Below, piece by piece: positions 1 to 64,000 of a DNA stretch of 64,000 nucleotides. The notes under the pieces were generated by a model, which did no database searches, had not been told where the DNA came from, and was given only the letters and a program-made list of their open reading frames with translations. The translations under genes and the position numbers were made by a program. The DNA comes from Natrinema longum (GTDB taxonomy: Archaea > Halobacteriota > Halobacteria > Halobacteriales > Natrialbaceae): contig NZ_CP071463.1 of the NCBI RefSeq assembly GCF_017352095.1, positions 3,286,001 to 3,350,000 of the forward strand. The letters run 5' to 3'. The first letter of the stretch is position 1, and the number at the start of each line of letters is the position of its first letter.

Positions 1-961
1 TGCCAAAATATCGGCTGGGGATGCGGCATCAACTTCTGGAATCTGTTCTATTTCTGCTTCTTTGTCACCTTCCTGTTTGATCGTCCCGTGGACACCCGTC
101 CAGAAGACATCTATTCCATGCTCTTCGAGCCGTTCCAATACCTCATCTCTGGGATGTGAATATTCACTCTCTAACTCACTGGATACAACTACCTGATCTG
201 GATTAACGGCGCTAAGGAAACTCCCCTTGTTTGTGTCGCCGTACCCATCTTTTGTAGCTTTATCAGAACCGTGATGGCCGATATGCAGTGTATCTGCATT
301 TAGATCTAGGTTGCCATCCCGATGTTGTTTAACGAGCCAGTCTTCTCCGTGGTGGGCGCTACTATCCTGCATATCGCCCATAAGAAGCGTCGATTTTCCT
401 GCGTCCGACTCGAGTTTAATAACGAGGCCGTTCTCGTTTGCCTTTTCAGGTTTTAAATTCCGCTCACGTTCTGTCTTTGGGCTTTTAAACGGAACAGTCC
501 CCGATTTTGCTGGTGGTGATAGAATCTCACCAGAGACTGATTCGATAGTGTCTCCACTGCTGAGGTTGTTAATATTGTCTGCTGCAATACCGTGCTCAGA
601 CAGTGCTTCAATGTAGTTTCTAAAGAGATCCGGATCAACCTGCCCCCTTTCTTCACCCACCTCAAATCTTGCTAAGTTTGGTTGTGAAGCACTGTTTATT
701 TTGTACCCGGACTGCTTCAGGTCGAAAAGGCCAAGTATGTGATCCTGATGAATGTGGGTTGCGATAAAGTGGTCAATCGTTTTTTTTTTCTTTATCGCTA
801 TCGATTGAGAGTTCTTCTTCAAAGACCCGCTCTAATTCATCAATCACTTTCGACTCATCTGCATCTATAAGCGTCTTCGTGCCATCAGAAGAGACGACAA
901 GTTTAGCATCTGCTTGGCCGACATCGAGTGAGAAAATTTTCTGTGCAGGACTCCCACTCAT
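1..961 (-). pseudogene. ComEC-like MBL-fold hydrolase, frameshifted, partial at window edge
   Basis: The product resembles the C-terminal metallo-beta-lactamase domain of ComEC/Rec2, a metal-dependent phosphodiesterase or nuclease fold; its substrate is unknown. The ATG at 961 opens with a ComEC-like FSLDVGQADAKL segment. Downstream, one frame over, come the metal motif HIHQDH (about 745-760), LLMGD and GHHGSDKA, and the frame stays open to base 1. The first frame ends at a TGA near 773, directly after a run of ten A's (coding strand, 780-789). Removing one A joins the frames into KEKKTIDHFIATHIHQDH. This could be a sequencing error, slippage or a real null allele. The start overlaps the upstream DUF3006-like gene by 4 bp. 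The C-terminus is outside the window. Confidence 0.75.
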
Positions 962-1275
962 TCTTCTAATTCTTTTTCGGCAGATGATTGTAACCGTTTG
1001 AACTCATCGATCACTTCTTCATTCTCTTTTCTTTTTTTCTCGGTTAATTCGGGATCAAAGTTGAGGTTCTCGGGATCGAAATCGGTCTCATCAGGGCCCT
1101 CAGAGTTAATTTGTGTAGAGAAGTAATCACCTATGTCGTACTCGTCAGGAACATTTTCAATGCGCTCGTTGAACCCACGAATCGCCTTATTATTCTTGTA
1201 GAGGGTGAACCTTGCAATTCCATCCTCGATATTAGTGAATTTCATATAATAATTTTGATCTCCAGTATTACTCAT
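958..1275 (-). CDS. DUF3006-like small acidic protein
   Basis: This is a small protein of about 105 residues. I chose the ATG at 1275 (MSNTGDQNYYMKF) because the paralogue at 1743-2012 starts at the matching point. The visible pattern is (I)EDGIARFTLY near the N-terminus, then a VPDEYDIGD segment, then an acidic helical tail with FDPELTEKKRKENEEV. This order resembles DUF3006, a family of unknown function often encoded next to ComEC-like MBL hydrolases. The stop overlaps the start of the MBL gene (ATGA), so the two are probably co-translated. The assignment rests on pattern and context, not a search. Confidence 0.7.
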   Translation of the reverse strand: MSNTGDQNYYMKFTNIEDGIARFTLYKNNKAIRGFNERIENVPDEYDIGDYFSTQINSEGPDETDFDPENLNFDPELTEKKRKENEEVIDEFKRLQSSAEKELEE

Positions 1276-1282
1276 ATCCAGT

Positions 1283-1342
1283 TCACCCCTTAGACAGTAT
1301 ATCGCTGGCAAAGCCTTCAGTATCGATCCAATCTTCGGACAT
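1283..1342 (-). CDS. possible 19-residue leader ORF
   Basis: A short open frame (MSEDWIDTEGFASDILSKG) begins at 1342. It is preceded by a strong Shine-Dalgarno AAGGAG at 1349-1354 and a TATA-like box further up. It ends 7 bp before the start of the DUF3006-like gene. It may be a real small peptide translated ahead of that gene, or the leftover N-terminus of an older gene. There is no family match and only one copy in the window. Confidence 0.3.
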   Translation of the reverse strand: MSEDWIDTEGFASDILSKG

Positions 1343-1348
1343 TATGAT

Positions 1349-1375
1349 CTCCTTTAGTAGAGAGAAAAATATAGC
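1349..1375 (-). promoter_or_regulatory. TATA-like box and Shine-Dalgarno for the cassette
   Basis: On the minus strand, CTATATTTTT (1366-1375) is followed by AAGGAG (1349-1354) just before the ATG at 1342. The spacing fits an archaeal promoter with a short leader. It would drive the leader ORF, the DUF3006-like gene and the MBL gene as one unit. Confidence 0.4.
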
Positions 1376-1432
1376 TTTTCATGCTCCGAGAGGCAGACTA
1401 CAAATTACTCGTCACTTCAGCCATCCTATTCG

Positions 1433-1750
1433 TCAACAGAATCGTGTCTCGGTTCGATATTGATAGAAGTTCATTGTATACAGTTTTAGATGTGTCCCCA
1501 AAGCCAGCAACAGTATCGTCGTGAACTGCGTGACGGCCATTTGATCAAGCTCGTATCGTCTTTCTATATTCTCTCCTGTAGTTCGGTCAGATAATACATC
1601 GTCCAGCTCGTCACCGGCCTCAGCCACATCAGCATCGATTAGGATCCGTTCACCGTCTGGCGTAACTACAAGGTGTGCATCTGCTTAGCCTCAATCCAAT
1701 GTATAGATCTCAAAGTCGGTGTTTTCCGTACCCTCTGACCCGCTATTCAT
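1433..1750 (-). pseudogene. decayed second copy of the MBL-fold hydrolase
   Basis: From the ATG at 1750 the translation runs FEIYTLD-stop-G-stop-ADAHLVVTPDGERILIDAD. It aligns with FSLDVGQADAKLVVSSDGTKTLIDAD of the intact-looking copy at 961. Two in-frame stops (TGA, TAA) fall within three codons. Further on, the metal-binding stretch is reduced to LDQMAVTQFTTIL, with the histidines of HIHQDH gone, and the frame soon ends. The start overlaps the upstream DUF3006-like gene, as in the other cassette. This is therefore a decayed duplicate, not a separate gene. Confidence 0.75.
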
Positions 1751-2012
1751 CTTTCTCACCGAAATCGAATGGACCTTCGTTTATATTGTTTTGAATCTCT
1801 TCTTTCACTTCCTCCGTGAGTTCTTGATCGTATTCCAGGGAAACGGTTTTCTCGTCCTCAAATGTCGGTCGGAACTGAGCATTGTCGCCTATCTCGTCAG
1901 GGAACTCATCCGGATCCCAAATGAAGAACCGTTCCCGCTCACTATCTTTGTACAACGCCATCCTCGCAACCCCTTCTTCGATATTTCTGAAGCTTACCCG
2001 GTAGTCAGACAT
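1743..2012 (-). CDS. DUF3006-like small acidic protein, second copy
   Basis: This 89-residue protein is a paralogue of the product of 958-1275. Shared features are NIEEGVARMALYKDS against NIEDGIARFTLYKNN, a P(D)E.PDEIGD segment, and a C-terminal YDQELTEEVKEEI against FDPELTEKKRKEN. The match to DUF3006 is by pattern. On the minus strand an AT-rich AAAAATATCC box lies about 27-37 bp upstream of the start. Its partner MBL gene (1433-1750) is dead, so this copy may be an orphan or may serve the other MBL protein. Confidence 0.65.
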   Translation of the reverse strand: MSDYRVSFRNIEEGVARMALYKDSERERFFIWDPDEFPDEIGDNAQFRPTFEDEKTVSLEYDQELTEEVKEEIQNNINEGPFDFGEKDE

Positions 2013-2332
2013 GTCTCAACATTCAATTCACTCGTTGGGATATTTTTCGCAGAGAGGAGGTGGAATATATTACCAGTATGAGTCAGTGGCGAGTAGATCG
2101 GTAGGGAGGATACGCTCTACTATAGATGATACGTCATAATGCACTACCTCACCCCCTCCTTTCTTATAAATAAAGGCAAAGTCACCTCGTCCCATAGACG
2201 GTGTCCGCGAAGGAGCAATTCCGGACATCATGATCTGTTAAATACAGATATCAATTTAACGCTGAGTGTTATATCAGAATTGAATTATATTCGGGATGCC
2301 GTGCTGAATAGGGTGCGCGTATCGTTCACTGG
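2013..2332. other. AT-rich intergenic stretch in the accessory patch
   Basis: This stretch of about 320 bp is clearly poorer in G+C than the DNA beyond 4 kb. It holds the presumed promoter of the DUF3006-like gene (AT-rich box at about 2039-2050, minus strand) and the 3' flank of the DUF998 gene. I see no convincing open frame, repeat or RNA. Confidence 0.5.
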
Positions 2333-2995
2333 TCAGAACGACGCAGAGTCGATATCAGCGATACCTAATAGGTAGCCTCCAAAGGCGAGAATCCAAAGAA
2401 CGAGTGGATAGACGACCCAGCGCTCGATTCCCCCGCTCCCAAGAAACGCCAGCGGGTGCGGGCCACCGATAACGAGTCCATAGACGAACACGCTCACGAG
2501 GACGAGAAGGGAGATGCCACCAAAGAGGCCACAAAGAACGGAGAACGGTCCGGAGACAACCCGTGACGAGAGGATGACTGTGATACCGCCACTAAAGAAG
2601 GTCAGAAGCGCGAACAATCCGTGCCACGGAGTTACGTTTCCGGGAAACACACCGACGCCGAATATGCTGACTCCAAAAATTACGAGTCCAACTGAGAAAT
2701 CACGGCGGTCCATGGCGCGATAGACGAAATAGGCGGCAACCAGCACAAGTACCCCCGTTACTAGCATCGTACTGTTAAAGATCGTCGCGGAGGGTTCGTG
2801 GATAATCGGATCTGGTGGCCGCGTCGATCCGAGGTCACTGATGTCCTGTCGCGTCGAATAATTCGGATAGAGGACTTCTGCCGTGATAATCCCCATGAAG
2901 GCAACGAATCCGGACAACACCATGCTAAATCCTGCGATCGACACTTCCGAATCCCCGGGTCGTGCTCGAGTTCCATCAGGGGTAGAATCAGTCAT
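2333..2995 (-). CDS. DUF998-type membrane protein
   Basis: I take the ATG at 2995 (MTDSTPDGTRARPGD), giving about 220 residues; an upstream extension is possible but not hydrophobic. Six or so membrane segments are visible, starting with FSMVLSGFVAFMGIITAEV and ending with VVYPLVLWILAFGGYLLGIA. The first loop has PNYSTRQDISDLG and the third segment is followed by GVFPGNVTPWHG. Both match the DUF998 family of small integral membrane proteins, whose function is not established. It stands alone on the minus strand between the cassette region and the broken DUF7845-type gene. Confidence 0.7.
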   Translation of the reverse strand: MTDSTPDGTRARPGDSEVSIAGFSMVLSGFVAFMGIITAEVLYPNYSTRQDISDLGSTRPPDPIIHEPSATIFNSTMLVTGVLVLVAAYFVYRAMDRRDFSVGLVIFGVSIFGVGVFPGNVTPWHGLFALLTFFSGGITVILSSRVVSGPFSVLCGLFGGISLLVLVSVFVYGLVIGGPHPLAFLGSGGIERWVVYPLVLWILAFGGYLLGIADIDSASF

Positions 2996-3112
2996 TGGCA
3001 AGCAGACGTACATCTCGTCGGGAGATAAGACTATGCGGGGGTGAAATGAGCGCATCCCTGCAGACTATACCCTCTGTATTCAGCACGCATCACTTGACAA
3101 GCATCAGTACCA

Positions 3113-4168
3113 CTAATGGCGTTCGAGAGTTCCGTGACGGTCGGTCAAGCAGTGTCCGAGAATGTCCCGATCTCGGTCGGAGTCCTCGACAGAGAAATAG
3201 GCATCTTCGACGTAGGTTCCGGCTCCCGATCGAAGCGGAAGGGCGGCTTCCGCGAGGACGCTGAGAAGCGTCTCCTCGAGTTCTCGATTGAGACGCTCGA
3301 GATCGGTCGGGGAGGCATCGAGTTGGCCGTTTCAGAATGAACGTTGGTAGGACGCACCTACTTTTGAATGCGCTATCGAGCGGTTGTCGTCCAGGCTCAC
3401 CGCGTGGTGCGCGTAGTAGTGTTTCACTTCCTTCGGTAGCTCGTGCGATGGAAACGCCTCACGGACACGTCGTGGGCCGAGAGTCGCCGTGTGATAGTAC
3501 CCGGGACGATCTCGAGCGTGTTCATCGCTGTTGTACTGAACGAGTTTGCGTCGGCCCGTGCGGTCGTTCTCGAGCAAGTGTCCCAGTTGGGCTATCGGAC
3601 CGTCCCGCGCGTGAACTGGGCCACTCTCGTTCTTGTGGATGCGCACGTATCGCTCAGCATCCAGAACGGTCGAGAACTCGTGTAGCTCGTCGAAGTACCG
3701 ACTGTTGATACCGACCGCGCGCATCGCGTGCTGGATCAGTGGGTGATAGCGATCGAATTCGATATTCGAGCCCTGAACGTGGAGATTCACTCCTTCGTCG
3801 AGATCGTCGGGGACGCTGATTTCGTTACCGCCCTTGCTTCGCATCCCCTGCCATCGCGGCGCGATATGAGCGTGGAACGACCGCTCGCCGACGATGTCTT
3901 CGCCGCTCTCGACACTGAGATCGAACTCGCGCATCTCTGCGAGTCGGAACTCGGTGCCAGTCGGGAGCTGCTCGCCAGGATGCTCGAGGCCGGAGTCTCG
4001 ATAGGAGAGCGTCACTTGCCATGACTCACCCGCGAATTCAAACTCCGCGCGCTGGCTCCCATCGCCGTCCTTGATCCGTCGGTCGCACGCGAAGAACGGA
4101 TCGAGACCGTACTCGTCGAAGAGGAAGTGAGCCGCGAACTCGTGAGGCGCGGTCTCGATCAGCTGCAC
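3113..4168 (-). pseudogene. DUF7845-type haloarchaeal protein interrupted by TGA
   Basis: The frame begins at a GTG (4168, MQLIETAPHEFAAHFLFDEY) and runs to a TGA at 3332-3334. The same frame then continues with NGQLDASPTDLERLNREL and LPLRSGAGTYVEDAYFSV to a TAG at 3113, about 351 codons in all. The break lies where a Trp (TGG) would give SYQRSFWNGQLD, so a single G-to-A change explains it. The protein resembles a haloarchaeal family of unknown function (probably DUF7845) that I associate with plasmids and integrated elements. A truncated 278-residue product could still be made. Confidence 0.65.
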
Positions 4169-4251
4169 CCGCGCTCACCCCCTTGCGAACGACGGCATAG
4201 AGACCACTGAGTAGGGGGTTTGTGGTTACGGCATGTAAACCGAGAAGGACA

Positions 4252-4325
4252 TGCCGCCTCCCGGATTTGAACCGGGGACAGCTCGATCTTCAGTCGAGTG
4301 CTCTCCCAGTCTGAGCTAAGGCGGC
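4252..4325 (-). tRNA. tRNA-Phe (GAA)
   Basis: The 74-nt sequence folds as a cloverleaf. The acceptor GCCGCCT pairs with AGGCGGC, the D-arm is GCTC..GAGC, the anticodon stem CTCGA/TCGAG has loop CTGAAGA (anticodon GAA), and the T-arm is CCCGG-TTCAAAT-CCGGG. The discriminator base is A and CCA is not encoded. It borders the AT-rich accessory patch, so it is a natural place to look for an integrase attachment site, though no second copy of its 3' end was seen inside the window. Confidence 0.95.
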
Positions 4326-4546
4326 GCACCTCTATCTCCGTCCATGGTATAAAAAAGGATTTCGAATCGGAATCGTTGTTCCACCCAGCTTACACGAGCC
4401 CCCAACGGGATCCGAACACTCGAGTATGGTCTCGAAAACTCGAGAAGAGGGACGATACTGTGACATCCATGTTCGATTACCCGCTGTCTGTTGGAACATC
4501 AGATATTCAAGACACCCTTTTGCGCCCTGGAAGGTAATATCGTGTT

Positions 4547-4993
4547 ATGGCAGCCCTTACCTCGAGTCAAGAGAATCAAAAACTCGATGCCGACACGATC
4601 CTCGAGCTGTTAGCGAACCGCCGGCGTCGATATCTCCTCTATGCGCTGCGCGGGCGGGACGATCCCATCGAGCTCTCGACGCTGGCCGAAACGGTCGCGG
4701 GCTGGGAACACGACGTGCCGCCTGACGAGGTCGCGAAAAACGAGTACAAGAGCGTCTACGTCTCGTCGGTTCAGTGCCACGTTCCGAAACTGGACGACGC
4801 GGGCGTCGTCGACCACGACGAGGACAACCACACCGTCGTCCTCGCGGACAGTTTCGAGCAACTCGAGCCGTACCTCCAGATCGTCGTCGAGGACGAGCCG
4901 GAAAACTCCACGCTGTACGCCGCCCTCCAGACCGAGTCCGGCGATGGCCTGCTCGGGCAGATTCGGGAGAACGTCGCGCGACTCAAGCAGTAA
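4547..4993 (+). CDS. DUF7344-type winged-helix protein
   Basis: This is a 148-residue soluble protein. Residues about 12-100 form a predicted winged helix: LDADTILELLANRRRRYLLYAL, then LSTLAETVAGWE, then YVSSVQCHVPKLDDAGVVDHDEDNHTV. This is the ArsR-like layout of the large haloarchaeal DUF7344 group of presumed regulators. The N/D-rich wing and recognition helix (SVQCHVPKLDDAG) are typical. The C-terminal third is acidic. It lies alone between two tRNA genes, so its targets cannot be guessed. Confidence 0.7.
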   Translation: MAALTSSQENQKLDADTILELLANRRRRYLLYALRGRDDPIELSTLAETVAGWEHDVPPDEVAKNEYKSVYVSSVQCHVPKLDDAGVVDHDEDNHTVVLADSFEQLEPYLQIVVEDEPENSTLYAALQTESGDGLLGQIRENVARLKQ

Positions 4994-5149
4994 CTCCCCT
5001 CGAGGTGTCGCGGTCGTGACAGCGACCGGGTCGAATCGTGATCGTGCGTGAGTCGAATGCGGTCGGGGCTGTGTCTCTCGCTCGAGCGTACTGCGTCCGC
5101 ACTCCTCTCCGTCTCTGTTGCTCACGAGGTTTCGTGATAGCGATCGTTT

Positions 5150-5171
5150 GCTCGGGCGGGTTCGAACCACC
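5150..5171. repeat. 22-bp copy of the tRNA-Val 3' end
   Basis: GCTCGGGCGGGTTCGAACCACC occurs here and again inside tRNA-Val at 5267-5288, 117 bp apart in the same orientation. It covers the T-loop, T-stem and most of the acceptor. Such partial duplications usually mark an attachment site or the scar of an excised element. The 95 bp between the copies hold inverted repeats (CCTGCTG..CAGCAGG near 5231-5260) but no gene. Confidence 0.6.
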
Positions 5172-5263
5172 TGAACGTCGCTCGCTGACGCTCGCTCGTT
5201 CCGTCGTTCGAACCGCCTTCGGTCCACATACCTGCTGCTCGCGAGGGTGCTCCCAGCAGGAAG

Positions 5264-5337
5264 TGGGCTCGGGCGGGTTCGAACCACCGACCTCGGCCTT
5301 GTAAAGGCCGCGTCATGACCAGCTAGACCACGAGCCC
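5264..5337 (-). tRNA. tRNA-Val (TAC)
   Basis: The 74-nt cloverleaf has acceptor GGGCTCG pairing with CGAGCCC, anticodon stem CGGCC/GGCCG and loop TTTACAA (anticodon TAC). The T-arm is GGTGG-TTCGAAC-CCGCC, with one G-C to G-T type irregularity at the stem. The discriminator is A and no CCA is encoded. Its 3' half is duplicated at 5150-5171. Confidence 0.93.
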
Positions 5338-5399
5338 GTACCCGAGACGAGTAGATCCGTCCGAATAACCTTTACTCTCTCGTCGCGCAGCTATCGTCC

Positions 5400-6113
5400 A
5401 TGGTCTTCGAGTACGTATGGAAGGGATTACTGGTGATCGCGATCCTTTCTGTCGCCGGCGTCGTCCTCGTTCAAGTGGGACTCGTCTCGGTCCCCTGGGG
5501 CCCTGACGACGGAGAAGTTCGCGTTTTCGGGGACGACTCCGACGGCGAATCGACCACAGAACCCCACGATGGAACTGGCAACGAGACCACCGCCGCCAGT
5601 GACGATTCCACCGACGAAACTGATGGCACCGATGGCAACGAGCGGGAACCAAAGGCTGTCGTCGATGTCGAGGTCGCAGACGATCGTGCCGAACGCATCA
5701 CCGGACTGAGTAACCACGACTCCCTCGAGCGGGGCACTGGGATGTTGTTCATCCACAGTAGCGAGGACGAGCAAACCTACGTGATGCGCGAGATGGACTT
5801 CGATATCGATATCATCTTCATCGGTGCGGACCGCGAGATCACGACGATCCACCACGCCCGCGCGCCCGGTCCAGACGAGAACGGGAACGATCTCCAGTAC
5901 TCGGGCCGTGGGAAGTGGGTCCTCGAGTTGCCACGCGGGTACACGAACGAGACGGGGATCGAAGTCGGCGACGAGGTCGAGATCGATCTCGAGTCGAACC
6001 GAACGGTCATCACCGGCTCGGAGTCCGACTCGCTCGAGCGGTTCGCCGCGACGGCGGATCGCGACGTAGTCGCACCCGAAGCCGCCGCTGCGGGGACCTA
6101 TTTCGATTCGTAG
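5400..6113 (+). CDS. DUF192 domain protein, membrane-anchored
   Basis: The 237-residue protein has one N-terminal hydrophobic segment (about residues 6-28, GLLVIAILSVAGVVLVQVG), then a low-complexity acidic and Thr-rich linker (about 40-85), then a DUF192 domain. Its hallmarks are GLSNHDSLERGTGMLFIH, VMREMDFDIDIIFIG and the closing WVLELPRG.....GIEVGDEV. DUF192 proteins are small beta-rich proteins of unknown role. The linker and anchor suggest the domain sits outside the membrane. The ABC transporter gene starts 37 bp downstream on the same strand. Confidence 0.8.
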   Translation: MVFEYVWKGLLVIAILSVAGVVLVQVGLVSVPWGPDDGEVRVFGDDSDGESTTEPHDGTGNETTAASDDSTDETDGTDGNEREPKAVVDVEVADDRAERITGLSNHDSLERGTGMLFIHSSEDEQTYVMREMDFDIDIIFIGADREITTIHHARAPGPDENGNDLQYSGRGKWVLELPRGYTNETGIEVGDEVEIDLESNRTVITGSESDSLERFAATADRDVVAPEAAAAGTYFDS

Positions 6114-6150
6114 GTAATTCTTATTGCCGGCGACCCCCGAAGCCAGTGCA

Positions 6151-8094
6151 ATGAGTAGTGCCGACTGGGACGAGGACGACCCCTTCGAGGAACAACGGGA
6201 AGAGATCGAGAACCCGATGAAGCGGCTGTTCCTCGAGTACGGGTCGGACTACATCGGTGCGGCAACCATCGGTGTTATCGCGAGTTTCTTCGCCCGGATC
6301 CTGGATCTGCTTCCTGCGCTCATGCTCGGCGTCGCGATCGACGCCGTGATCCGTCAGGATTCGAATATCGGGTACGCCGAGGCGTTCCCGGTCGGAAGCG
6401 GGTTCATCGCCCCCTACGTCCCCGACGGACGGATGGCCCAGTTCTGGCTGACGATCGGGATCATCGCGGCTGCCTTTCTCTGTTCCGCGGTCTTCCACTG
6501 GACTCGAAACTGGGGGTTCAACACCTTTGCCCAGAACGTCCAACACGACATCCGGACCGACACCTACGACGAAATGCAGCGCCTGGACATGGGATTTTTC
6601 GCCGACAAACAGACCGGCGAGATGATGTCGATCCTCTCGAACGACGTTAACCGCCTCGAGAAGTTCCTCAACGACGGGATGAACTCCCTGTTTCGGCTGC
6701 TCGTGATGGTACTCGGCATCGGCGGGCTGCTATTCGCGATCAACCGGCAACTCGCGCTGGTCGCCTTGTTACCCGTCCCGTTGATCGCCGTTTTCACCTA
6801 TCTGTTCATTCAGACTATCCAGCCTAAATACGCGCAGGTGCGCTCGACCGTCGGCAAAGTCAACTCCCGACTCGAGAACAACCTCGGGGGCATTCAGGTC
6901 ATCAAGTCCAGCACGACCGAGTCCTACGAGTCCGACCGGGTCGAAGGCGTCTCGCGGGAGTACTTCGACGCCAACTGGGGCGCGATTCGAACGCGGATCA
7001 AGTTCTTCCCCGGACTGCGCGTGCTCGCGGGGATCGGCTTCGTCATTACCTTCCTCGTCGGCGGCCTCTGGGTGATCGAGGGACCGCCGGGTCCGTTTTC
7101 GGGCGAGCTGAGTACCGGGATGTTCGTCGTCTTCATCCTCTACACGCAGCGGTTCATCTGGCCGATGGCGCAGTTCGGCCAGATCATCAACATGTACCAG
7201 CGCGCTCGCGCCTCGAGCGCCCGCATCTTCGGGCTGATGGACGAACCAAACCGGGTCGGGGAAGAGCCCGACGCACCCGATCTCGAGGTGATCGACGGCC
7301 GCGTCGAGTACGACGACGTCTCCTTCGGGTACGACGAGGAGACGATCCTCGAGGACATCGACTTCACGGTCGAGGGCGGCGAGACGCTCGCCCTGGTCGG
7401 TCCCACCGGGGCCGGCAAGTCGACGGTCCTCAAGCTCCTCCTGCGGATGTACGACGTCGACGAGGGCGAGATCCGCGTCGACGGCCAGCGAGTCCAGGAC
7501 ATAACCCTCCGGAGTCTCCGCGAGTCGCTGGGCTACGTCAGTCAGGACACCTTCCTCTTCTATGGCAGCGTCGAGGAGAACATCAAATACGGTAGCTTCG
7601 ACGCCGACCGCGAGGACGTGATCGAGGCCGCGAAGATGGCCGAGGCCCACGAGTTCGTTCGGAACCTGCCGGAGGGGTACGATACCGAGGTCGGCGAACG
7701 CGGGGTCAAACTCTCCGGCGGCCAGCGCCAGCGACTCTCCATCGCCCGCGCGATCCTCAAAGATCCCGACATCCTCGTCTTGGACGAGGCGACCAGCGAC
7801 GTCGACACCGAAACGGAGATGCTCATCCAGCGCTCGATCGACGAGCTCGCGGAGGATCGGACCACGTTCGCCATCGCCCACCGACTCTCCACGATCAAGG
7901 ACGCCGATCAGGTCCTCGTCCTCGAGGGCGGCGAGATAGTCGAACGGGGAACTCACGAGGAACTGCTCGCAAACGGCGGGCTCTACTCCCATCTCTGGGG
8001 CGTGCAAGCCGGCGAGATCGACGAGCTTCCGGAGGAGTTCATCGAACGCGCCCAGCGCCGGCAGGCGCGGACGGAAATCGGCGACGGCGACTGA
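6151..8094 (+). CDS. ABC exporter, fused membrane and ATPase domains
   Basis: This 647-residue half-transporter has an N-terminal six-helix exporter domain (about 40-350) followed by a nucleotide-binding domain. It shows Walker A GPTGAGKST (about 417), Q-loop YVSQDTFLFYG, signature LSGGQRQR (about 521), Walker B ILVLDEATSD (about 541) and the switch AIAHRLS (about 574). This is the lipid/drug exporter type (MsbA-like); the substrate cannot be read from sequence. I use the ATG at 6151 (MSSADWDEDDPFEEQ); upstream in-frame residues are not protein-like. It would work as a homodimer. Confidence 0.88.
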   Translation: MSSADWDEDDPFEEQREEIENPMKRLFLEYGSDYIGAATIGVIASFFARILDLLPALMLGVAIDAVIRQDSNIGYAEAFPVGSGFIAPYVPDGRMAQFWLTIGIIAAAFLCSAVFHWTRNWGFNTFAQNVQHDIRTDTYDEMQRLDMGFFADKQTGEMMSILSNDVNRLEKFLNDGMNSLFRLLVMVLGIGGLLFAINRQLALVALLPVPLIAVFTYLFIQTIQPKYAQVRSTVGKVNSRLENNLGGIQVIKSSTTESYESDRVEGVSREYFDANWGAIRTRIKFFPGLRVLAGIGFVITFLVGGLWVIEGPPGPFSGELSTGMFVVFILYTQRFIWPMAQFGQIINMYQRARASSARIFGLMDEPNRVGEEPDAPDLEVIDGRVEYDDVSFGYDEETILEDIDFTVEGGETLALVGPTGAGKSTVLKLLLRMYDVDEGEIRVDGQRVQDITLRSLRESLGYVSQDTFLFYGSVEENIKYGSFDADREDVIEAAKMAEAHEFVRNLPEGYDTEVGERGVKLSGGQRQRLSIARAILKDPDILVLDEATSDVDTETEMLIQRSIDELAEDRTTFAIAHRLSTIKDADQVLVLEGGEIVERGTHEELLANGGLYSHLWGVQAGEIDELPEEFIERAQRRQARTEIGDGD

Positions 8095-8138
8095 CGATCG
8101 AAACGGATCGACTCCGAGACTGACTCCCGCTCGTCGGG

Positions 8139-8483
8139 CTAGAACGATTCCTGTCCTTCCTGGCCGTCCTGATCCGGTGCGCCCTCGTCTTGGCGATCCT
8201 CACCCGACGCGGGCGGCGTGCGGTCGCTGTAGTTCTTCCGCCCGATGGCCTCGTCGCCGACCATGTTCACGATCGCCCCCTCGACCTCGCCGTAGTCCCG
8301 ATACTCGTCTTCGTTCAGCGGCCCGATGAGGTCCTCGAGCGTCGTCGTGTTGCCGCTCATCTCGACCGTTTCCTCGCCGTGTGCCTCGAGGAGTTCGTCG
8401 TGGCCGATCGGGTACTCCAGGTTCTCGAGTGTCTCCTGTAAGTCGCCGAGTTCGACGCCGAGTTCGCGGCTGTCGTCTGGCAT
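8139..8483 (-). CDS. DUF5789-type small acidic protein
   Basis: This is a 114-residue hydrophilic protein. The first 85 residues include LEYPIGHDELLEAHGEETVEM, TTLEDLIGPL and VEGAIVNMVGDEAIGRKNYSDR, which fit a haloarchaeal family of unknown function (DUF5789). The tail is a low-complexity stretch of D, G, Q and E. It lies tail to tail with the ABC transporter gene. No catalytic motif is visible. Confidence 0.7.
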   Translation of the reverse strand: MPDDSRELGVELGDLQETLENLEYPIGHDELLEAHGEETVEMSGNTTTLEDLIGPLNEDEYRDYGEVEGAIVNMVGDEAIGRKNYSDRTPPASGEDRQDEGAPDQDGQEGQESF

Positions 8484-8610
8484 ACTCGGTGGTTGGTCAC
8501 GGAGCGGAAACCGGTTGGCCCTGCGCTCGCCACTGGGTCAGACCCACGCCGGCCGTCAGGCCGTCTCGGCCACCGCGGGTTTCATGTCCGCACGGTCGGC
8601 ATACTCCGCT

Positions 8611-9348
8611 ATGGATCTCACAACCGCGACGTGGACGGACGTTCGTGGCCTCGAGACGGATCTCGCGGTCGTCCCCGTCGGCAGCACGGAACAGCACGGC
8701 CCCCACGCGCCCCTCGGGACGGACGTGCTGACGGCCGAGGCGGTCGCCGACGCCGGAGTCGAGCGGGTCGGTCGCGAGGTCGTTCGTTCGCCGGCGATTC
8801 CGGTCGGGATCGCCGAGGAACACCGCCAGTTTCCCGGCACGATGTGGGTCTCCGAGGATACCTTCCGGGACTACGTCGGCGAGGCCGTCGCGAGCCTCGC
8901 ATCCCACGGCTTCGACCGTGTCGTCCTCGTCAACGGCCACGGCGGCAACGTCGATGCCCTCCGGGAGGTCGGCGGCCGACTCACGCGGGACGGTGACGCC
9001 TACGTCGTCCCCTTCACCTGGTTCGAGGCCGTCGGCGACCACAGCGCCGACATGGGCCACGGGGGCCCCCTCGAGACGGCCCTGTTGCGCCACTGCGATC
9101 CCGACTCGGTTCGGGAGGACCGCATCGAGGAAGCCCGCGCCGGCGCTGCCGACGGCTGGGGCGAGTGGACGAGCCACACTAATCTGGCCTACGATGCGGC
9201 GGAGTTTACCGAAAACGGCGTCGTCGGTGATCCGAACGAGGGCGACGCCAAGCGAGGGGAAGAACTGCTCGAGGGGGCCGCCGACGCGCTGGCTCGGCTA
9301 CTCGAGGCGGTCGCCGAGCGTGACGTGTCCCGGCCCGAGAGCCGATAA
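8611..9348 (+). CDS. creatininase-family amidohydrolase, ArfB candidate
   Basis: This 245-residue protein of the creatininase fold has metal-binding motifs GSTEQHGPHAPLGTD (about 23-37) and VNGHGGN (about 108-114) and a C-terminal SHTNLAYDAAEF segment. In archaea this fold includes ArfB, which deformylates 2-amino-5-formylamino-6-ribosylaminopyrimidinone 5'-phosphate in riboflavin and F420 synthesis. That role is plausible here because F420-type enzymes occur nearby, but it is not proved by the motifs. I start at the ATG at 8611 (MDLTTATWTDVR), where family similarity begins. Confidence 0.8.
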   Translation: MDLTTATWTDVRGLETDLAVVPVGSTEQHGPHAPLGTDVLTAEAVADAGVERVGREVVRSPAIPVGIAEEHRQFPGTMWVSEDTFRDYVGEAVASLASHGFDRVVLVNGHGGNVDALREVGGRLTRDGDAYVVPFTWFEAVGDHSADMGHGGPLETALLRHCDPDSVREDRIEEARAGAADGWGEWTSHTNLAYDAAEFTENGVVGDPNEGDAKRGEELLEGAADALARLLEAVAERDVSRPESR

Positions 9349-9421
9349 CGTCCGAGATCCCTTTGGCCGGCGGTCGACGGTGGCGACCTATCCGTCTGCG
9401 ATGAGATGGACGGCGACTCGA

Positions 9422-9871
9422 TTACTCCTCGTCTTCGTCCGCGTCGTCACCGTCGTCCGTCGCTTCCGAGTCGGCTGCCGGACCGGCGTCCTGCAACGTC
9501 CCGCGAAGCGCCGGAATCGTCGACGTGAGTTCGCCGACCTGCTCGCCTGCCTCCGAGATGTCCGTAATCGCCTCCTCGAGGTCGGCGATCTCTTCCTCGA
9601 GGTCGTCGGCGTCGTCGAACGCGTCGGCCCGCTGCCCCATCGTGAACCACTTCTTCGCGTCGCGGAGGTGTTCCTCGGCGTCACCGACCTCGAGCGCCGA
9701 GTTGAGTCCGTTGAGTACGCCAAGCACGTTGTCCGCGTCGGTCTCCCAGACGTCGTCGGCGTCGGGCAGCGTGGCCCAGGCGTCCTCGAGCGAGGACTCG
9801 ACGTCCTCGCGCATTTCGTTGGCCGCTTCGCCGAACAGTTCCTCGTCGTCGCCGAGCGTGGCTTGGCTCAT
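9422..9871 (-). CDS. DUF5790-type acidic helical protein
   Basis: The 149-residue protein starts at MSQATLGDDEELFGEAANEM (ATG at 9871). It is strongly acidic and predicted to be almost all helical. The middle has DVWETDADNVLGVLNGLNSAL, and a heptad-rich stretch follows (DADDLEEEIADLEEAITDI), suggesting a coiled coil. It matches a small conserved haloarchaeal family of unknown role (DUF5790 by recognition). The last 25 residues are Asp/Glu-rich and disordered. It is convergent with the creatininase gene. Confidence 0.7.
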   Translation of the reverse strand: MSQATLGDDEELFGEAANEMREDVESSLEDAWATLPDADDVWETDADNVLGVLNGLNSALEVGDAEEHLRDAKKWFTMGQRADAFDDADDLEEEIADLEEAITDISEAGEQVGELTSTIPALRGTLQDAGPAADSEATDDGDDADEDEE

Positions 9872-10131
9872 GTCATCGTGTTTGCGGGCACCATGGTTAA
9901 AAGATCGCCCGAAAGTGAAAGTGAAATCGGTCGGGAGCGGATCGATATCGGTCGAACGGCGACAGAATTTCGAAAGAAACGTCGGTCGGTATCGTAGCCA
10001 CCGAAACGAGCAACACACGACTCGCAATGCGCTCGTGCGAGTAGGGGCGCAGTGATTTCCAGTAGCTACTGTAGGGACGGCTCGGTCGGCGGCAACGAGT
10101 TGCGTCCCGAATCGCGGCCGTGCCGTGGTTG
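9872..10131. other. intergenic DNA upstream of the DUF5790 gene
   Basis: Together with the repeat at 10132-10196, this makes a gap of about 330 bp. It holds the probable promoter of the minus-strand DUF5790-type gene (AT-rich TTTTAACC at about 9892-9901). No gene or further repeat is recognised. Confidence 0.4.
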
Positions 10132-10196
10132 CATACGGTCTACTGTCCGATTTGCGGGCGAACCCACGATCCGTCCGTGAGTCGCCGGCACTGACA
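10132..10196 (-). repeat. structured dispersed repeat, copy C
   Basis: Read on the minus strand, GTCAGTGCCGG (10195-10185) is followed by an imperfect hairpin, GGCGACTCACG against CGTGGGTTCGCC. Then come AATCGGACAG and ACCGTATG at the other end. The same order of conserved blocks occurs in copies at 39182-39262 and 55358-55451. It lies 12 bp beyond the stop of the nickel transporter gene, in the sense orientation, so it could form an RNA structure or terminator in that transcript. Confidence 0.55.
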
Positions 10197-10207
10197 GACG
10201 GCGGGTA

Positions 10208-11044
10208 TTAGAAGATGCCGAGAACGAATCCACCGCCCATGCCGACGAGGACTACGGCGGAGACGAGGGGCAGATAGGGGGTGTATTTTTCGACCCGTTC
10301 CTCGGAGTGGTGATAGCCCGCGATCAAGAGCATCGTGAGACTCACGATTCCGAGGACGACCGTGATCGCGTACGCACTCATCAACTCGAGACAGTGCGTC
10401 GAACCGGCACAGAGTGCGATGATCTCGAACTCCTCTTCGTGGGCGAATCCGAGGACGAACGCGACCCACGCGATATCGAGCAAGCCGCGGTCGGCGGCCG
10501 CCTCGAGGTCGTCCCTCGAGTGGGAGTGTGCGTGCGAGCGGGAATCGGTATCGACGAACGGGAGGTGGCGCGACAATCGAGCGAGGACGCCACCCTCCGA
10601 GCGGGACTCGTCGTGATCGTGTCCGTGATCGTGGTCGTGAACCCGGTCGTCGTGGGAATGCACTTCGTCCGCGCGAGGGTCCGTCTCGCCCGCGTGTGAG
10701 TGGCCGTGGCGGTATTCCCGAATCCCGAGGGCGATGAGGACGATTCCGGCGACGATACTGACGGGACCGCCGAGCCGAACCCCGCCGAGGACGGTGAGCG
10801 GCTCGTTGACCTGCGTCAGGTCGAGATAGGCCGTCGCGTAAAAGAACGCGCCGACCATCGCGATGCTGCTTATCAGGTGGCCGATCCCGATGAGCAGACT
10901 CGCCGCGAGCCCGTAGGCCCACTTGTTGGACCGATCGAGGGCGTACGCGGCGGCGATCGGCCACCCGTGGCCCGGTTCGATACCGTGTATGGCCCCGAGC
11001 GTGATCGCACCGATCAAAAGCCCGGATGCGTCCGTTCCTATCAT
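10208..11044 (-). CDS. RcnA/NicO-type nickel-cobalt transporter
   Basis: The 278-residue membrane protein starts MIGTDASGLLIGAITLGAIHGIEPGHGWPIA. The HGIEPGHGWP motif in the first helix is the metal-selectivity signature of the NicO/RcnA group. Six or seven hydrophobic segments flank a long His/Asp-rich cytoplasmic loop (about residues 115-185, for example DDRVHDHDHGHDHDE) likely to bind nickel or cobalt. FAHEEEFEIIALCAG follows. It is divergent from a nikR gene, so Ni is the probable regulated metal. Whether it imports or exports is not decided by sequence. Confidence 0.82.
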   Translation of the reverse strand: MIGTDASGLLIGAITLGAIHGIEPGHGWPIAAAYALDRSNKWAYGLAASLLIGIGHLISSIAMVGAFFYATAYLDLTQVNEPLTVLGGVRLGGPVSIVAGIVLIALGIREYRHGHSHAGETDPRADEVHSHDDRVHDHDHGHDHDESRSEGGVLARLSRHLPFVDTDSRSHAHSHSRDDLEAAADRGLLDIAWVAFVLGFAHEEEFEIIALCAGSTHCLELMSAYAITVVLGIVSLTMLLIAGYHHSEERVEKYTPYLPLVSAVVLVGMGGGFVLGIF

Positions 11045-11156
11045 CGAGGTATAGCGTGCGAGAACATCCGAAACCTGCGTTCATAGGGGTTGTTAATATC
11101 CAACCGGGGGTATCGTCATACGAGCTATCTTGTGGTCTCGTGGCGAACCGGTTCGT
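11045..11156. promoter_or_regulatory. shared promoter region of nickel transporter and nikR
   Basis: The 112 bp between the divergent genes carries an AT-rich core (GTTAATATCC, about 11091-11100) inside an inverted repeat GGTTG-N8-CAACC. It could be a TATA region or an operator for NikR binding. A CATAC half-site (11118-11122) resembles part of the NikR box, but I do not see the full bacterial GTATGA-N16-TCATAC operator. Confidence 0.4.
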
Positions 11157-11552
11157 ATGCGGACGAGTTTCAACATTCCCGACGAGATCGTCGCGGAGTT
11201 CGATCGGGTCTGGACCGAGGAAGGAATCGAGAACCGCTCGCGAGCGGTGCGAGAAGCGATGTCGGAGTATATCGAATCCCACTCGAGGCTCGAGGAACGA
11301 GCCGGTGAGGTCGTCGCGCTCGTCGGCTTCGACTATCGCCACCACGAGGTGATCGGCGAACTCCACGCCGTTCAACACGAGTATCAGGACATCATCCAGA
11401 GTACGAGCCACACGCACCACGGAGAGTGGTGTCTCGAGTCGCTGTTCTGCCGTGGTAACGCCGAACAGGTGCGGGAACTGACCTACCAACTCCGTGATTT
11501 CGACGGCGTACAGCGGGTGAAGGTCATGGTGCTTGGAAATCCAACTCCGTAG
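11157..11552 (+). CDS. nikR: NikR-like nickel-responsive regulator
   Basis: The 131-residue protein has an N-terminal ribbon-helix-helix DNA-binding domain (MRTSFNIPDEIVAEFDRV, then ENRSRAVREAMSEYIE) and a C-terminal ACT-like metal domain. Candidate nickel ligands are His74, His85, His87 and Cys92 in VQHEYQDIIQSTSHTHHGEW-C. They match the His-His-His-Cys set of NikR with one residue fewer in the last loop. I use the ATG at 11157. Its divergent partner is a nickel/cobalt transporter, the expected target. Confidence 0.87.
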   Translation: MRTSFNIPDEIVAEFDRVWTEEGIENRSRAVREAMSEYIESHSRLEERAGEVVALVGFDYRHHEVIGELHAVQHEYQDIIQSTSHTHHGEWCLESLFCRGNAEQVRELTYQLRDFDGVQRVKVMVLGNPTP

Positions 11553-11586
11553 CGGCCGAGTTGCGAGATCGTCCCGGCGGACTCGA

Positions 11587-11964
11587 TCACCGATCCGACG
11601 ACGCCCGTTCGCGAACCGACTCGAGTCGCATCAGCGGATAGCCGTCTTCCATTTCCATGCGGGTCCGGACCTCACACCCCTCGTAGTCGACGACGATCTC
11701 GACCTCGAGGAAGCGGCCGGTCAGTTCGGTGTAATCGGCCGTCGACTCGGCGAGTTCGGCCTCGAGTTCCTCGGTTCGTACGGCGACGGTCACCTCGGTA
11801 CAGTGGGGCTGATTCTCGATCGACTCTTCGATGGCGGTCGCGAGACTCGGGGCGCTCTCGGGCGAGACGGGCGTGCCGGCGAACTGGTGGTACAACGAGC
11901 CGAACTTGATACCGGCCTCGAAGCAGGCGGTCTGGGCATCGGTCGGCGGTTCGTTCGGTGACAT
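11587..11964 (-). CDS. mptD: archaeal dihydroneopterin aldolase (MptD family)
   Basis: The 125-residue protein contains ACFEAGIKFGSLYHQFAGTPV near the N-terminus and IENQPHCTEVTVAV in the middle, both characteristic of the archaeal MptD/DUF372 family. MptD cleaves 7,8-dihydroneopterin to 6-hydroxymethyl-dihydropterin and glycolaldehyde in tetrahydrofolate or methanopterin synthesis. Start at the ATG at 11964 (MSPNEPPTDAQTA); the open frame upstream lacks family similarity. It ends 34 bp from the convergent nikR stop. Confidence 0.83.
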   Translation of the reverse strand: MSPNEPPTDAQTACFEAGIKFGSLYHQFAGTPVSPESAPSLATAIEESIENQPHCTEVTVAVRTEELEAELAESTADYTELTGRFLEVEIVVDYEGCEVRTRMEMEDGYPLMRLESVRERASSDR

Positions 11965-12301
11965 GCGTGAGTGCTCGCGTGCGGTCGGGAAGGGGATTTC
12001 GATGCGGGTGGAGTTCTCCGGCCGAGACCGTCGATCGGGGTCGACGAGCGGTCTGCGATCGTCGCACCACGGATGGGCCACATTCACTCGAGTCGACTGC
12101 GGTCCGTTCCGCTCGACCCTCGCACTTCCCACCGCGACACAGCGCGCGCCACCGCAGGGGAGAGCAGCGGCGGGGAACGGACGTGACGAAACCGAGGCGA
12201 TACCCGAGTACCTCACCGCTACCGGGAGACGCGTGCCATCACCGCACGCGCCGACGGCGAACCGCATGGTACTTATCGACGCTGTCCCTCACACCGAACG
12301 A
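11965..12301. other. intergenic region between mptD and azf
   Basis: This region of about 340 bp separates two divergently read genes and must contain both promoters. A TACTTATCG box (about 12270-12278) lies some 25-30 bp upstream of the azf start and is the best TATA candidate. Nothing else is recognised. Confidence 0.4.
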
Positions 12302-13075
12302 ATGGCACAGTCAGTCCTGCTCACGGGGGCTGCGGGGCGGGTCGGAGAGGCCATCCTCGGCGGCCTCGCGGACGACCACGAATGGCGGTTACTGGATCGC
12401 GATCCGCCGACGGACGACCAGCCGGGCGAGTTCGTCGTCGCGGACATCACCGACGAAGAGGCCGTCCGCGAGGCGATGGCGGGGATCAACGTCGTGATTC
12501 ACCTCGCTGGTGATCCACGTCCCGAGGCCCCTTGGGACAGCGTGCTGACCAACAACATCGACGGCACGCAGACGGTCTTCGAGGCCGCCGTCGACGCGGG
12601 CGTCGAGAAGGTCGTTTTCGCCTCCTCGAACCACGCCGTCGGGAACTACGAGACCGACGAGCGGACGCCCGATCTCTACCGCGAGCACGACGACTACCTC
12701 CTCGACGGCACCGAGCTCCCCCGGCCGAGCAACCTCTATGGCGTCTCGAAGGCCGCCGGCGAGACCCTGGGCCGCTACTACCACGACGAATACGGCCTCT
12801 CGGTCGCCTGCGTCCGCATCGGGAACCTCACCCGAGGCCACCCGCCGATCGACTACGAGCGCGGACAGGCGATGTGGCTCTCCTATCGGGACTGCGCGCG
12901 CCTGTTCGACCGCTGTATCCGCGCCGATTACGAGTACGAGATCGTCTACGGCATCTCCGACAACGATCGCAAGTACTACTCGCTCGAGCGGGCCCGCGAG
13001 GTACTGGGCTACAGGCCACGGGACAACTCCGCACACTTCGACGGCGAGGAGCAGGTCGTCGAACCCGATACCTGA
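12302..13075 (+). CDS. azf: NAD-dependent glucose-6-phosphate dehydrogenase (Azf-type)
   Basis: The 257-residue protein is an extended short-chain dehydrogenase. It has GAAGRVGEAIL (Rossmann glycine motif, about 9-19), VIHLAGDPRPEAPWDSV, FASSNHAVG, and the catalytic YGVSKAAGE (Tyr and Lys). These segments closely resemble the Haloferax Azf enzyme, which oxidises glucose-6-phosphate with NAD in the haloarchaeal oxidative pentose phosphate pathway. Other members of the fold, such as uronate dehydrogenase, are the main alternative. Conserved SYRDCARLFDRCI and ISDNDRKYYSLERA favour Azf. Confidence 0.83.
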   Translation: MAQSVLLTGAAGRVGEAILGGLADDHEWRLLDRDPPTDDQPGEFVVADITDEEAVREAMAGINVVIHLAGDPRPEAPWDSVLTNNIDGTQTVFEAAVDAGVEKVVFASSNHAVGNYETDERTPDLYREHDDYLLDGTELPRPSNLYGVSKAAGETLGRYYHDEYGLSVACVRIGNLTRGHPPIDYERGQAMWLSYRDCARLFDRCIRADYEYEIVYGISDNDRKYYSLERAREVLGYRPRDNSAHFDGEEQVVEPDT

Positions 13076-13240
13076 TCGGTCCACGTTACCGAGTCACTAC
13101 CCGACCGGACCGACGACTGTCACAAACCGCTCGACAGCGTCGGTATTGAACTACCGTCGCGTCGACCCTGCGCCCGCGAGAGTCGGCAATCCGTTCGGAC
13201 GAGCCACGACGTTTTGGTGCCGGCCATCGCAACTGGTTCT

Positions 13241-14212
13241 ATGGAATACACGACGCTCGGATCGACGGGGATGACGGTCAGTCGAATCTGTCTGGGCTGT
13301 ATGAGCTTTGGCACCGGCCAGGAGTGGATGCTCGAGCCCGAGGAAAGCAAAGCCCTCATCGAGCGCGCGATCGATCTCGGGATCAACTTCTTCGACACCG
13401 CGAACGTCTACTCCACGGGCGAGTCCGAGGAAATTCTGGGCGAGGCCCTCGCGGGCTACGACCGCGATTCGCAGGTCGTCGCGACGAAGGGCTTCGCCGA
13501 GATGGATCCCGACAACCCCAACGCGAGCGGACTCTCGCGGAAGGCGATCGAACAGGAACTCGAGGCCAGCCTCGACCGACTGGGGATGGATACCATCGAT
13601 CTCTATCAGACCCACCGGTGGGATTACGAGACGCCGATCGACGAGACCCTGCGCGCGCTCGACGACGCGGTCCGACGGGGGCAGGTTCGGTATATCGGTA
13701 CCTCGTCGATGTGGGCCCACCAGTTCGCCGACGCACTCCACACCAGCGACGCGCTGAGCCTCGAGCGGTTCGCGACGATGCAGAACCACTACAACGTCCT
13801 CTACCGGGAGGAGGAACGCGAGATGTTGCCGCTGTGTGACCGGGAGGACATCGGCGTCGTCCCGTGGTCGCCGTTGGCCCGCGGCGTCGCGACCCGCCCC
13901 CACGAGGAGATCGAGTCGACGACGCGCGGCCAGACCGACCAGTACCTCGAGCAGATGTCGTACCTCCAGGGCGGCGGCGAGGAGATCAACGAACGGATTC
14001 AGGAACTCGCCGCGGAAAAGGGCGTCTCGATGGGCCAGATCTCGCTGGCCTGGCTGTTGCACAAGGAGTGGGTCGACGCCCCCATCGTCGGGACGACCAG
14101 TATCGAACACCTCGAGGACGCCGTCGAGGCCCTCGAGATCGATCTCTCGAACTCCGATATGGAGTATCTCGAAGCGCCCTACGAGCCGCTGCCGGTCGCC
14201 GGTCACGAGTAG
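13241..14212 (+). CDS. aldo/keto reductase
   Basis: The 323-residue TIM-barrel oxidoreductase has an N-terminus MEYTTLGSTGMTVSRICLGC, the catalytic Asp/Tyr region FFDTANVYSTGESEEILG, the Lys region QVVATKGF, DLYQTHRWDYETPIDETL with the catalytic His, and a C-terminal NADP-site IVGTTSIEHLEDAVEAL. It belongs to the YajO/potassium-channel-beta-like AKR group that reduces aldehydes and ketones with NADPH. Its physiological substrate is unknown. I use the ATG at 13241. Confidence 0.85.
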   Translation: MEYTTLGSTGMTVSRICLGCMSFGTGQEWMLEPEESKALIERAIDLGINFFDTANVYSTGESEEILGEALAGYDRDSQVVATKGFAEMDPDNPNASGLSRKAIEQELEASLDRLGMDTIDLYQTHRWDYETPIDETLRALDDAVRRGQVRYIGTSSMWAHQFADALHTSDALSLERFATMQNHYNVLYREEEREMLPLCDREDIGVVPWSPLARGVATRPHEEIESTTRGQTDQYLEQMSYLQGGGEEINERIQELAAEKGVSMGQISLAWLLHKEWVDAPIVGTTSIEHLEDAVEALEIDLSNSDMEYLEAPYEPLPVAGHE

Positions 14213-14238
14213 GGGCGGGAACCGATCGCAGCCGCCCG

Positions 14239-15111
14239 TTACAACAGCCCGGTTTCGGCCAGGACCGCCGCGACCCGCTCGACGTGAGCCGTGTGGTCCT
14301 CGCCCTCGAGTCCCTGGTACATCGTGGAGATCGAGAGGGAGTCGGCCCCGATGTCCCGCCAGGCCTGGGCGCGCTCGATCCATTCGTCTTCCTCGCCGGG
14401 GACGGCGTACATTCGGCCGCCGAGGCCGATATCGTCGGGGTCGCGGCCGGCGTCCTCGGCGTATTCGTAGAGGTCCGCGAGGTGGTCCTCGGCCTCGTCG
14501 CCGGGCTGGAACTGCGGCAGCCAGCCGTCCGCGATGCGGGCGACGCGGCGCTTGACCGGGTCGGCCATGCCGCCCATCCAGAGCGGGATCGGCTGCTGGA
14601 CCGGTAGCGGTCGGATGCCGGCGTCGGGAATCTCGTGGAACTCGCCGTCGAAGTCGACGAGGTCGTCCGTCCAGAGTCGGCGGAGCACCTCGACTTGTTC
14701 CTCGATGCGGTTCCCTCGCCGCGAGAAGTCCTCGCCGAGGGCGACGTACTCGGGCTCGTTCCAGCCGACGCCGACTCCCATGCGGAACCGGCCGTCGGTG
14801 AAGCGATCCAGCTGTGCGGCCTGCTTGGCAACGAGCGCCGTCTGGCGCTGTGGCAGGACGAGAATCCCGGTCATAACCGACAGTTCGTCCGTCCGCCCGG
14901 CGAGATAGGAAAACGTCGTCAGAGGCTCGTGGAACGTACTCTCGTAGTCGTAGGGGCCGTCCCAGCCCTCCCGATCCGGGTTCACGCCGAGGACGTGATC
15001 GTACGCCAGGACGTGCTCGTAGCCCGACGCTTCGACCCGCTGTGCGTAGTCGGCGATCGTCTCCGGATCGTGTCCGATCTCGAGTTGCGGGAGTACGGTA
15101 CCGATTTCCAT
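14239..15111 (-). CDS. LLM-class F420-dependent oxidoreductase
   Basis: The 290-residue bacterial-luciferase-like TIM barrel has the N-terminus MEIGTVLPQLEIGHDPETI, AYDHVLGVNPDREGWDG, VMTGILVLPQRQTALVAKQA and GRFRMGVGVGWNEPEYVAL, the classic F420/FMN pocket segments. IPLWMGGMADPVKRRVARIADGW-L follows. Family members use coenzyme F420, which haloarchaea make, but the substrate is not predictable. It is convergent with the aldo/keto reductase gene (26 bp between stops). Confidence 0.84.
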   Translation of the reverse strand: MEIGTVLPQLEIGHDPETIADYAQRVEASGYEHVLAYDHVLGVNPDREGWDGPYDYESTFHEPLTTFSYLAGRTDELSVMTGILVLPQRQTALVAKQAAQLDRFTDGRFRMGVGVGWNEPEYVALGEDFSRRGNRIEEQVEVLRRLWTDDLVDFDGEFHEIPDAGIRPLPVQQPIPLWMGGMADPVKRRVARIADGWLPQFQPGDEAEDHLADLYEYAEDAGRDPDDIGLGGRMYAVPGEEDEWIERAQAWRDIGADSLSISTMYQGLEGEDHTAHVERVAAVLAETGLL

Positions 15112-15325
15112 ACGCGGCCTTCGATCGGGTCGAACTTGAAAATATACCTGTCGCTGAAGCTATCGCAACCCGACGACTACGCGATCGTCCACGCGCGGTG
15201 GCGCGCCTGTCGAACGGTAGCACGGAGCCCGCGGTTCCTCGAACAGTCGAACGGGTGGCGGCAGTCACGTTGTCCCAGTACACAAACTGCCACACGACTC
15301 GAGTCTCCGCCGAGATCTCGAGCGA

Positions 15326-15940
15326 TCAGAACAGCCCTTCGACGTCCGCCTCGCGAGCCCGTCGCCTGCCGACGTGATCCGTCAGCCGCTGGTAGACGAT
15401 TCCACGGTTCTCGTCCTCGCGAACGAAATCGAACAGGAGCGTGATGAAGACGCTCCCGTCTTCGCCGGCCTCGAGATCCTGCCGTGCGTACCGTCGGGCC
15501 TGCTCGACGGGCTCCTCGTCGTAGCCGAACTCCTCGGCGAGGACGACGGCAGCGATCGCGGTCGGCTCGAAGCCAAGCGCCGACAGCGTCGGGGCTCTCC
15601 CCTCGTGCTCGATCCACACCGGGGGCCGGCGCTCGATGCATTCGGGATCGGCCGCGAGCCGAGACAGAAACGAGCGGACGGGCTCGAGTCGAAGCTCGCG
15701 GTAGTCGGCCGGCAGGTCCGCGAGGTAGTCGCCGGCACGTTCCGCGAGCCCGACCGCGCCCTCCCAGTTGCGATCGCGGGCGTGGAAGACCGCGCCGCTG
15801 TACTGGATCAGGCCGTGGAGCAGTCGCTCGTCGTCGCTCCCCGACTCGAGGTCGAGCCAGCGGTCCTCCCAGGCGTCGTGGGCGGCGTGGTAGTGACCAT
15901 CGTTGAAGACGGCGACGCCGGCCCGGAGCCGATCGCGCAT
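15326..15940 (-). CDS. DUF309-type protein
   Basis: The 204-residue soluble protein's first half has the DUF309 signature GVAVFNDGHYHAAHDAWED-RW and LLHGLIQYSGAVFHARDRNW, where conserved His, Glu and Trp residues form a helical bundle. The second half has EEFGYDEEPVEQARRYARQD and FITLLFDFVRE, an extension seen in haloarchaeal members. The function of DUF309 is unknown. It is transcribed away from a 370-bp gap containing its likely promoter. Confidence 0.78.
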   Translation of the reverse strand: MRDRLRAGVAVFNDGHYHAAHDAWEDRWLDLESGSDDERLLHGLIQYSGAVFHARDRNWEGAVGLAERAGDYLADLPADYRELRLEPVRSFLSRLAADPECIERRPPVWIEHEGRAPTLSALGFEPTAIAAVVLAEEFGYDEEPVEQARRYARQDLEAGEDGSVFITLLFDFVREDENRGIVYQRLTDHVGRRRAREADVEGLF

Positions 15941-16312
15941 AGGTGTCCGTTGGGGCTCGAGACTCGAGAACGTGACGAAAACGGTGCCGGACGATCGCTC
16001 GTCGGCAGCGGCGACCTGCGTCAGGTGGGGCTGACGAACCGCCGGCCGACAGCCTCCGTCGACACCAGCAGGGTGGGGCAGACTGTGGACGGGTGGATTC
16101 CGGGACGCGGTATCCCAACCGGTTACTGGCCGCCACCGGTGTGGCGGGAGTCGACGTAACGTTCGTCGTACGTATTAGTATGCTATTATTTACCGTCGCT
16201 GGAAGCCATCCGGGAATCGTAATCACTTCCTACCGAGCAACACAGCCTTGCCGAGTTCGACCGAACGACCCAGCCCCGTCGGACCCACTCGCGACGCGAG
16301 CGCCCGCGAGGC
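15941..16312. other. intergenic region upstream of the DUF309 gene
   Basis: This 372-bp region carries an unusually AT-rich island at about 16165-16200 (TATTAGTATGCTATTATTTACC) inside otherwise GC-rich DNA. It may be a promoter or a remnant of transferred DNA. No open frame or RNA is convincing. The far end is the 3' flank of the aminopeptidase gene. Confidence 0.4.
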
Positions 16313-17401
16313 TCACTCCGCCTCGAAGCGGAAGGTGCCGTCGCGCTGGACGACCTCGCCGTCGATCTCGAGGCGGGAGTCCTCGCTGACGTCGGTAATC
16401 AGATCGACGTGCACGGCCGACTCGTTGCCGGCTTCGCCATCGGGCAGACAGGCGTCGTAAGCCCGGCCAAGCGCCAGGTGGACGGTCTCGCCCATCTTCT
16501 CGTCGAAGAGGATGTTGTCCGTGTACCGATCGATCCCGCGATTCATGCCGATCCCGAGTTCGCCGAGTCGGCGCGCACCCGCGTCGGTCTCGAGGATGTC
16601 GCCGATGACCGTCCCTCCCTGGTCGGCATCGTAGTCGACCACCTCGCCGTCGGCGAACTCGAGGCGGACGTTCCGGACGGACTCGCCGCGCAACGTCATC
16701 GGCACGTCGAAGGTCACCGTCCCCTCGGTCGCGTAGGGGGCGGTGAAGACCTCACCGCTCGGGAGGTTGTGGGAATCGTAGGCGACCGAGGCGGCGCTGT
16801 TGACCGCCGTCCGTCCTTCGATGTTCATCGTGAGATCGGTGTCCGTCGAGACCAGCCGCACCTCCGAGCCGGCATCGAGGAGCTCCTTCAACTGGGCCAT
16901 CTCGTTGGCCAGCGACTCCCAGTCCCGGAGGATCGCGTCGTAGGCGAACTCCTGGTACTCCTCGTAGGCCATGTTGGCCTGCTGGGCGAGCGAGCGGGTC
17001 GGGTGGACCGTCGACACCCAGCGGGTTCCCAGCCGCGTCTCGCGGAGGTCGCTTCTGGCACCGTTGTAGGCTCGGCGCTGCTCGCCGGGCACGTCGGCCG
17101 TTGCACTCGTGTTCCGCCCGCCGCCAAGCGAGAGGTAGACGTCGGCGTTCTCGAGGAGCGCGAATTCGTGGGCCGGATTCTCGTCGAACTCACCGTCGTG
17201 GGCCCGGAGGTAGGCCCGCGTGATCTCGCCGGCGCTGTACGTCGCCAGCAGATTCGCCCCCCGTTCCCCGAGTTTTTCGGCGACGGCGACCGCCAGCTCG
17301 TGGGCGTCGGGTCCCACCGAACAGACGACGTTGTCGCCGGCCTCGACGCGAGCGCTCCAGTCGACCAACACGGCGGCGTGTTCGCGTACGCGTTCGTCCA
17401 T
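16313..17401 (-). CDS. M29-type aminopeptidase (thermophilic metalloaminopeptidase family)
   Basis: This 362-residue protein has residues 1-130 in the typical N-terminal domain (EHAAVLVDWSARVEAGDNVV, ADVYLSLGGGRNTS, RWVSTVHPTRSLAQQANMAYEEY). The metal-binding C-terminal domain has TDLTMNIEGRTAVNSA, HNLPSGEVFTAP, TEGTVTFDVP, and NRGIDRYTDNILFDEKMGET-VHLALG. Glu, His and Asp residues in these segments bind two metals in the M29 family. It removes N-terminal amino acids from peptides, probably in the cytoplasm. The start is the ATG at 17401. Confidence 0.85.
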   Translation of the reverse strand: MDERVREHAAVLVDWSARVEAGDNVVCSVGPDAHELAVAVAEKLGERGANLLATYSAGEITRAYLRAHDGEFDENPAHEFALLENADVYLSLGGGRNTSATADVPGEQRRAYNGARSDLRETRLGTRWVSTVHPTRSLAQQANMAYEEYQEFAYDAILRDWESLANEMAQLKELLDAGSEVRLVSTDTDLTMNIEGRTAVNSAASVAYDSHNLPSGEVFTAPYATEGTVTFDVPMTLRGESVRNVRLEFADGEVVDYDADQGGTVIGDILETDAGARRLGELGIGMNRGIDRYTDNILFDEKMGETVHLALGRAYDACLPDGEAGNESAVHVDLITDVSEDSRLEIDGEVVQRDGTFRFEAE

Positions 17402-17494
17402 ACTCCTCCCTCTCGAGCGGGCTACTAAACGCTCCCCGTTCGGACCGAAAACGCCGGGGACACTGTGAGGAGAGTGGCTGCGAGCCGTGAGCGA

Positions 17495-18220
17495 TCAGGC
17501 GGTGCTGGCGTCCTCGGCCGGACCCCCCTCGCGCGAGCGCACGAGCGAGACGATGGCGTAGACGACCGGCGTATCGAGGAGCGCGATCGCGAGTTTCAGC
17601 AGGTACTGGCCGACGATCAACGAGAGCAGGAGATCGGGCTTGAGGACTCCACCGACGCCGAGGACGGCGGGTGCGACGGCGAACGCGACCGTGACGAAGA
17701 TGACGGTGTCGATCGCCTGACTGCTCGCCGTCGAGGCGATGTTACGGAGCCAGAGCTTTTCGGGGCCGGTGTACTCCCGAATGCGGTGGAAGACGATCAC
17801 GTCCCAGTTCTGGCTGACGACGTACGCGAGCAGACTCCCGATAACGATGTTCGTCGACGACCCCAGCGCCGTCTCGAACGCACCGGGATCGACGCTCGTG
17901 GGGGCCGCCGGCGCGGCGATCGTCGACCAGACGAGCGCGAGGACGACGAAGTTCAACACGAAGCCGACGTTGACGACGACCTGTCCCGCACGACGACCGT
18001 ACAACTCGGTGTAACAGTCGCTCGCGAGAAAGGTCAGCGCGTACGCGAGCGCGGCCCCGGGCAACGCGAGTTGTGCACCCGTGACCGGAAGCGCGACCGG
18101 GAGTTCGAACGCGAGCACCTTCGATGCGGTCAACTGTGCGGTTACGAGCGCCGTGACGAAGAGGCCGATCAGCGCGACCTGCGCGACCGTCGGCACACCA
18201 CGGGGTTGTGTCCGGCTCAT
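17495..18220 (-). CDS. YhhQ/VUT-type queuosine or archaeosine precursor transporter
   Basis: The 241-residue membrane protein has about six hydrophobic segments. Conserved family features are VTAQLTASKVLAF, YALTFLASDCYTELYGRRAGQVVVN, SLLAYVVSQNWDVIVFHRI and LWLRNIASTASSQAIDTVIFV. The family imports queuosine precursors (preQ0/preQ1). Archaea use preQ0 for archaeosine in tRNA, so salvage of preQ0 is the likely role. The start is the ATG at 18220. Confidence 0.85.
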   Translation of the reverse strand: MSRTQPRGVPTVAQVALIGLFVTALVTAQLTASKVLAFELPVALPVTGAQLALPGAALAYALTFLASDCYTELYGRRAGQVVVNVGFVLNFVVLALVWSTIAAPAAPTSVDPGAFETALGSSTNIVIGSLLAYVVSQNWDVIVFHRIREYTGPEKLWLRNIASTASSQAIDTVIFVTVAFAVAPAVLGVGGVLKPDLLLSLIVGQYLLKLAIALLDTPVVYAIVSLVRSREGGPAEDASTA

Positions 18221-18718
18221 GCCGCGGCGTACCCGTTGGAACCACCTAAACGGTACTATTCCAGTACGCTTCGAGGGAGACCGAGATCCGAATTTGATAT
18301 TCTCGAGGGAACACCACCCGACAGGGTCGGCCCCTGTCGAGTCGCTCCCGCCGATGGACGCCCCGACGATCGGTTTCGACGATCGTCCTCGAAGGGATCG
18401 TCCCCGACGACTCGCTGCTGGATCTGGACGGACGGTCGGTCCGAGTTCAGGCGGACCAACGCGAGCGGCCCGTATTCAGCCCGCTCCAGGGTGTGACCGG
18501 CGGCCGCATAGTCCGGTGAATCGACTCGTGTCCTGTCTCGAGGGAGAACTGGAGTGCTCTCGGCGGGACGGACTTCTCGAGGGGCGGGAAAACCCCCATC
18601 TCTCCGTTCGACCTGATTGAACCCGCTGCTCGTCGTATTTTCCCAGGAATTATTTTTGTTTCGACAGGATATCTATAACACAACTGTTATACGTATCGGT
18701 GGACTCTCTTGAGTTGCA
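18221..18718. other. intergenic region between transporter and csp
   Basis: This stretch of about 500 bp has no convincing gene on either strand; the small open frames have no protein-like composition. The right end is the promoter of the cold-shock gene: TCTATAAC (about 18671-18679) and TGTTATACG (about 18685-18693) are TATA candidates, the second placed for a nearly leaderless transcript. Confidence 0.45.
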
Positions 18719-18913
18719 ATGGCGAAAGGAAACGTTGATTTCTTCAACGACACAGGCGGCTACGGTTTCATTGAGACGGACGACGCAGACGATGACGTTT
18801 TCTTCCACATGGAAGACGTTGGCGGTCCGGACCTCGAAGAAGGCACAGACATCGAATTCGATATCGAACAGGCCCCCAAGGGCCCCCGCGCCACCAACGT
18901 CACCCGCCTGTAA
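18719..18913 (+). CDS. cspA: cold-shock domain protein
   Basis: The 64-residue single cold-shock domain protein (OB fold) has RNA-binding motifs GGYGFIET (RNP1-like, about 13-20) and DVFFHMED (RNP2-like, about 26-33). It ends with PKGPRATNVTRL, the usual C-terminal strand. It binds single-stranded RNA or DNA and acts as an RNA chaperone; haloarchaea carry several constitutive copies. A T-run (CTTTTTACG, about 18918-18926) just after the stop is a plausible archaeal terminator. Confidence 0.93.
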   Translation: MAKGNVDFFNDTGGYGFIETDDADDDVFFHMEDVGGPDLEEGTDIEFDIEQAPKGPRATNVTRL

Positions 18914-19301
18914 TACGGCTTTTTACGTTCGGTAACGGGTTTCACACTTCGATTATCATTCTTCAGCGAACTACTACGACAGCGGCCGCTACGGCTGACA
19001 CTCACTCATCCCCTCGAGACGCGAGATGTGCCTCTCCGCCCTGATACCGCTCGTGGACGGCGCTGTCCACGTCTCGAGGACGCTCGTCGACCCACTGTGG
19101 CGGTTGCCACGAGCCATCGGTCGCTGCCTCGAGAGCGAACTGGACCGAGCGAGGACGAGCCCATGGGCGTATGCTCTCGTTACCGAGCGAAACGACAGTC
19201 CGTGTCACAGTTGCCTCAGTTAGCTTCGCTGAATGTACTGCAAACGGTCGATACGAAATCGATAACAAATAGTGGGGTTCCCGTTCGTCCACCCGCCCAA
19301 C
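18914..19301. other. intergenic region between csp and padR
   Basis: This 388-bp stretch begins with the T-rich end of the csp transcript. Near its right end, GATACGAAATCGATAACAAATAG (about 19250-19272) is the AT-rich promoter region of the PadR gene. No reliable gene is seen between, although long open frames exist by chance. Confidence 0.4.
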
Positions 19302-19577
19302 ATGAACGATTTGACAGGGTTCCAACGGGACCTGCTGTACGTGATCGCGGGAGCCGATCAGCCGTCGGGACAGGACGTCAAAGACGAAGTCGAGACGTAT
19401 TACAACAGCGATATCAATCACGGGCGATTGTATCCCAATCTCGATACGCTCGTCAACAAGGAACTCGTCGAGAAGGGACAGCTCGATCGCCGAACCAACT
19501 ACTACGAAATCAGTGATCGTGGCCGGCAAGCGATCGAAGAACGTCGAGAGTGGGAACAACAGTACATCGATCAGTAG
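19302..19577 (+). CDS. PadR-family transcriptional regulator
   Basis: The 91-residue winged-helix protein reads FQRDLLYVIAGADQPSGQDV, then EVETYYNSDINHGRLYPNLD, then LVNKELVEKGQLDRRTNYYE, then ISDRGRQAIEERREW. It is the short PadR form common in haloarchaea, without the long C-terminal dimerisation helices. It probably acts as a dimeric repressor; the ligand and targets are unknown. I use the ATG at 19302 (MNDLTGFQRDL). It lies alone, with its own AT-rich promoter. Confidence 0.85.
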   Translation: MNDLTGFQRDLLYVIAGADQPSGQDVKDEVETYYNSDINHGRLYPNLDTLVNKELVEKGQLDRRTNYYEISDRGRQAIEERREWEQQYIDQ

Positions 19578-19748
19578 CTCCTGCAGCGTAGCGATACTGC
19601 CGGCTCCCATGTAAGCGTCACAGCTTCCACGGAACGCCACGTCGACGGCCGACAGTCGATCAGGATCCGGTTCCGATCGGTCCCTCGGCTCGGTGGGAAA
19701 CACCGAAGCGAATAGGTGGATGTCCGACCGAGTACCAGTATCGATCGT

Positions 19749-20096
19749 ATGGTGCTCGCAATGTCGGTCGCCAGCGAGTGGCTGGACCCACAGCTCACCC
19801 CTGTCCTCGTCTGTGTGATCGTCCTCGCGGTGTTCGGGACGACGGTGCTGTTCGTCGCCGGAGTCGTCGCGTATTCCCGCCGTCGAACGGTCCGGTATCT
19901 ACTGATCACGGTCGTCCTGGGGCTGCTCGTCGTCCGTTCGGTGACCGGGCTCGGGACCGTCCTCGGACTCGTCCCGATGACGGTCCACCACCTCGTGGAA
20001 CACGGGTTCGACTTCCTGATCGCGGTGTTGGTCCTCTATGCGGTCTACCGTAGTGGAGCGTCGAACAACGCCGTTTCGATCGACTCCGACGATTGA
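19749..20096 (+). CDS. small haloarchaeal membrane protein
   Basis: This protein of about 115 residues has three predicted membrane helices: VLVCVIVLAVFGTTVLFVAG, YLLITVVLGLLVVRSVTGLG and LIAVLVLYAVYRS. A conserved-looking MTVHHLVEHGFDF stretch with three His residues lies before the last helix. It resembles a haloarchaeal DUF7471-like family, but I am not certain of the name. The ATG at 19749 is one option; a second Met lies four codons later. Confidence 0.6.
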   Translation: MVLAMSVASEWLDPQLTPVLVCVIVLAVFGTTVLFVAGVVAYSRRRTVRYLLITVVLGLLVVRSVTGLGTVLGLVPMTVHHLVEHGFDFLIAVLVLYAVYRSGASNNAVSIDSDD

Positions 20097-20147
20097 TATC
20101 GTGCCGGTCGGCGTGAGATATAAGGTGTCGTAGGAACGGGTATCGAT

Positions 20148-21113
20148 ATGTCAGTCCCCGACGCCGCGGCGACGGCGGAGGCCGTCGTCGACGAAATCCT
20201 CTCCGCAGTCGTCGCCGATCGAACCGTTCTCGAGGAGATCATCGCCGGCGTCCTCGCCCGTGGTCACGTGCTCCTCGAGGACGTGCCCGGAACGGGCAAG
20301 ACGCTCACCGCCCGGTCGTTCGCGACCGCGCTCGGACTCGAGTTCTCCCGGATCCAGTTCACCCCGGATCTGATGCCCGCAGACATCACCGGCTCGTACG
20401 TCTTCGAGGAGGACACCGGCGAGTTTCACTTCACGCCCGGCCCGATATTCGGCCACGTGGTTCTCGCGGACGAGATCAATCGTGCGCCGCCGAAGACCCA
20501 GTCGGCGCTGCTCGAGGCGATGGCGGAAGGCCAGGTGACCGTCGACGGCGACACTCACGACCTCCCCGACCCGTTCGTCGTCATCGCGACGCAAAACCCC
20601 GTCGAGCAGGAGGGGACGTTCGAACTTCCGGAAGCCCAGCGGGACCGCTTCATCGTGAAGACCTCGCTTGGCTACCCCGACGCCGACGGGACGCGCGAGT
20701 TGATCGATCGGCGGGCCGATCGCGACCGTCCGGTGCCGACCGTCGATCCCGTCATCGATCGCGACCGCGTCCTCGAGTTGCAGGCGGTCCCCGAGGAGAT
20801 CACCGTCGACGGACCAGTCCGCGACTACATCGGCGACGTCTGTCGTGCGACTCGGACCGACGGCCGCGTCGACGTCGGGGTCTCTCCACGGGGCGTCCAG
20901 CGGCTGTTCGAGGTGAGTCGGGCCCGAGCCGTCCTCGAGGGCCGCGAGTACGTCGTCCCGGCCGACATCAAACGGATCGCCGGTCCGACGCTCGCCCACC
21001 GCCTCGTGTTGACGCCCGAAGCGAGCGTGGAAGGGGTATCTCGCGACGCGGTCGTCGACTCCGTTCTCGAGGAGTGTGCGGTGCCGGCGATGGAGCCGCC
21101 CTCATCGGGCTAG
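20148..21113 (+). CDS. MoxR-family AAA+ ATPase
   Basis: The 321-residue ATPase has Walker A EDVPGTGKTLTARSF (about 43-57), LMPADITGSYVF, Walker B HVVLADEINRAPPKTQSALL (about 104-123), sensor FVVIATQNPVEQEGTFELPE-AQ, and a C-terminal lid with VSPRGVQRLFEVSRARAVLEG. MoxR ATPases act as chaperones with VWA or DUF58 partners. A DUF58 gene lies in the convergent operon next door. The 3' end overlaps that of the DUF7519-type gene by 12 bp on opposite strands. Confidence 0.9.
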   Translation: MSVPDAAATAEAVVDEILSAVVADRTVLEEIIAGVLARGHVLLEDVPGTGKTLTARSFATALGLEFSRIQFTPDLMPADITGSYVFEEDTGEFHFTPGPIFGHVVLADEINRAPPKTQSALLEAMAEGQVTVDGDTHDLPDPFVVIATQNPVEQEGTFELPEAQRDRFIVKTSLGYPDADGTRELIDRRADRDRPVPTVDPVIDRDRVLELQAVPEEITVDGPVRDYIGDVCRATRTDGRVDVGVSPRGVQRLFEVSRARAVLEGREYVVPADIKRIAGPTLAHRLVLTPEASVEGVSRDAVVDSVLEECAVPAMEPPSSG

Positions 21114-22490
21114 GAGCCAGGTGCCGGCGACGATCGCACCCAGAGCGGCGACGACGCCCGCTGTCGCCGGAATCGACAACGTCGGGGCGAGGAGGGCCGC
21201 TCCCGCCACGCCGAGGGCCGCGATCGGAACGCCGACGGCCGCCACCGCCCCGCTCCAGCCGACCCTGACCAGCTGTGGGCGAGGGGACGCCGACGGCCCG
21301 ATCTCCCGTGCCAGGGTGTGCCCGTACCGACCGAGATCGTACGTGAACAGTGCGGCCGCGAGCGAACCGAACGTCGCCGTCCCCGCCCGAACGGTCTCGA
21401 GGCCGAGCGTCGCGGGCTCGGCGCTCGCACCGGTGACGAGACCGCCCGCTGCGAGCGCACCGGCCAGCACGATCGCAGGCTGGAGTCGATCGATATCGCC
21501 GCTCGTGACGAGCCCTTCGTACAGCCAGGCGATCAGCCAGCCGATGCCGAGAACGACCGCCGTCGCGCCGAAGAAGGTGGCCACGAGGGTCGTCTCGGCA
21601 CCGCCGTGGCCGATGGTCGCGCCGAACGGGACGGCCACGCCGGGAACCGTGCCGGCGACGATCGCGACGGCGACGTTGCGTCGGCTCGCCGTCTGTACCC
21701 ACGAGCCGCGAACGGCCGTCGCGACCGCGGCGAGGGCAAGCGCCACGGTCGTGACGGTCGCGAGCAGTCCGCGAACGACACCACTGCCGGCGATCGCGTC
21801 GACGACGGCCTCGAGAAGCGGGACGTACCAGGAGAGCCCCAACAGTATCGCCAGTCCGACGACTGCGAGCGTCGTCGTGACCCCCACGCCGATCGCGAGC
21901 GCGTTTCGAGTGTCGGCGTAGGCCGAACGCCTCGAGGGTGTGGTAACTGCCGCCGGCGGGACGAGGAAGAGCGCGACCACCGCCGCGAGGGCGGCGACGA
22001 CGACCGCGAGGATCGCTCCGGACATCCCCCTGCCGGTGAGCCACAGCGTCGCGGCGAGTGTCGATCGTAGTCCGCCCGTCGCATCGATGCCGACCGCGAG
22101 CAGCGTCGCGCCGCCGGCGAGGATCGACGAACAGAGTGTGGCCGTCACCAGTCGAGAGAGCGCGGACGGCCTCGGCTGCCCGAGGACGACACCGCAGGCA
22201 AAGAGGGCTATGATCGCACCCAGGATCGTCACGAGAGCCGCCCCCGACGCTCCCGCGAGCGCGACGACGGCGACGCTACAGAGGACGACGATCGGCAGCA
22301 GTGCCGACGCGATCAGTACGCGGCGGTTCGAACCGGCGAACGATCCAAGCGCCGCCGCGAGCCCGACTCCGAGGAGGACTCCCCCGATCACCAGCGGTTC
22401 GTGGACGGCCAGTGCGATCGCGCCGACGGTAGCGGCGATCGCGATCGCCCACCGCGTCGTCGTCGGGACCGCCGCCTCGGGATGGCTCAT
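21102..22490 (-). CDS. polytopic membrane protein, DUF7519-type
   Basis: This 462-residue hydrophobic protein is rich in Ala, Val and Gly, with about 12 predicted membrane helices. No transporter motif is visible. Its place as the last gene of the MoxR-DUF58 cluster fits a haloarchaeal family I recall as DUF7519. It overlaps DUF58 by 4 bp upstream, and its stop lies within the convergent MoxR gene. A role in envelope assembly with the DUF58 and transglutaminase-like partners is an inference from context only. Confidence 0.65.
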   Translation of the reverse strand: MSHPEAAVPTTTRWAIAIAATVGAIALAVHEPLVIGGVLLGVGLAAALGSFAGSNRRVLIASALLPIVVLCSVAVVALAGASGAALVTILGAIIALFACGVVLGQPRPSALSRLVTATLCSSILAGGATLLAVGIDATGGLRSTLAATLWLTGRGMSGAILAVVVAALAAVVALFLVPPAAVTTPSRRSAYADTRNALAIGVGVTTTLAVVGLAILLGLSWYVPLLEAVVDAIAGSGVVRGLLATVTTVALALAAVATAVRGSWVQTASRRNVAVAIVAGTVPGVAVPFGATIGHGGAETTLVATFFGATAVVLGIGWLIAWLYEGLVTSGDIDRLQPAIVLAGALAAGGLVTGASAEPATLGLETVRAGTATFGSLAAALFTYDLGRYGHTLAREIGPSASPRPQLVRVGWSGAVAAVGVPIAALGVAGAALLAPTLSIPATAGVVAALGAIVAGTWLLAR

Positions 22491-23842
22491 CGAGTCCCCA
22501 CCTCCCCGACCGCGTTGCGAAGGAGGACGCCGAGTGACTGATCGCGATCCCAGTCGACGACGCGAGCGCCGGCCCTGCGGGCTCGAGCGAGTCGCGTCCC
22601 CCGATCGAGCGCCTCGAGTCGGGTCGCGACGTCGTCGCCGGCGGCCGTGACGTCGGGCGAGACGACGCGCACGGCGTAGTCTCGCGCTCGGAGCGCCTCG
22701 ACGAGTTCGACGGGGTCGTCGTCGACGAACGAGGAGAACAGGTACACCTGCGCTTCACCGGGAAGACGGCGGGGGAGATCGGTCACGAAATCGTTCGTTC
22801 GCGTCCGAAACGTGGACCAGTGCCCGTGTTGTGGGGAATCCTGCACGGCGTTCAGTATGCGAGCGACCGATCGTCGCGTTTCGGCGTCGGTGCCCGGCGG
22901 AACGGTTGCCACCTGATCGTCGTAGACGCCGACGACGCCGGTCGGATGACCGGCTGCCACCAGCGTTTCGAACGTCCGTTTGGCGGCATCGGCCGAGCGC
23001 TCGATCGCGGGACGGTGCGTCGTCGTCGCGGCACGGTACTGACTCGAGCGAGCATCGACGACACAGACGATCCGCGTCGCTCGCTCGGCGCGATATTCGA
23101 CGGTCGCCAGATCCCGCGTGGCGGCGTATCGCCGCCAGTCGATCGAGCCGACCGGATCCCCCGGCTCGTACTCGCGAACGGCGTAGAACTCGAGGCCACT
23201 GCCGCCCTCGTCGGTCGGTACCTCGCCCGCGTAGTCGTTCGTTCCGTCGCCGAGTGACACCGCGTCGACGACCGGCGTACAGCGGACGGTGTCGTCGCCG
23301 GCCGCGCTCGCCTGCCACGTCTGGGCGACCGTCCCCGTCAGATCGCGCGTTCGAATCGTCGGGTCGGCGAAGGCGTACTCGCCGCGCCGGAGTTCGACGT
23401 CGTACTCGAGGGTCGTCTCCTCGAGCGGCTCGAGGGTGTTACACGCACGCGGCGAGCCGGAGACGACCGGCAAGGCGTCCGGAACGCCGTCGATAACGCG
23501 CAGATCGACGATCGTCTCGGAGCCGGCGTTCTGGACGGTCGTTCGAACGGTGACGGTCGTCCCGGGCTCGGCGGACACCGCGCCGGAATCGGCGTGAGTC
23601 CCAGTACCGGCATCGGCGTCCTCGTGACCTCCTGGGTCGTCGGACACGACGAACTGGCGCTGCACGCGGACCATCGCCGTCCCCTCGGATCCCAGGACGG
23701 CCCCAGCGGCGTACCACAGCGGAAGCGTCGCAGCGACGACGAGGAGTTGGCTGCCGACGGCGATCCCCAGCCCCGCAAGCGAGAGCGTGGCGGCGAGCGC
23801 CCACTCGCCGCTCTCGAGCCGTTCGACGGTCCGGTCGGTCAT
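22487..23842 (-). CDS. DUF58 domain protein
   Basis: The 451-residue protein starts MTDRTVERLESGEWALAATL (ATG at 23842). Two hydrophobic segments near the N-terminus are followed by a beta-rich region (about 100-210). The DUF58 core includes YAVREYEPGDPVGSIDWRRYAATR-DL (about 255-280) and a VWA-like part with VCVVDARSSQY and VYLFSSFVDDDPVELVEALR. DUF58 proteins pair with MoxR ATPases; their biochemical role is not defined. It overlaps both neighbours by 4 bp. Confidence 0.82.
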   Translation of the reverse strand: MTDRTVERLESGEWALAATLSLAGLGIAVGSQLLVVAATLPLWYAAGAVLGSEGTAMVRVQRQFVVSDDPGGHEDADAGTGTHADSGAVSAEPGTTVTVRTTVQNAGSETIVDLRVIDGVPDALPVVSGSPRACNTLEPLEETTLEYDVELRRGEYAFADPTIRTRDLTGTVAQTWQASAAGDDTVRCTPVVDAVSLGDGTNDYAGEVPTDEGGSGLEFYAVREYEPGDPVGSIDWRRYAATRDLATVEYRAERATRIVCVVDARSSQYRAATTTHRPAIERSADAAKRTFETLVAAGHPTGVVGVYDDQVATVPPGTDAETRRSVARILNAVQDSPQHGHWSTFRTRTNDFVTDLPRRLPGEAQVYLFSSFVDDDPVELVEALRARDYAVRVVSPDVTAAGDDVATRLEALDRGTRLARARRAGARVVDWDRDQSLGVLLRNAVGEVGTR

Positions 23843-24516
23843 CGATCCACCTCCTCGTCGCCCCGCCCCGTCCCGTCGGCGACGCCGTCGATGGCCGCGA
23901 GCGTGCGACGGACGCGGCGGTGATACGCCGCGCCGGGATCGACCGCGGCACGGAGCCGCTCGTCCCCGGGCTGACGGCGATCGTCGGAGAGAAACGCTGC
24001 AGCGACCGGATCGTCGGTCCAGCTCCCCGATCGAACGGCCTCGCGGGCCGCCTCGGCCGTGAGCCCCCGTTTCGCGGTGAGAACCCGAACCGCCCCGTCG
24101 GCGAGCCGACCGCGAACGTCCGCGATCGGTTCGGTGGGCCGACAGCGGTACCACCCCTGCGTGGCCTCAGTGAGTGTTCGCTCCGCGTCCTGACCCACCG
24201 GGTACGTCGTCCGGGTGACGGCCGTCTCGGGCGGTGGTCCCTCGAGCATCGCCGTCTCGCCCCCCTCCTCGAGCGTCCAGGCCCACCAGCACGCAGCCGC
24301 CGCGATCGCCACGCCGAGTAGCGGAAACAGCGCCGCGATCGGATACAACAGCCAGGAGAGCGGGCGGACGGACGGTACGAACCCCCCGAGTAGCACTGCA
24401 CCCACTGCCAGGAGGGCACCGGCACCGACCACCGCGGTCGCAACTCGCTCGGGATCGAGACCCTCGATCCCCGTGATCAACCGCCGCCACCAGCCGCCGG
24501 CCGATCGGCGACTCAC
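23839..24516 (-). CDS. small membrane protein of the MoxR-DUF58 operon (DUF7269-type)
   Basis: The 225-residue protein has a GTG start at 24516 (VSRRSAGGWWRRLI). Two membrane helices (VVGAGALLAVGAVLLGGFV and LLYPIAALFPLLGVAIAAAA) lie in the first 90 residues. A soluble part follows with RTTYPVGQDAERTLTEA, LADGAVRVLTAKRGLTAEAA and DDPVAAAFLSDDRR. It matches a haloarchaeal family found at this exact operon position (DUF7269 by recall). It overlaps both neighbours by 4 bp. Confidence 0.62.
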   Translation of the reverse strand: MSRRSAGGWWRRLITGIEGLDPERVATAVVGAGALLAVGAVLLGGFVPSVRPLSWLLYPIAALFPLLGVAIAAAACWWAWTLEEGGETAMLEGPPPETAVTRTTYPVGQDAERTLTEATQGWYRCRPTEPIADVRGRLADGAVRVLTAKRGLTAEAAREAVRSGSWTDDPVAAAFLSDDRRQPGDERLRAAVDPGAAYHRRVRRTLAAIDGVADGTGRGDEEVDR

Positions 24517-26174
24517 GTCGATCCCTCCTCGTCCGAATCGGACTCGAGTAGTTCCCGTACCGTGGCCCGAACGGCAGCCACTCGATCGGGGGACGGCTCG
24601 TGGCCACCGTATTCGATATCGCGAACGATCCCGACGAGCCGGTCGACGCGGTCGGCGGGAAATCCGGCCGCGAGTGCATCTCGAGCCACCTCGCCGGGGG
24701 TCGTCGTCTCGCGGTCCTCGACGCCGAGTCGGTCGAGGAAGGTGTGCCACGCGGCTCGGACCTCCGCACGCGGGCCGCGTGGCGTGAGCGGCTCGGCTGC
24801 CAGGGTAGGCCCGCCGCCCTCGGAATCGTTCGATTCGTCGGACTCGGCGGTACTCGATCCGAGCAACTCGCCGAGTACCGACCGCTCGCTTCCGTTCGAC
24901 GACCAGCCGAGCAAGCCGGACGACCCAAGCGACGGGAGGGTCCCGAACGCCCGTCCGATCGACGGGAGGGCGGGGAACCCACGGCCGAACCCGCCGAACT
25001 CGAGTCGCGGAATCGACGGGGTCGGGAACGACACCGACGGCACTGGCAGCGACAGCGACGGCCAGTTGCCACCGCCGAGTGTCCGGAGGAACCGCGCGAA
25101 CGCCTCGACAAGCCCGTCGAAAAACGCCGCCAGCGCGACGAAGAAGCCGGCCCACGCGTCTCCTCGATGGCGCTCACGAGCAGCCACGACCCGGAGGTAC
25201 GTCAGTACCCCGCCGATACAGAACCCGGGGACGAGCACCACGACCGCCGTCAGCCGGAGGTAGAGGTTCCCGACGGTCGCTGTCGCGGTCTCCGCACCGA
25301 CGTCGACCGTCACCGTCGCCTCGTCCCCGACCGGCAACCAGAGCCGCGCCTTCCCGTCGGCTCCGGTCGTCGCCGTCCCGCCGTTCTCGAGGCGGACGGT
25401 CGCGTCCGAAACGGCATCCCCGTCGGCGGACACCTGTACGGGGGCGGGCATCCCGGGGAACAACAGCGGGGAGACGAACCTGACCGTCGGCTCGGCGACG
25501 TCGACGGTTCGGGTTGCCGTCACCGGCCCGCGTTCGACCCGCAGGTCTACGTCCCTCGCCGTCTCCGGCAGCGTCACGTTCGCGTGGCCGTCCTCGTCGG
25601 TCGTCGCGACGGCCTCCCCGTCCCGTCTCACCGTCGCGTCGGGGACCGGCGTCGACCCGACCGCGGCCGATATCTCGAGGTCGTGGGCCGGCGCGGCCCC
25701 GCCGTGTGTCTCGAGGGTGGCGTCGGTTCGGACGTCGACCGTCCGCGAGCGGTTCTCGTCGGGAACCGAAACGGTCATCTCCTCGGCGTAGGGGACGGTG
25801 ATATTGCCGTTACCGAACATATCGGAACTCGTGACGTTCTCGCCGTTGACTGCGATCGTTCCTTCGTCGAAGTGACCGACGTGACCGATATCGACCGTCA
25901 CCTCGTTGCCCGGTTCCACGGCCCCCTCGATCTCGATCTCGTCGTCGTCGTTCGGTTCACGGTCGCGCTCGTCGGTCGTCTCGTTCGTGTCGGGTGCGGG
26001 GTTCGTCTCGAATTCGGGCGTCTCGTCGATCGACTCCCAGTCGCCGGCGATCGGCTCGCCGCCGGCTTCGCCGGGCCCCTCGACTCGCGGGTCGGCCGCC
26101 GGAAGCGCGCTCGCGACCGCGAGCAGACAGCACAGACAGCCGACGACGAACAGAAACCGACGCGTCCCCGTCAC
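24513..26174 (-). CDS. DUF4129-type secreted/membrane protein with repeat domains
   Basis: The 553-residue protein starts at a GTG (26174, VTGTRRFLFVVGCLCCLLA), a secretion signal. After an acidic linker come several carboxypeptidase-like beta domains (for example TVRRDGEAVATTDEDGHANVT and VRLENGGTATTGADGKARLW), then a membrane helix (LRLTAVVVLVPGFCIGGVLT) and a Pro/Ser-rich stretch. The C-terminal DUF4129-like domain has VRAAWHTFLDRLGVEDRET-TPGEVA. DUF4129 usually ends transglutaminase-core proteins of MoxR-DUF58 clusters; the transglutaminase core is missing here. Confidence 0.7.
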   Translation of the reverse strand: MTGTRRFLFVVGCLCCLLAVASALPAADPRVEGPGEAGGEPIAGDWESIDETPEFETNPAPDTNETTDERDREPNDDDEIEIEGAVEPGNEVTVDIGHVGHFDEGTIAVNGENVTSSDMFGNGNITVPYAEEMTVSVPDENRSRTVDVRTDATLETHGGAAPAHDLEISAAVGSTPVPDATVRRDGEAVATTDEDGHANVTLPETARDVDLRVERGPVTATRTVDVAEPTVRFVSPLLFPGMPAPVQVSADGDAVSDATVRLENGGTATTGADGKARLWLPVGDEATVTVDVGAETATATVGNLYLRLTAVVVLVPGFCIGGVLTYLRVVAARERHRGDAWAGFFVALAAFFDGLVEAFARFLRTLGGGNWPSLSLPVPSVSFPTPSIPRLEFGGFGRGFPALPSIGRAFGTLPSLGSSGLLGWSSNGSERSVLGELLGSSTAESDESNDSEGGGPTLAAEPLTPRGPRAEVRAAWHTFLDRLGVEDRETTTPGEVARDALAAGFPADRVDRLVGIVRDIEYGGHEPSPDRVAAVRATVRELLESDSDEEGST

Positions 26175-27271
26175 GGGTTCACCTCCAGTCGGGCGGCCAG
26201 CTCGGTCAGTTGGCGGACGCGAGCCTCGACCGACGGGTGGGTCGGGGTCGAGTCGCCGGGGTCGCGGGGTCCCGATGGTGTCTCCCCCTCGAGCCACGAG
26301 CGGACGTGCTCGCGCCGTCGCGTCGCGTCCATCGGTCGCCCGATCGCGGGCAGCGACGTCGTATCCTCGCCCGTCACGGGATCGGTCGGCACGATACACA
26401 GTGCGCGGGTCCGTGTCGCCCGGAGGTCCGTCGCCGGCGTTTCCGTCGTCCCGGCGAGGCTCACCAGCGCGCTCGCGAGCGCCATCGGCTTCCCGGTGAT
26501 CCGGGCGGCTCCAGCGTCCGCGGCGAACTCCCGGGACTGCGACAGCGTTCGCGTCGCCCAGTCGGCGATCGTCGGGAACACCCACAGGATCGGGGCGACG
26601 AAGACGTACGTGAGCGCGACCAGCGGCAGGAACCAGTAGAGCGCGAGCCGTCCGCCGTCCGAGAGCGCGTCGGGGTCTGCCAGGGCGCGCCGGGCGAGCA
26701 GCGCCGCGTGGTACGCTCGATCGGCGATCTCGAGGAACAGCGTCGTGATCGTCATCAGCGTCACGTCGCGGTTGGCCACGTGGGCGATCTCGTGGGCGAG
26801 GACCGCCTCGAGTTCGTCGGCGTCGAGCGACGCGACGAGCCCCGTCGTGACGACGATCGTCGCGTCGGTGAACCGACCGACGGTGTAGCAACTCGCCGTC
26901 TCGTCGGCGACGACGCGAACGTCGGGTTCCGGGATGTCGGCACTCATCGCCAGTCGGCGGACCGTCCGCGCGACGGCGTGGTCCCCCTCGCCGTCGGTAC
27001 CGCTCGTCCCGGAGAGTACGCGCTGGTAGCCGTAGTACGTCTGTGCGGCGAGGAAGCCGGCGATCACCACCAGCGCCGTCCCCCACGAGACCGGCAATTG
27101 GAAGAGGTCGAACTCGACGGCACCGTGCTGCAGAAAGACGATCGTTCCGCCGACGACCCCCGGCAGCAAGACGCCGTACGCCCACAGTAACGCGAGGACG
27201 AACACGGCGGTAATGCCGACGAACACGCCGAGAACGGCACAGATACGAGCGCGAAGCTTCGTGGAGGGCAC
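26171..27271 (-). CDS. M48-family zinc metalloprotease (HtpX-like)
   Basis: The 366-residue protein has two N-terminal membrane helices, then the zinc motif HEIAH at about residues 160-164 (VLAHEIAHVANRD). A further hydrophobic pair follows, with the third ligand in SREFAADAGAARITG. This is the HtpX/Ste24 layout, a membrane protease with its active site facing the cytoplasm. A C-terminal Ser/Thr/Pro segment ends in TPTHPSVEARVRQLTELA. It is the first gene of the minus-strand operon and overlaps the next by 4 bp. Confidence 0.85.
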   Translation of the reverse strand: MPSTKLRARICAVLGVFVGITAVFVLALLWAYGVLLPGVVGGTIVFLQHGAVEFDLFQLPVSWGTALVVIAGFLAAQTYYGYQRVLSGTSGTDGEGDHAVARTVRRLAMSADIPEPDVRVVADETASCYTVGRFTDATIVVTTGLVASLDADELEAVLAHEIAHVANRDVTLMTITTLFLEIADRAYHAALLARRALADPDALSDGGRLALYWFLPLVALTYVFVAPILWVFPTIADWATRTLSQSREFAADAGAARITGKPMALASALVSLAGTTETPATDLRATRTRALCIVPTDPVTGEDTTSLPAIGRPMDATRRREHVRSWLEGETPSGPRDPGDSTPTHPSVEARVRQLTELAARLEVNP

Positions 27272-27706
27272 TGGATCGAATTCACATCCCTACAACCAAA
27301 AATTTTCCTCGAACAGTCAGGGTGGGGAGTCATCTGCGACGGGTTCCGACCGGTGATCGCTCCCGCGACACCGGTGGAAGCGCGTCCGTCCCCCGTCCGG
27401 ATCGAAGCGGGAGGTCATCGCCAACGAAAGCAGTCGTATGGTTCCCATACGACATCGAAACCGACACCGTACCGGACGAATCGAGTGCCGGGGTTTATGT
27501 GGCAAACGGCTGACGTTCGTCTCATCGTGTTGGGGAACCAGTCCCTCCGTCACTCCCCGTTCGCGGGGAGATATCCTGTCGGATTCGGCCGGACGGCCGG
27601 ACGTAATCGGGTTCCAGAATTATACGATACTATTATTATCTCTGCAAACATGTCCATCGTCGGAGTTTGAAGCGGACGTGGTCGTTCCGACGGATTCCGT
27701 TCACCA
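27272..27706. other. intergenic region between M48 and Tat-protein genes
   Basis: This 435-bp divergent region holds the promoters of the M48 operon (AT-rich AAAAATTTTCC at 27297-27307) and of the Tat-exported protein (TATACGATACTATTATTATC, about 27617-27636). Short open frames here lack protein-like composition and I do not call them. Confidence 0.45.
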
Positions 27707-28642
27707 ATGTCACGAGAAACAAGCAGGAAGCGACCGTGTGACGCCGACCGGCACCGCGTCGGGAGACGCCGATTCATCGCGACCGTGGCTGCGACCGGCG
27801 CAGCCATCGGGTCGAGTGGGCTGGCGAGTGCGGACACGAGCACCGATTTCCCACCGGCCGGCGTAACCGAGTGGAGTGATCCCGTCGCGCTTGGAAACGG
27901 CGACGTGACGGCGTTCACGACGGTGACGCCGGCAGGGATCCCGAAATATCACGGCCTGCTGATGGAGCGGGACGCACTCGAGGGGCTCCCGTCGGCCGAC
28001 GACCTCGCGAGTTCCGGCGACGAGTACGCGGACAAATACGGGCCAACCGGTGAGTCGGTGATCATCCACCACAAGTGGTCCCAGGAGTTTTTCATCCCGT
28101 TCCCGCCGACGGACGCGACGCCGGTTACGTTCCTCGGGCTGAACTGGAACCCCGGCGGTCACCCGCCGGCGGGCGTCTGGACGGAGCCCCACTTCGACAT
28201 CCACTTCCACATGCTGTCGACCGACAGCGTCGACGCGATCACCGGGCCGGCGGCACCGACCTACGACCTCCCCGACAGGTACGTTCCCGAGGGGTACGCT
28301 CGAGGGCCGATCGTCGACGAACGGGTCATCACCGACATGGGCGAGCACATGGTCGACCCCACGGTCCCCGAGATGACCGGTGGGACGTTCACGAATACGC
28401 TCATCTGGGGGGCGTCCGATCCGGACGGCGACGGCACTGCGGAACTGACGTTCGTCGAGCCGATGATCACGCGAGCGTTCCTTCGAGGACATGCCGATAC
28501 CGATCGACGACCGATCGCACAACCCGAGACGTATGCCAGAGCCGGCAGCTATCCGACGGCATACGCGGTTCGTGACGTCCCGGATCGGGACGCGATCGCC
28601 ATCACCATCGAACGGTTCGAGCAGTTCGATGGGGAGGACTAG
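27707..28642 (+). CDS. Tat-exported protein, DUF5602/TTHB210-like
   Basis: The 311-residue protein has a twin-arginine signal, GRRRFIATVAATGAAIG (about residues 18-34), so it is folded before export. The mature part has AGIPKYHGLLMERDALEGLP, a WNPGGHPPAGVWTEPHFDIH segment ending in HFHM, and GYARGPIVDERVITDMGEHM. The His-rich PHFDIHFHM motif suggests metal binding and recalls the TTHB210/DUF5602 family, whose function is unknown. No partner genes adjoin it. Confidence 0.65.
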   Translation: MSRETSRKRPCDADRHRVGRRRFIATVAATGAAIGSSGLASADTSTDFPPAGVTEWSDPVALGNGDVTAFTTVTPAGIPKYHGLLMERDALEGLPSADDLASSGDEYADKYGPTGESVIIHHKWSQEFFIPFPPTDATPVTFLGLNWNPGGHPPAGVWTEPHFDIHFHMLSTDSVDAITGPAAPTYDLPDRYVPEGYARGPIVDERVITDMGEHMVDPTVPEMTGGTFTNTLIWGASDPDGDGTAELTFVEPMITRAFLRGHADTDRRPIAQPETYARAGSYPTAYAVRDVPDRDAIAITIERFEQFDGED

Positions 28643-28776
28643 GCCCTGATCCGGACAGTGGCAGCGTCGATTCGCGTCCGGACGACAACTGCCCGGCGGG
28701 GATCGGGCCACTCCCGTCGCGGACCTGGCAGTCCCCGGCCCCATGTACTAAGCAGTTCGTCGTGGTCGGTCGCGCC

Positions 28777-30177
28777 GTGTCTATCGAGAGTACCAATCCG
28801 GCGACGGGAGACGTCGTCGACAGTTTCGAGGAGACCTCCGACGAGGAGCGAGACGAACACATCGTGCGGGCGACCGAGACCTTCGCGGAGTGGTCCGAGA
28901 CGCCGATCGAGGCGCGCCAGCGGCTGCTCGCGCGGGCGGCCGAGGTCCTCCGGGAGAACGCCGACGAGTACGCCGAACTGATGGCCGAGGAGATGGGGAA
29001 ACCGATCGGGCAGGCCCGCGACGAGGTCGAGAAATGCGCGTGGGTCTGTGACTACTACGCCGAAACCGCGGCCGAACACTTGCAGGACGAGGTCATGGCG
29101 AGTACGGAGCGCGCACGGACGGTCGTCGCCTACCAGCCGATCGGCCCGGTACTCGCGATCATGCCCTGGAACTTCCCCTTCTGGCAGGTCTTTCGCTTCG
29201 CCGCACCCAATCTCGCCGCGGGCAACGTCGGCCTGCTGAAACACGCCTCGAACGTCCCCGGCTGTGCGCGGGCCATCGAGGACGTCTTCGAGCAGGCGGG
29301 GTTCCCCGAGGGCGCGTTTACCTCCCTCCTGATCGGTTCCAGCGAGATCGGCGCGGTGATCGAGGACGACCGGGTTCGGGCCGTCACCATCACCGGCAGC
29401 GACGGTGCGGGCCGATCCGTCGCCGAGACCGCCGGGAGCCAGCTCAAGAAGTCGGTCCTCGAGCTCGGCGGGAGCGATCCGTTCGTCGTCCTCGAGGACG
29501 CGCCGATGGACGAGACGGTCGAGACGGCGGTGCAGGCACGGCTCATCAACAACGGCCAGTCCTGTATCGCGGCCAAGCGGTTCGTCGTGGTCGAGGACGT
29601 CTACGACGAGTTCGTCGACCGGTTCGTCGACGAGATGGCAGCCCAGACCGTCGGCGATCCGATGGACGACGAGACCGACATCGGCCCGCAGGCTCGCGAG
29701 GACCTCATGGAGGACCTCCACGAGCAAGTCGAGGAGACGGTCGAACAGGGCGGCGAACTCGAACTGGGCGGCGAGCCGATGGACCGCGACGGCGCGTTCT
29801 ACCCGCCGACGGTGCTTACGGACGTTCCCGAAAACGCGCCCGCGGATCAGGAGGAATTGTTCGGCCCCGTGGCGACAGTGTTCCGAGTGCCCGACGAGGA
29901 CGCCGCGATCGAGAAGGCCAACGACACGCGCTTCGGGCTCGGCGCGAGCGTCTGGACCGAAGACCTCGAGCGCGGCGAGCGGGTCGCCCGCCAGTTCGAG
30001 TCCGGGCTCGCGTTCGTCAACGAACTCGTCAAGTCCGATCCGCGGGTGCCCTTCGGCGGCGTGAAGGACTCGGGGTACGGCCGGGAACTCTCGCGACACG
30101 GAATCCGGGAGTTCGTGAACACGAAGACGATCTGGGTCCAGCAGGACGCCGGCGAGGAGACCGACATGGTCGAGTAG
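28777..30177 (+). CDS. NAD(P)-dependent aldehyde / succinate-semialdehyde dehydrogenase
   Basis: The 466-residue enzyme of the ALDH superfamily has ESTNPATGDVVDSFEE at the N-terminus, the cofactor region IMPWNFPFWQVFRFAAPNLA, the catalytic Glu in KKSVLELGGSDPFVV, and the catalytic Cys in NNGQSCIAAKRFVV. LFGPVATVFRV and PFGGVKDSGYGREL complete the family pattern. It is closest in style to succinate-semialdehyde dehydrogenases (GabD/YneI type), though the substrate needs testing. I favour the GTG at 28777 (VSIESTNP); a GTG at 28762 is also open. Confidence 0.83.
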   Translation: MSIESTNPATGDVVDSFEETSDEERDEHIVRATETFAEWSETPIEARQRLLARAAEVLRENADEYAELMAEEMGKPIGQARDEVEKCAWVCDYYAETAAEHLQDEVMASTERARTVVAYQPIGPVLAIMPWNFPFWQVFRFAAPNLAAGNVGLLKHASNVPGCARAIEDVFEQAGFPEGAFTSLLIGSSEIGAVIEDDRVRAVTITGSDGAGRSVAETAGSQLKKSVLELGGSDPFVVLEDAPMDETVETAVQARLINNGQSCIAAKRFVVVEDVYDEFVDRFVDEMAAQTVGDPMDDETDIGPQAREDLMEDLHEQVEETVEQGGELELGGEPMDRDGAFYPPTVLTDVPENAPADQEELFGPVATVFRVPDEDAAIEKANDTRFGLGASVWTEDLERGERVARQFESGLAFVNELVKSDPRVPFGGVKDSGYGRELSRHGIREFVNTKTIWVQQDAGEETDMVE

Positions 30178-30230
30178 GGGTCGCCGATATTCGCGGCCGC
30201 GTCGAGGCGTTCGGCGACTCGAGCCCCGGC

Positions 30231-30255
30231 CGAAGTCGACCAGCGGTCGACTTCG
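30231..30255. terminator. perfect 11-bp inverted repeat after the dehydrogenase gene
   Basis: CGAAGTCGACC-AGC-GGTCGACTTCG forms a perfect hairpin with a 3-nt loop, 54 bp beyond the dehydrogenase stop and 56 bp before the MaoC start. It has no T-run after it, so it may be a processing site or protein-binding site instead of a true terminator. Confidence 0.45.
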
Positions 30256-30310
30256 CCATACCTCTCGAGATGTCGACACGTTTTTGTGCGTACTGCGCGA
30301 TTCCGAACCT

Positions 30311-30793
30311 ATGACCGGACTGTACTACGAGGAGTTCACGGTCGGCGAGACCATCGAGCACGAACGGCGACGGACGATCTCCGAGAGCGACAACCAGCGC
30401 TTTTGCGACATGACGATGAACCAGCAGCCGCTCCACCTCGATGCCGAGTTCGCAGCCGACACGGAGTTCGGGGAGCGACTGGTCAACGGGCTCTACACGA
30501 TGTCGCTAGCGGTCGGCGTCTCGATTCCCGAAACCACCGACGGGACCATCGTCGCGAACCTCTCCTACGACAACGTCGAACACCCGAATCCGGTCTTCCA
30601 CGGGGACACGATTCGCGTCCAGTCGACGGTCACCGACAAGCGCGAGACCAGCGACGGCGAGCGCGGGATCGTCACTATGCACGTCGAGGCGTTCAAAGTG
30701 AACCATCCCGAGGAGCCACTGGTCTGTGAGTTCGACCGGACCGCACTCTCGCTGAAACGCGACCACGCTGACGGGGACGGAGCCGAGGCATGA
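30311..30793 (+). CDS. MaoC-like (R)-specific hydratase
   Basis: The 160-residue hot-dog fold protein reads MTGLYYEEFTVGETIEHERR, followed by TISESDNQRFCDMTMNQQPLH, where the Asp and His of the hydratase motif sit. GLYTMSLAVGVSIPETTDG and NPVFHGDTIRVQSTVTDKRE follow. MaoC hydratases act on enoyl-CoA or mesaconyl-CoA thioesters. The short single-domain form does not settle which. The stop overlaps the start of the PH-domain gene (ATGA). The start is the ATG at 30311. Confidence 0.82.
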   Translation: MTGLYYEEFTVGETIEHERRRTISESDNQRFCDMTMNQQPLHLDAEFAADTEFGERLVNGLYTMSLAVGVSIPETTDGTIVANLSYDNVEHPNPVFHGDTIRVQSTVTDKRETSDGERGIVTMHVEAFKVNHPEEPLVCEFDRTALSLKRDHADGDGAEA

Positions 30794-31422
30794 CCACGAC
30801 GAACACCGAGACCGCAGCGGTAGACGCCGATCTCGACCTCGAGTGGCTCTCGCTGGACGACAACGAGGAGATCCTCTGGGCCGGCGGCCCGGATCGGCGA
30901 ACGCTCGTTCCGGCGTTCGTGATCGGGATCCCGCTCACGCTCGTCCTGATCGGGCTCCTCATCATCGTCGGCGAGTACCTCCGCGTGACGAACACCCACT
31001 ACGTCGTGACGACGCGAGCGCTCTACAAGAAAACCGGCGTGTTCTCGCGGGACGTCAAGCGGATCGAACACGGGAAGGTACAGGACATCTCCTACAGTCA
31101 GAGCGCGCTGGGAACTCACTTCGGCTACGGCTCCGTCGAGATCAGCACCGCCGGCGGCTCCGGCGTCGAGATGTCGTTCGACTCGGTTCCCGATCCCAGA
31201 GCCATCCAACAGCGGATCGGCGAACGGATCAAACGCGAGCGCGGCGAGTCCGCCGACGACCGCACGAAAGACGAGATTCTCGAGGAGATCCTCACCGAAC
31301 TCCGCGCGATTCGGACGGCCGTCGAGGGGGGAGCCACGGGCCGATCCAACGCCGAGACGAGTACTGCGAACGGACGACCAGACGACCAATCCTACGAGTA
31401 TGACGAAGATCGATCGCTCTGA
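30790..31422 (+). CDS. PH-domain membrane protein (bPH2)
   Basis: The 210-residue protein has a hydrophobic segment FVIGIPLTLVLIGLLIIVG (about 40-60). A bPH2/DUF304 domain follows with YVVTTRALYKKTGVFSRDVKR, VQDISYSQSALGTHFGYGSV and EISTAGGSGVEMSF. The C-terminal tail is charged (ERIKRERGE..DEILEEILTEL) and probably helical. DUF304 proteins are membrane proteins of unknown role. Its end overlaps the next gene, a related protein, by 23 bp. Confidence 0.8.
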   Translation: MTTTNTETAAVDADLDLEWLSLDDNEEILWAGGPDRRTLVPAFVIGIPLTLVLIGLLIIVGEYLRVTNTHYVVTTRALYKKTGVFSRDVKRIEHGKVQDISYSQSALGTHFGYGSVEISTAGGSGVEMSFDSVPDPRAIQQRIGERIKRERGESADDRTKDEILEEILTELRAIRTAVEGGATGRSNAETSTANGRPDDQSYEYDEDRSL

Positions 31423-31981
31423 CGCCGCCACGGACGGCCCACCCTGGCTCCCGATAGAGGCGGGCGAGCAGGTTCGCTGGCAGGCGCGCCCGCGGATCCA
31501 GACCGTCCTCCCGTGGGCCGTCGTCGCGGTCGTGGGGACGATCGGCCTCCTGGCTGCAGTCGCCACCGACGTCGTGCCGCTCCCCGCCGTCGTCGGGATT
31601 CCGATCCTCGTCGCGCCCGCGCTGTGGCAGTACGCTCGCGTCTCGCGAACGGCGTTCGTCGTCACGAACGCGAGAGCCGCGACCCGCCACGGCGTCCTCG
31701 GGCGAACCGTTCGAACCGTCTCGCTCGAGCGAATCCAGAACACCACCGTCGAGCAGGATGCGATCGGCCGGTTCGTCGGCTACGGGACGGTCACGATCGA
31801 AACCGCGGGTGGCCTGGAACTCGCCTTCTGGAACGTTGAAGACCCCAACGCGATTCACGACCGGCTAGAGGCCGAACGCGAGGGTCTGACGGACGCCGAG
31901 ATTCCGGGGCGGCGCGACCAGTGGGAGGGCGTCCTCGCCGAGGTTCGAGCGTGGCGGCGAAGCCTCGAGGGGAAACCATAA
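31400..31981 (+). CDS. PH-domain membrane protein (bPH2), second of pair
   Basis: The 193-residue relative of the preceding protein has two close hydrophobic segments (TVLPWAVVAVVGTIGLLAAV and VVPLPAVVGIPILVAPALW). The DUF304 pattern FVVTNARAATRHGVLGRTVR, LERIQNTTVEQDAIGRFVGY and GTVTIETAGGLELAFWNVED follows. The pair is probably co-expressed and could form a hetero-complex, as YdbS/YdbT-type pairs are thought to. Confidence 0.8.
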   Translation: MTKIDRSDAATDGPPWLPIEAGEQVRWQARPRIQTVLPWAVVAVVGTIGLLAAVATDVVPLPAVVGIPILVAPALWQYARVSRTAFVVTNARAATRHGVLGRTVRTVSLERIQNTTVEQDAIGRFVGYGTVTIETAGGLELAFWNVEDPNAIHDRLEAEREGLTDAEIPGRRDQWEGVLAEVRAWRRSLEGKP

Positions 31982-31991
31982 CGCCGGTCGT

Positions 31992-32342
31992 TTACAGGAC
32001 GGTCGCGATCGTATAGACGTTCAGGAGCGCGGCGGCCAGCCACGGTACTGCGAGCCCGGCCGGGACGATCGGCCGGTAAACCTGCTCGAGGAGGAGCCGA
32101 CAGACGAGTCCAACACCGACTGCGAACGCCTTCAGCGCGAGCATGCCGCCAACCCCGTACCCCTCGATCGCCCCGCGAGCGGCCGGGTTCGACTCGGACA
32201 GTCCCAGATGGAGGCCGACGAACGTCGTCGCGACGTCGGCGGCCAAAGCGAGGACGACGGCTCCCCAGAGCAGTCGCTCGAGGTCGACGGGTGTCAGATC
32301 ACCGGGGAGACGGTGGTGCAGGGACGCGCCCTCGGAACTCAT
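31992..32342 (-). CDS. DUF5658-type small membrane protein
   Basis: The 116-residue protein starts MSSEGASLHHRLPGDLTPVD (ATG at 32342). Three hydrophobic segments follow: LLWGAVVLALAADVATTFVG, GMLALKAFAVGVGLVCRLLL and VPWLAAALLNVYTIATVL. LSESNPAARGAIEGYG between the first two matches the DUF5658 pattern. No function is known. Its 3' end is 10 bp from that of the convergent PH-domain gene. Confidence 0.75.
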   Translation of the reverse strand: MSSEGASLHHRLPGDLTPVDLERLLWGAVVLALAADVATTFVGLHLGLSESNPAARGAIEGYGVGGMLALKAFAVGVGLVCRLLLEQVYRPIVPAGLAVPWLAAALLNVYTIATVL

Positions 32343-32461
32343 AGGCCCCCCGCCGGGGTCGAACCGGCTCGTCGTGCCATCGGGAGCACGCGCCGATTCC
32401 ACCACGCGGGCTATTGTTATGCCAGGCGTAGGGGAGTTCCGTCGTCGGTAAGCGATCATAA

Positions 32462-32689
32462 CTATAGTAGCAACTGAAAGTCATTGCACACCTGATCGCA
32501 CGACAGCGTTTCGATCAGTGTGTAACTCGTTTCAGTTGCTACGATAGCGATGGGACCGGTCTCGTGGGTGTGCATACCTGCTCGACGGACCCGGTCTCGT
32601 AGCAGGGTCTCGAGACGGTCGAGAAGCAGGTCGCGGAGGGGGCCGCTGGGACGAAGTCGGGTCGACGGAAAGGCCCACTGGGACGCCAA
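32462..32689 (-). CDS. possible small hypothetical protein
   Basis: The open frame has 75 codons from an ATG at 32689. The last 40 residues (GMHTHETGPIAIVATETSYT, then LIETLSCDQVCNDF) look protein-like and resemble short haloarchaeal proteins I have seen at many loci. The N-terminus (SQWAFPSTRLRPSG) is less convincing and the true start may be internal. The end of the frame coincides with a long inverted repeat (32467-32542), which could equally be a non-coding repeat. Confidence 0.35.
   Translation of the reverse strand: MASQWAFPSTRLRPSGPLRDLLLDRLETLLRDRVRRAGMHTHETGPIAIVATETSYTLIETLSCDQVCNDFQLLL
32467..32542. repeat. 76-bp imperfect inverted repeat
   Basis: The left arm GTAGCAACTGAAAGTCATTG-CACACCTGATCG pairs with the right arm read in reverse complement, GTAGCAACTGAAACGAGTTA-CACACTGATCG. 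That is 32 against 31 bases with few mismatches and a loop of 13. It could fold into a long hairpin in DNA or RNA. A related TAGCAACTGAA stretch appears at 34844-34854 before the protease-like gene. Confidence 0.6.
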
Positions 32690-32711
32690 ACGGGGGAGAT
32701 GCCGGGCGCGT

Positions 32712-34505
32712 TCAGAGTATCGTCCCGTGTTTCTTGTCCGGCAGGGACTTCTCGATGTCTTCGTAGAAGTCGAACCGGGCGGCCAGTTCCGCGCGCAGCG
32801 TGCTCGGCGGGACGATCTCGTCGATGACGACCTCGCTCGCCATTCGATGAACGTCGATGTCCTCGCGGTACTCCGCCCGGAGCTGTGCCTCCGTTCGTTC
32901 GCGCTCCTCTGGGTCGTCGATCTCGGAGAGCTTGCGCGCGTAGACAGCGTTGATCGCGGCTTCCGGACCCATGATCGCGATCTCGCCCGAGGGGAGGCCG
33001 ACGACGCTCTCGGGATCGTAGGCGGGCCCGCCCATCGCGTAGATCCCCGCGCCGTAGGCTTTGCGGACGACGACGGTCTGTTTGGGAACCGTGGCCGAGG
33101 AGGTCGCGTAGATCATCTTCTTGCCCTGCTCCAAGATGCCGTCTTTCTCGACCTGGGAACCGGCCATGAAACCGGGCGTGTCGCAGAGATAGAGTAAGGG
33201 GATGTTGAACGCGTCCGATTTCCAGATGAACTCCGCGGCCTTCTCGGCCGCGTCGGGAAAGATCGCACCGGCGCGGTGGGCTGGCTGGTTGGCGACGATG
33301 CCGATCGGACGACCGTCGATCCGGGCGTACGCGGTGAGTATCTCCTGGCCGTAATCGGGCCGTAACTCGAAGTACGACCCCGCATCGACGATTCGATCGA
33401 TGACGTCGGTCATGTCGTACCCCTTGTTCGGTTGCTGGGGGACGATGGCGTCGATTCCGTCGGGAGAGTTGGCCGGTTCGGTCGGCTCCCGCCGTGGCGG
33501 TTTCTCGTCGGCGTTGTCCGGCAGATACGTGATCAGTCGTGCTACGAGTTCCCGGGCGTGTTCCTCGTCGTCGGCGATCAGGTCCGCCGACCCCGACTCC
33601 TGCATGTGGACTGCCGGCCCGCCGAGTTCCTGGAGATCGATGTCCTCGCCGGTGACCATCTGCACCATCCGCGGGGAGGCGATCGCCATCGCGGACATCC
33701 CCTCGACCATGATCGTGAAGTCCGCGAAGACAGGTGTGTAGGCCGCCCCGGCGATGCTCGGCCCATAGAGGACACAGATCTGGGGAACCCGTCCGGAGAG
33801 CATCGAGTGGTTGTAGTAGTACTTCCCGATCCCCTCGCGGTTGGCGAAAAAGCCCGTCTGCTGGTCGATCCGCCCGCCCGAGGAGTCCATCAGGTACAGG
33901 ACCGGATTACCGGTCTTGAGCGCGCGCTGTTGCATTCGGAGGAACTTCTCGACGCCTTTCGCGGCCATGCTGCCGCGCTTGACCGTGTAGTCGTTGGCCA
34001 TCACGTGGAGGTCCCGGCCCTCGAACGTGGCTGCGGCCGTGATGAGGCCGTCCGCCGGGAGGCGGTCGCCGTCACCGCCGTCTTCGTCGGTGTTTGCACC
34101 GCTTGGGTGCCAGTCGTCGAACGCCGCGAACCGACCGTCCTCGAAGTGTACCTCGCTGTCGTTGCCGGCGAACCACAACTCGAGTCGATCGCGGACGAAC
34201 AGCTTTCCTTCTTCGGAGAGTTGCGTTTTGTACTTCTCGGGGCCACCCTCGAGGATGTCCTCGATCTCGTCCCACAGACGCGCTTCGCGCTCGGTGGGGC
34301 CGAGATCGCGCTCGGCCGCGGTGGGTTCCGTCTCGGGATCGGCTGCCGATTCGCCGTCGGCTGGAGGCTCGATTTCGTGGACCACTGCCGGCTCCGTCTC
34401 GTCGCCGAGGAACAACTCGACCGTCTCGCCGACGTGCCCTGCCAGCGCGGCCGCGATCGCCGCAGCCTCGTCGTCGTCGGCACCGGCCGCGATACGAACT
34501 CGCAT
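32712..34505 (-). CDS. acyl-CoA carboxylase carboxyltransferase subunit, with N-terminal extension
   Basis: The 597-residue protein's first 90 residues are an acidic extension. The carboxyltransferase core then includes DGLITAAATFEGRDLHVMAND, the oxyanion-hole segments YLMDSSGGRIDQQ and GPSIAGAAYTPVFADFTIMV, and in the second half PGFMAGSQVEKDGILEQGKK and YGAGIYAMGGPAYDPESVVG. It moves CO2 from carboxybiotin to an acyl-CoA (acetyl, propionyl or methylcrotonyl). No biotin carboxylase or biotin carrier gene lies beside it. Confidence 0.85.
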   Translation of the reverse strand: MRVRIAAGADDDEAAAIAAALAGHVGETVELFLGDETEPAVVHEIEPPADGESAADPETEPTAAERDLGPTEREARLWDEIEDILEGGPEKYKTQLSEEGKLFVRDRLELWFAGNDSEVHFEDGRFAAFDDWHPSGANTDEDGGDGDRLPADGLITAAATFEGRDLHVMANDYTVKRGSMAAKGVEKFLRMQQRALKTGNPVLYLMDSSGGRIDQQTGFFANREGIGKYYYNHSMLSGRVPQICVLYGPSIAGAAYTPVFADFTIMVEGMSAMAIASPRMVQMVTGEDIDLQELGGPAVHMQESGSADLIADDEEHARELVARLITYLPDNADEKPPRREPTEPANSPDGIDAIVPQQPNKGYDMTDVIDRIVDAGSYFELRPDYGQEILTAYARIDGRPIGIVANQPAHRAGAIFPDAAEKAAEFIWKSDAFNIPLLYLCDTPGFMAGSQVEKDGILEQGKKMIYATSSATVPKQTVVVRKAYGAGIYAMGGPAYDPESVVGLPSGEIAIMGPEAAINAVYARKLSEIDDPEERERTEAQLRAEYREDIDVHRMASEVVIDEIVPPSTLRAELAARFDFYEDIEKSLPDKKHGTIL

Positions 34506-34866
34506 GCTATGTGCTGTGTCGGGGGACCAAATACCGTTTTCCCCGATCCCCGGTCGCAGAGCCGATCGGACTCCTGTTGGGTTCCGGGCGTCGGAGACCG
34601 AATCGGGAGGGGAACGGGGTTCGTGTCGAGTCGGTCATCCAAACAGCCAGCGGTCGACGCGAGCGGCGGCCGCGTACTCGCAGTCACGAACACGAGCCGA
34701 CGGAACGCGTGCCGTGATCGGCAGCACGGAGACCCCCGAACGGCAACTGCAGGCAGAACCGATATGATCTCGTTTGCCGTTCGTTGTGACGGTTATCGAT
34801 CCCGTGTCCGTATACGGAGAGTGCGGCGGAACGGGGCGTATAGCAACTGAAGACCAGTATTGCCGT
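34506..34866. other. intergenic region between carboxylase and protease-like genes
   Basis: This 361-bp divergent region contains an AT-rich ACCAAATACCG box about 20 bp upstream of the carboxylase start (minus strand). A TATAGCAACTGAAG stretch (34841-34854) is 12 bp before the protease-like start. CCGTATACGG (34806-34815) is a 10-bp palindrome. No gene is supported. Confidence 0.4.
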
Positions 34867-36039
34867 ATGTCGGCAGCAAACACCGAACGTCTCGGCTCCC
34901 AACTCGCATCGCTTCGCGATCGACTCGAGTCGGGAATGGACCGGCGGGAGTTCCTGCGAACCATCGTCAGCGGCGGCTTCGCCGTCGGGATGGCACAGTG
35001 GCTCGGCGTCGACGACTTCCTGGCAGCCGACGACGGCGAAGTCCCCATCGTCACCGCACTCGTCAGGGAGGTCCCCGACGATCCGTGGTCGCTCCAGGAA
35101 CGGATCAGATACGTCCCTGCGAAGTGGTACGCCGCCGTCGAGAAAGCCTTCGAACTGAACGAGCGCCTCGCCAGCCTCGCCTTCACCGGCTATCTCGGTA
35201 GCGCTGTCGTTCCGGGCGACTACGCGAGCGGAACCGCCACGGTCTCCGTCGGTCTCTCGAGTGACAGCCACTCCGTGCGTGAACTGCTCGGTGAACTCGC
35301 CGACGGGATCAGTATCGACACCGAGACCATCATCGATATCGAAGCGATCCAGGACGATCCCGAATTCAGCGAGCCACGGTTCGCGGACGCGGCCTCGGAC
35401 GGGACCGTCCCGAGCGGCGTCGCCTGTGAAACGCCCTCGAGTATCGCGACGCTCGGACCGGCGCTGTACCATCCCGACGGCCAGCGACGGCTCTTCGTGA
35501 CGGCCGAGCACGCCTTCGCCGAGAATCGCGACACCACGGAGGATGCCCTGCTGTTGCCCCGCGAGGAAGGCGACCCCATCGAACTGGGACGGGTCGTCCA
35601 CTACCATCCCGTCGAGGACGTCGCCGCCGTCGAACCAAACGGCTGGATCGAACCCGCAAGCAGGATCGACGCGCCGTCGCGGCCTCGCATTCGAGGCCAG
35701 TTCACCAGGTTCGGCCTCGCCGACCTCGCCGCTCGCGACGAGGAACTCGAGAAGGTCGGCGCCCTGAGCGGGCACACGACGGGGAAGATCCAGGGGGTCG
35801 ATGCGGTTACCTGCTTTACCGACGAGTTCTGTCGGCGCGGGCAGATTCGCTGGGGCGGCGAGATGGATCTGACCGACGGCGACAGCGGTTCGGTGAGCTA
35901 CCACGCCGACCCCGAAGGCGACGACGGCGAGGTGCTCGTTGCGGGCTTCAACAACGCCCGCACCTGGTGGCCCGGACAGAGCTATGTCTGGGGCGTCGGT
36001 GCCTATCGACTGACGGAGAACCATGGCTATCACTTCTGA
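34867..36039 (+). CDS. predicted trypsin-like (chymotrypsin-fold) Tat-exported protein
   Basis: The 390-residue protein starts MSAANTERLGSQL (ATG at 34867). A twin-arginine stretch MDRREFLRTIVSGGFAVGMA (about 24-43) suggests Tat export. The rest carries a possible serine protease triad in order: TAEHAF with His215, VEDVAAVE with Asp251, and TDGDSGSVSY with Ser340. The order and motifs resemble the trypsin TAAHC, D.A and GDSGG sites. Overall similarity is low, so activity is a prediction. It is followed by a small membrane gene on the same strand. Confidence 0.6.
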   Translation: MSAANTERLGSQLASLRDRLESGMDRREFLRTIVSGGFAVGMAQWLGVDDFLAADDGEVPIVTALVREVPDDPWSLQERIRYVPAKWYAAVEKAFELNERLASLAFTGYLGSAVVPGDYASGTATVSVGLSSDSHSVRELLGELADGISIDTETIIDIEAIQDDPEFSEPRFADAASDGTVPSGVACETPSSIATLGPALYHPDGQRRLFVTAEHAFAENRDTTEDALLLPREEGDPIELGRVVHYHPVEDVAAVEPNGWIEPASRIDAPSRPRIRGQFTRFGLADLAARDEELEKVGALSGHTTGKIQGVDAVTCFTDEFCRRGQIRWGGEMDLTDGDSGSVSYHADPEGDDGEVLVAGFNNARTWWPGQSYVWGVGAYRLTENHGYHF

Positions 36040-36096
36040 CTACCGCCCACCGACTCGCGTTCGGCTGACCGTCCGATGGCGAGCATCGATTCGAAT

Positions 36097-36336
36097 ATGA
36101 GCAACGATACCGCCCGAACCTCGCGATCCGACCGGCGTCGCGTCCGGACCGTCGTAAGCGGTGTCCTCCGACTCCTCGGCGACCTGCTCGCCGTCTCGCT
36201 GTGGGTCCTCTTGTTGACGCTCCTCTTCCTCGAGACCGCCTGGCCCCGCTGGGCGTTTTACGCCATGCTCGTGGGGGGCGTCGCACTCTACGTCACCGTG
36301 ACGGCAGCCTGGGTGGGCGGCGACGACGAGCCCTGA
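36097..36336 (+). CDS. small two-helix membrane protein
   Basis: The protein has about 79 residues. I use the internal ATG at 36097 (MSNDTARTSRSD); an ATG at 36076 adds seven residues. Two hydrophobic segments (LGDLLAVSLWVLLLTLLFLE and AFYAMLVGGVALYVTVTAAW) follow an Arg-rich N-terminus. It resembles a conserved haloarchaeal family (possibly DUF8119) but carries no functional motif. It lies 57 bp after the predicted protease, on the same strand. Confidence 0.6.
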   Translation: MSNDTARTSRSDRRRVRTVVSGVLRLLGDLLAVSLWVLLLTLLFLETAWPRWAFYAMLVGGVALYVTVTAAWVGGDDEP

Positions 36337-36369
36337 AACCGAGCGGCAAGTAGTGACCTCGAGACGCCG

Positions 36370-37239
36370 CTACGCGACCGTCGACTCGAGTCGGTCGATC
36401 AGGTCGTCGTTGCCGACGTGTAACGGTGTTCGGTCGTGCAGTTCGTCGGGTTCGACGGTCAGCAACGACTGCGTGCCGTTCGAGGAGCGACCGCCGGCCT
36501 GCTCGACGACGTAGCCGATCGGGTTCCCCTCGAACTGGAGTCGGAGTTTGCCCTCGGGCCGGGACTCGAGTGCGGGGTAGCCGAAGGTGCCGCCGTAGGT
36601 GAGTACCTGGTTGACGTCGCCGATCAGTGCGCCGCCGTATCGGAGTTTGAGTTCCCGCTCGATCTCGCGGGCGTACTCGCGGAAGTCGGCGGGCCAGTCG
36701 GGGACGCGACCGCCGAAGCCGTAGACGACCGGTTCCGCGGGCAGCGTGACGTCGCGCTCGACGATCGTTCGCTCGCCGCCGGTGAGTTCGTACTCCGAGA
36801 CGGTGTCGTCGGTGGCGATCACCATCGTCGTGATCGGGCCATAGAGGACGTAGCCGGCGGCGACGAGGGTGTCACCGCGGGCGGGGAGCGCGGCGTCGTA
36901 GATCCCGAAGATCGTCCCCATCGTGTTGTTGGATTTGAGGTTCGACGAGCCGTCGAGTGGGTCCACTGCGACGGCGTACGCTCCCGACGCCGCGGGATCG
37001 TCGCCGCAGTCGACGATGTCGGCTCGTTCCTCGCTGGCGTACTGGCCGACGCCGTCGATCCCGGCGATTCGATCGCCGAGTAACTCGTCGGCCCAGACGT
37101 CGGCCTCGACCTGGGTATCGCCGCTGGGGTTTTCCTCCTCGACCGTCCCGCGGCGACCGATCAGCCCCTGTCGAATCTCGGTCGCCGAGCGGCTGATCGT
37201 CGCCACGACGTCCTCGACGACTGGATCGGACACCGTCAT
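36370..37239 (-). CDS. fbp: fructose-1,6-bisphosphatase, class I
   Basis: The 289-residue protein has metal- and substrate-binding motifs VAVDPLDGSSNLKSNNTMGT (about residues 96-115) and QVEADVWADELLGD. YGGTFGYPALESRPEGKLRL and GYVVEQAGGRSS near the C-terminus are class I FBPase features. It hydrolyses fructose 1,6-bisphosphate in gluconeogenesis. It directly follows the aldolase gene on the same strand (1 bp apart), which pairs two consecutive gluconeogenic steps. Confidence 0.9.
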   Translation of the reverse strand: MTVSDPVVEDVVATISRSATEIRQGLIGRRGTVEEENPSGDTQVEADVWADELLGDRIAGIDGVGQYASEERADIVDCGDDPAASGAYAVAVDPLDGSSNLKSNNTMGTIFGIYDAALPARGDTLVAAGYVLYGPITTMVIATDDTVSEYELTGGERTIVERDVTLPAEPVVYGFGGRVPDWPADFREYAREIERELKLRYGGALIGDVNQVLTYGGTFGYPALESRPEGKLRLQFEGNPIGYVVEQAGGRSSNGTQSLLTVEPDELHDRTPLHVGNDDLIDRLESTVA

Positions 37240-37240
37240 C

Positions 37241-38035
37241 CTATTCGGTGGCCTCGAGTGCCGCGTCGGCGGTCGCCTCCTCGTAGATGACCTCCTCTAA
37301 GGCGTCGAGGATCCGGGTCGGGTCCTCGCGCTGCCAGATGTTGCGGCCGACCGCGAGCCCGCTCGCGCCGGCGGTGACGGCGGCTTCGACGGTCGAGAGG
37401 AAGTCGTAGTCGGAGGTCTTCGAGCCGCCGCTCATGACGACGTTCATGTCGCCCGCCGCCTTGCACGCGTGCTCCATGGCGTCGGAGCTGCCGGGGTACT
37501 TGACCTTCGCGATGTCGGCACCGACCTCGAGGGCGATGCGGGTGGCATAGGAGATCGTGCTCGGCTTGGTGTCGTTCTTGAGCCCCTGGCCGCGGGGGTA
37601 AGACCACATGACGACCGGGAGGTCGTACTCGCGGGCTTTCTCCTGTATCCGACGGAACTCCTCGTACATCTCGACCTCGTGGTTCGAGCCGCTGTAGACG
37701 GTGAAGCCGACCGCGTCGGCACCCAACTCGGCCGCGTAGTCGACCGAGCAGTTGATCGCGGAGTCGGGCTCTCCCATCCACATGTTCGACGTGCCGTTGA
37801 GCTTCAGGAGGAGGTTGACGTCGTCCTCGTAGCTCGGATAGTACCCCTCCGCGATCCCCTTCTGGACGGCCATCGACGTGACGGCGTCGTGGGTCGCCGT
37901 CTCGAAGACCGTCGCTGGATCGAGTTTCTCCGGCACTGCTTCGAAGTCGACAGGGCCGTGCTCGAGCCCGTGGTCCATCGCCAGAATCAGTGACTTGCCG
38001 TCGCGAACGATCGGAGAGTCGTCGATCGGAATCAT
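37241..38035 (-). CDS. class I fructose-bisphosphate aldolase
   Basis: The 264-residue TIM-barrel enzyme of the archaeal DhnA-type class I aldolases has ILAMDHGLEHGPVDFEAVPE near the N-terminus, the Schiff-base Lys in GADIAKVKYPGSS, and a phosphate site in NVVMSGGSKTSDY and GASGLAVGRNIWQ. The related ADH synthase of aromatic amino acid synthesis has a different N-terminus, so aldolase is preferred, and the adjoining fbp supports this. A TATA box at 38060-38067 would give a leaderless message. Confidence 0.85.
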   Translation of the reverse strand: MIPIDDSPIVRDGKSLILAMDHGLEHGPVDFEAVPEKLDPATVFETATHDAVTSMAVQKGIAEGYYPSYEDDVNLLLKLNGTSNMWMGEPDSAINCSVDYAAELGADAVGFTVYSGSNHEVEMYEEFRRIQEKAREYDLPVVMWSYPRGQGLKNDTKPSTISYATRIALEVGADIAKVKYPGSSDAMEHACKAAGDMNVVMSGGSKTSDYDFLSTVEAAVTAGASGLAVGRNIWQREDPTRILDALEEVIYEEATADAALEATE

Positions 38036-38059
38036 CTGTTAGACGGTCCAACAGGCCGC

Positions 38060-38067
38060 TATAAATC
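38060..38067 (-). promoter_or_regulatory. TATA box of the aldolase-fbp operon
   Basis: Minus-strand TTTATAG lies 25-32 bp upstream of the aldolase ATG, with purine-rich CAGAGA just above it as a possible BRE. This spacing puts the transcription start at or next to the ATG, typical of leaderless haloarchaeal messages. Confidence 0.55.
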
Positions 38068-38210
38068 TCTGATGATCCGAGTTACTGAGATTACGTACAA
38101 CTGTAGTAAACGTGGCTGTTTCCGCGGGAACGGTCGTCGAATACTTTCAGGAACAGCCGTTGCGGATCGAACCGTCCCCGCTTGGCACCGGTTCGGTCGT
38201 CGTCGCGGTT

Positions 38211-38963
38211 TCACTCGAGTAGCTCGCGCGCGTTGTGTCGCCACGTCCGGACGTGCAACACGTTCAGATCGAGGACCGTCGCGACCGTCATCGCGTCGAT
38301 GGTTGCGAGTCGCTCCGCCGATCGCACCCCGGCCTCGGCCAGCGCGTCGGCGTCGTCGGGGCCGACCCCAGTGACCGCCGTGACCGGGGTCGGTCTGGGA
38401 TAGGGACGTTCCGAGGGGCGGTCCCGCCCCACCGAGACGAGCCCCGAGTGATCGTACTCGAAGGCTTGCCACTCCTCGTCGGCGCTGACGGCGATCCACT
38501 CGCGTTCGGCGTCGCCCAGCCCCCGGACCTCGCTCGAGCGCCGGTCGAGGTCGCCCTCCCCCTCGAACGACCACGGCAGCGAGTACCGCCTGCGGAGGCT
38601 GGCCGCGACCGCTTCGTCGAGACCCGCATCCAGCAGCGTGCGATAGGCGTATTCCTTGCCCGCGACCGCGTCGGGATCGATATCGGCAGCCTCGAGGGCC
38701 TCGCGCTCGTCGGTACCGATACCCGTATCGCCCCCTGTCCTGGCCGCCGTGTCGGTCGTCCGCTCCACCTCGACCGCCTCGAGCAGTTCCCCCTCCTCGA
38801 GGTCGCGTTCGGCCCCACTGATATCCGCAGCCGGATCCCTGTCGTCGCTGACATCGACGGAGATACCGATGTCGACGACCGCGCTCTCACCGGTCTCCGT
38901 CTCACCTGCAGCCCCCGAACCCGTGTTGTTCGCGCCGTTTCTTTCACTCACGCGGTTCATCAA
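38211..38963 (-). CDS. helix-hairpin-helix protein, DUF7409-type
   Basis: The 250-residue protein starts MMNRVSERNGAN (38963; a second Met is next). The first 85 residues are low-complexity, acidic and Thr/Gly-rich. The middle has YAYRTLLDAGLDEAVAASLR-RRYSLPWSF and GLGDAEREWIAVSADEEW. The C-terminus is a helix-hairpin-helix unit, VTAVTGVGPDDADALAEAGV, with an SAERLATIDAMTVATVL continuation, of the kind that binds DNA non-specifically. It matches a haloarchaeal family (DUF7409 by recall). Confidence 0.65.
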   Translation of the reverse strand: MMNRVSERNGANNTGSGAAGETETGESAVVDIGISVDVSDDRDPAADISGAERDLEEGELLEAVEVERTTDTAARTGGDTGIGTDEREALEAADIDPDAVAGKEYAYRTLLDAGLDEAVAASLRRRYSLPWSFEGEGDLDRRSSEVRGLGDAEREWIAVSADEEWQAFEYDHSGLVSVGRDRPSERPYPRPTPVTAVTGVGPDDADALAEAGVRSAERLATIDAMTVATVLDLNVLHVRTWRHNARELLE

Positions 38964-39181
38964 CTCTGTCTCGAACTCTCGGGCGTCGACCTTGAAAGTT
39001 TCTCCGGCCGCGGATCAGCGGCGCTCGTCCCCGCTCGTGGACGGGCGTCACCACGTGAGGAACAGCGAAGTCCAGGTACCCGATCGGCACAGAACGCTGC
39101 CCGACAGTGCCGCCAGGGGAACGACCGCATCGGACAGGCGGTACTGTCCCGTCCCTGCCGACCGCCCGCGACCGGCGAGTG

Positions 39182-39262
39182 ATACGGTCTCCTGTCCGTC
39201 AGTGCCGGTGGGACCGGGACCACCTTGCGGCCCCACCGGTCAATCGGGACAGCAAACCGTAT
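39182..39262. repeat. structured dispersed repeat, copy A
   Basis: Nested inverted repeats are seen: outer ATACGGT (39182-39188) with ACCGTAT (39256-39262), middle CTGTCC (39192-39197) with GGACAG (39247-39252), inner CCGGTGGG (39205-39212) with CCCACCGG (39232-39239). GTCAGTG precedes and TCAATCG follows the inner stem. Copies at 10132-10196 and 55358-55451 share these flanking words. It lies just beyond the stop of the XdhC gene and within a 310-bp gene-free gap. Confidence 0.65.
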
Positions 39263-39272
39263 GAAATGCGGG

Positions 39273-40439
39273 CTACTGCGAGGGGGCACCCTCCGTCGAA
39301 TCGACAGTCACTCTGTCGTGAATGTGCCCCTCGCGGCGTTTCAGGTGTCGGGGCGTCCGATCGTTGGACACTGCCAGTATCTCCGCGACGATACTGTGTG
39401 CGATCTGGTAAGGGGAGCCGCCGCCGAGGTCGAGCCCGATCGGCGTGTACAGCGGCGACAACTCCCCTTCCTCGAACGACCGTCCCTCGTCCTCGAACGC
39501 CTCGAGCATCTCCTCGAACCGCTTGCGGGGCCCCATCAGACCGATGTAGGGAACCGACGACTCCAGTAACTGCTCGACCGTCAACCGATCGTCGACGAAG
39601 TTGTGGGTCATGACGACCGCGTAGGTGCGGTCGTCGAGGTCGAGTTCGTCGTCGACGGCTGCCGGCGAGGTCGTTATCGTTTCGTCGGCGTCCGGAAATC
39701 GGTCCGCGAGGTCGACGCCACCGCGGAACCCGACGACGGTCACGCGGAAGTCGTTTTTCGCGGCCAGTTCGGTGACCGGTCCCACGTCGTGGCCGGTTCC
39801 GAACACGACAAGCTCCGAGGGTGCTGCGAGCCCGTCGATGAACACCTCGAGTTCCCCGTCCGACTCGAGTTCGACGACGTCGGCTCGGCCGCGCTCGGTG
39901 AGATCCGCCGCGGGCTCCGACAGCGCGGCGGGCCAGTCCGTCGCCGGCTCGCCGTCCGGGGTCACGAGCCGCCCATCCCCGGGATGGTAGTACGCGCGGT
40001 CGCCACGGCCGAGGGAGCCGTCCGCTCCCTCGAGAACGGTGAGAACGGCGACGTTCCGTCCGTCGGCGAAGGCCTCGACGGCGGGACGATAGGTCTCGGT
40101 CAACGGCTCCAGCAGGACGTCGATGATCCCGTTGCAGCCGACGCCGAGCCCCCAGACGTCCTCGTCGTCCTCCATCAGGTCGTAGGTCACCAGCTCCGGA
40201 CGGCCGCGTTCGCGAACCGACTCGGCCGCCGCGAGCAGGTCGTCCTCGAGGCAGCCGGCCGTAATGCTGCCGACGCCCTCGCCGGCGTCGTCGAGGAGCA
40301 TTTTCGCGCCCGGCCGCCGGTAGGCGTTCCCCTCGACGTCGACGATCGTCGCTAAGACGTCCGTTCCCGCCGTGTCGAGTCGTTCGTGAATGCGCTGTAC
40401 CACCTCGGTCTCCGGTAGGCTCCAGTTGCTTCGTGTCAT
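39273..40439 (-). CDS. XdhC/CoxI-family protein
   Basis: This 388-residue protein has an N-terminal XdhC_CoxI domain with YRRPGAKMLLDDAGEGVGSI, TAGCLEDDLL and GVGCNGIIDVLLEPL. A C-terminal Rossmann domain follows with ELVVFGTGHDVGPVTELAAK, YAVVMTHNFVDD and YIGLMGPRKRFEEML. XdhC proteins bind and sulfurate molybdenum cofactor and insert it into molybdenum hydroxylases. It is the last gene of the CO dehydrogenase operon, 18 bp after the DUF364 gene. A second XdhC-type gene lies at 43881. Confidence 0.85.
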   Translation of the reverse strand: MTRSNWSLPETEVVQRIHERLDTAGTDVLATIVDVEGNAYRRPGAKMLLDDAGEGVGSITAGCLEDDLLAAAESVRERGRPELVTYDLMEDDEDVWGLGVGCNGIIDVLLEPLTETYRPAVEAFADGRNVAVLTVLEGADGSLGRGDRAYYHPGDGRLVTPDGEPATDWPAALSEPAADLTERGRADVVELESDGELEVFIDGLAAPSELVVFGTGHDVGPVTELAAKNDFRVTVVGFRGGVDLADRFPDADETITTSPAAVDDELDLDDRTYAVVMTHNFVDDRLTVEQLLESSVPYIGLMGPRKRFEEMLEAFEDEGRSFEEGELSPLYTPIGLDLGGGSPYQIAHSIVAEILAVSNDRTPRHLKRREGHIHDRVTVDSTEGAPSQ

Positions 40440-40457
40440 TGGTCGGTCCGCTGTCGG

Positions 40458-41414
40458 TCAGTCGTCTGTCGTCTCATCTCGGTTGGATCCCCCACTTCGC
40501 GTGTGTGTTAGTCCTTGACTCGGATCAGTCGATCGGTCGGCAGCCACGTATACTTTCCGAACGCCGGCGTCGTGCAGGTCCGTCCCGCAGGCACCTCGTG
40601 CGACGGCCTCGCGGACGCGAACCCGATCGGCCACCGACGCTCCGGCGACGACGTCCACGCCGGCGTCGAAGACAGGGTCGGGGAGGACGGACGCGGTCGC
40701 ACCGATCAGGACGACGGTCGCCGCCGCCGGTGCAGCCGCGAGATAGCGCTCGAGACCGCCGTAGACGAACGTCGAGCCGGTGACGAAGACGACGTCCGCG
40801 CCAGCCATCGCTTCACTCGCCGCGTCCGGCCGAAACGTCGCGACGCGGACGCCCTCGGGTGCGGTCACCGAGCCGACGTCGGCCCGTTCGATGACGCGAA
40901 CGTCGACGTCGTCGAACTTCCGGAACGCGGGCCGGAAGAGGCCGACCGTCGCGATCGTGTCGACGCTCGGGTCCAGCAACGCCATCGGATCGCCCGTTTG
41001 CCAGTCGATCGACGGGGCCGAGAGGGCGTTGATCGCCGCGACGCCGAGTGCGTTCTCGAGCAGTCCGTCGGCGGACGCCGCCCCATCTCCGGCTTCGCCA
41101 GATCGCCCCTTCGCGTCGATCGGCGACTCGCGGCTCGTCCGCGTCGCCCAGCCGACGAGCGTGTCGACGTCGAGGTCGTCTGCCGGTCGCGTGGGCCCCG
41201 AGGGACGGTGAGCGAGACCAGCGGTCGACTGGCTTCCGCGAGTCCCCTCCGAACCGGTAGCGGCCCGTGCGTTGGCTCCGGGTCGCGCCCGCACGCCCCC
41301 GAGTTCGACCATGACCGCCGCGTCGCCGATCGTTACGTCCTCGACCGTCGCTGCCTCGAGGGTGCCGATCGCCCGGAGGCGGTCGACGATCGCGGGAAGG
41401 ATCGGCTCGATCAT
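40458..41414 (-). CDS. DUF364 Rossmann-like protein of the cox operon
   Basis: The 318-residue protein starts MIEPILPAIVDRLRAIGTLE (ATG at 41414, overlapping coxE by 4 bp). The N-terminal region reads VTIGDAAVMVELGGVR, the middle GVAAINALSAPSIDWQTGDP, and the C-terminal DUF364 domain has ADVVFVTGSTFVYGGLERYL, VVLIGATASVLPDPVFDAGV and VRVREAVARGACGTDLHDAG. DUF364 is linked to metal or molybdenum handling; the step it serves here is not known. A low-complexity insert of about 60 residues splits the N-terminal part. Confidence 0.7.
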   Translation of the reverse strand: MIEPILPAIVDRLRAIGTLEAATVEDVTIGDAAVMVELGGVRARPGANARAATGSEGTRGSQSTAGLAHRPSGPTRPADDLDVDTLVGWATRTSRESPIDAKGRSGEAGDGAASADGLLENALGVAAINALSAPSIDWQTGDPMALLDPSVDTIATVGLFRPAFRKFDDVDVRVIERADVGSVTAPEGVRVATFRPDAASEAMAGADVVFVTGSTFVYGGLERYLAAAPAAATVVLIGATASVLPDPVFDAGVDVVAGASVADRVRVREAVARGACGTDLHDAGVRKVYVAADRSTDPSQGLTHTRSGGSNRDETTDD

Positions 41415-42865
41415 CGGTCCTCTCCGTCGTCGGTCGGCGCGTCGTTTTCGCTCCCGATGCGGCGGCGATCGTGTTCGTAGCCGATCGGTCCGTCGATCCC
41501 GTGGCGCTCGAGTTGGCGAGCCGCTTCGTCGAGATCGGCCGGTTCCGCGAAGCCGAACAGGCCGTCGACGTGGGGGAGACACGTCGCCATCCCCCGTGAT
41601 CGGGGTTCGTACACCGACGAGACCGCCAGCGGATTGAGCCAGAGGATCGCGTCGGCCCGGCGTGAGAGCCAGGTGATGCCCGTTTCCAGGGTTTCCCGGT
41701 CGCCGACGTCGAGGCCGTCGCTGACCACGACGACGACGGTCCGGCGGTCCACCGCGTTGGGGTGGTTCCGCCGAAGGGTTTCGAACGCGTTACCGATCCG
41801 GGTCCCCCCACCCCACTCGATTTCGGCGTCGTGCAGGGCCGCGGCCGGATCGCCGGCCGCCCGCTCGAACTGCTCGGTCGCGTCGACGAGGTCCGTGTCG
41901 AACAGGAACACCGACCCCGATCGTGCGGTGTCCTGCAGTCGGTCCGCGACGGCCAACAGCGTATCGCGGTCGATCGTATCGAGAACGGAGCCGCTGACGT
42001 CGATCAACAGACAGCAGTGGAGTTCGCTCGGAACGGGTTCGCGTGTCGGCAGTTCGATCGCCGTCCCGCCGGTCCCGAGACTCGATCGGAGCGCTCGCCG
42101 CGCGTCGATGCGATCACCGCTCGCGGCCAACCGTGTCCGTCGACCGGGGATCGTCGCCAGCGCATCGACGAACCGATCGATCGCCGTGACCTCGTCGTCG
42201 GTCAACGAGATCCCTTCGACCGCCACGGGTTCGCGCCCACCGACCGGGCTGTACCGCCGTGCGTCGTCGCCGCCCGTGTCGCTCGCCCGCTCACCGGTCG
42301 CGTGCCGGCGGCCCGTCGAGATCCGGACGTCGACGTCCGCCGGCCCCTCCTCCGAGTCGGGCGATGGCAGTTCCGCGTCGGCGGGGAGTTCGGTCTCCGG
42401 TTGCTCCGTCTCGAGGGAGACCTCCGGCTTCGACCCTGCGTCGCCGTCCGGCGACTCGCCGCCCTCGTGGGTCGCGATTCGATCGAGTCCGGTCCGCAAC
42501 CGGTGCCAGAAGGTGGGAAACGCCTCGTCGAAGATCTCGCGGTCGTCCGGCTCGGTGAGCAGCGTCGCTCGAAGCGCGTCTCCGGCGGGTTTTCGGTCCC
42601 CGAGTCCGACCACGGCGAGCGCTCGCCCCGCCTCGAGGGTGCCGTCGGCCGGAACCGTCGCGCCCTCACGCCGGAGTCGCCCGACGAAGCGGACGAGTTC
42701 CGTCAACACGTGGTTACGGGCCGCCTCGAAGTCCGGCACGCCGGTTCCGGTCGTCCGCTCGAGTCCGCCCCGCTCGGCACCCTCGGCGTCGGCGCGGTCG
42801 AAATCCTCGGCGTCGGCTCGGTCGGGCTCGTCGGCGGGTCCGAAGGGTGGCCGGTCGGAGGTCAT
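41411..42865 (-). CDS. coxE: CoxE-like VWA protein
   Basis: The 484-residue protein starts MTSDRPPFGPADEPDRADAE (ATG at 42865). The first 300 residues are mostly a charged, disordered region with a helical part (AARNHVLTELVRFVGRLRRE). The C-terminal CoxE-type von Willebrand A domain has CCLLIDVSGSVLDTIDRDTL (metal-ion site DVSGS), LFDTDLVDAT, WGGGTRIGNAFETL and VVVVVSDGLDVGDRETLE. CoxE works with CoxD to mature the CuSMoO2 site of CO dehydrogenase. It overlaps both neighbours by 4 bp. Confidence 0.82.
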   Translation of the reverse strand: MTSDRPPFGPADEPDRADAEDFDRADAEGAERGGLERTTGTGVPDFEAARNHVLTELVRFVGRLRREGATVPADGTLEAGRALAVVGLGDRKPAGDALRATLLTEPDDREIFDEAFPTFWHRLRTGLDRIATHEGGESPDGDAGSKPEVSLETEQPETELPADAELPSPDSEEGPADVDVRISTGRRHATGERASDTGGDDARRYSPVGGREPVAVEGISLTDDEVTAIDRFVDALATIPGRRTRLAASGDRIDARRALRSSLGTGGTAIELPTREPVPSELHCCLLIDVSGSVLDTIDRDTLLAVADRLQDTARSGSVFLFDTDLVDATEQFERAAGDPAAALHDAEIEWGGGTRIGNAFETLRRNHPNAVDRRTVVVVVSDGLDVGDRETLETGITWLSRRADAILWLNPLAVSSVYEPRSRGMATCLPHVDGLFGFAEPADLDEAARQLERHGIDGPIGYEHDRRRIGSENDAPTDDGEDR

Positions 42866-43884
42866 GTGTCGGTCGAATCGACTCGCTCGTCGGCAGCGGC
42901 CGCGGCCGCTTCGAGCTGTTCCAGCAAGGCGGTGTCGACGCGGGTGACGTCCTGGACTTCCTTGAGGAGACAGCCGATCGTCCGTTCGATCTCGGCCGTC
43001 GAGAGCGCGTCCGCGTCGCCCTCGGATCGAAGCGCCGCGATCGCTCGCGCCCAGTCGAGCGTCTCGGCGACGCCCGGTTGCTTGAGGAACGACTCCTCCC
43101 GGAGGCGTTCGACGACCGCGCACACCTCGGCCGCGATCGCAGCGTCGAGTTCGGGAACTTTGCGGGAGACGATCCTGTACTCCGTCTCGAACGACGGCGG
43201 TTCGACGTGCAGGTACAGACACCGCCGCTTGAGTGCGTCGCTGAGCCCGCGGGTCCGATTCGACGTGAGGACGACGATCGGCGGGTTGTCCGCACTGATC
43301 GTCCCCAGTTCCGGAATCGACACCTGATAGTCCGAGAGGAGTTCGAGCAGGAACGCCTCGAACGCCTCGTCCGCCCGGTCGATCTCGTCGATCAACAACA
43401 CCGGCGATCGGTCCTCGCCGGCGGTGAGCGCCCGCAAGAGCGGTCGCTCGAGCAGGAACTCGTCGTCGAACACGGACCGGGGACCGTCGGTTTCGGCGTC
43501 GGGTTCCGACGGGGACACCCCGCCCGTAGATGCCACGGATCCGGAGCCCGCGCCGGCTCCACCGGCGACGGTTCCTTCGTTCGATTGGACCGCGAGCAGC
43601 TGTTTCGTGTAGTTCCACTCGTACAGTGCGTTCTCGGCGGTGAGCCCCTCGTAACACTGGAGTCGAATCAGCTCCGTGTCGAACCCCTCCGCGAGTACCT
43701 TGCCGAGTTCGGTCTTGCCGCTGCCGGGCGGCCCTTCCACCAGTAGCGGCCGGCCCAGTTGAAGCGCGAGCTGGACGGTCGTGATCACGCGGTCGTCCGC
43801 GACGTAGTTTTGCCGCTCGAATCGCTCCCTGATTCCCGACTCGGATATCGCCTCGACCGGGAGGACCGGATTCTCTCTCGTCAT
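42862..43884 (-). CDS. coxD: CoxD-like MoxR AAA+ ATPase
   Basis: The 340-residue ATPase has Walker A LVEGPPGSGKTELGKVLAEG (about 48-67), Walker B VLLIDEIDRADEAFEAFLLE (about 165-184), sensor PPIVVLTSNRTRGLSDALKR and the lid YLHVEPPSFETEYRIV. A Gly/Ser-rich insert of about 45 residues interrupts the region between the first helices. Together with the VWA gene it forms the CoxD-CoxE pair that inserts S and Cu into the molybdenum centre of CO dehydrogenase. It overlaps both neighbours by 4 bp. Confidence 0.85.
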   Translation of the reverse strand: MTRENPVLPVEAISESGIRERFERQNYVADDRVITTVQLALQLGRPLLVEGPPGSGKTELGKVLAEGFDTELIRLQCYEGLTAENALYEWNYTKQLLAVQSNEGTVAGGAGAGSGSVASTGGVSPSEPDAETDGPRSVFDDEFLLERPLLRALTAGEDRSPVLLIDEIDRADEAFEAFLLELLSDYQVSIPELGTISADNPPIVVLTSNRTRGLSDALKRRCLYLHVEPPSFETEYRIVSRKVPELDAAIAAEVCAVVERLREESFLKQPGVAETLDWARAIAALRSEGDADALSTAEIERTIGCLLKEVQDVTRVDTALLEQLEAAAAAADERVDSTDT

Positions 43885-45017
43885 GTGGATTCTAGTACCC
43901 CATTATCAGTCGACGCGAGATAGTCGTCCGGGTCGTTCCGAAACGAGTCCGCACAGCCGGGACAACAGAAGTAGTAGGTCGTCCCGTCGTGGGCGACGCT
44001 CGGAGCCCCGTCCGGATCGACGGTCATGCCACACACGGGGTCGACGACCGATTCGTCGTCGGGTTCGGCCGCCGACTCCGTCTCCGGATCGGGGTCGGTG
44101 GTATCCGTCGTCTCCGTTCCAGCCCTCGATTCGGCCGTCGAATCGGCTCCTGCCGTAGCCCGTCCGGTAGCGGCGCGCACCTCGACCAGTTCGGCGAGTA
44201 GGCTCGTCGCCAGCTCGGCCGCGGTCCCGGCCGAGATGTCGACGCCTGCCGGGTTCGTGACCCCCTCACGGACGACTGCCGGATCGTGCTCGAGCAGTCC
44301 TGCGGCCCGCTCGACGACCTCGTCGGCGCGAGCCTCGCTCGCGACGAGCCCGACGTACGGCGCGTCCGCCAGCATCCCGGCGGCGACGCCCCGGGCGTCG
44401 TACTCGCCCATCGAGGCCACGACGACGAACGGCCCCGTACCGACCGCATCGGCGATTTCGTCCGGCTCGAGCGTAGCGACGACGGTCGTCCCATCCGGGA
44501 GGTCGGCGTCCGCGCCGTCGGGGTCGACGATCGTCACGTCGACGGCGAGTTCGGTCGCCAGCCTGACCAGCGAGTGGGCGATCGGCGACCCGCCGACCAC
44601 GAGGAGTTCCCTCGTCGGGAGTACCGGCTCGATGAACACCTCGAGAGTCCCCTCGCTGTGGCACAACATCGGGAACGCCGCGAGTCCGGGTCGATCGATC
44701 GCGTCGGGATCGGGTGCGAGACCGATCAACTGTGGGTCGCCGTCGGCGATCGCGGCCTGGGCCTCGCTGACGACGCGGGACTGTGCACAGGAGACGCCGC
44801 CGATCCAGCCGTGAATGTCGCCGTCGGCAGTGACGAGCGCGTGATCGCCGACGGTGGCGGAAACCGGCGGTTCGCGGCGAACGACGGTCGCTCGAGCGTA
44901 CGGCTCCTCGCGGGCCTGCAGGGCCCGCTCTCGCTCGGCGAGCTCCCCGTCGGTCGCTGTGGCTGATCGATCGGACGTCTCGGTCTCGTCGCCGTCTACT
45001 GGTGTGTCTGCGGTCAT
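43881..45017 (-). CDS. XdhC-type protein fused to a C-terminal YHS domain
   Basis: This 378-residue protein has an XdhC_CoxI part in residues about 40-120 (YARATVVRREPPVSATVGDH, GDIHGWIGGVSCAQSRVVSE). A Rossmann domain follows (LLVVGGSPIAHSLVRLATEL, VVVASMGEYDARGVAAGML), then a Thr/Glu linker. The final 45 residues are a YHS domain, DPVCGMTVDPDGAP..YYFCCPGCADSFR, with four Cys. YHS occurs in copper ATPases, so the fusion suggests delivery of Cu for the Mo-Cu active site (inference). 183 bp separate it from coxL. Confidence 0.8.
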   Translation of the reverse strand: MTADTPVDGDETETSDRSATATDGELAERERALQAREEPYARATVVRREPPVSATVGDHALVTADGDIHGWIGGVSCAQSRVVSEAQAAIADGDPQLIGLAPDPDAIDRPGLAAFPMLCHSEGTLEVFIEPVLPTRELLVVGGSPIAHSLVRLATELAVDVTIVDPDGADADLPDGTTVVATLEPDEIADAVGTGPFVVVASMGEYDARGVAAGMLADAPYVGLVASEARADEVVERAAGLLEHDPAVVREGVTNPAGVDISAGTAAELATSLLAELVEVRAATGRATAGADSTAESRAGTETTDTTDPDPETESAAEPDDESVVDPVCGMTVDPDGAPSVAHDGTTYYFCCPGCADSFRNDPDDYLASTDNGVLEST

Positions 45018-45200
45018 TTCGGTGGAATCATATCCGCGTGCGCTCCCCTGCAGCGGGCGTGAGATGCACCCGGTTCCGATCGAGGGGGACGCGAGACGTC
45101 CCCGTTCGCGGTCGATCCGCGCGGTCGTCGTCGGACACGCAGCGTCCCGGTCGATCGGCACGGGCGTCGTTCGACACGCCGGGTCGCGGTCGGACGACGC

Positions 45201-47684
45201 TCAGTCGTCCGCCGTCCCGTCGCTTCGCTGTCCATCGAACTCGAGTGCGATGTTGTCGGCGGGGTCCATCGCGAGTCCCGCTTCGTCGAGTTTCTCCCAG
45301 ACCGTGTCGGGCGTCATCGGCATCTCGACGTGGCTGATCCCGCCGTGGGACATCGCGTCGACGACGGCGTTGACGATCGCCGGCGGCGAGCCGACCGTCG
45401 GCGACTCCCCGACCCCTTTCGCCCCGATCGGGTGGTGGGGCGACGGCGTGACGGTGTGTCCCGTCTCGAACTCGGGGATCTCCATGGACGTCGGCAGCAG
45501 GTAGTTCATGAAGTCGCCGCCGGTGACGTTGCCGTTGTCGTCGAACGTGACGTGTTCGAGCATCGCCGTCCCGATCCCCTGGGCGAGTCCGCCGTGGATC
45601 TGGCCCTCGATGATCATCGGGTTGATGCGGTTGCCACAGTCGTCGACGGCCACGAACTTCTCGAACTCGACCTCGCCGGTCTCGCGGTCGACCTCGACGA
45701 TCACGATGTACGAGCCGAACGGATACGTCATTTCGGGTGGATCGTAGTAGTTGACCGCCTCGAGGCCGGGTTCCTCGCTCGAGGGGTGGTTCATGTACGC
45801 GCCGGCGGCGATCTCGGTGATCGTGATCGAGCGATCGGGCGCGCCGGCGACGTGGAACTCCCCGCTCTCGCGGTCCCAGTCGATGTCCTCCTCGGCGGCC
45901 TCGAGTTCGTTGGCCGCGATGGCTTTCGCCTTCTCGCGGACCTTCCGGGAGGCGACGGCGGCCGCCGCGCCGGCGACCGGCGTACTCCGGGAGCCGTAGG
46001 TCCCGAGGCCGTAGGGATCGGTGTCGGTGTCGCCGTGCTCGACGGTGATGTCGTCGACGTCCATCCCGAGTTCCTCGGCGACGATCTGTGCGAACGTCGT
46101 CTCGTGGCCCTGTCCCTGCGTCTGGACGCCCACCCGGACGGTGGCGTTCCCGGTCGGGTGGACCCGGATCTCCGCGGAGTCGAACATCTCGACGCCCGCG
46201 ATGTCACAGGACTTGCCGGGGCCGGCCCCGACCACTTCGGTAAAGGAGGAGACCCCGATACCCAGCAGTTTGTCGGCATCCTCCTCGATCCGGCGCTGTT
46301 GTTCCTCGCGGTAGCTCTCGTAGTCGGCCATCTCGAGGGCCTTGTCCAGGGCCTTCTCGTAGTCGCCGGAGTCGTAGTTCCACCCGGTCGCGCTCTCGTA
46401 GGGGAACTGCTCGGGCTGGATGAAGTTCTTCCGCCGGATCTCGGCGGGGTCCATATCGAGTTCGTCCGCGAGGACTTTCACCATCCGCTCGATGAGGTAG
46501 ACCGCCTCCGTCACGCGGAACGAGCAGCGATAGGCCACCCCGCCCGGCGCGGTGTTGGTGTAGGCCGCCGTCAGCGTGCCGTAGGCGGTGTCGATGTCGT
46601 AGGACCCGGTGAAGATGTTGAAGAAGCCGGCGGGGAACTTCGAGGGCTGGGCGACGGCGTTGAACGCACCGTGGTCGGCCAGCACGTCGGTTCGGACCGC
46701 CTGGATCTCGCCGTCCTCGGTGGCGGCGAGCTCGCCGGTCATGTCGTAGTCCCGGGCGAACCCGGTCGACTGGATGTTCTCCGAGCGCTCCTCGACCCAC
46801 TTGACCGGCTCCTCGAGGACGTACGACGCCGCCGCGGCGACGACGTAACCGGGGTAGATCGGCACCTTGTTGCCGAAGCCGCCCCCGACGTCCGGGCTGA
46901 CGATCCGGATCTTGTGTTCGGGGATCCCCGAGACCTGCGCGAACAGCGTCCGGTGGATGTGTGGTGCCTGCGAGGTCATGTGGACCGTCAGTTTGTCCTT
47001 GCCGGGATCGTAGTCCCCGACCGCACCGCAGGTCTCGATCGGTGCGGGGTGGAGCCGCTGATAGAGCATGTCCTCTTTGACCGTGACGTCGGCCTCTTCG
47101 AAGGCCTCGGCCGTCGCTTCCTCGTCGCCGGTCTCCCAGTCGAGACAGTGGTTGTCCTCCTTGCCCTCGATGTCGTCCCTGATCACCGGCGCGTCCTCCT
47201 CGAGTGCGTTCTCCGCGCCGATGACCGGGTCGAGGACGTCGTAGTCGACGACGACCTTCTCGGCCCCGTCTTTGGCCGTGTACCGGTCGGTCGCGATGAC
47301 GGCGGCGACCTCCTGGGACTGGAACTTCACCTTGTCGTTGACCAGGACGTCCTGCGTGTCGTCCATCAGCGTCGGCATCGTCGCGAGGTCGTGCTCGAGC
47401 AGGTCCTCGGCGGTGAGGACGGCGACGACGCCGTCGACGGAAAGCGCTCGCGACTTGTCGATGTCCTCGATCCGGGCGTGGGCGTGGGGACTGCGGACGA
47501 TCTCGCAGTGGAGCATCCCCGGCTTCTTGATGTCGTCGACGTAGTTGCCCCGGCCGGTGATGAAGCGCTGGTCTTCCTTTCGTTTGACCTCCTCGCCCAT
47601 CCCGCCGCGGCCGTGGCCGCAGTGTTTCTCGGGCTGTGGGCCGCCGTCTTCGGCCTCCGCGAACCGTTCGGAGTCGCTGCTCAT
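45201..47684 (-). CDS. coxL: aerobic CO dehydrogenase large subunit, form I
   Basis: The 827-residue molybdenum hydroxylase carries AYRCSFR, with Cys at residue 387, in [20 protein letters not shown]. This is the form I loop that binds copper next to molybdenum in true CO dehydrogenases; form II proteins have AYRGAGR. Also present are [39 protein letters not shown], and the catalytic Glu in [20 protein letters not shown]. With CoxM and CoxS it oxidises CO to CO2 and passes electrons to the respiratory chain. It overlaps coxS by 4 bp. Confidence 0.92.
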
Positions 47685-48340
47685 TCGCTCTCACCCCCGG
47701 CGATCGAGTCGTGATCGCGATCGGTCATCGGTCCGCCACAGCAGTTCTCGACGCCACAGTCGAACTCGCCGTCCGCGTCGGTCATCTCGGCGGGCGTGAT
47801 CGTCGAGCCGTCGGCGTCCGTGACGACCCCGCCGTCCGCGGCCGCGATCTCTCCCGCCTCGAGTTCCTCGGCGGCGTACTCGATCGAGCGGACGATGTTC
47901 TGGTAGCCCGTACACCGACAGAGGTTGCCGCTGATCGCCTCGCGGATCTCCTCTTCGCTCGGGTCCGGGTTCTCGTCGAGCAGTGCCTTGCCGGACATGA
48001 GCATCCCGGGCGTGCAGTAGCCACACTGCAGGCCGTGTTCCTCGCGGAACCCCTCCTGGAGCGGGTGCAGGTCCTCGCCGGCTTCCGGGAGGTCCTCCAT
48101 TCCCTCGACGGTCATGAGTTCGCTCCCGTCGGCCTGCGTCGCGAACATGAGACAGGACTTGATCGGCTCGCCGTCCTTGAGGACGGTACAGGCCCCGCAG
48201 TTCCCGGTGTCACAGCCGATGTGAGTACCGGTCAGGTCCAGTTCCTCCCTGATCGCGTGGACGAGCAGCTGTCGCGGCTCGACGTCGATCGTGTGTTCGG
48301 TGCCGTTGACCGTCAGCGTGATTTCGCGCGTGTCTGTCAC
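47681..48340 (-). CDS. coxS: CO dehydrogenase small [2Fe-2S] subunit, with C-terminal tail
   Basis: The 219-residue protein has a plant-type 2Fe-2S cluster in [18 protein letters not shown] (about 37-55) and a second cluster in [20 protein letters not shown] and [20 protein letters not shown]. The usual subunit is about 160-170 residues. Here a tail of about 55 residues follows, rich in Asp, Gly and Thr, with a Cys cluster [10 protein letters not shown] near its end. The tail's role is unknown; it might hold a metal. Confidence 0.9.
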
Positions 48341-49224
48341 TGTGATACCCTCCGTTTGACCAGTCCCGCGCGTTCGGCGGCGTCGCCGAGCGCGCGCTGG
48401 GTGAGGACGTTTACCATGCGTTCCTTGTAGCCCGCGTCGCCGTGTTCGTCCGATTCGGGGTTGGACTGCTCGGCCGCCAGCTCCCCGGCGCGTTTGAACA
48501 CCTCGCTGCCGGGCCGCTCGCCCTCGAGGTGGTCCTCGGCGTCGGTCGCCCGGACGTTCGTGATGTCGACGGCCGTGAGCCCGATGGCGGCGTTCTCGAT
48601 TCGGCCGTCCTCGTCGAGGACGAGCCGTGCGGCCGAGCCGGCCATCGCGTAGTCGCCGACCTTCCGTTTGAGCTTGTGGTAGGCACTGCCCTCGCGTGGG
48701 GCCGGCGTCGGGACCCGGATCTCGGTGATGAGCTCGTTCTCGTCGAGGGTCGTATCGTAGGGCAGCAGGAAGAAGTCCTCGGCGGGGATGACTCGCTCGC
48801 CGTCCGGACCCTGCGCGACGACCTCGCCCTCGTGTGCGAGCACCACGCTACCCCAGTCGCCTTTCGGATCCGCCTGTGCGATCGCGCCGGCGACCGTGCC
48901 GCGGTTTCGAATCTGTGGATCCGCGACCAGCGGTGCCGTATCGGCGAAGCTGCCGTACCGCTCGTCGATCAGCGCCGACTCCTCGACGTCGGCGTGACGT
49001 GTGAGCGCACCGATCCGGAGCCAGCCGTCCTCCTCCTCGAGGTAGTCGAGCCCGTCGATGCAGTTGATGTCGATGACCGTTTCCGGCACGGCGAGCCGGA
49101 ACCGGAGCATCGGCACCATGCTCTGTCCGCCCGCCAGGATCGCCCGGTCGTCCAGGCTCTCGAGCAGGCTCACGGCTTCCTCGACGGTATCGGGCTCGTG
49201 GGTCTCGAACTGTGCCGCTTTCAT
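48337..49224 (-). CDS. coxM: CO dehydrogenase medium FAD-binding subunit
   Basis: The 295-residue protein starts [20 protein letters not shown] (ATG at 49224). It has FAD-binding segments [20 protein letters not shown] (about residues 28-47) and [20 protein letters not shown] (about 100-119). The C-terminal domain has [20 protein letters not shown] and [17 protein letters not shown]. It accepts electrons from the iron-sulfur subunit. It overlaps coxG and coxS by 4 bp each. Confidence 0.9.
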
Positions 49225-49814
49225 AACATGCCACGGATCCGGTCCGTGATGCCCGAATCCGTCTCGTCGACGTCGCTCATCTGTTTCTCGATGTCGCTGA
49301 AGAAGTTGTTCACGATCTTGTTGGCGACGGGGTTGATGACTCGCGAGCCGAGTTGGGCGATCCGACCCGAAATGTCGGCCTCGGTCCACCACTCGATGCG
49401 GGACCCCTCCCCGTCCTCGAGGGGGTGGATGTGCATTCCCGAATCCATGCTGAAGCTACTCCCGCTGGCGGTCCCGGTACCGGTCGCGGTCATGATGAAC
49501 TCCTCCTCGTCGCGTTCCTGAATCGTCACCGACGTCTCGAAGCGGGGCTTGACGCTTCCGACGCCGACCTGCATCAGCGCGGCGTACTCCTGGCCCTCGA
49601 CGAACGCCCGCGCGGCGACGGCCTCCGGATCGGCATCGGGCAGCGTCTCCGCGTCCTCGTCAGCCTCGTAGTCGTCGTAGCTGAAGTCGTCGTCCATCGG
49701 CGTGATGTACTGACACCCCTTCAGCGAATTCCGTACCGCGATCGGGTCCGAGAGGACGACCCACGCCTTCTCCGGCGGGACGTCCTCGAGTTCGAACTCC
49801 CCATCGAACTCCAT
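49221..49814 (-). CDS. coxG: CoxG-type SRPBCC protein
   Basis: The 197-residue protein starts MEFDGEFELEDVPPEKAWVV. The fold is the START/SRPBCC lipid-binding type seen in CoxG, with LSDPIAVRNSLKGCQYITPM and VGSVKPRFETSVTIQERDEE. Residues 120-165 have SRIEWWTEADISGRIAQLGS. CoxG recruits CO dehydrogenase to the membrane in bacteria. This copy lacks a C-terminal transmembrane tail, so it would act as a soluble or peripheral factor. It is the first gene of the operon, with a strong Shine-Dalgarno (GGAGGAGG) before its ATG. Confidence 0.85.
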   Translation of the reverse strand: MEFDGEFELEDVPPEKAWVVLSDPIAVRNSLKGCQYITPMDDDFSYDDYEADEDAETLPDADPEAVAARAFVEGQEYAALMQVGVGSVKPRFETSVTIQERDEEEFIMTATGTGTASGSSFSMDSGMHIHPLEDGEGSRIEWWTEADISGRIAQLGSRVINPVANKIVNNFFSDIEKQMSDVDETDSGITDRIRGML

Positions 49815-49979
49815 TTATATCCTCCTCCGTCCGAACCGCGATGGTCGTGTGACGCTCGTCGTCATCTTTTATAACCCTGCACTATGTGCATACTATTTAC
49901 CACAGTATATGATATCCCGTACCACACAAATAAACATGAGTGTTTGCCGACAAACAGGTTCGACCGTTCACAGAGACCG
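49815..49979. promoter_or_regulatory. divergent promoter of the cox operon and moeA
   Basis: On the minus strand, GGTTATAAAAGA (49866-49877) is a good TATA box. It is about 50 bp upstream of the coxG ATG, allowing a leader of about 30 nt with the GGAGGAGG ribosome site. For moeA, AT-rich blocks on the plus strand (about 49908-49917 and 49927-49935) are TATA candidates. The region is far poorer in GC than the genes around it. A regulator could bind the ATGTGCATAC block at 49883-49892. Confidence 0.55.
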
Positions 49980-51209
49980 ATGACGACCGACGATCCCCAC
50001 GACGGCGACGATCTGATCGACCTCGACGCGGCCGTCGACCACGTTCGGACGCTCCGCACGGAGTTGCTGCCGGCCCTCGAGACGGAACGCGTCTCCCTGG
50101 ACGAACTGGCCGGCCGGACGCTCGCGGAACCGATCCACGCGCCGGTCGACGTCCCCGCACACAGTCACGCGACGATGGATGGCTTCGCGTTCGACGCGAC
50201 CGACGAGTATCCGCTGGCGGTCGTCGACGACCCGGTCTACCCGGAGGACGAGCCACCCGGCCTCGAGTCGGGCACGGCGATCCGGATCGCGACCGGTGCA
50301 CCGCTGCCACCGTCGACGAACGCGGTGCTCAAGCGCGAGGAAGCGACCGTCGACAACGGCCGACTGACGGGGAGGGCGATCGAACCCGGAACCTACGTCT
50401 ACCAACGCGGCAGCAACGTCAGCGAGGGGGAGAAGTTGTTCGATGCGGGCGAGCGACTCGGCGCGAAGGACGCGTTGCTGCTCGGCGACCTCGGGATCGA
50501 CGGCGTCGCCGTCCGCGAGCGCACCTCCGTCGGCCTGCTGGCGACCGGCACGGAGATCCACGAGGGACGCCACCGGGACCTCGACTCGCCGATGCTGGCC
50601 GGACTCGTCCGCTCGTGGGGACACGAGGCGACCTACGAGGGGTCGGTCCCCGACGAAAACGACCGGGTCGAATCCCGCATCGACGAACTGGCCCGCGAGC
50701 ACGACGTCGTCGTCACGACCGGCGGGACGAGCGTCGGCGACAAGGACTACGTCATCCGGACGCTCGACGCGCTCGGCGACGTCCTGTTCCACCGCGTGCG
50801 GCTCCGACCGGGGAAACCGATCGGCGTCGCACGGCTGCCCGACCACGACGCGGTGGCGATCGCCGTGCCGGGGAAACCGGTCGGTGCCTATCTCGTGACG
50901 GCACTCGTCGCCCGCCCGTTCTTTACCGGCGACGCCTCCCTCCCGACGGTGTCCGCTCGGATGGCCCACGACGTGGGGATCGCCACGGCCGGCTTCACCT
51001 ACGCGATTCCCGTCACGCTCGAGGACGGGACCGCGACGGGACTCGGCCACGTCGACTCACCGCTCCCGATCTACGAGGAGACGTTCGATCCGAGCGTTCT
51101 CTCTTCGAGTACGCGCGCGAGCCGAGCCGACGGGTTCGTGCTGACGACGAACGGCGTCGCCGCCGAGGAACCGGTCGACGTCGTTCCGGCGACAGCGCTG
51201 GAACGATGA
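49980..51209 (+). CDS. moeA: MoeA-type molybdopterin molybdotransferase
   Basis: The 409-residue protein has the MoeA domains in order: HSHATMDGFAFDATDEYPLA, a beta domain with ATGAPLPPSTNAVLKREEAT, the central DVVVTTGGTSVGDKDYVIRT, RVRLRPGKPIGVARLPDHDA, AVPGKPVGAYLVTALVARPF, and a C-terminal barrel. It ligates molybdate to molybdopterin. Its divergent placement to a molybdenum hydroxylase operon supports a role in CO dehydrogenase maturation, though it may also serve other enzymes. The start is the ATG at 49980. Confidence 0.87.
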   Translation: MTTDDPHDGDDLIDLDAAVDHVRTLRTELLPALETERVSLDELAGRTLAEPIHAPVDVPAHSHATMDGFAFDATDEYPLAVVDDPVYPEDEPPGLESGTAIRIATGAPLPPSTNAVLKREEATVDNGRLTGRAIEPGTYVYQRGSNVSEGEKLFDAGERLGAKDALLLGDLGIDGVAVRERTSVGLLATGTEIHEGRHRDLDSPMLAGLVRSWGHEATYEGSVPDENDRVESRIDELAREHDVVVTTGGTSVGDKDYVIRTLDALGDVLFHRVRLRPGKPIGVARLPDHDAVAIAVPGKPVGAYLVTALVARPFFTGDASLPTVSARMAHDVGIATAGFTYAIPVTLEDGTATGLGHVDSPLPIYEETFDPSVLSSSTRASRADGFVLTTNGVAAEEPVDVVPATALER

Positions 51210-51805
51210 CGGTGGATCCATCCGATTCGCCGGCCGTGGCGGGGCTCTTGCTCGCCGCCGGGACGAGCAGCCGCTTCGGGAACGAAAACAAACTGCTGGC
51301 GACGCTCGAGGGGGAGCCGATCGTCCGTCAGGCCGCACGAACGCTCGTTCGCAGCGGCGTCGAGCCGGTCGTCGTCGTCCTCGGTCACGAGGCTGACCGG
51401 GTCGGTGACGCGATCGAGGGTCTTCCCGTCGAAACCGCCGTCAACGAGGCCTACGACACCGGCCAGGCGTCCTCGCTCCGAACCGGTATCCGGGCGATTC
51501 GCGGGCGCGACCGCGAGTACGACGCGGCCGTCATCGCGCTCGGGGACATGCCGTTCGTCGCTCCGTCGACAGTCGATTCGCTGGTCTCGGCGTACGCCGC
51601 GGACGCCGGTGACGCGCTCGCGGCGGCGTTCGACGGGGAGCGGGGAAACCCGGTGTTGTTCGACGAGCGGTTCTTCGACGCGCTCGCCGACGTCGACGGC
51701 GATATCGGCGGTCGCGAGATCCTGCGCGAGAGCGACGCGAGCGCGCTGGTCCCCGTCGACGATCCGGGCGTGCGCCGCGACATCGACAGCCCCGACGATC
51801 TGTGA
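51206..51805 (+). CDS. MocA/MobA-like molybdenum cofactor nucleotidyltransferase
   Basis: The 199-residue protein has the nucleotide-sugar transferase fold signature LLLAAGTSSRFGNENKLLA (about residues 14-32). VVVVLGHEADRVGDAIEGL, NEAYDTGQASSLRTGI and VIALGDMPFVAPSTVDSLV follow, and RGNPVLFDERFFDALADVDG later. MocA attaches CMP to molybdenum cofactor for xanthine-dehydrogenase-type enzymes and MobA attaches GMP. The ATG overlaps the moeA stop (ATGA). The cytidylyl form fits the CoxL family. Confidence 0.85.
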   Translation: MTVDPSDSPAVAGLLLAAGTSSRFGNENKLLATLEGEPIVRQAARTLVRSGVEPVVVVLGHEADRVGDAIEGLPVETAVNEAYDTGQASSLRTGIRAIRGRDREYDAAVIALGDMPFVAPSTVDSLVSAYAADAGDALAAAFDGERGNPVLFDERFFDALADVDGDIGGREILRESDASALVPVDDPGVRRDIDSPDDL

Positions 51806-51880
51806 CCGACCCCCCGGACGCGTCCCGTGGGGTCCCCGCTCGTCGAAGCGGACGTTCGATCCCGGCGCTGTCCGGCCGTA

Positions 51881-52033
51881 CTACTCCGACTCGAGTTTCC
51901 TGACGACGATCTGTCCGTCCTCGACGTGCCACTCGATCCGATCGCCCTCGCCGACATCGAGGAAGTTTCGAACCGGTTTCGGCACTGTCGTCAGGTTCTT
52001 TTCGGAGACCTTCGTATCGGTGAGTATACCCAT
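51881..52033 (-). CDS. AbrB/SpoVT-type 50-residue DNA-binding protein
   Basis: A 50-residue protein starts at ATG 52033: MGILTDTKVSEKNLTTVPKP, then VRNFLDVGEGDRIEWHVEDG, then QIVVRKLESE. This is the swapped-hairpin AbrB fold (LTTVPKPVR and GDRIEW are its hallmarks). Such proteins bind AT-rich promoters as dimers, alone or as antitoxins. No toxin gene is next to it. It lies 76 bp from the mocA-like stop, converging on it, and may regulate locally. Confidence 0.85.
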   Translation of the reverse strand: MGILTDTKVSEKNLTTVPKPVRNFLDVGEGDRIEWHVEDGQIVVRKLESE

Positions 52034-52112
52034 TTTACGTGGGATACAGCCCTAGTCAATACATAGTTTACGCTATGTGGTGGGAACGCGGTCATCGACG
52101 GCCGGAGCGGGG

Positions 52113-52475
52113 TCACCCGCTCGAGCGCCATCGGTGTGCACCGCCGTCGGACGCCTTGGTGAAGTCGAGGTCGTATCGGTCGGATTCGACGAGAACCGGT
52201 CCCGGAACGTACGTGTCCTCGGAGCTATCCACCGGCTCGAGGAGGTTCCGGTCCGCCATCGTCGAGAGGACGTCCCGAACCGTCCCCTCGCGGCCGGGAA
52301 TCAGGTTCGCTTCTTCCATCACGCCGTCGACGTCGACCTGCCCCCGGAGGAATGCCAGCCGGATCGCCGACACCCACGCAGGTTCGCGCTTCGTCTCCCG
52401 ACACATGACGGGTACGTCGCAGGGGACGCTGTTATAGTTTCTGACGGGAACGTCCAAGTCCTTTTGTGAAGCCAT
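52113..52475 (-). CDS. hypothetical protein with HTH-like segment
   Basis: The 120-residue protein starts MASQKDLDVPVRNYNSVPCD (ATG at 52475). The middle has PAWVSAIRLAFLRGQVDVDG and the C-terminal half GREGTVRDVLSTMADRNLLE, which looks like a winged helix: helix-turn-helix then a beta hairpin with PVDSSEDTYVPGPVLVESDR. I do not recognise the family. It is divergent from the hydroxyacyl-CoA dehydrogenase gene and could regulate it or the cox region. Confidence 0.55.
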   Translation of the reverse strand: MASQKDLDVPVRNYNSVPCDVPVMCRETKREPAWVSAIRLAFLRGQVDVDGVMEEANLIPGREGTVRDVLSTMADRNLLEPVDSSEDTYVPGPVLVESDRYDLDFTKASDGGAHRWRSSG

Positions 52476-52535
52476 CGTTCGCGGCCGACGGCGACCACCG
52501 CCAGGCTTACGCCGATCTCCGGGCATCTAGGGCGT

Positions 52536-53390
52536 ATGGTTCGTCAGCAGATCGACAGTGTCGGCGTCGTCGGCGCGGGGACGATGGGCAGCGGGATCGC
52601 ACAGGTCGCGGCGACGGCCGGCTACGAGGTCGTGATGCGCGACATCGAGTCGACGTTCGTCGAGAACGGGTTCGACACCATCGACGATAGCCTCTCACGG
52701 CTGGACGCGCGAGACGATCTCGCGGAATCCCCGTCGACGATCCGCGACCGAATCGAGGGAACGACACTGCTCGATGACCTCGCCGACTGCGACCTCGTCG
52801 TCGAGGCCGCCCTCGAGGAACTGAGCGTCAAACAGGAGATCTTCGCCGACCTCGAGCGGGTCTGTGACGACGACGTCCTGCTCGCGACGAACACGAGCAC
52901 GATCTCGATCACCTCGATCGCGTCGGACCTCGAGGCCCCCGAGCGCGTGATCGGACTGCACTTCATGAACCCGGTCCCGATTATGGAGGGCGTCGAGGTC
53001 GTCGTCGGCGAGAAGACGACCGCGGAGGCGACGGAGTTGGCACACGAACTCGCCGACGACCTGGGGAAGACGACCTGGGAGGCCGACGATAAGCCCGGCT
53101 TCGTCACCAACCGCATCCTGATGCCCTGGATCAACGAAGGCATTCGGGCCTACGACGAGGGCGTCGCTACGAAGGCGGACATCGATACCGGCATGGAACT
53201 TGGGACCAACGTCCCGATGGGGCCGCTGACGCTGGCGGATCACATCGGTCTCGACGTCTGTCTCCACGCCTCCGAAACCCTTCACGAGGAGCTGGGCGAC
53301 CGTTACAAGCCCGCGTACCTCCTCAAACGGAAGGTCGAGGCCGGCGACCTCGGCAAGAAGACCGGGACCGGGTTCTACGAATACGAGTGA
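52536..53390 (+). CDS. 3-hydroxyacyl-CoA dehydrogenase
   Basis: The 284-residue protein has a Rossmann motif GVVGAGTMGSGIAQVAATAG at the N-terminus (about residues 8-27). VEAALEELSVKQEIFADLE and LLATNTSTISITSIASDLEA follow. The catalytic His is in RVIGLHFMNPVPIMEGVEVV, and GKTTWEADDKPGFVTNRIL completes the pattern. It oxidises 3-hydroxybutyryl-CoA or longer substrates with NAD in beta-oxidation. The enoyl-CoA hydratase half is not fused, unlike many haloarchaeal versions. Confidence 0.88.
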   Translation: MVRQQIDSVGVVGAGTMGSGIAQVAATAGYEVVMRDIESTFVENGFDTIDDSLSRLDARDDLAESPSTIRDRIEGTTLLDDLADCDLVVEAALEELSVKQEIFADLERVCDDDVLLATNTSTISITSIASDLEAPERVIGLHFMNPVPIMEGVEVVVGEKTTAEATELAHELADDLGKTTWEADDKPGFVTNRILMPWINEGIRAYDEGVATKADIDTGMELGTNVPMGPLTLADHIGLDVCLHASETLHEELGDRYKPAYLLKRKVEAGDLGKKTGTGFYEYE

Positions 53391-53479
53391 TCGTCCGCGT
53401 CGCGTGACGACTGCGATCGGTTGCGATTCGATTCAGTTTCCGATAAGGTATTTTACGCTGACACTCGTTGCGGGAGACG

Positions 53480-54787
53480 ATGCGCCTCGCACGCCTCGCT
53501 ATCGCCCTCCTCTGTTGTAGCCTCGTCGGAGCGACCGGTATCGCCGCCGTCGCCGGCGCACCACCGCCGACACAGCTCTGTGGAGTTTGTGGTCCCGGCA
53601 CCGCCAACGATGCCGAGATCGCGGGCGCGACGGAGCAGGGAACGCTCGACATCTACGTCGACGAAACCGGCGATTCGCGCTGGCACGCCCGCGTGCCGGT
53701 CACCGACGCCGCCGCCGAGCGCTACCGCACCAACGCGACCGCACTCGAGGCCGCGGTCGACGACGCCTGGGCACGATACCACGCCGCCGACGACGACATC
53801 CGCGAGGTCGAGCCGTCGCTCGAGGACGACTCCGTCGTAGTGAATTATACGGTCGACGACATCGCCCGATCCGGAGTCGGAGACACCTGGATCGTCGACT
53901 ACTTCGCGGTCGGAACCGCGCTCACTCGCTACGAGATCGTCGCGCAGCGAGTTACGCTACACACTCCCGCGGGGACGAGGGTCACGAACCACGTCCCCGC
54001 CGCCGACGTCGATGGCAACGCCGTGACGTGGACCGGCGGAACCGACCGCGACCCGGGCGACGACTTCGGCGAGCAGACGTACGTCACCTACGGCAACGGC
54101 GGCGTTCTCGACGCCGCGAGGGGCTACGCGACGCTCGCTCTCGAGACCGGGCCGACGGCGCTCGCACACGGGGCGAGCGGCGGTGCCATTCCGGGGGTGT
54201 TGCTCGCACTCGCCGGAGTGGCGATCGGACGGATCGATCTGGGGGTCGCTGCCGTCGACGACACGACCCTCGAGCGACTGATCGTGGCAGTGGGTAGCGT
54301 CGGAGCAGTGGGCTTCCTCGTCGTCGGGTCGACCGCGGCCGGCCCCGGCCCCGCGCCGGGTGCAGTCGCGCTGGCGTCGCTCGGGGTCGGATACGCCCTG
54401 CTGGGAAGCGTGGCACGCCGGTTCGGCAGGCGCTTCGAGACGCGCGGGCTGGCGGGCCTGTCGGTGCTCGCGACGCTCACCGCTGGAGGAGTCGCGCTCG
54501 CACTTGCCGGACCGCCAGTGTATGCGGTCCCGCTTTGTTTCGGACTGGCGACCGCACTCTGGCTGCCGATCGGACACGCGTTCGAACGTGGCCGGACCCC
54601 GATCGCACTCGTGGCGGTCACTGCGCTCACGCCGATCGCCGCGATCGGGGCCATCGCTCCGGTCTCGGTGTTCGGATACGGGCCGACGATGTACGGGCTC
54701 CTGTTGTTGCCGTGGGTCGCAAGCGTCGCCGTGTTCGGCTACCCACTCGCGCTTTTGGGCCGGCAACTCGCGCTCGCCGACGACTGA
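53480..54787 (+). CDS. secreted and polytopic membrane protein, unrecognised
   Basis: The 435-residue protein starts MRLARLAIALLCCSLVGATG (ATG at 53480), a signal sequence. The mature N-terminal part (about 30-230) is outside the membrane, with CGVCGPGTANDAEIAGATEQ and an Asn-Thr-rich domain including YRTNATALEAAVDDAWARYH. About seven membrane helices follow from IPGVLLALAGVAIGRIDLGV onward. I do not recognise the family. The combination suggests an extracellular sensor or envelope protein. No neighbour is co-directional and close. Confidence 0.5.
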   Translation: MRLARLAIALLCCSLVGATGIAAVAGAPPPTQLCGVCGPGTANDAEIAGATEQGTLDIYVDETGDSRWHARVPVTDAAAERYRTNATALEAAVDDAWARYHAADDDIREVEPSLEDDSVVVNYTVDDIARSGVGDTWIVDYFAVGTALTRYEIVAQRVTLHTPAGTRVTNHVPAADVDGNAVTWTGGTDRDPGDDFGEQTYVTYGNGGVLDAARGYATLALETGPTALAHGASGGAIPGVLLALAGVAIGRIDLGVAAVDDTTLERLIVAVGSVGAVGFLVVGSTAAGPGPAPGAVALASLGVGYALLGSVARRFGRRFETRGLAGLSVLATLTAGGVALALAGPPVYAVPLCFGLATALWLPIGHAFERGRTPIALVAVTALTPIAAIGAIAPVSVFGYGPTMYGLLLLPWVASVAVFGYPLALLGRQLALADD

Positions 54788-54826
54788 GCCTGCACGACGC
54801 CGACGAGCGACGGAGCCACCGCGTCC

Positions 54827-55246
54827 TCACTCGAGGAATCGCGCACCGACGTCGACGTCGGCCGGCGGCATCGCACACTGGTCTTTCTTGCCGAACCAGC
54901 GATACCGGCGCGCCGCGACGAAGTCGTACGCCCGATCCCGAATCGACCGCGGCAGGAACCGAAACGGCCCGAGCAGCGCGTAGACCCCTCCGAGGAGCCT
55001 CGCGATTCGGATGACAGCCGCGGACTTCACGTAGCAGTCGTCGCCCTCGATCAGCACGATCGACTCGAGTTCGTCCGTCGGGAGGTCGTGTTCGGCGAGC
55101 AACCGTTTGCCGACATCGGACTGGAGCGAGGCGAACCGAAATTGCCCGTCCGTATCCCGCGGCAGGATGAACTGGACGAACCCGTTACAGAGGTTACAGA
55201 CGCCGTCGAAGAGGATGATCGGGTCGTCCGGGATGTCCGTACTCAT
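54827..55246 (-). CDS. DCC-family thiol-disulfide oxidoreductase
   Basis: The 139-residue protein starts MSTDIPDDPIILFDGVCNLC (ATG at 55246). The DxxCxxC motif is in FDGVCNLCNGFVQFILPRDT. FRFASLQSDVGKRLL, CYVKSAAVIRIARLLGGVYA and the closing DRAYDFVAARRYRWFGKKDQ match the DCC (DUF393) family of thioredoxin-like proteins. The redox partner is unknown. It is divergent from the SDR gene, across a region that holds copy B of the dispersed structured repeat. Confidence 0.82.
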   Translation of the reverse strand: MSTDIPDDPIILFDGVCNLCNGFVQFILPRDTDGQFRFASLQSDVGKRLLAEHDLPTDELESIVLIEGDDCYVKSAAVIRIARLLGGVYALLGPFRFLPRSIRDRAYDFVAARRYRWFGKKDQCAMPPADVDVGARFLE

Positions 55247-55357
55247 GGGGTATCCATCCGTTGGGACTCCTGCCAATTCACGATTCCGGTCGTCGCAGCA
55301 GCGGTCCGGACCGACACTGCGACGGCAGCGGGACCCGAGGACTTCCACACCACGCAC

Positions 55358-55451
55358 TCGTACGGACCGTTGTCAGTCAGTGCCGGCGACCCCACGGACA
55401 GGTCGTGGGGTCGCCGGTCACTCGGGACGGGGGACCGCATCAGACGTACGA
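55358..55451. repeat. structured dispersed repeat, copy B
   Basis: The inner hairpin has perfect 14-bp arms, CCGGCGACCCCACG (55383-55396) and CGTGGGGTCGCCGG (55404-55417), with a 7-nt loop. GTCAGTG precedes it and TCACTCGGGACGG follows. Outer TCGTACG (55358-55364) pairs with CGTACGA (55445-55451). The inner arms differ in sequence from copy A, yet both pair fully, which suggests selection for structure. The element lies between the divergent DCC and SDR genes. Confidence 0.65.
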
Positions 55452-55539
55452 CAGTGGACGAGAGAGACGCTCGAACTGCCATTCAACTGTTCTGAAAACG
55501 GATTAAATAGTTAATGCAAACGGTGGTGTGGGTGCAGGT

Positions 55540-56322
55540 ATGGCTGAAACGGTTCCCCGACTCGAACCACTGGAGCGTCGACCCCTGACCGACCGTACCT
55601 GTCTCGTCACCGGTTCCTCGCGTGGAATCGGTCGCGAAATCGCGTTCGAACTCGCCCGCTGTGGTGCGAACGTCGCAGTGAACTACCGCTCGTCCGACGC
55701 GAAGGCACGCGACGTGACCGAGCGGATCGAAGAAAACGGCGAGACGGCGATCACCGTCCAGGCCGACGTCTCCGACCCGGCGCAGGTCGAACGGATGGCC
55801 GCGGACATCCGCGAGGAGTTCGGCGCGATCGACGTCCTCGTCAACAACGCAGGGATCACCGTCGATCGAACGTTCGAGGAAATGACCTACGAGGACTGGC
55901 AAGCGGTCATCGACGTCAACCTCCACGGAACGTTCAACTGCACGAAGGCGTTCTACGACGACGTCAAAACCTCCGATCACGGGCGACTGATCAACATCTC
56001 GAGTGTGGTCGGCCAGCAGGGTAACTACGGACAGGCCAACTACGCGACCTCGAAGGGCGGCCTGTTCGCGTTCACTCGGACGCTCGCCCTGGAACTGGCG
56101 AGTCACGGCTCGACGGCGAACTGCGTCGCGCCGGGCTTTACCGAGACGGACATGCTCGAGACGGTTCCCGATCGGGTTCGAGAGAAGATCCGCGAGGACA
56201 TTCCGCTGGATCGGTTCGCCCGACCCGAAGATATCGTCGGGATGGTCCGGTTCCTCGTCGGCGACCAGGCCGAGTACATGACCGGTCAGGTCGTCGGAAT
56301 AAACGGCGGCATCGAGTGGTGA
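55540..56322 (+). CDS. short-chain dehydrogenase (3-oxoacyl/acetoacetyl-CoA reductase type)
   Basis: The 260-residue SDR has the cofactor motif VTGSSRGIGREIAFELARCG (about 20-39), LVNNAGITVDRTFEEMTYED, and INISSVVGQQGNYGQANYAT with the Ser-Tyr-Lys catalytic set. NCVAPGFTETDMLETVPDRV and TGQVVGINGGIEW complete the family pattern. FabG and the acetoacetyl-CoA reductase PhaB share these motifs; PhaB for polyhydroxyalkanoate synthesis is possible. I use the ATG at 55540 (MAETVPRLEP); a GTG at 55528 is in frame. Confidence 0.85.
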   Translation: MAETVPRLEPLERRPLTDRTCLVTGSSRGIGREIAFELARCGANVAVNYRSSDAKARDVTERIEENGETAITVQADVSDPAQVERMAADIREEFGAIDVLVNNAGITVDRTFEEMTYEDWQAVIDVNLHGTFNCTKAFYDDVKTSDHGRLINISSVVGQQGNYGQANYATSKGGLFAFTRTLALELASHGSTANCVAPGFTETDMLETVPDRVREKIREDIPLDRFARPEDIVGMVRFLVGDQAEYMTGQVVGINGGIEW

Positions 56323-56425
56323 CGAGTCGCCGAGCCAGGCGATCCGATTCGGTAGGGTGCCTCGAGCAAGCACAGTTGTTCTACCCCAAACAAAATTGTT
56401 TTACGGCCGGAATCTGTTCCACCGG

Positions 56426-57031
56426 ATGATGCCACCCATCGCGCTTCCACACGATGCGAAGGCCGGACCGACCAAGTCGGAGGTCCGCGCCGTCGTCGGT
56501 TCGAAACTCGCACTCGAGCCCGAGGATCACTTCGCGGAGGTCGGCTCCTGTACGGGGGCCATCACGATCGAAGCCGCACAGCGAGCCGGGCGGGTGACCG
56601 CCCTCGAACGGAAACCCGAGCGACTCGAGACGACCGAGCAGAACCTGGCCGCGAACGAGGACTCGATCCGGGCCGAGGTCGAACTGCGCAACGCGGAAGC
56701 GCCCGAGGGGCTGCCCGACGACGCCGACGCGCTCTTCCTGGGCGGGAGCCGGAACTTCGAGGCCGTCCTCGACCACGCCGTCGAAACCGAAATCGACCGC
56801 GTCGTGATGAACGTCTCGCGCCTCGAGGTCGCGGGCAAGGCGACGGAAGCCTTCCGCGAACGGGACCTGCTTGAGGAGGTCGTCCAGTTCCAGGTGAGCC
56901 ACGGCTACGAACTCGCCGGCGCGACGAGTTTCGACTCGGACAACCCGGTGTACATGCTGGTCGGGAGCGCGACGGCCGAGGACGATGGCGAGAGAGTCGC
57001 CGCCGACGGGAGCGGGGGGTGTCACCAATGA
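56426..57031 (+). CDS. cbiT: CbiT, cobalt-precorrin C15-methyltransferase/decarboxylase
   Basis: The 201-residue SAM methyltransferase starts at the first of two adjacent Mets (MMPPIALPHDAKAGPTKSEV). It has HFAEVGSCTGAITIEAAQRA (SAM motif, about 36-55), VTALERKPERLETTEQNL, and ADALFLGGSRNFEAVLDHAV. This is the archaeal CbiT pattern; it methylates C15 and decarboxylates the acetate at C12 in the anaerobic cobalamin pathway. The stop overlaps the cbiL start (ATGA). Confidence 0.85.
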   Translation: MMPPIALPHDAKAGPTKSEVRAVVGSKLALEPEDHFAEVGSCTGAITIEAAQRAGRVTALERKPERLETTEQNLAANEDSIRAEVELRNAEAPEGLPDDADALFLGGSRNFEAVLDHAVETEIDRVVMNVSRLEVAGKATEAFRERDLLEEVVQFQVSHGYELAGATSFDSDNPVYMLVGSATAEDDGERVAADGSGGCHQ

Positions 57032-57948
57032 CCCTCTACGGCGTCGGGCTCGGTCCCGGCGAGGCCGACCTCGTGACCGTTCGCGGGAAGGAGGTCCTCG
57101 AGAGCGTCGACGTGGTCTACTCGCCGGGCCGACTCTCGCGGACCGTGGCGCTGAACCACGTCGACGAGTCGAAGATCGGGGACCTTGACTTCCCGATGAC
57201 GAAAGACGAGGAGAAGCTCCGTGCGGCGTGGAAGGAGGCCGCCGCGGAGATCGCCCCGAACGCCCGCGACGGCGACGTCGCGTTCGTCACGCTGGGCGAT
57301 CCCAACGTCTACTCGACGTTTGGCCACCTGCGCCGGACGATCGACGCCTTCCACCCCGACGTCGCCCTCGAGATCGTTCCCGGCGTGAGCGCGGTGACTG
57401 CCTTCGCGACCGCGATGGGGGTCGAGATCGAGGCCGGCGCGGGCCTCTCCTTACGAGAGGCCGCGTCCGGACACAGTCCGACGGGCCCGGACCGGATGAT
57501 CCTGTTCAAGGTCACCGACGCGCCGGCCACCCACGAGGGACTCGTCGATGCCGGCTACGAGGTGACCTACGGCCGGCGGCTCTTCATGGAACAGGGCGAT
57601 ACCATCGTCACCGACGACCCCGAAGCGATCGACGAGCGAGACTACTACACGCTCGCCTACGCCGAGAAGGAGGACCTCGAGGTCGAGCAGGCGACGGCAG
57701 CCTTCGAGACCGACGGCTCCGACGACTCGAGTGAAGACGACTCGACGACGAGCGGTGAGCCGGTAACCGACGGCGGTGAGCGAATCGAAGGTGAGCGCGA
57801 GCGAAGCGAGCGCGATCCACATCGGAACGCGAAGCGTTCCGAGGAAGGTTCGCGATCCTCGTCGGAGGTACCCTCCGACGGAGGCAGGCTGGTCAACATT
57901 GAGCGCGCCGAGGGCTGTGAGGGCGGCGACTGTGGAGGACACCGATGA
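57028..57948 (+). CDS. cbiL: CbiL, cobalt-factor II C20-methyltransferase, with repeat-derived tail insert
   Basis: The 306-residue protein's core (1-230) is a tetrapyrrole methylase: MTLYGVGLGPGEADLVTVRG, VAFVTLGDPNVYSTFGHLRR, EIVPGVSAVTAFATAMGVEI and DRMILFKVTDAPATHEGLVD. Residues about 231-300 are unusual, highly charged and low-complexity. Their DNA (57778-57890) carries perfect hairpins GGAACGC-GAA-GCGTTCC and CGTCGGAGG-TAC-CCTCCGACG, typical of intergenic palindromes. It ends GCEGGDCGGHR. It overlaps cbiT and cbiF by 4 bp. Confidence 0.85.
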   Translation: MTLYGVGLGPGEADLVTVRGKEVLESVDVVYSPGRLSRTVALNHVDESKIGDLDFPMTKDEEKLRAAWKEAAAEIAPNARDGDVAFVTLGDPNVYSTFGHLRRTIDAFHPDVALEIVPGVSAVTAFATAMGVEIEAGAGLSLREAASGHSPTGPDRMILFKVTDAPATHEGLVDAGYEVTYGRRLFMEQGDTIVTDDPEAIDERDYYTLAYAEKEDLEVEQATAAFETDGSDDSSEDDSTTSGEPVTDGGERIEGERERSERDPHRNAKRSEEGSRSSSEVPSDGGRLVNIERAEGCEGGDCGGHR

Positions 57949-58805
57949 CTGACGACGCACGAAACGACCCGCAGGACGCGATCGACTCCCAAGGCGAGCG
58001 CCGCCGCGAGGAACTGGACGACCGGATCTTCGAGCACAGCGCCGGCGACGAACAGGAGGGGATCCCCTTCGTCGGTGCCGGGCCCGGCAACCCGCGACTG
58101 CTGACCGTCGCCGGGAAGGAACTGCTCGAGGAGGCCGACCTCGTCGTCCACGCGGGCTCGCTGGTCAACAGCGAACTGTTAGACGAGTACTGTGCCCACG
58201 CCGAACTGGTAAATTCCGTCGGGAAGGACCTCGAGGAGCTGATTCCGCTGATGCGGGACGCCTACGAGGACGGCGACAACGTCGTTCGGCTGCACAGCGG
58301 CGATCCAGCCATCTACGGCGCGGCCCTCGAGCAGATGGATGCCCTGGAACACGAGGGCGTACCGACCCACTTCGTGCCGGGCGTCACGTCGGCCTTCGCG
58401 GCCAGCGCGACGCTGCGGACCCAACTGACGCTCAACGAGGTCTCGAACCACGTCGCCTTCACCCGGCCCCAGGGCAAGACCCTGACACCGGAGGAGGATC
58501 ACATCTCCGAGTTCGTCGAGATGGGCGACGTGACGACCTGCATCTACCTCGGGACCCACGCGGTTCGGGACACGATGGATCGCCTGCTCGAGGACGACCA
58601 CGACCCCGAGACGCCGGTCGCGGTGATCTACCACGCCTCCTGGCCCGACGAGGACGTGATCGTCGGTTCGATCGGGACCATCGCGGACAAGGTCGAGGAG
58701 GCGGGGTATCGCGCCTCGGCGCTGGTCGTCATCGGCGATGCGGTGACGGGGGCGGGCTACGAGCGCTCGTTCCTCTACGGCGACTGGGCGAATCGCGGAT
58801 CGTAG
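57945..58805 (+). CDS. cbiF: CbiF, cobalt-precorrin-4 C11-methyltransferase
   Basis: The 286-residue tetrapyrrole methylase follows an acidic N-terminal extension of about 45 residues. IPFVGAGPGNPRLLTVAGKE, LVVHAGSLVNSELLDEYCAH, NVVRLHSGDPAIYGAALEQM, HFVPGVTSAFAASATLRTQL and VAVIYHASWPDEDVIVGSIG are CbiF/CobM features. It methylates C11 of cobalt-precorrin-4. Three cobalamin genes (T, L, F) are consecutive here, but cbiG, cbiH and others expected next to them are absent. Confidence 0.87.
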   Translation: MTDDARNDPQDAIDSQGERRREELDDRIFEHSAGDEQEGIPFVGAGPGNPRLLTVAGKELLEEADLVVHAGSLVNSELLDEYCAHAELVNSVGKDLEELIPLMRDAYEDGDNVVRLHSGDPAIYGAALEQMDALEHEGVPTHFVPGVTSAFAASATLRTQLTLNEVSNHVAFTRPQGKTLTPEEDHISEFVEMGDVTTCIYLGTHAVRDTMDRLLEDDHDPETPVAVIYHASWPDEDVIVGSIGTIADKVEEAGYRASALVVIGDAVTGAGYERSFLYGDWANRGS

Positions 58806-58923
58806 GGCTCGTTGGCTACTTGGCGTCCGTCGGCGAGGGGGAGCCTCACCTGCAGCGAACCGGCACGGAATTGGTCGGCTCACTGTGTCCATATTCAAAA
58901 GGGAAGGCGAGGCCAACGGTGGC

Positions 58924-60213
58924 ATGATCGCCATCGCCGGATCGAAAGGTGGTTGTGGCAAGTCGACAGTGACGCTCGGCCTCGCCGAGGCGTTCGCGCG
59001 AGCGGAGACGCCAGCGCTCGCCATCGATGCCGACAGACAGCTCCCGAACCTCCACGTCATGACGGAGCGCGATCGCGGGCCGACGATCGCGGACCTCGAT
59101 CGTGGTGCCGATATCACCGAGATCGCACAGCCCCATCCGCGTGAACCGACCGTCGGCATCGTTCCCGCGCCGAAGTCCTCGCAGGCGTTCGAGTTCGACT
59201 CCCTAGACGAACGCCTTGAGGCGGACGGACAGCAGGTCCTGATCGACTGTCCGTCCGGTGCCGGTCCGGATGTCGTCGACCCGCTGGCCCAGTCCGCGGG
59301 CGTCATCGTCCTCGCGTCGAACACCGACCGCACGCTGGACGCCGCCGAAACGACGATCGAGATGGCGCGCCGGCTCGGGGTTCCCGTCTACGGCGCGATC
59401 CTGAACAAGTGCTCGGAGATCCCGGAGCCGGCGACCCGCTGGGACGGGGTCCCGCTTCTTGGATGCGTCCCCGACCGCCCCTCGCCACTGTTGAACGACG
59501 ATGTCACGACGGCGTTCGACGAAATCGTCGAAACGCTCGCCACACAGACCGCGAGCGACCGGGCCCCTCCGGAGTACGCCGGTGATCGCCTCCCCATCGG
59601 CATCGAGGAACTCGACTACCGACTCGGGGGCGGCCTCTCACCGGGGTCCGTCGTCGCACTCGTCGCCGAACCGGCGAGTCAGGCCGAGCACATCCTCTAT
59701 CGGGCGACCGGCGTCCGCGGCACGCTCTATCTCTCGACGCAGCGGTCGCGGGAGAACGTCCGTCGAGCGATCGAATCCGCCGCGACTGGCTCCGGCACGC
59801 CGACGACCAGACGCGTCACCGGCGACGACGCCCTCGAGGAGGCGGCCTCCCTGATCGACAAACTTCCGGACGCGGCCAATCTGATCGTCGACCCGATCGA
59901 CGAACTCGAACGTCGGGACCGGTCGGCGTACGTGTCGTTCCTCGACGAACTCAAAGACCGCATGGTGGAGACGGACGGCCTCGCGATCCTCTACTGTCTC
60001 GAGGACGAACCGCCGAATCGATCGGCGACGCTCCGTGCCGCCGACGCGGTGTTCGAACTCGAGACGGTCACCCCGGCGGCCGACGCCGACATCGAACACC
60101 TCCTCTCGGTACCGAAATACCGCCCGAAAGCCGGATTGAGCGAGACGTTCGCGCTCGAGTTCGCCGGTGACGGGGGCGTCGCACCGATCGAGTCCGCGCC
60201 GGGAGCGGAGTGA
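58924..60213 (+). CDS. MinD/ParA-type ATPase fused to degenerate RecA-like domain
   Basis: The protein has about 429 residues from the ATG at 58924 (MIAIAGSKGGCGKSTVTLGL); a GTG at 58885 is also open. Residues 1-210 are a deviant Walker ATPase of the MinD family (GSKGGCGKST, LAIDADRQLPNLHVM, VLIDCPSGAGPDVVDPLAQS). The C-terminal half begins LPIGIEELDYRLGGGLSPGS like KaiC/RadA-type proteins, but the nucleotide loop is lost (VALVAEPASQAEHIL lacks GKT). MinD proteins often control position of membrane complexes. It leads a five-gene cluster. Confidence 0.75.
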   Translation: MIAIAGSKGGCGKSTVTLGLAEAFARAETPALAIDADRQLPNLHVMTERDRGPTIADLDRGADITEIAQPHPREPTVGIVPAPKSSQAFEFDSLDERLEADGQQVLIDCPSGAGPDVVDPLAQSAGVIVLASNTDRTLDAAETTIEMARRLGVPVYGAILNKCSEIPEPATRWDGVPLLGCVPDRPSPLLNDDVTTAFDEIVETLATQTASDRAPPEYAGDRLPIGIEELDYRLGGGLSPGSVVALVAEPASQAEHILYRATGVRGTLYLSTQRSRENVRRAIESAATGSGTPTTRRVTGDDALEEAASLIDKLPDAANLIVDPIDELERRDRSAYVSFLDELKDRMVETDGLAILYCLEDEPPNRSATLRAADAVFELETVTPAADADIEHLLSVPKYRPKAGLSETFALEFAGDGGVAPIESAPGAE

Positions 60214-60225
60214 CGGGTGTGGAAT

Positions 60226-61359
60226 ATGGCACCTCTTCCATACGAAGCACTGATCGGCATCTCGTACGGCCTGTTGGTCGGGTTCGTGCCCGCGATCCTG
60301 GTCGGTCTGGCTGCGGTCGGCGTCGGCATCGCCCTGGATCGACCTCTCCCTCTTCTGGTCGGAATCGTCCCGGCCCCGGTCGCGGTCGCGACCGGCATCG
60401 ACGCGGGCGTCTTCGCTCCCGGATTCTCACACGCTCCCCGGATCGCGATGGCAGCGGTCGTCGCTGGTCTGTTGGGTGTTGTCACGACGAACCAGGGGAA
60501 CCGCGTTGCAGCGGAACTTCCCCAGAGCCGGTCGCTCCCGGTCGTCAGGGGGCCGACCCTGTCCGTGGACGCGGTCGACGCCGTCGACGCCATGGGTCAG
60601 GTGACGATCCGTCCGACGGGAGCGATCCGCGAGTTCGAGGGGTACCCACCGCTGTCTCCCGAGTTGCGGACGACCATCGAGGACGGTGCCTGGCGGCTCC
60701 CGGCGGATCTGCAACTCTCCGAACTGGAACGCCGCCTCGAGCGCCGCCTTCGGACCGAGTACGGACTCTCGCTCGTCGACGTTTCCATCGACGGACGTGG
60801 TCGGGCGACCGTCGCCGCCGCCCCGCCCGCAAAGGGCGTCGCGACGACGTTGTCGGCGGGAACCAGGGCGGTGACGGTGTCCGGGCTGCTTCCGACGGGG
60901 ATCGAACCGGGTGACCGGGTCGCGATCGCCGCTGGCGACGAGAGCGTCCGCGGTGACGTCCTTTCGATCGACGACGGCGGTGGTTCCGCCGACGATCGTG
61001 GCACGGCCATCGGCTCGCTACCGGTTGCCCACCGAGCCGCCACCATCGGCTTCGACGGCGGTGTGGGACGAGTCACGGTCGCGGTCGAGACGACCGCAGC
61101 AACACGATTGCTCGATGCCCCCCGACACCGCATCGTCGTTCTGCCGAGCGGCGATAACCACGCGCTCGAGGCGGCAACACTGTTGGAAGAAGCTGGTCGG
61201 GCCGTGACATCCGTCGAGTTAGGGGGCGACTCCCGTGTGGCTGCCGAGACCCTCGGTGTGTGTAGCGACGACCAGTGGCGGTTCGCCGCCGACGTGTCCC
61301 CTACCGAGGGCGACAGAGCGTTCGTCGCCGGCACCTCGCCGGAGGTGAACGACCGATGA
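60226..61359 (+). CDS. TrkA-C-like membrane protein, first of pair
   Basis: The 377-residue protein starts MAPLPYEALIGISYGLLVGF. Three hydrophobic segments in the first 95 residues are followed by a helical and beta-rich soluble part (LQLSELERRLERRLRTEYGL, then GYSE-free repeats) and a C-terminal region with paired strands (GIEPGDRVAIAAGDESVRGD, HRIVVLPSGDNHALEAATL). It resembles haloarchaeal proteins annotated as potassium-transport-associated TrkA-like. I see no canonical NAD-binding motif. The stop overlaps the next gene (ATGATGA). Confidence 0.6.
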   Translation: MAPLPYEALIGISYGLLVGFVPAILVGLAAVGVGIALDRPLPLLVGIVPAPVAVATGIDAGVFAPGFSHAPRIAMAAVVAGLLGVVTTNQGNRVAAELPQSRSLPVVRGPTLSVDAVDAVDAMGQVTIRPTGAIREFEGYPPLSPELRTTIEDGAWRLPADLQLSELERRLERRLRTEYGLSLVDVSIDGRGRATVAAAPPAKGVATTLSAGTRAVTVSGLLPTGIEPGDRVAIAAGDESVRGDVLSIDDGGGSADDRGTAIGSLPVAHRAATIGFDGGVGRVTVAVETTAATRLLDAPRHRIVVLPSGDNHALEAATLLEEAGRAVTSVELGGDSRVAAETLGVCSDDQWRFAADVSPTEGDRAFVAGTSPEVNDR

Positions 61360-62528
61360 TGGACGTGGGTACCCTCTGGGACCTCGTCCGCACCGCCGCG
61401 ATCGATGTCGTCGGGATGGCACTGCTAGCAGGAATCGTCGGGCTACTCGCAGCTGCGGGGTACCGCTGGGCGACGACACGCTCGCCACCCGCCGGTGCCG
61501 CGGTTCTGCTCGGCCTCTCGACGGTCGCGGGGCACCTGACGTACACGGTATTGGGCGCGAACGTGTTTTTCGACGGTATTCCCCTCGATCACCAGTTCAG
61601 TGCCGGGTATCTGCTTGCCACGTTCCTGCTCGCCGGGATCGTTGCGGCGGGCGGGAGTCGACTCGGCGACCGGCTCTCCTGCCAGGTCGCCGATCTCTCG
61701 CGGATCGACGCGAGCGGTGAGCCAGCGGCCGCCATCAGATCGGCGGGACTCGCCGTCGCCCTCGAGTTGCCCGAGGCGATCGCGGAGGCGGAGGGATATC
61801 GCTCGGTCGACCCGTCCGTTCGTCAGGCACTCTCGGAAGCGACGATGACGCTTCCCCACGGTCTGTCGACGCCGGAGCGACGCGATCGGATCGAGCGCCG
61901 CGTCGAACGCGATTACGACGTCGGATTTGTCGACGTGACGATGGCCGACGACGGGACGATCGACCGCGTCCTCGTTGGCCGACGGTCCGCCGGACTCGGA
62001 TCGATGCTTCCCCCGAAGACCGCCGGAATCGCGATCCGCGCCGAGTGTTCACCCGCTGCGAGTCTCGGCGATCCGGTCGAGATCCGGTCGACCGGGGATC
62101 GGGACCGATTGATCGCGACCGGGACGCTTCGAACGGCCACCGGGTCGGTTGCGACCGTGCTCGTCGACGTCGATCGCGTCGACGACTTCGCCGTCGACGA
62201 GCGCTATCGACTGGTCACCCGTCCCGACGAGCCAACCGACGGCTACGAGTTCGCGTCGACGCTCCGGACGGTCGACGAGACGGTGACGACGCTCTCGATC
62301 GACTCCGACGGCCGGTTCGCCGGTGAGTTCGTCGGCTGGCTACCCGGACGAGTGCTCGTCCTCGACCGCGCGGACGAGTTGCGTCCCTTTCCCGAGGACA
62401 GCGAGACGCTGCGAGCGGGCGACGACCTCTGGATACTCGCCCCGCCTGAGGACCTGACGATGGTCGATCCTGCGGACAGTACAAACTCACACAGCGACCT
62501 CGACGATCAGACGCAGACACGGACATAG
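61356..62528 (+). CDS. TrkA-C-like membrane protein, second of pair
   Basis: The 390-residue relative of the preceding protein starts MMDVGTLWDLVRTAAIDVVG. It has three membrane segments in the first 100 residues (MALLAGIVGLLAAAGYRW, GAAVLLGLSTVAGHLTYTVL, GYLLATFLLAGIVAAGGSRL). The soluble part ERRDRIERRVERDYDVGFVD follows, matching LERRLRTEYGLSLVDVSI of the first protein. The C-terminal strands are RVDDFAVDERYRLVTRPDE and ETLRAGDDLWILAPPEDL. The pair is likely to form a heteromer. The potassium link is inference. Confidence 0.6.
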   Translation: MMDVGTLWDLVRTAAIDVVGMALLAGIVGLLAAAGYRWATTRSPPAGAAVLLGLSTVAGHLTYTVLGANVFFDGIPLDHQFSAGYLLATFLLAGIVAAGGSRLGDRLSCQVADLSRIDASGEPAAAIRSAGLAVALELPEAIAEAEGYRSVDPSVRQALSEATMTLPHGLSTPERRDRIERRVERDYDVGFVDVTMADDGTIDRVLVGRRSAGLGSMLPPKTAGIAIRAECSPAASLGDPVEIRSTGDRDRLIATGTLRTATGSVATVLVDVDRVDDFAVDERYRLVTRPDEPTDGYEFASTLRTVDETVTTLSIDSDGRFAGEFVGWLPGRVLVLDRADELRPFPEDSETLRAGDDLWILAPPEDLTMVDPADSTNSHSDLDDQTQTRT

Positions 62529-62535
62529 TCACTCC

Positions 62536-62901
62536 ATGGTTACTCTCGAAACGAATTCGGAACGAACGAACGGCATCACGATGGTCCGGGTGACGGTCAC
62601 GAACACGCGTTCGACTCCCCAGACCGTTCGTCTACAGCTCTTGCTCGACGGCCCGGTCTGGCCGCCGCGACACGACGGACTCGTCGATCCACACTGGAAC
62701 GACGACGATCGCTGGGAGGCGACGGTCCGTCCGGGTCGGTGCCGAGGCATCGGTTTCGCGAGCCCCGCCGAGCCGACCGATCCCCTCGTCGAAGTCGTCT
62801 CGAGCGAGCGCCACGAGGGCGAGAAAACCAGGCCTGCGGCGGTTCTCGGCGAACTCGACCGCTGGCAGCCGACGAACGAGGTGCTCGAACACGAGCGATG
62901 A
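62536..62901 (+). CDS. small conserved haloarchaeal protein next to MinD (DUF7857-type)
   Basis: The 121-residue hydrophilic protein reads MVTLETNSERTNGITMVRVT, then NTRSTPQTVRLQLLLDGPVW, then RWEATVRPGRCRGIGFASP. The beta-rich first 85 residues look like an immunoglobulin-like domain (VRVTVTNTRSTPQTVRLQL, typical of CARDB strands). The tail is helical and charged. I recall this family beside MinD genes in haloarchaea (DUF7857). The stop overlaps the minD start. Confidence 0.6.
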   Translation: MVTLETNSERTNGITMVRVTVTNTRSTPQTVRLQLLLDGPVWPPRHDGLVDPHWNDDDRWEATVRPGRCRGIGFASPAEPTDPLVEVVSSERHEGEKTRPAAVLGELDRWQPTNEVLEHER

Positions 62902-63596
62902 TCGTCGCTGTCGCCGGGGGCAAGGGTGGCGTCGGGAAGTCGACGGTATCGCTGAATCTCGCCCACGAACTCGATGCCGTTGTCGTCGACGCCGACCTGA
63001 CCGGCGCGGATCTCCCGCCCGGGACCGGTCCCGACCTCCACGACGTCCTGGCTGGCCGGGCAAACCCGGTCGATGCGGTCGAGACGAGCGGTTCGGTCCC
63101 GGTCTTGCCCTGCGGTCGAACGCTGTCGGGGGCACGCGCGTCAGAGATTGCGGCCCTCGAACGGGTGCTGGAACGCGTCGAACGAGGCTGGGGGCGCGTC
63201 GTCGTCGACTGTCCTAGCGGGCTCGCCCGCGATGTCGGGTTCGAACTTCGGGCCGCCGATCTCGCGGTACTCGTCACGAGTCCCGACAAAGCGGCGCTAG
63301 TCGACGCTCTCCGGACCCACGACCTCGCTGTCACTCTCGAGACCCCGGTCGCCGCTGTCGTCCTCAACATGGCCGATCGGGAGGGGCACGGCTCGCTCGC
63401 CGGCCGACTGGGTCGGACGCTCGGCGTCGACGTCACACTCGTCGAACGACAGGACGCGGTCGCCGATGCCCAGGCGCGGTGGGTTCCAGTCCACGACCAC
63501 GATGCCGACGCACAGGCCCTCGAGGCGTACCACTCGGTCGCCGAGCGGGTCGGCCAGGCGCAAACGCGCTGTGCCGACCGTTCCGACTCCGTCTGA
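62898..63596 (+). CDS. MinD/ParA-family ATPase
   Basis: The 232-residue protein starts MIVAVAGGKGGVGKSTVSLN (deviant Walker A GKGGVGKST, about 7-16). It has DAVVVDADLTGADLPPGTGP (switch I), RVVVDCPSGLARDVGFELRA (switch II) and AVVLNMADREGHGSLAGRLG. No C-terminal amphipathic helix typical of bacterial MinD is clear. It is the last gene of the cluster 58924-63596 and is the second MinD-type ATPase in it; haloarchaea use MinD homologues to place motility and chemotaxis machinery. Confidence 0.8.
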   Translation: MIVAVAGGKGGVGKSTVSLNLAHELDAVVVDADLTGADLPPGTGPDLHDVLAGRANPVDAVETSGSVPVLPCGRTLSGARASEIAALERVLERVERGWGRVVVDCPSGLARDVGFELRAADLAVLVTSPDKAALVDALRTHDLAVTLETPVAAVVLNMADREGHGSLAGRLGRTLGVDVTLVERQDAVADAQARWVPVHDHDADAQALEAYHSVAERVGQAQTRCADRSDSV

Positions 63597-64000
63597 GTCG
63601 TCAGGAGACCGATCTTTTGCGTCTCCGATTCCGTCAGTTTTGGCTCCGTCCCACCGCTCTCGATCGTGGGTCGGGGCACGTCAGTAACTGTCCGCTCGTT
63701 CCAACGAGTCTCGGCCGAGGGCCTGGAAACGAACGCCGTCGGCAGTTCCGTGAGGAACTCGAGCGGAGCGACGCATCGATCGTACTGTCGAACGGAAATC
63801 ACTGCGCATTCGACGCGGAGTTGCAGCCGTTTCGAAGCGACCGGCCGCCGATCGTTCCAACCGTTCGGCTCGGTGGTGTCGACTTCGTCCTCGAGGACGG
63901 TGCAGGCCTCGAGGGGGTCGGTCATCGTCCGCATCGTCTCGACGTCCGCAGTGACGGACGGGATTCTTCAGTCGTCCCCGTGAAATCGTGGAGATCCGTG
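63597..64000. other. right-end stretch, no supported gene
   Basis: These 404 bp have open frames on both strands, but none I can support. A minus-strand frame starting near 63934 (MRTMTDPLEACTVLEDEVDT) looks mildly protein-like for 110 codons. It then runs antisense through minD without a stop, so its end is not defined; it may be a gene with a frameshift, or chance in GC-rich DNA. No RNA gene or repeat is seen. Confidence 0.4.

Follow-up and report, generated by a model that had tools for sequence, protein, structure and literature searches.

An abundant MITE-like element mostly inserted at TGA stop codons in Natrinema longum, with copies in other Natrialbaceae

Three copies in the window

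The window is a 64 kb stretch of the Natrinema longum genome (G000, one contig of 3.59 Mb, here C1; C1:3286001–3350000), and it carries three copies of a short palindromic element in differing gene contexts (Table 1). Copy A lies between the end of xdhC (stop codon TAG, nt 39273–39275) and the start of a DUF7409 gene, copy B abuts the TAA stop codon of a NicO-like nickel-transport gene, and copy C precedes an SDR gene, away from any called stop codon. An earlier sequence-only reading had placed three matching structured copies at about these spots and in these contexts, and had described three nested stems in copy A, which are borne out by its predicted fold (−48.6 kcal/mol, z = −4.4). Copy B is absent from the list returned by the genome scan and was found when its own locus was searched (E = 2.8e-7). 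Insertion at a stop codon went unremarked in that reading; within the window, copy B alone shows it.

Table 1. Element copies in the window with their flanking triplets (window coordinates), and internally deleted forms elsewhere in the genome (C1 coordinates)
Feature	Position	Strand	Remarks
Copy A, 79 bp	39183–39261	+	From sequence; covariance model 99.2 bits; fold z −4.4
Copy A, left target duplication TGA	39180–39182	+	Intergenic, not a gene stop
Copy A, right target duplication TGA	39262–39264	+	
Copy B, 74 bp, diverged	10134–10207	−	32.5 bits, model R1, own locus
TAA stop of NicO-like gene (10208–11017, −)	10208–10210	−	Adjoins copy B; presumed altered TGA copy
Copy B, far-side triplet TGC	10131–10133	−	Presumed decayed TGA
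Copy C, 79 bp	55361–55439	+	71.7 bits; stem subfamily CGACCCC/GGGGTCG
Copy C, left flanking triplet TCG	55358–55360	+	One change from TCA
Copy C, right flanking triplet TCA	55440–55442	+	
Deleted forms, 46–70 bp	C1:1258000, 1855491, 1961388, 2664440, 2817376		Own genome

A search of the window against Rfam 15 returned two tRNAs and nothing at the element copies, and seven element loci gave no match even at E 0.1, none reaching the gathering score. No description of the family was found in Rfam or in the open-licence literature searched. The window also contains a different short palindromic repeat (nt 10045–10080, minus strand; ends AGTAGCYACTGRAA), which recurs at C1:735724–735800, where a copy of about 77 bp directly adjoins an end of the present element. 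This repeat looks like another haloarchaeal MITE family.

Copy number and structure

The block GTCAGTGCCGG is present in 59 copies genome-wide, compared with 6 for the reversed control, and about 52 of these occurrences can be aligned end to end. A covariance model seeded with 35 of the aligned copies detected at least 127 distinct genomic places, and the family includes all three window copies. The terminal inverted repeat (TIR) pattern ACGGTNTNCTGT gave 114 matches, the control one. The observation of three matching copies is thus confirmed as real and far above chance: further copies, on whose existence the sequence-only reading depended, are abundant, and the sharing of blocks goes beyond GC composition.

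The element is an imperfect palindrome of about 79 bp (median 79 bp) with no open reading frame or transposase gene. The genome consensus, including the flanking triplets, reads TSA - KACGGTCTCCTGTCC GTCAGTG CCGGTGGGACC..GGTCCCACCGG GACATC GGGACAG CAA ACCGTM - TSA. Its arms are imperfect inverted repeats with the TIR (K)ACGGWYTRCTGT, each arm carries the boxes KACGG, TGT and CCGG, and KACGGWYTRCTGT is present at both ends, as in a MITE; the conserved boxes match what would be expected at the ends of a transposon. The whole unit can be folded into one hairpin. Its apical stem varies by subfamily (TGGGACC, CGACCCC, CGCACCC, TGCAACC) with complementarity kept, and both sides had changed in 12 of 24 pairs, a level reached in none of 500 shuffles. 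Across families, up to four Watson-Crick types are seen at one pair and 91% of cells pair, in an alignment that had been fitted to the model structure. Internally deleted forms of 46–70 bp keep both ends and are mostly flanked by TSA (Table 1).

Target duplication and mobility

The triplets on the two sides of the element agree. In the N. longum genome the pairs are TCA/TCA (36 copies), TGA/TGA (33) and TGA/TCA (2), with no TCA/TGA; in other Natrialbaceae the flanks match perfectly in 63 of 75 copies (39 + 24), and in three genomes from two other families, where the stems differ, they match in 29 of 30. The flanking repeat is a direct one and differs among copies, which identifies it as a target duplication and not part of the palindrome. 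Its fixed length of 3 bp (TGA or TCA) is again a feature of MITEs. One exact empty site was found: relative G010 has GAACGGAG-TCA-GGCGG where N. longum has GAACGGAG-TTA-element-TCA-GGCGG (copy at C1:2604649). The target duplications and the empty site show that the element is mobile.

HUH elements typically cleave at fixed sites, and the flanking triplet here is either TGA or TCA, yet the same on both sides. Single-strand transposition of the hairpin by an HUH enzyme, of the IS200/IS605 type and PATE-like, is for this reason highly improbable, even though the whole element can fold as a hairpin; PATEs are common in Haloquadratum, but HUH elements make no target duplication (PMC3119063). An IS200/IS605-derived PATE, which would have neither TIR nor duplication, is ruled out by the presence of both.

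Placement at stop codons

Genes were called with a simple, home-made codon-usage gene caller, and 98 of the 127 listed copies lie exactly at the stop codon of a called gene (48 on the left side of the element, 49 on the right and one on both). As a background, 213 of the 1764 TGA/TCA triplets that lie outside coding sequence in these loci (12%) are stops. None of the listed copies has its interior mostly within a called coding sequence, and the other 29, copies A and C among them, lie between genes but away from called stops. Most copies lie about 1 base past the stop codon. Genes bearing the element end in TGA (93) far more often than in TAA (4), compared with 245 TGA and 205 TAA or TAG among genes without it (p = 2e-17). 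Public plasmid records bear out this placement: in the six that annotate a gene under the match, that gene overlaps it only by the duplicated triplet, on which the gene ends, and the other plasmid copies are intergenic.

The triplet on the gene side is TGA in 93 of 97 cases, and that on the far side in only 57–58 of 97 (p = 6e-10). An intact gene-side triplet and a decayed far-side one are as expected if the gene-side copy alone is needed. About 39 far-side triplets have decayed; in 19 of these the result is CGA, the same T-to-C change beside the element end.

The sequence-only reading had suggested counting the copies and their orientation relative to genes, and had left open a mobile or genome-wide element, a protein-binding site or an RNA motif. 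The orientation is the same as that of the gene in 39 cases and opposite in 58, showing no clear strand preference. A non-coding RNA family, or a protein-binding regulatory motif spread over operons, would be in keeping with the invariant GTCAGTGCCGG block and the covarying stem; given the strand ratio, the lack of an Rfam match, the target duplication and the absence of a common gene context, it is most unlikely. On the strand ratio, Rfam result and duplication, a riboswitch or small RNA was rejected. The mobile, genome-wide element is the part of the proposal that stands. An RNA motif fits less well, although transcription would yield a strong hairpin immediately past the stop codon.

That hairpin, its usual position about 1 base past the stop and the maintenance of the stem by compensatory change would all suit a signal selected by the host at the 3' end, either a bidirectional terminator or an mRNA-stabilising hairpin kept after stops for its usefulness, whatever its origin. 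Against this, the insertion sites are not common to the relatives checked. At the four loci compared, the orthologues of up to seven relatives share the position of the stop codon and are then followed by unrelated sequence lacking the element, which holds wherever the alignment reaches the stop. The number of elements varies from 0 (G003, G006 and G010) to over 100 within one genus, in which about ten of some 25 genomes have 98 or more, no T-run follows the hairpin sequence, and a terminator needs no matching 3-bp duplications on both sides. We consider such a signal quite improbable.

The bias towards stop codons has an explanation, in part, in the target itself. Compared with ordinary TGA stops, the targets are enriched in C at −4, G at −3, C at −1, G at +1, C at +3 and G at +4, positions that form the weak palindrome CGaC-TSA-GnCG, half of which is supplied by gene ends with an aspartate codon before the stop (GAC TGA). 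Insertions inside genes would be lost, but the purging of insertions elsewhere is rejected as the sole cause of the placement: in the first 100 bp after stops, 98 copies sit on a stop and 16 do not, compared with 338 TGA stops and 492 other TGA/TCA sites available (odds ratio 8.9). A weight matrix of the target, fitted on the very sites it scores, predicts 70% of copies at stops in this 3' zone, and 86% are observed (p = 9e-5). The weak palindromic preference accounts for part of the stop-codon bias; together, preference and purging explain most of it, but perhaps not all.

Distribution and search for a partner

The family is found in Natrinema, Natrialba, Natronorubrum, Natronococcus, Haloterrigena, Halostagnicola, Natribaculum, Salinadaptatus and Natronolimnohabitans, and its distribution within Natrialbaceae is patchy (63 of 91 genomes). 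Plasmids also carry copies, and no match was found among viral contigs and phage records. Other families contain relatives with different stems and the same ends and duplications. In three genomes of other halobacterial families (G170, G204, G144), copies are near-identical within a genome while the stems differ between genomes, suggesting, from the sequences, separate recent expansions in these lineages.

Nowhere among the listed TIR sites of the N. longum genome, the fetched loci of relatives or G144 did such ends enclose a transposase, and TIR pairs 150–4000 bp apart in all fetched loci revealed no autonomous element. Solo TIR sites in N. longum (listed up to about 3.03 Mb) and G144 are short copies, deleted 46–70-bp forms, solo ends or chance matches. 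The IS1031 group of the IS5 family uses TNA targets, and a 3-bp, TNA-centred duplication would presumably suit an IS5-type DDE enzyme. The present element resembles this group in the length of the duplication and its TNA-like centre but has no transposase, and none of the 30 DDE_Tnp_1 loci examined with their ends, in six genomes, carries its TIR; the ends of the IS4/IS5-type loci examined are different.

For REPs, mobilisation is by HUH enzymes, and no target duplication is known. A haloarchaeal counterpart of the REP/RAYT system, in which palindromes with lineage-matched stems are spread by a single-copy, host-encoded (domesticated) transposase lacking TIRs of its own, would account for the lack of an autonomous copy in the places searched, for the near-identical copies with their own stem and TIR variant in each lineage, and for a presence that is widespread but patchy. 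It is nevertheless unlikely, as no candidate gene was identified and the element makes a variable target duplication.

Comparison with known systems

The nearest precedents are the MITEs and SMRs of haloarchaea (PMC3119063) and those REPs that provide stop codons from their ends (PMC3733652). The MITEs of Haloquadratum walsbyi have TIRs in common with known transposons (PMC3119063). Like them, the present element is short and non-coding, has TIRs, a target duplication and many copies, and would be mobilised in trans; unlike them, it had no partner IS in the places searched, is concentrated in TGA stops, and is a near-complete palindrome with a covarying apical stem. It shares with the H. walsbyi SMRs its short length, prominent inverted ends unrelated to known transposons and a strong target preference. 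SMRs make no target duplication and their targets are other mobile elements (PMC3119063), whereas the present element makes a 3-bp duplication and sits mostly at stops; the duplication excludes it from the SMRs.

The REP superfamilies GTAG and CGTC (PMC3733652), which are associated with RAYTs (PMC2817692), include GTAG REPs whose termini often supply a TAG stop; haloarchaea are not discussed in that work (PMC3733652). Both REP/BIME sequences and the present element are palindromic, number more than 100 copies and lie at gene ends, but the present element is two to four times longer, has a 3-bp duplication and is haloarchaeal. Membership of REP/BIME was rejected, the consensus having no GTAG or CGTC tag next to a 20–40 bp palindrome.

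Taken with these comparisons, the element is very probably a non-autonomous DNA transposon of the MITE type, about 79 bp long and mostly inserted at TGA stops. The structural features of a MITE are present (short length, TIR and target duplication); an autonomous transposon with the same TIR and duplication length, which a MITE would also have, did not turn up in the places searched. This abundant MITE-like family is new, and its landing site is unusual.

Proposed mechanism and significance

A transposase supplied in trans would bind the conserved KACGG/TGT/CCGG boxes, make a 3-bp staggered cut around T-S-A in the weakly palindromic target, and insert the element. At a stop codon, gap repair would rebuild TGA on both sides, leaving the protein unchanged so that the insertion survives selection; the far-side TGA may then drift. 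The host mRNA is predicted to carry a strong hairpin about 1 base after its stop codon, replacing the old 3' UTR.

With the stop codon as its usual landing site, the element illustrates cleanly what a 'safe' genomic target can be: because the stop is restored by the 3-bp duplication, more than 100 copies can accumulate without damage to proteins. The MITE-like family would explain many gene-end hairpins in Natrialbaceae which might otherwise pass for terminators or RNAs, and it offers a natural system for studying how archaeal termination and mRNA decay respond to a hairpin just after UGA. The enzyme, if found, would be a transposase with a preference for gene ends. A broader and rather doubtful possibility is a system common to the whole haloarchaeal class, in which lineage-specific hairpins are set by a fixed, host-encoded transposase precisely into TGA stops, the stop being rebuilt each time; if true, mRNA 3' ends would be rewritten genome-wide while proteins remain untouched.
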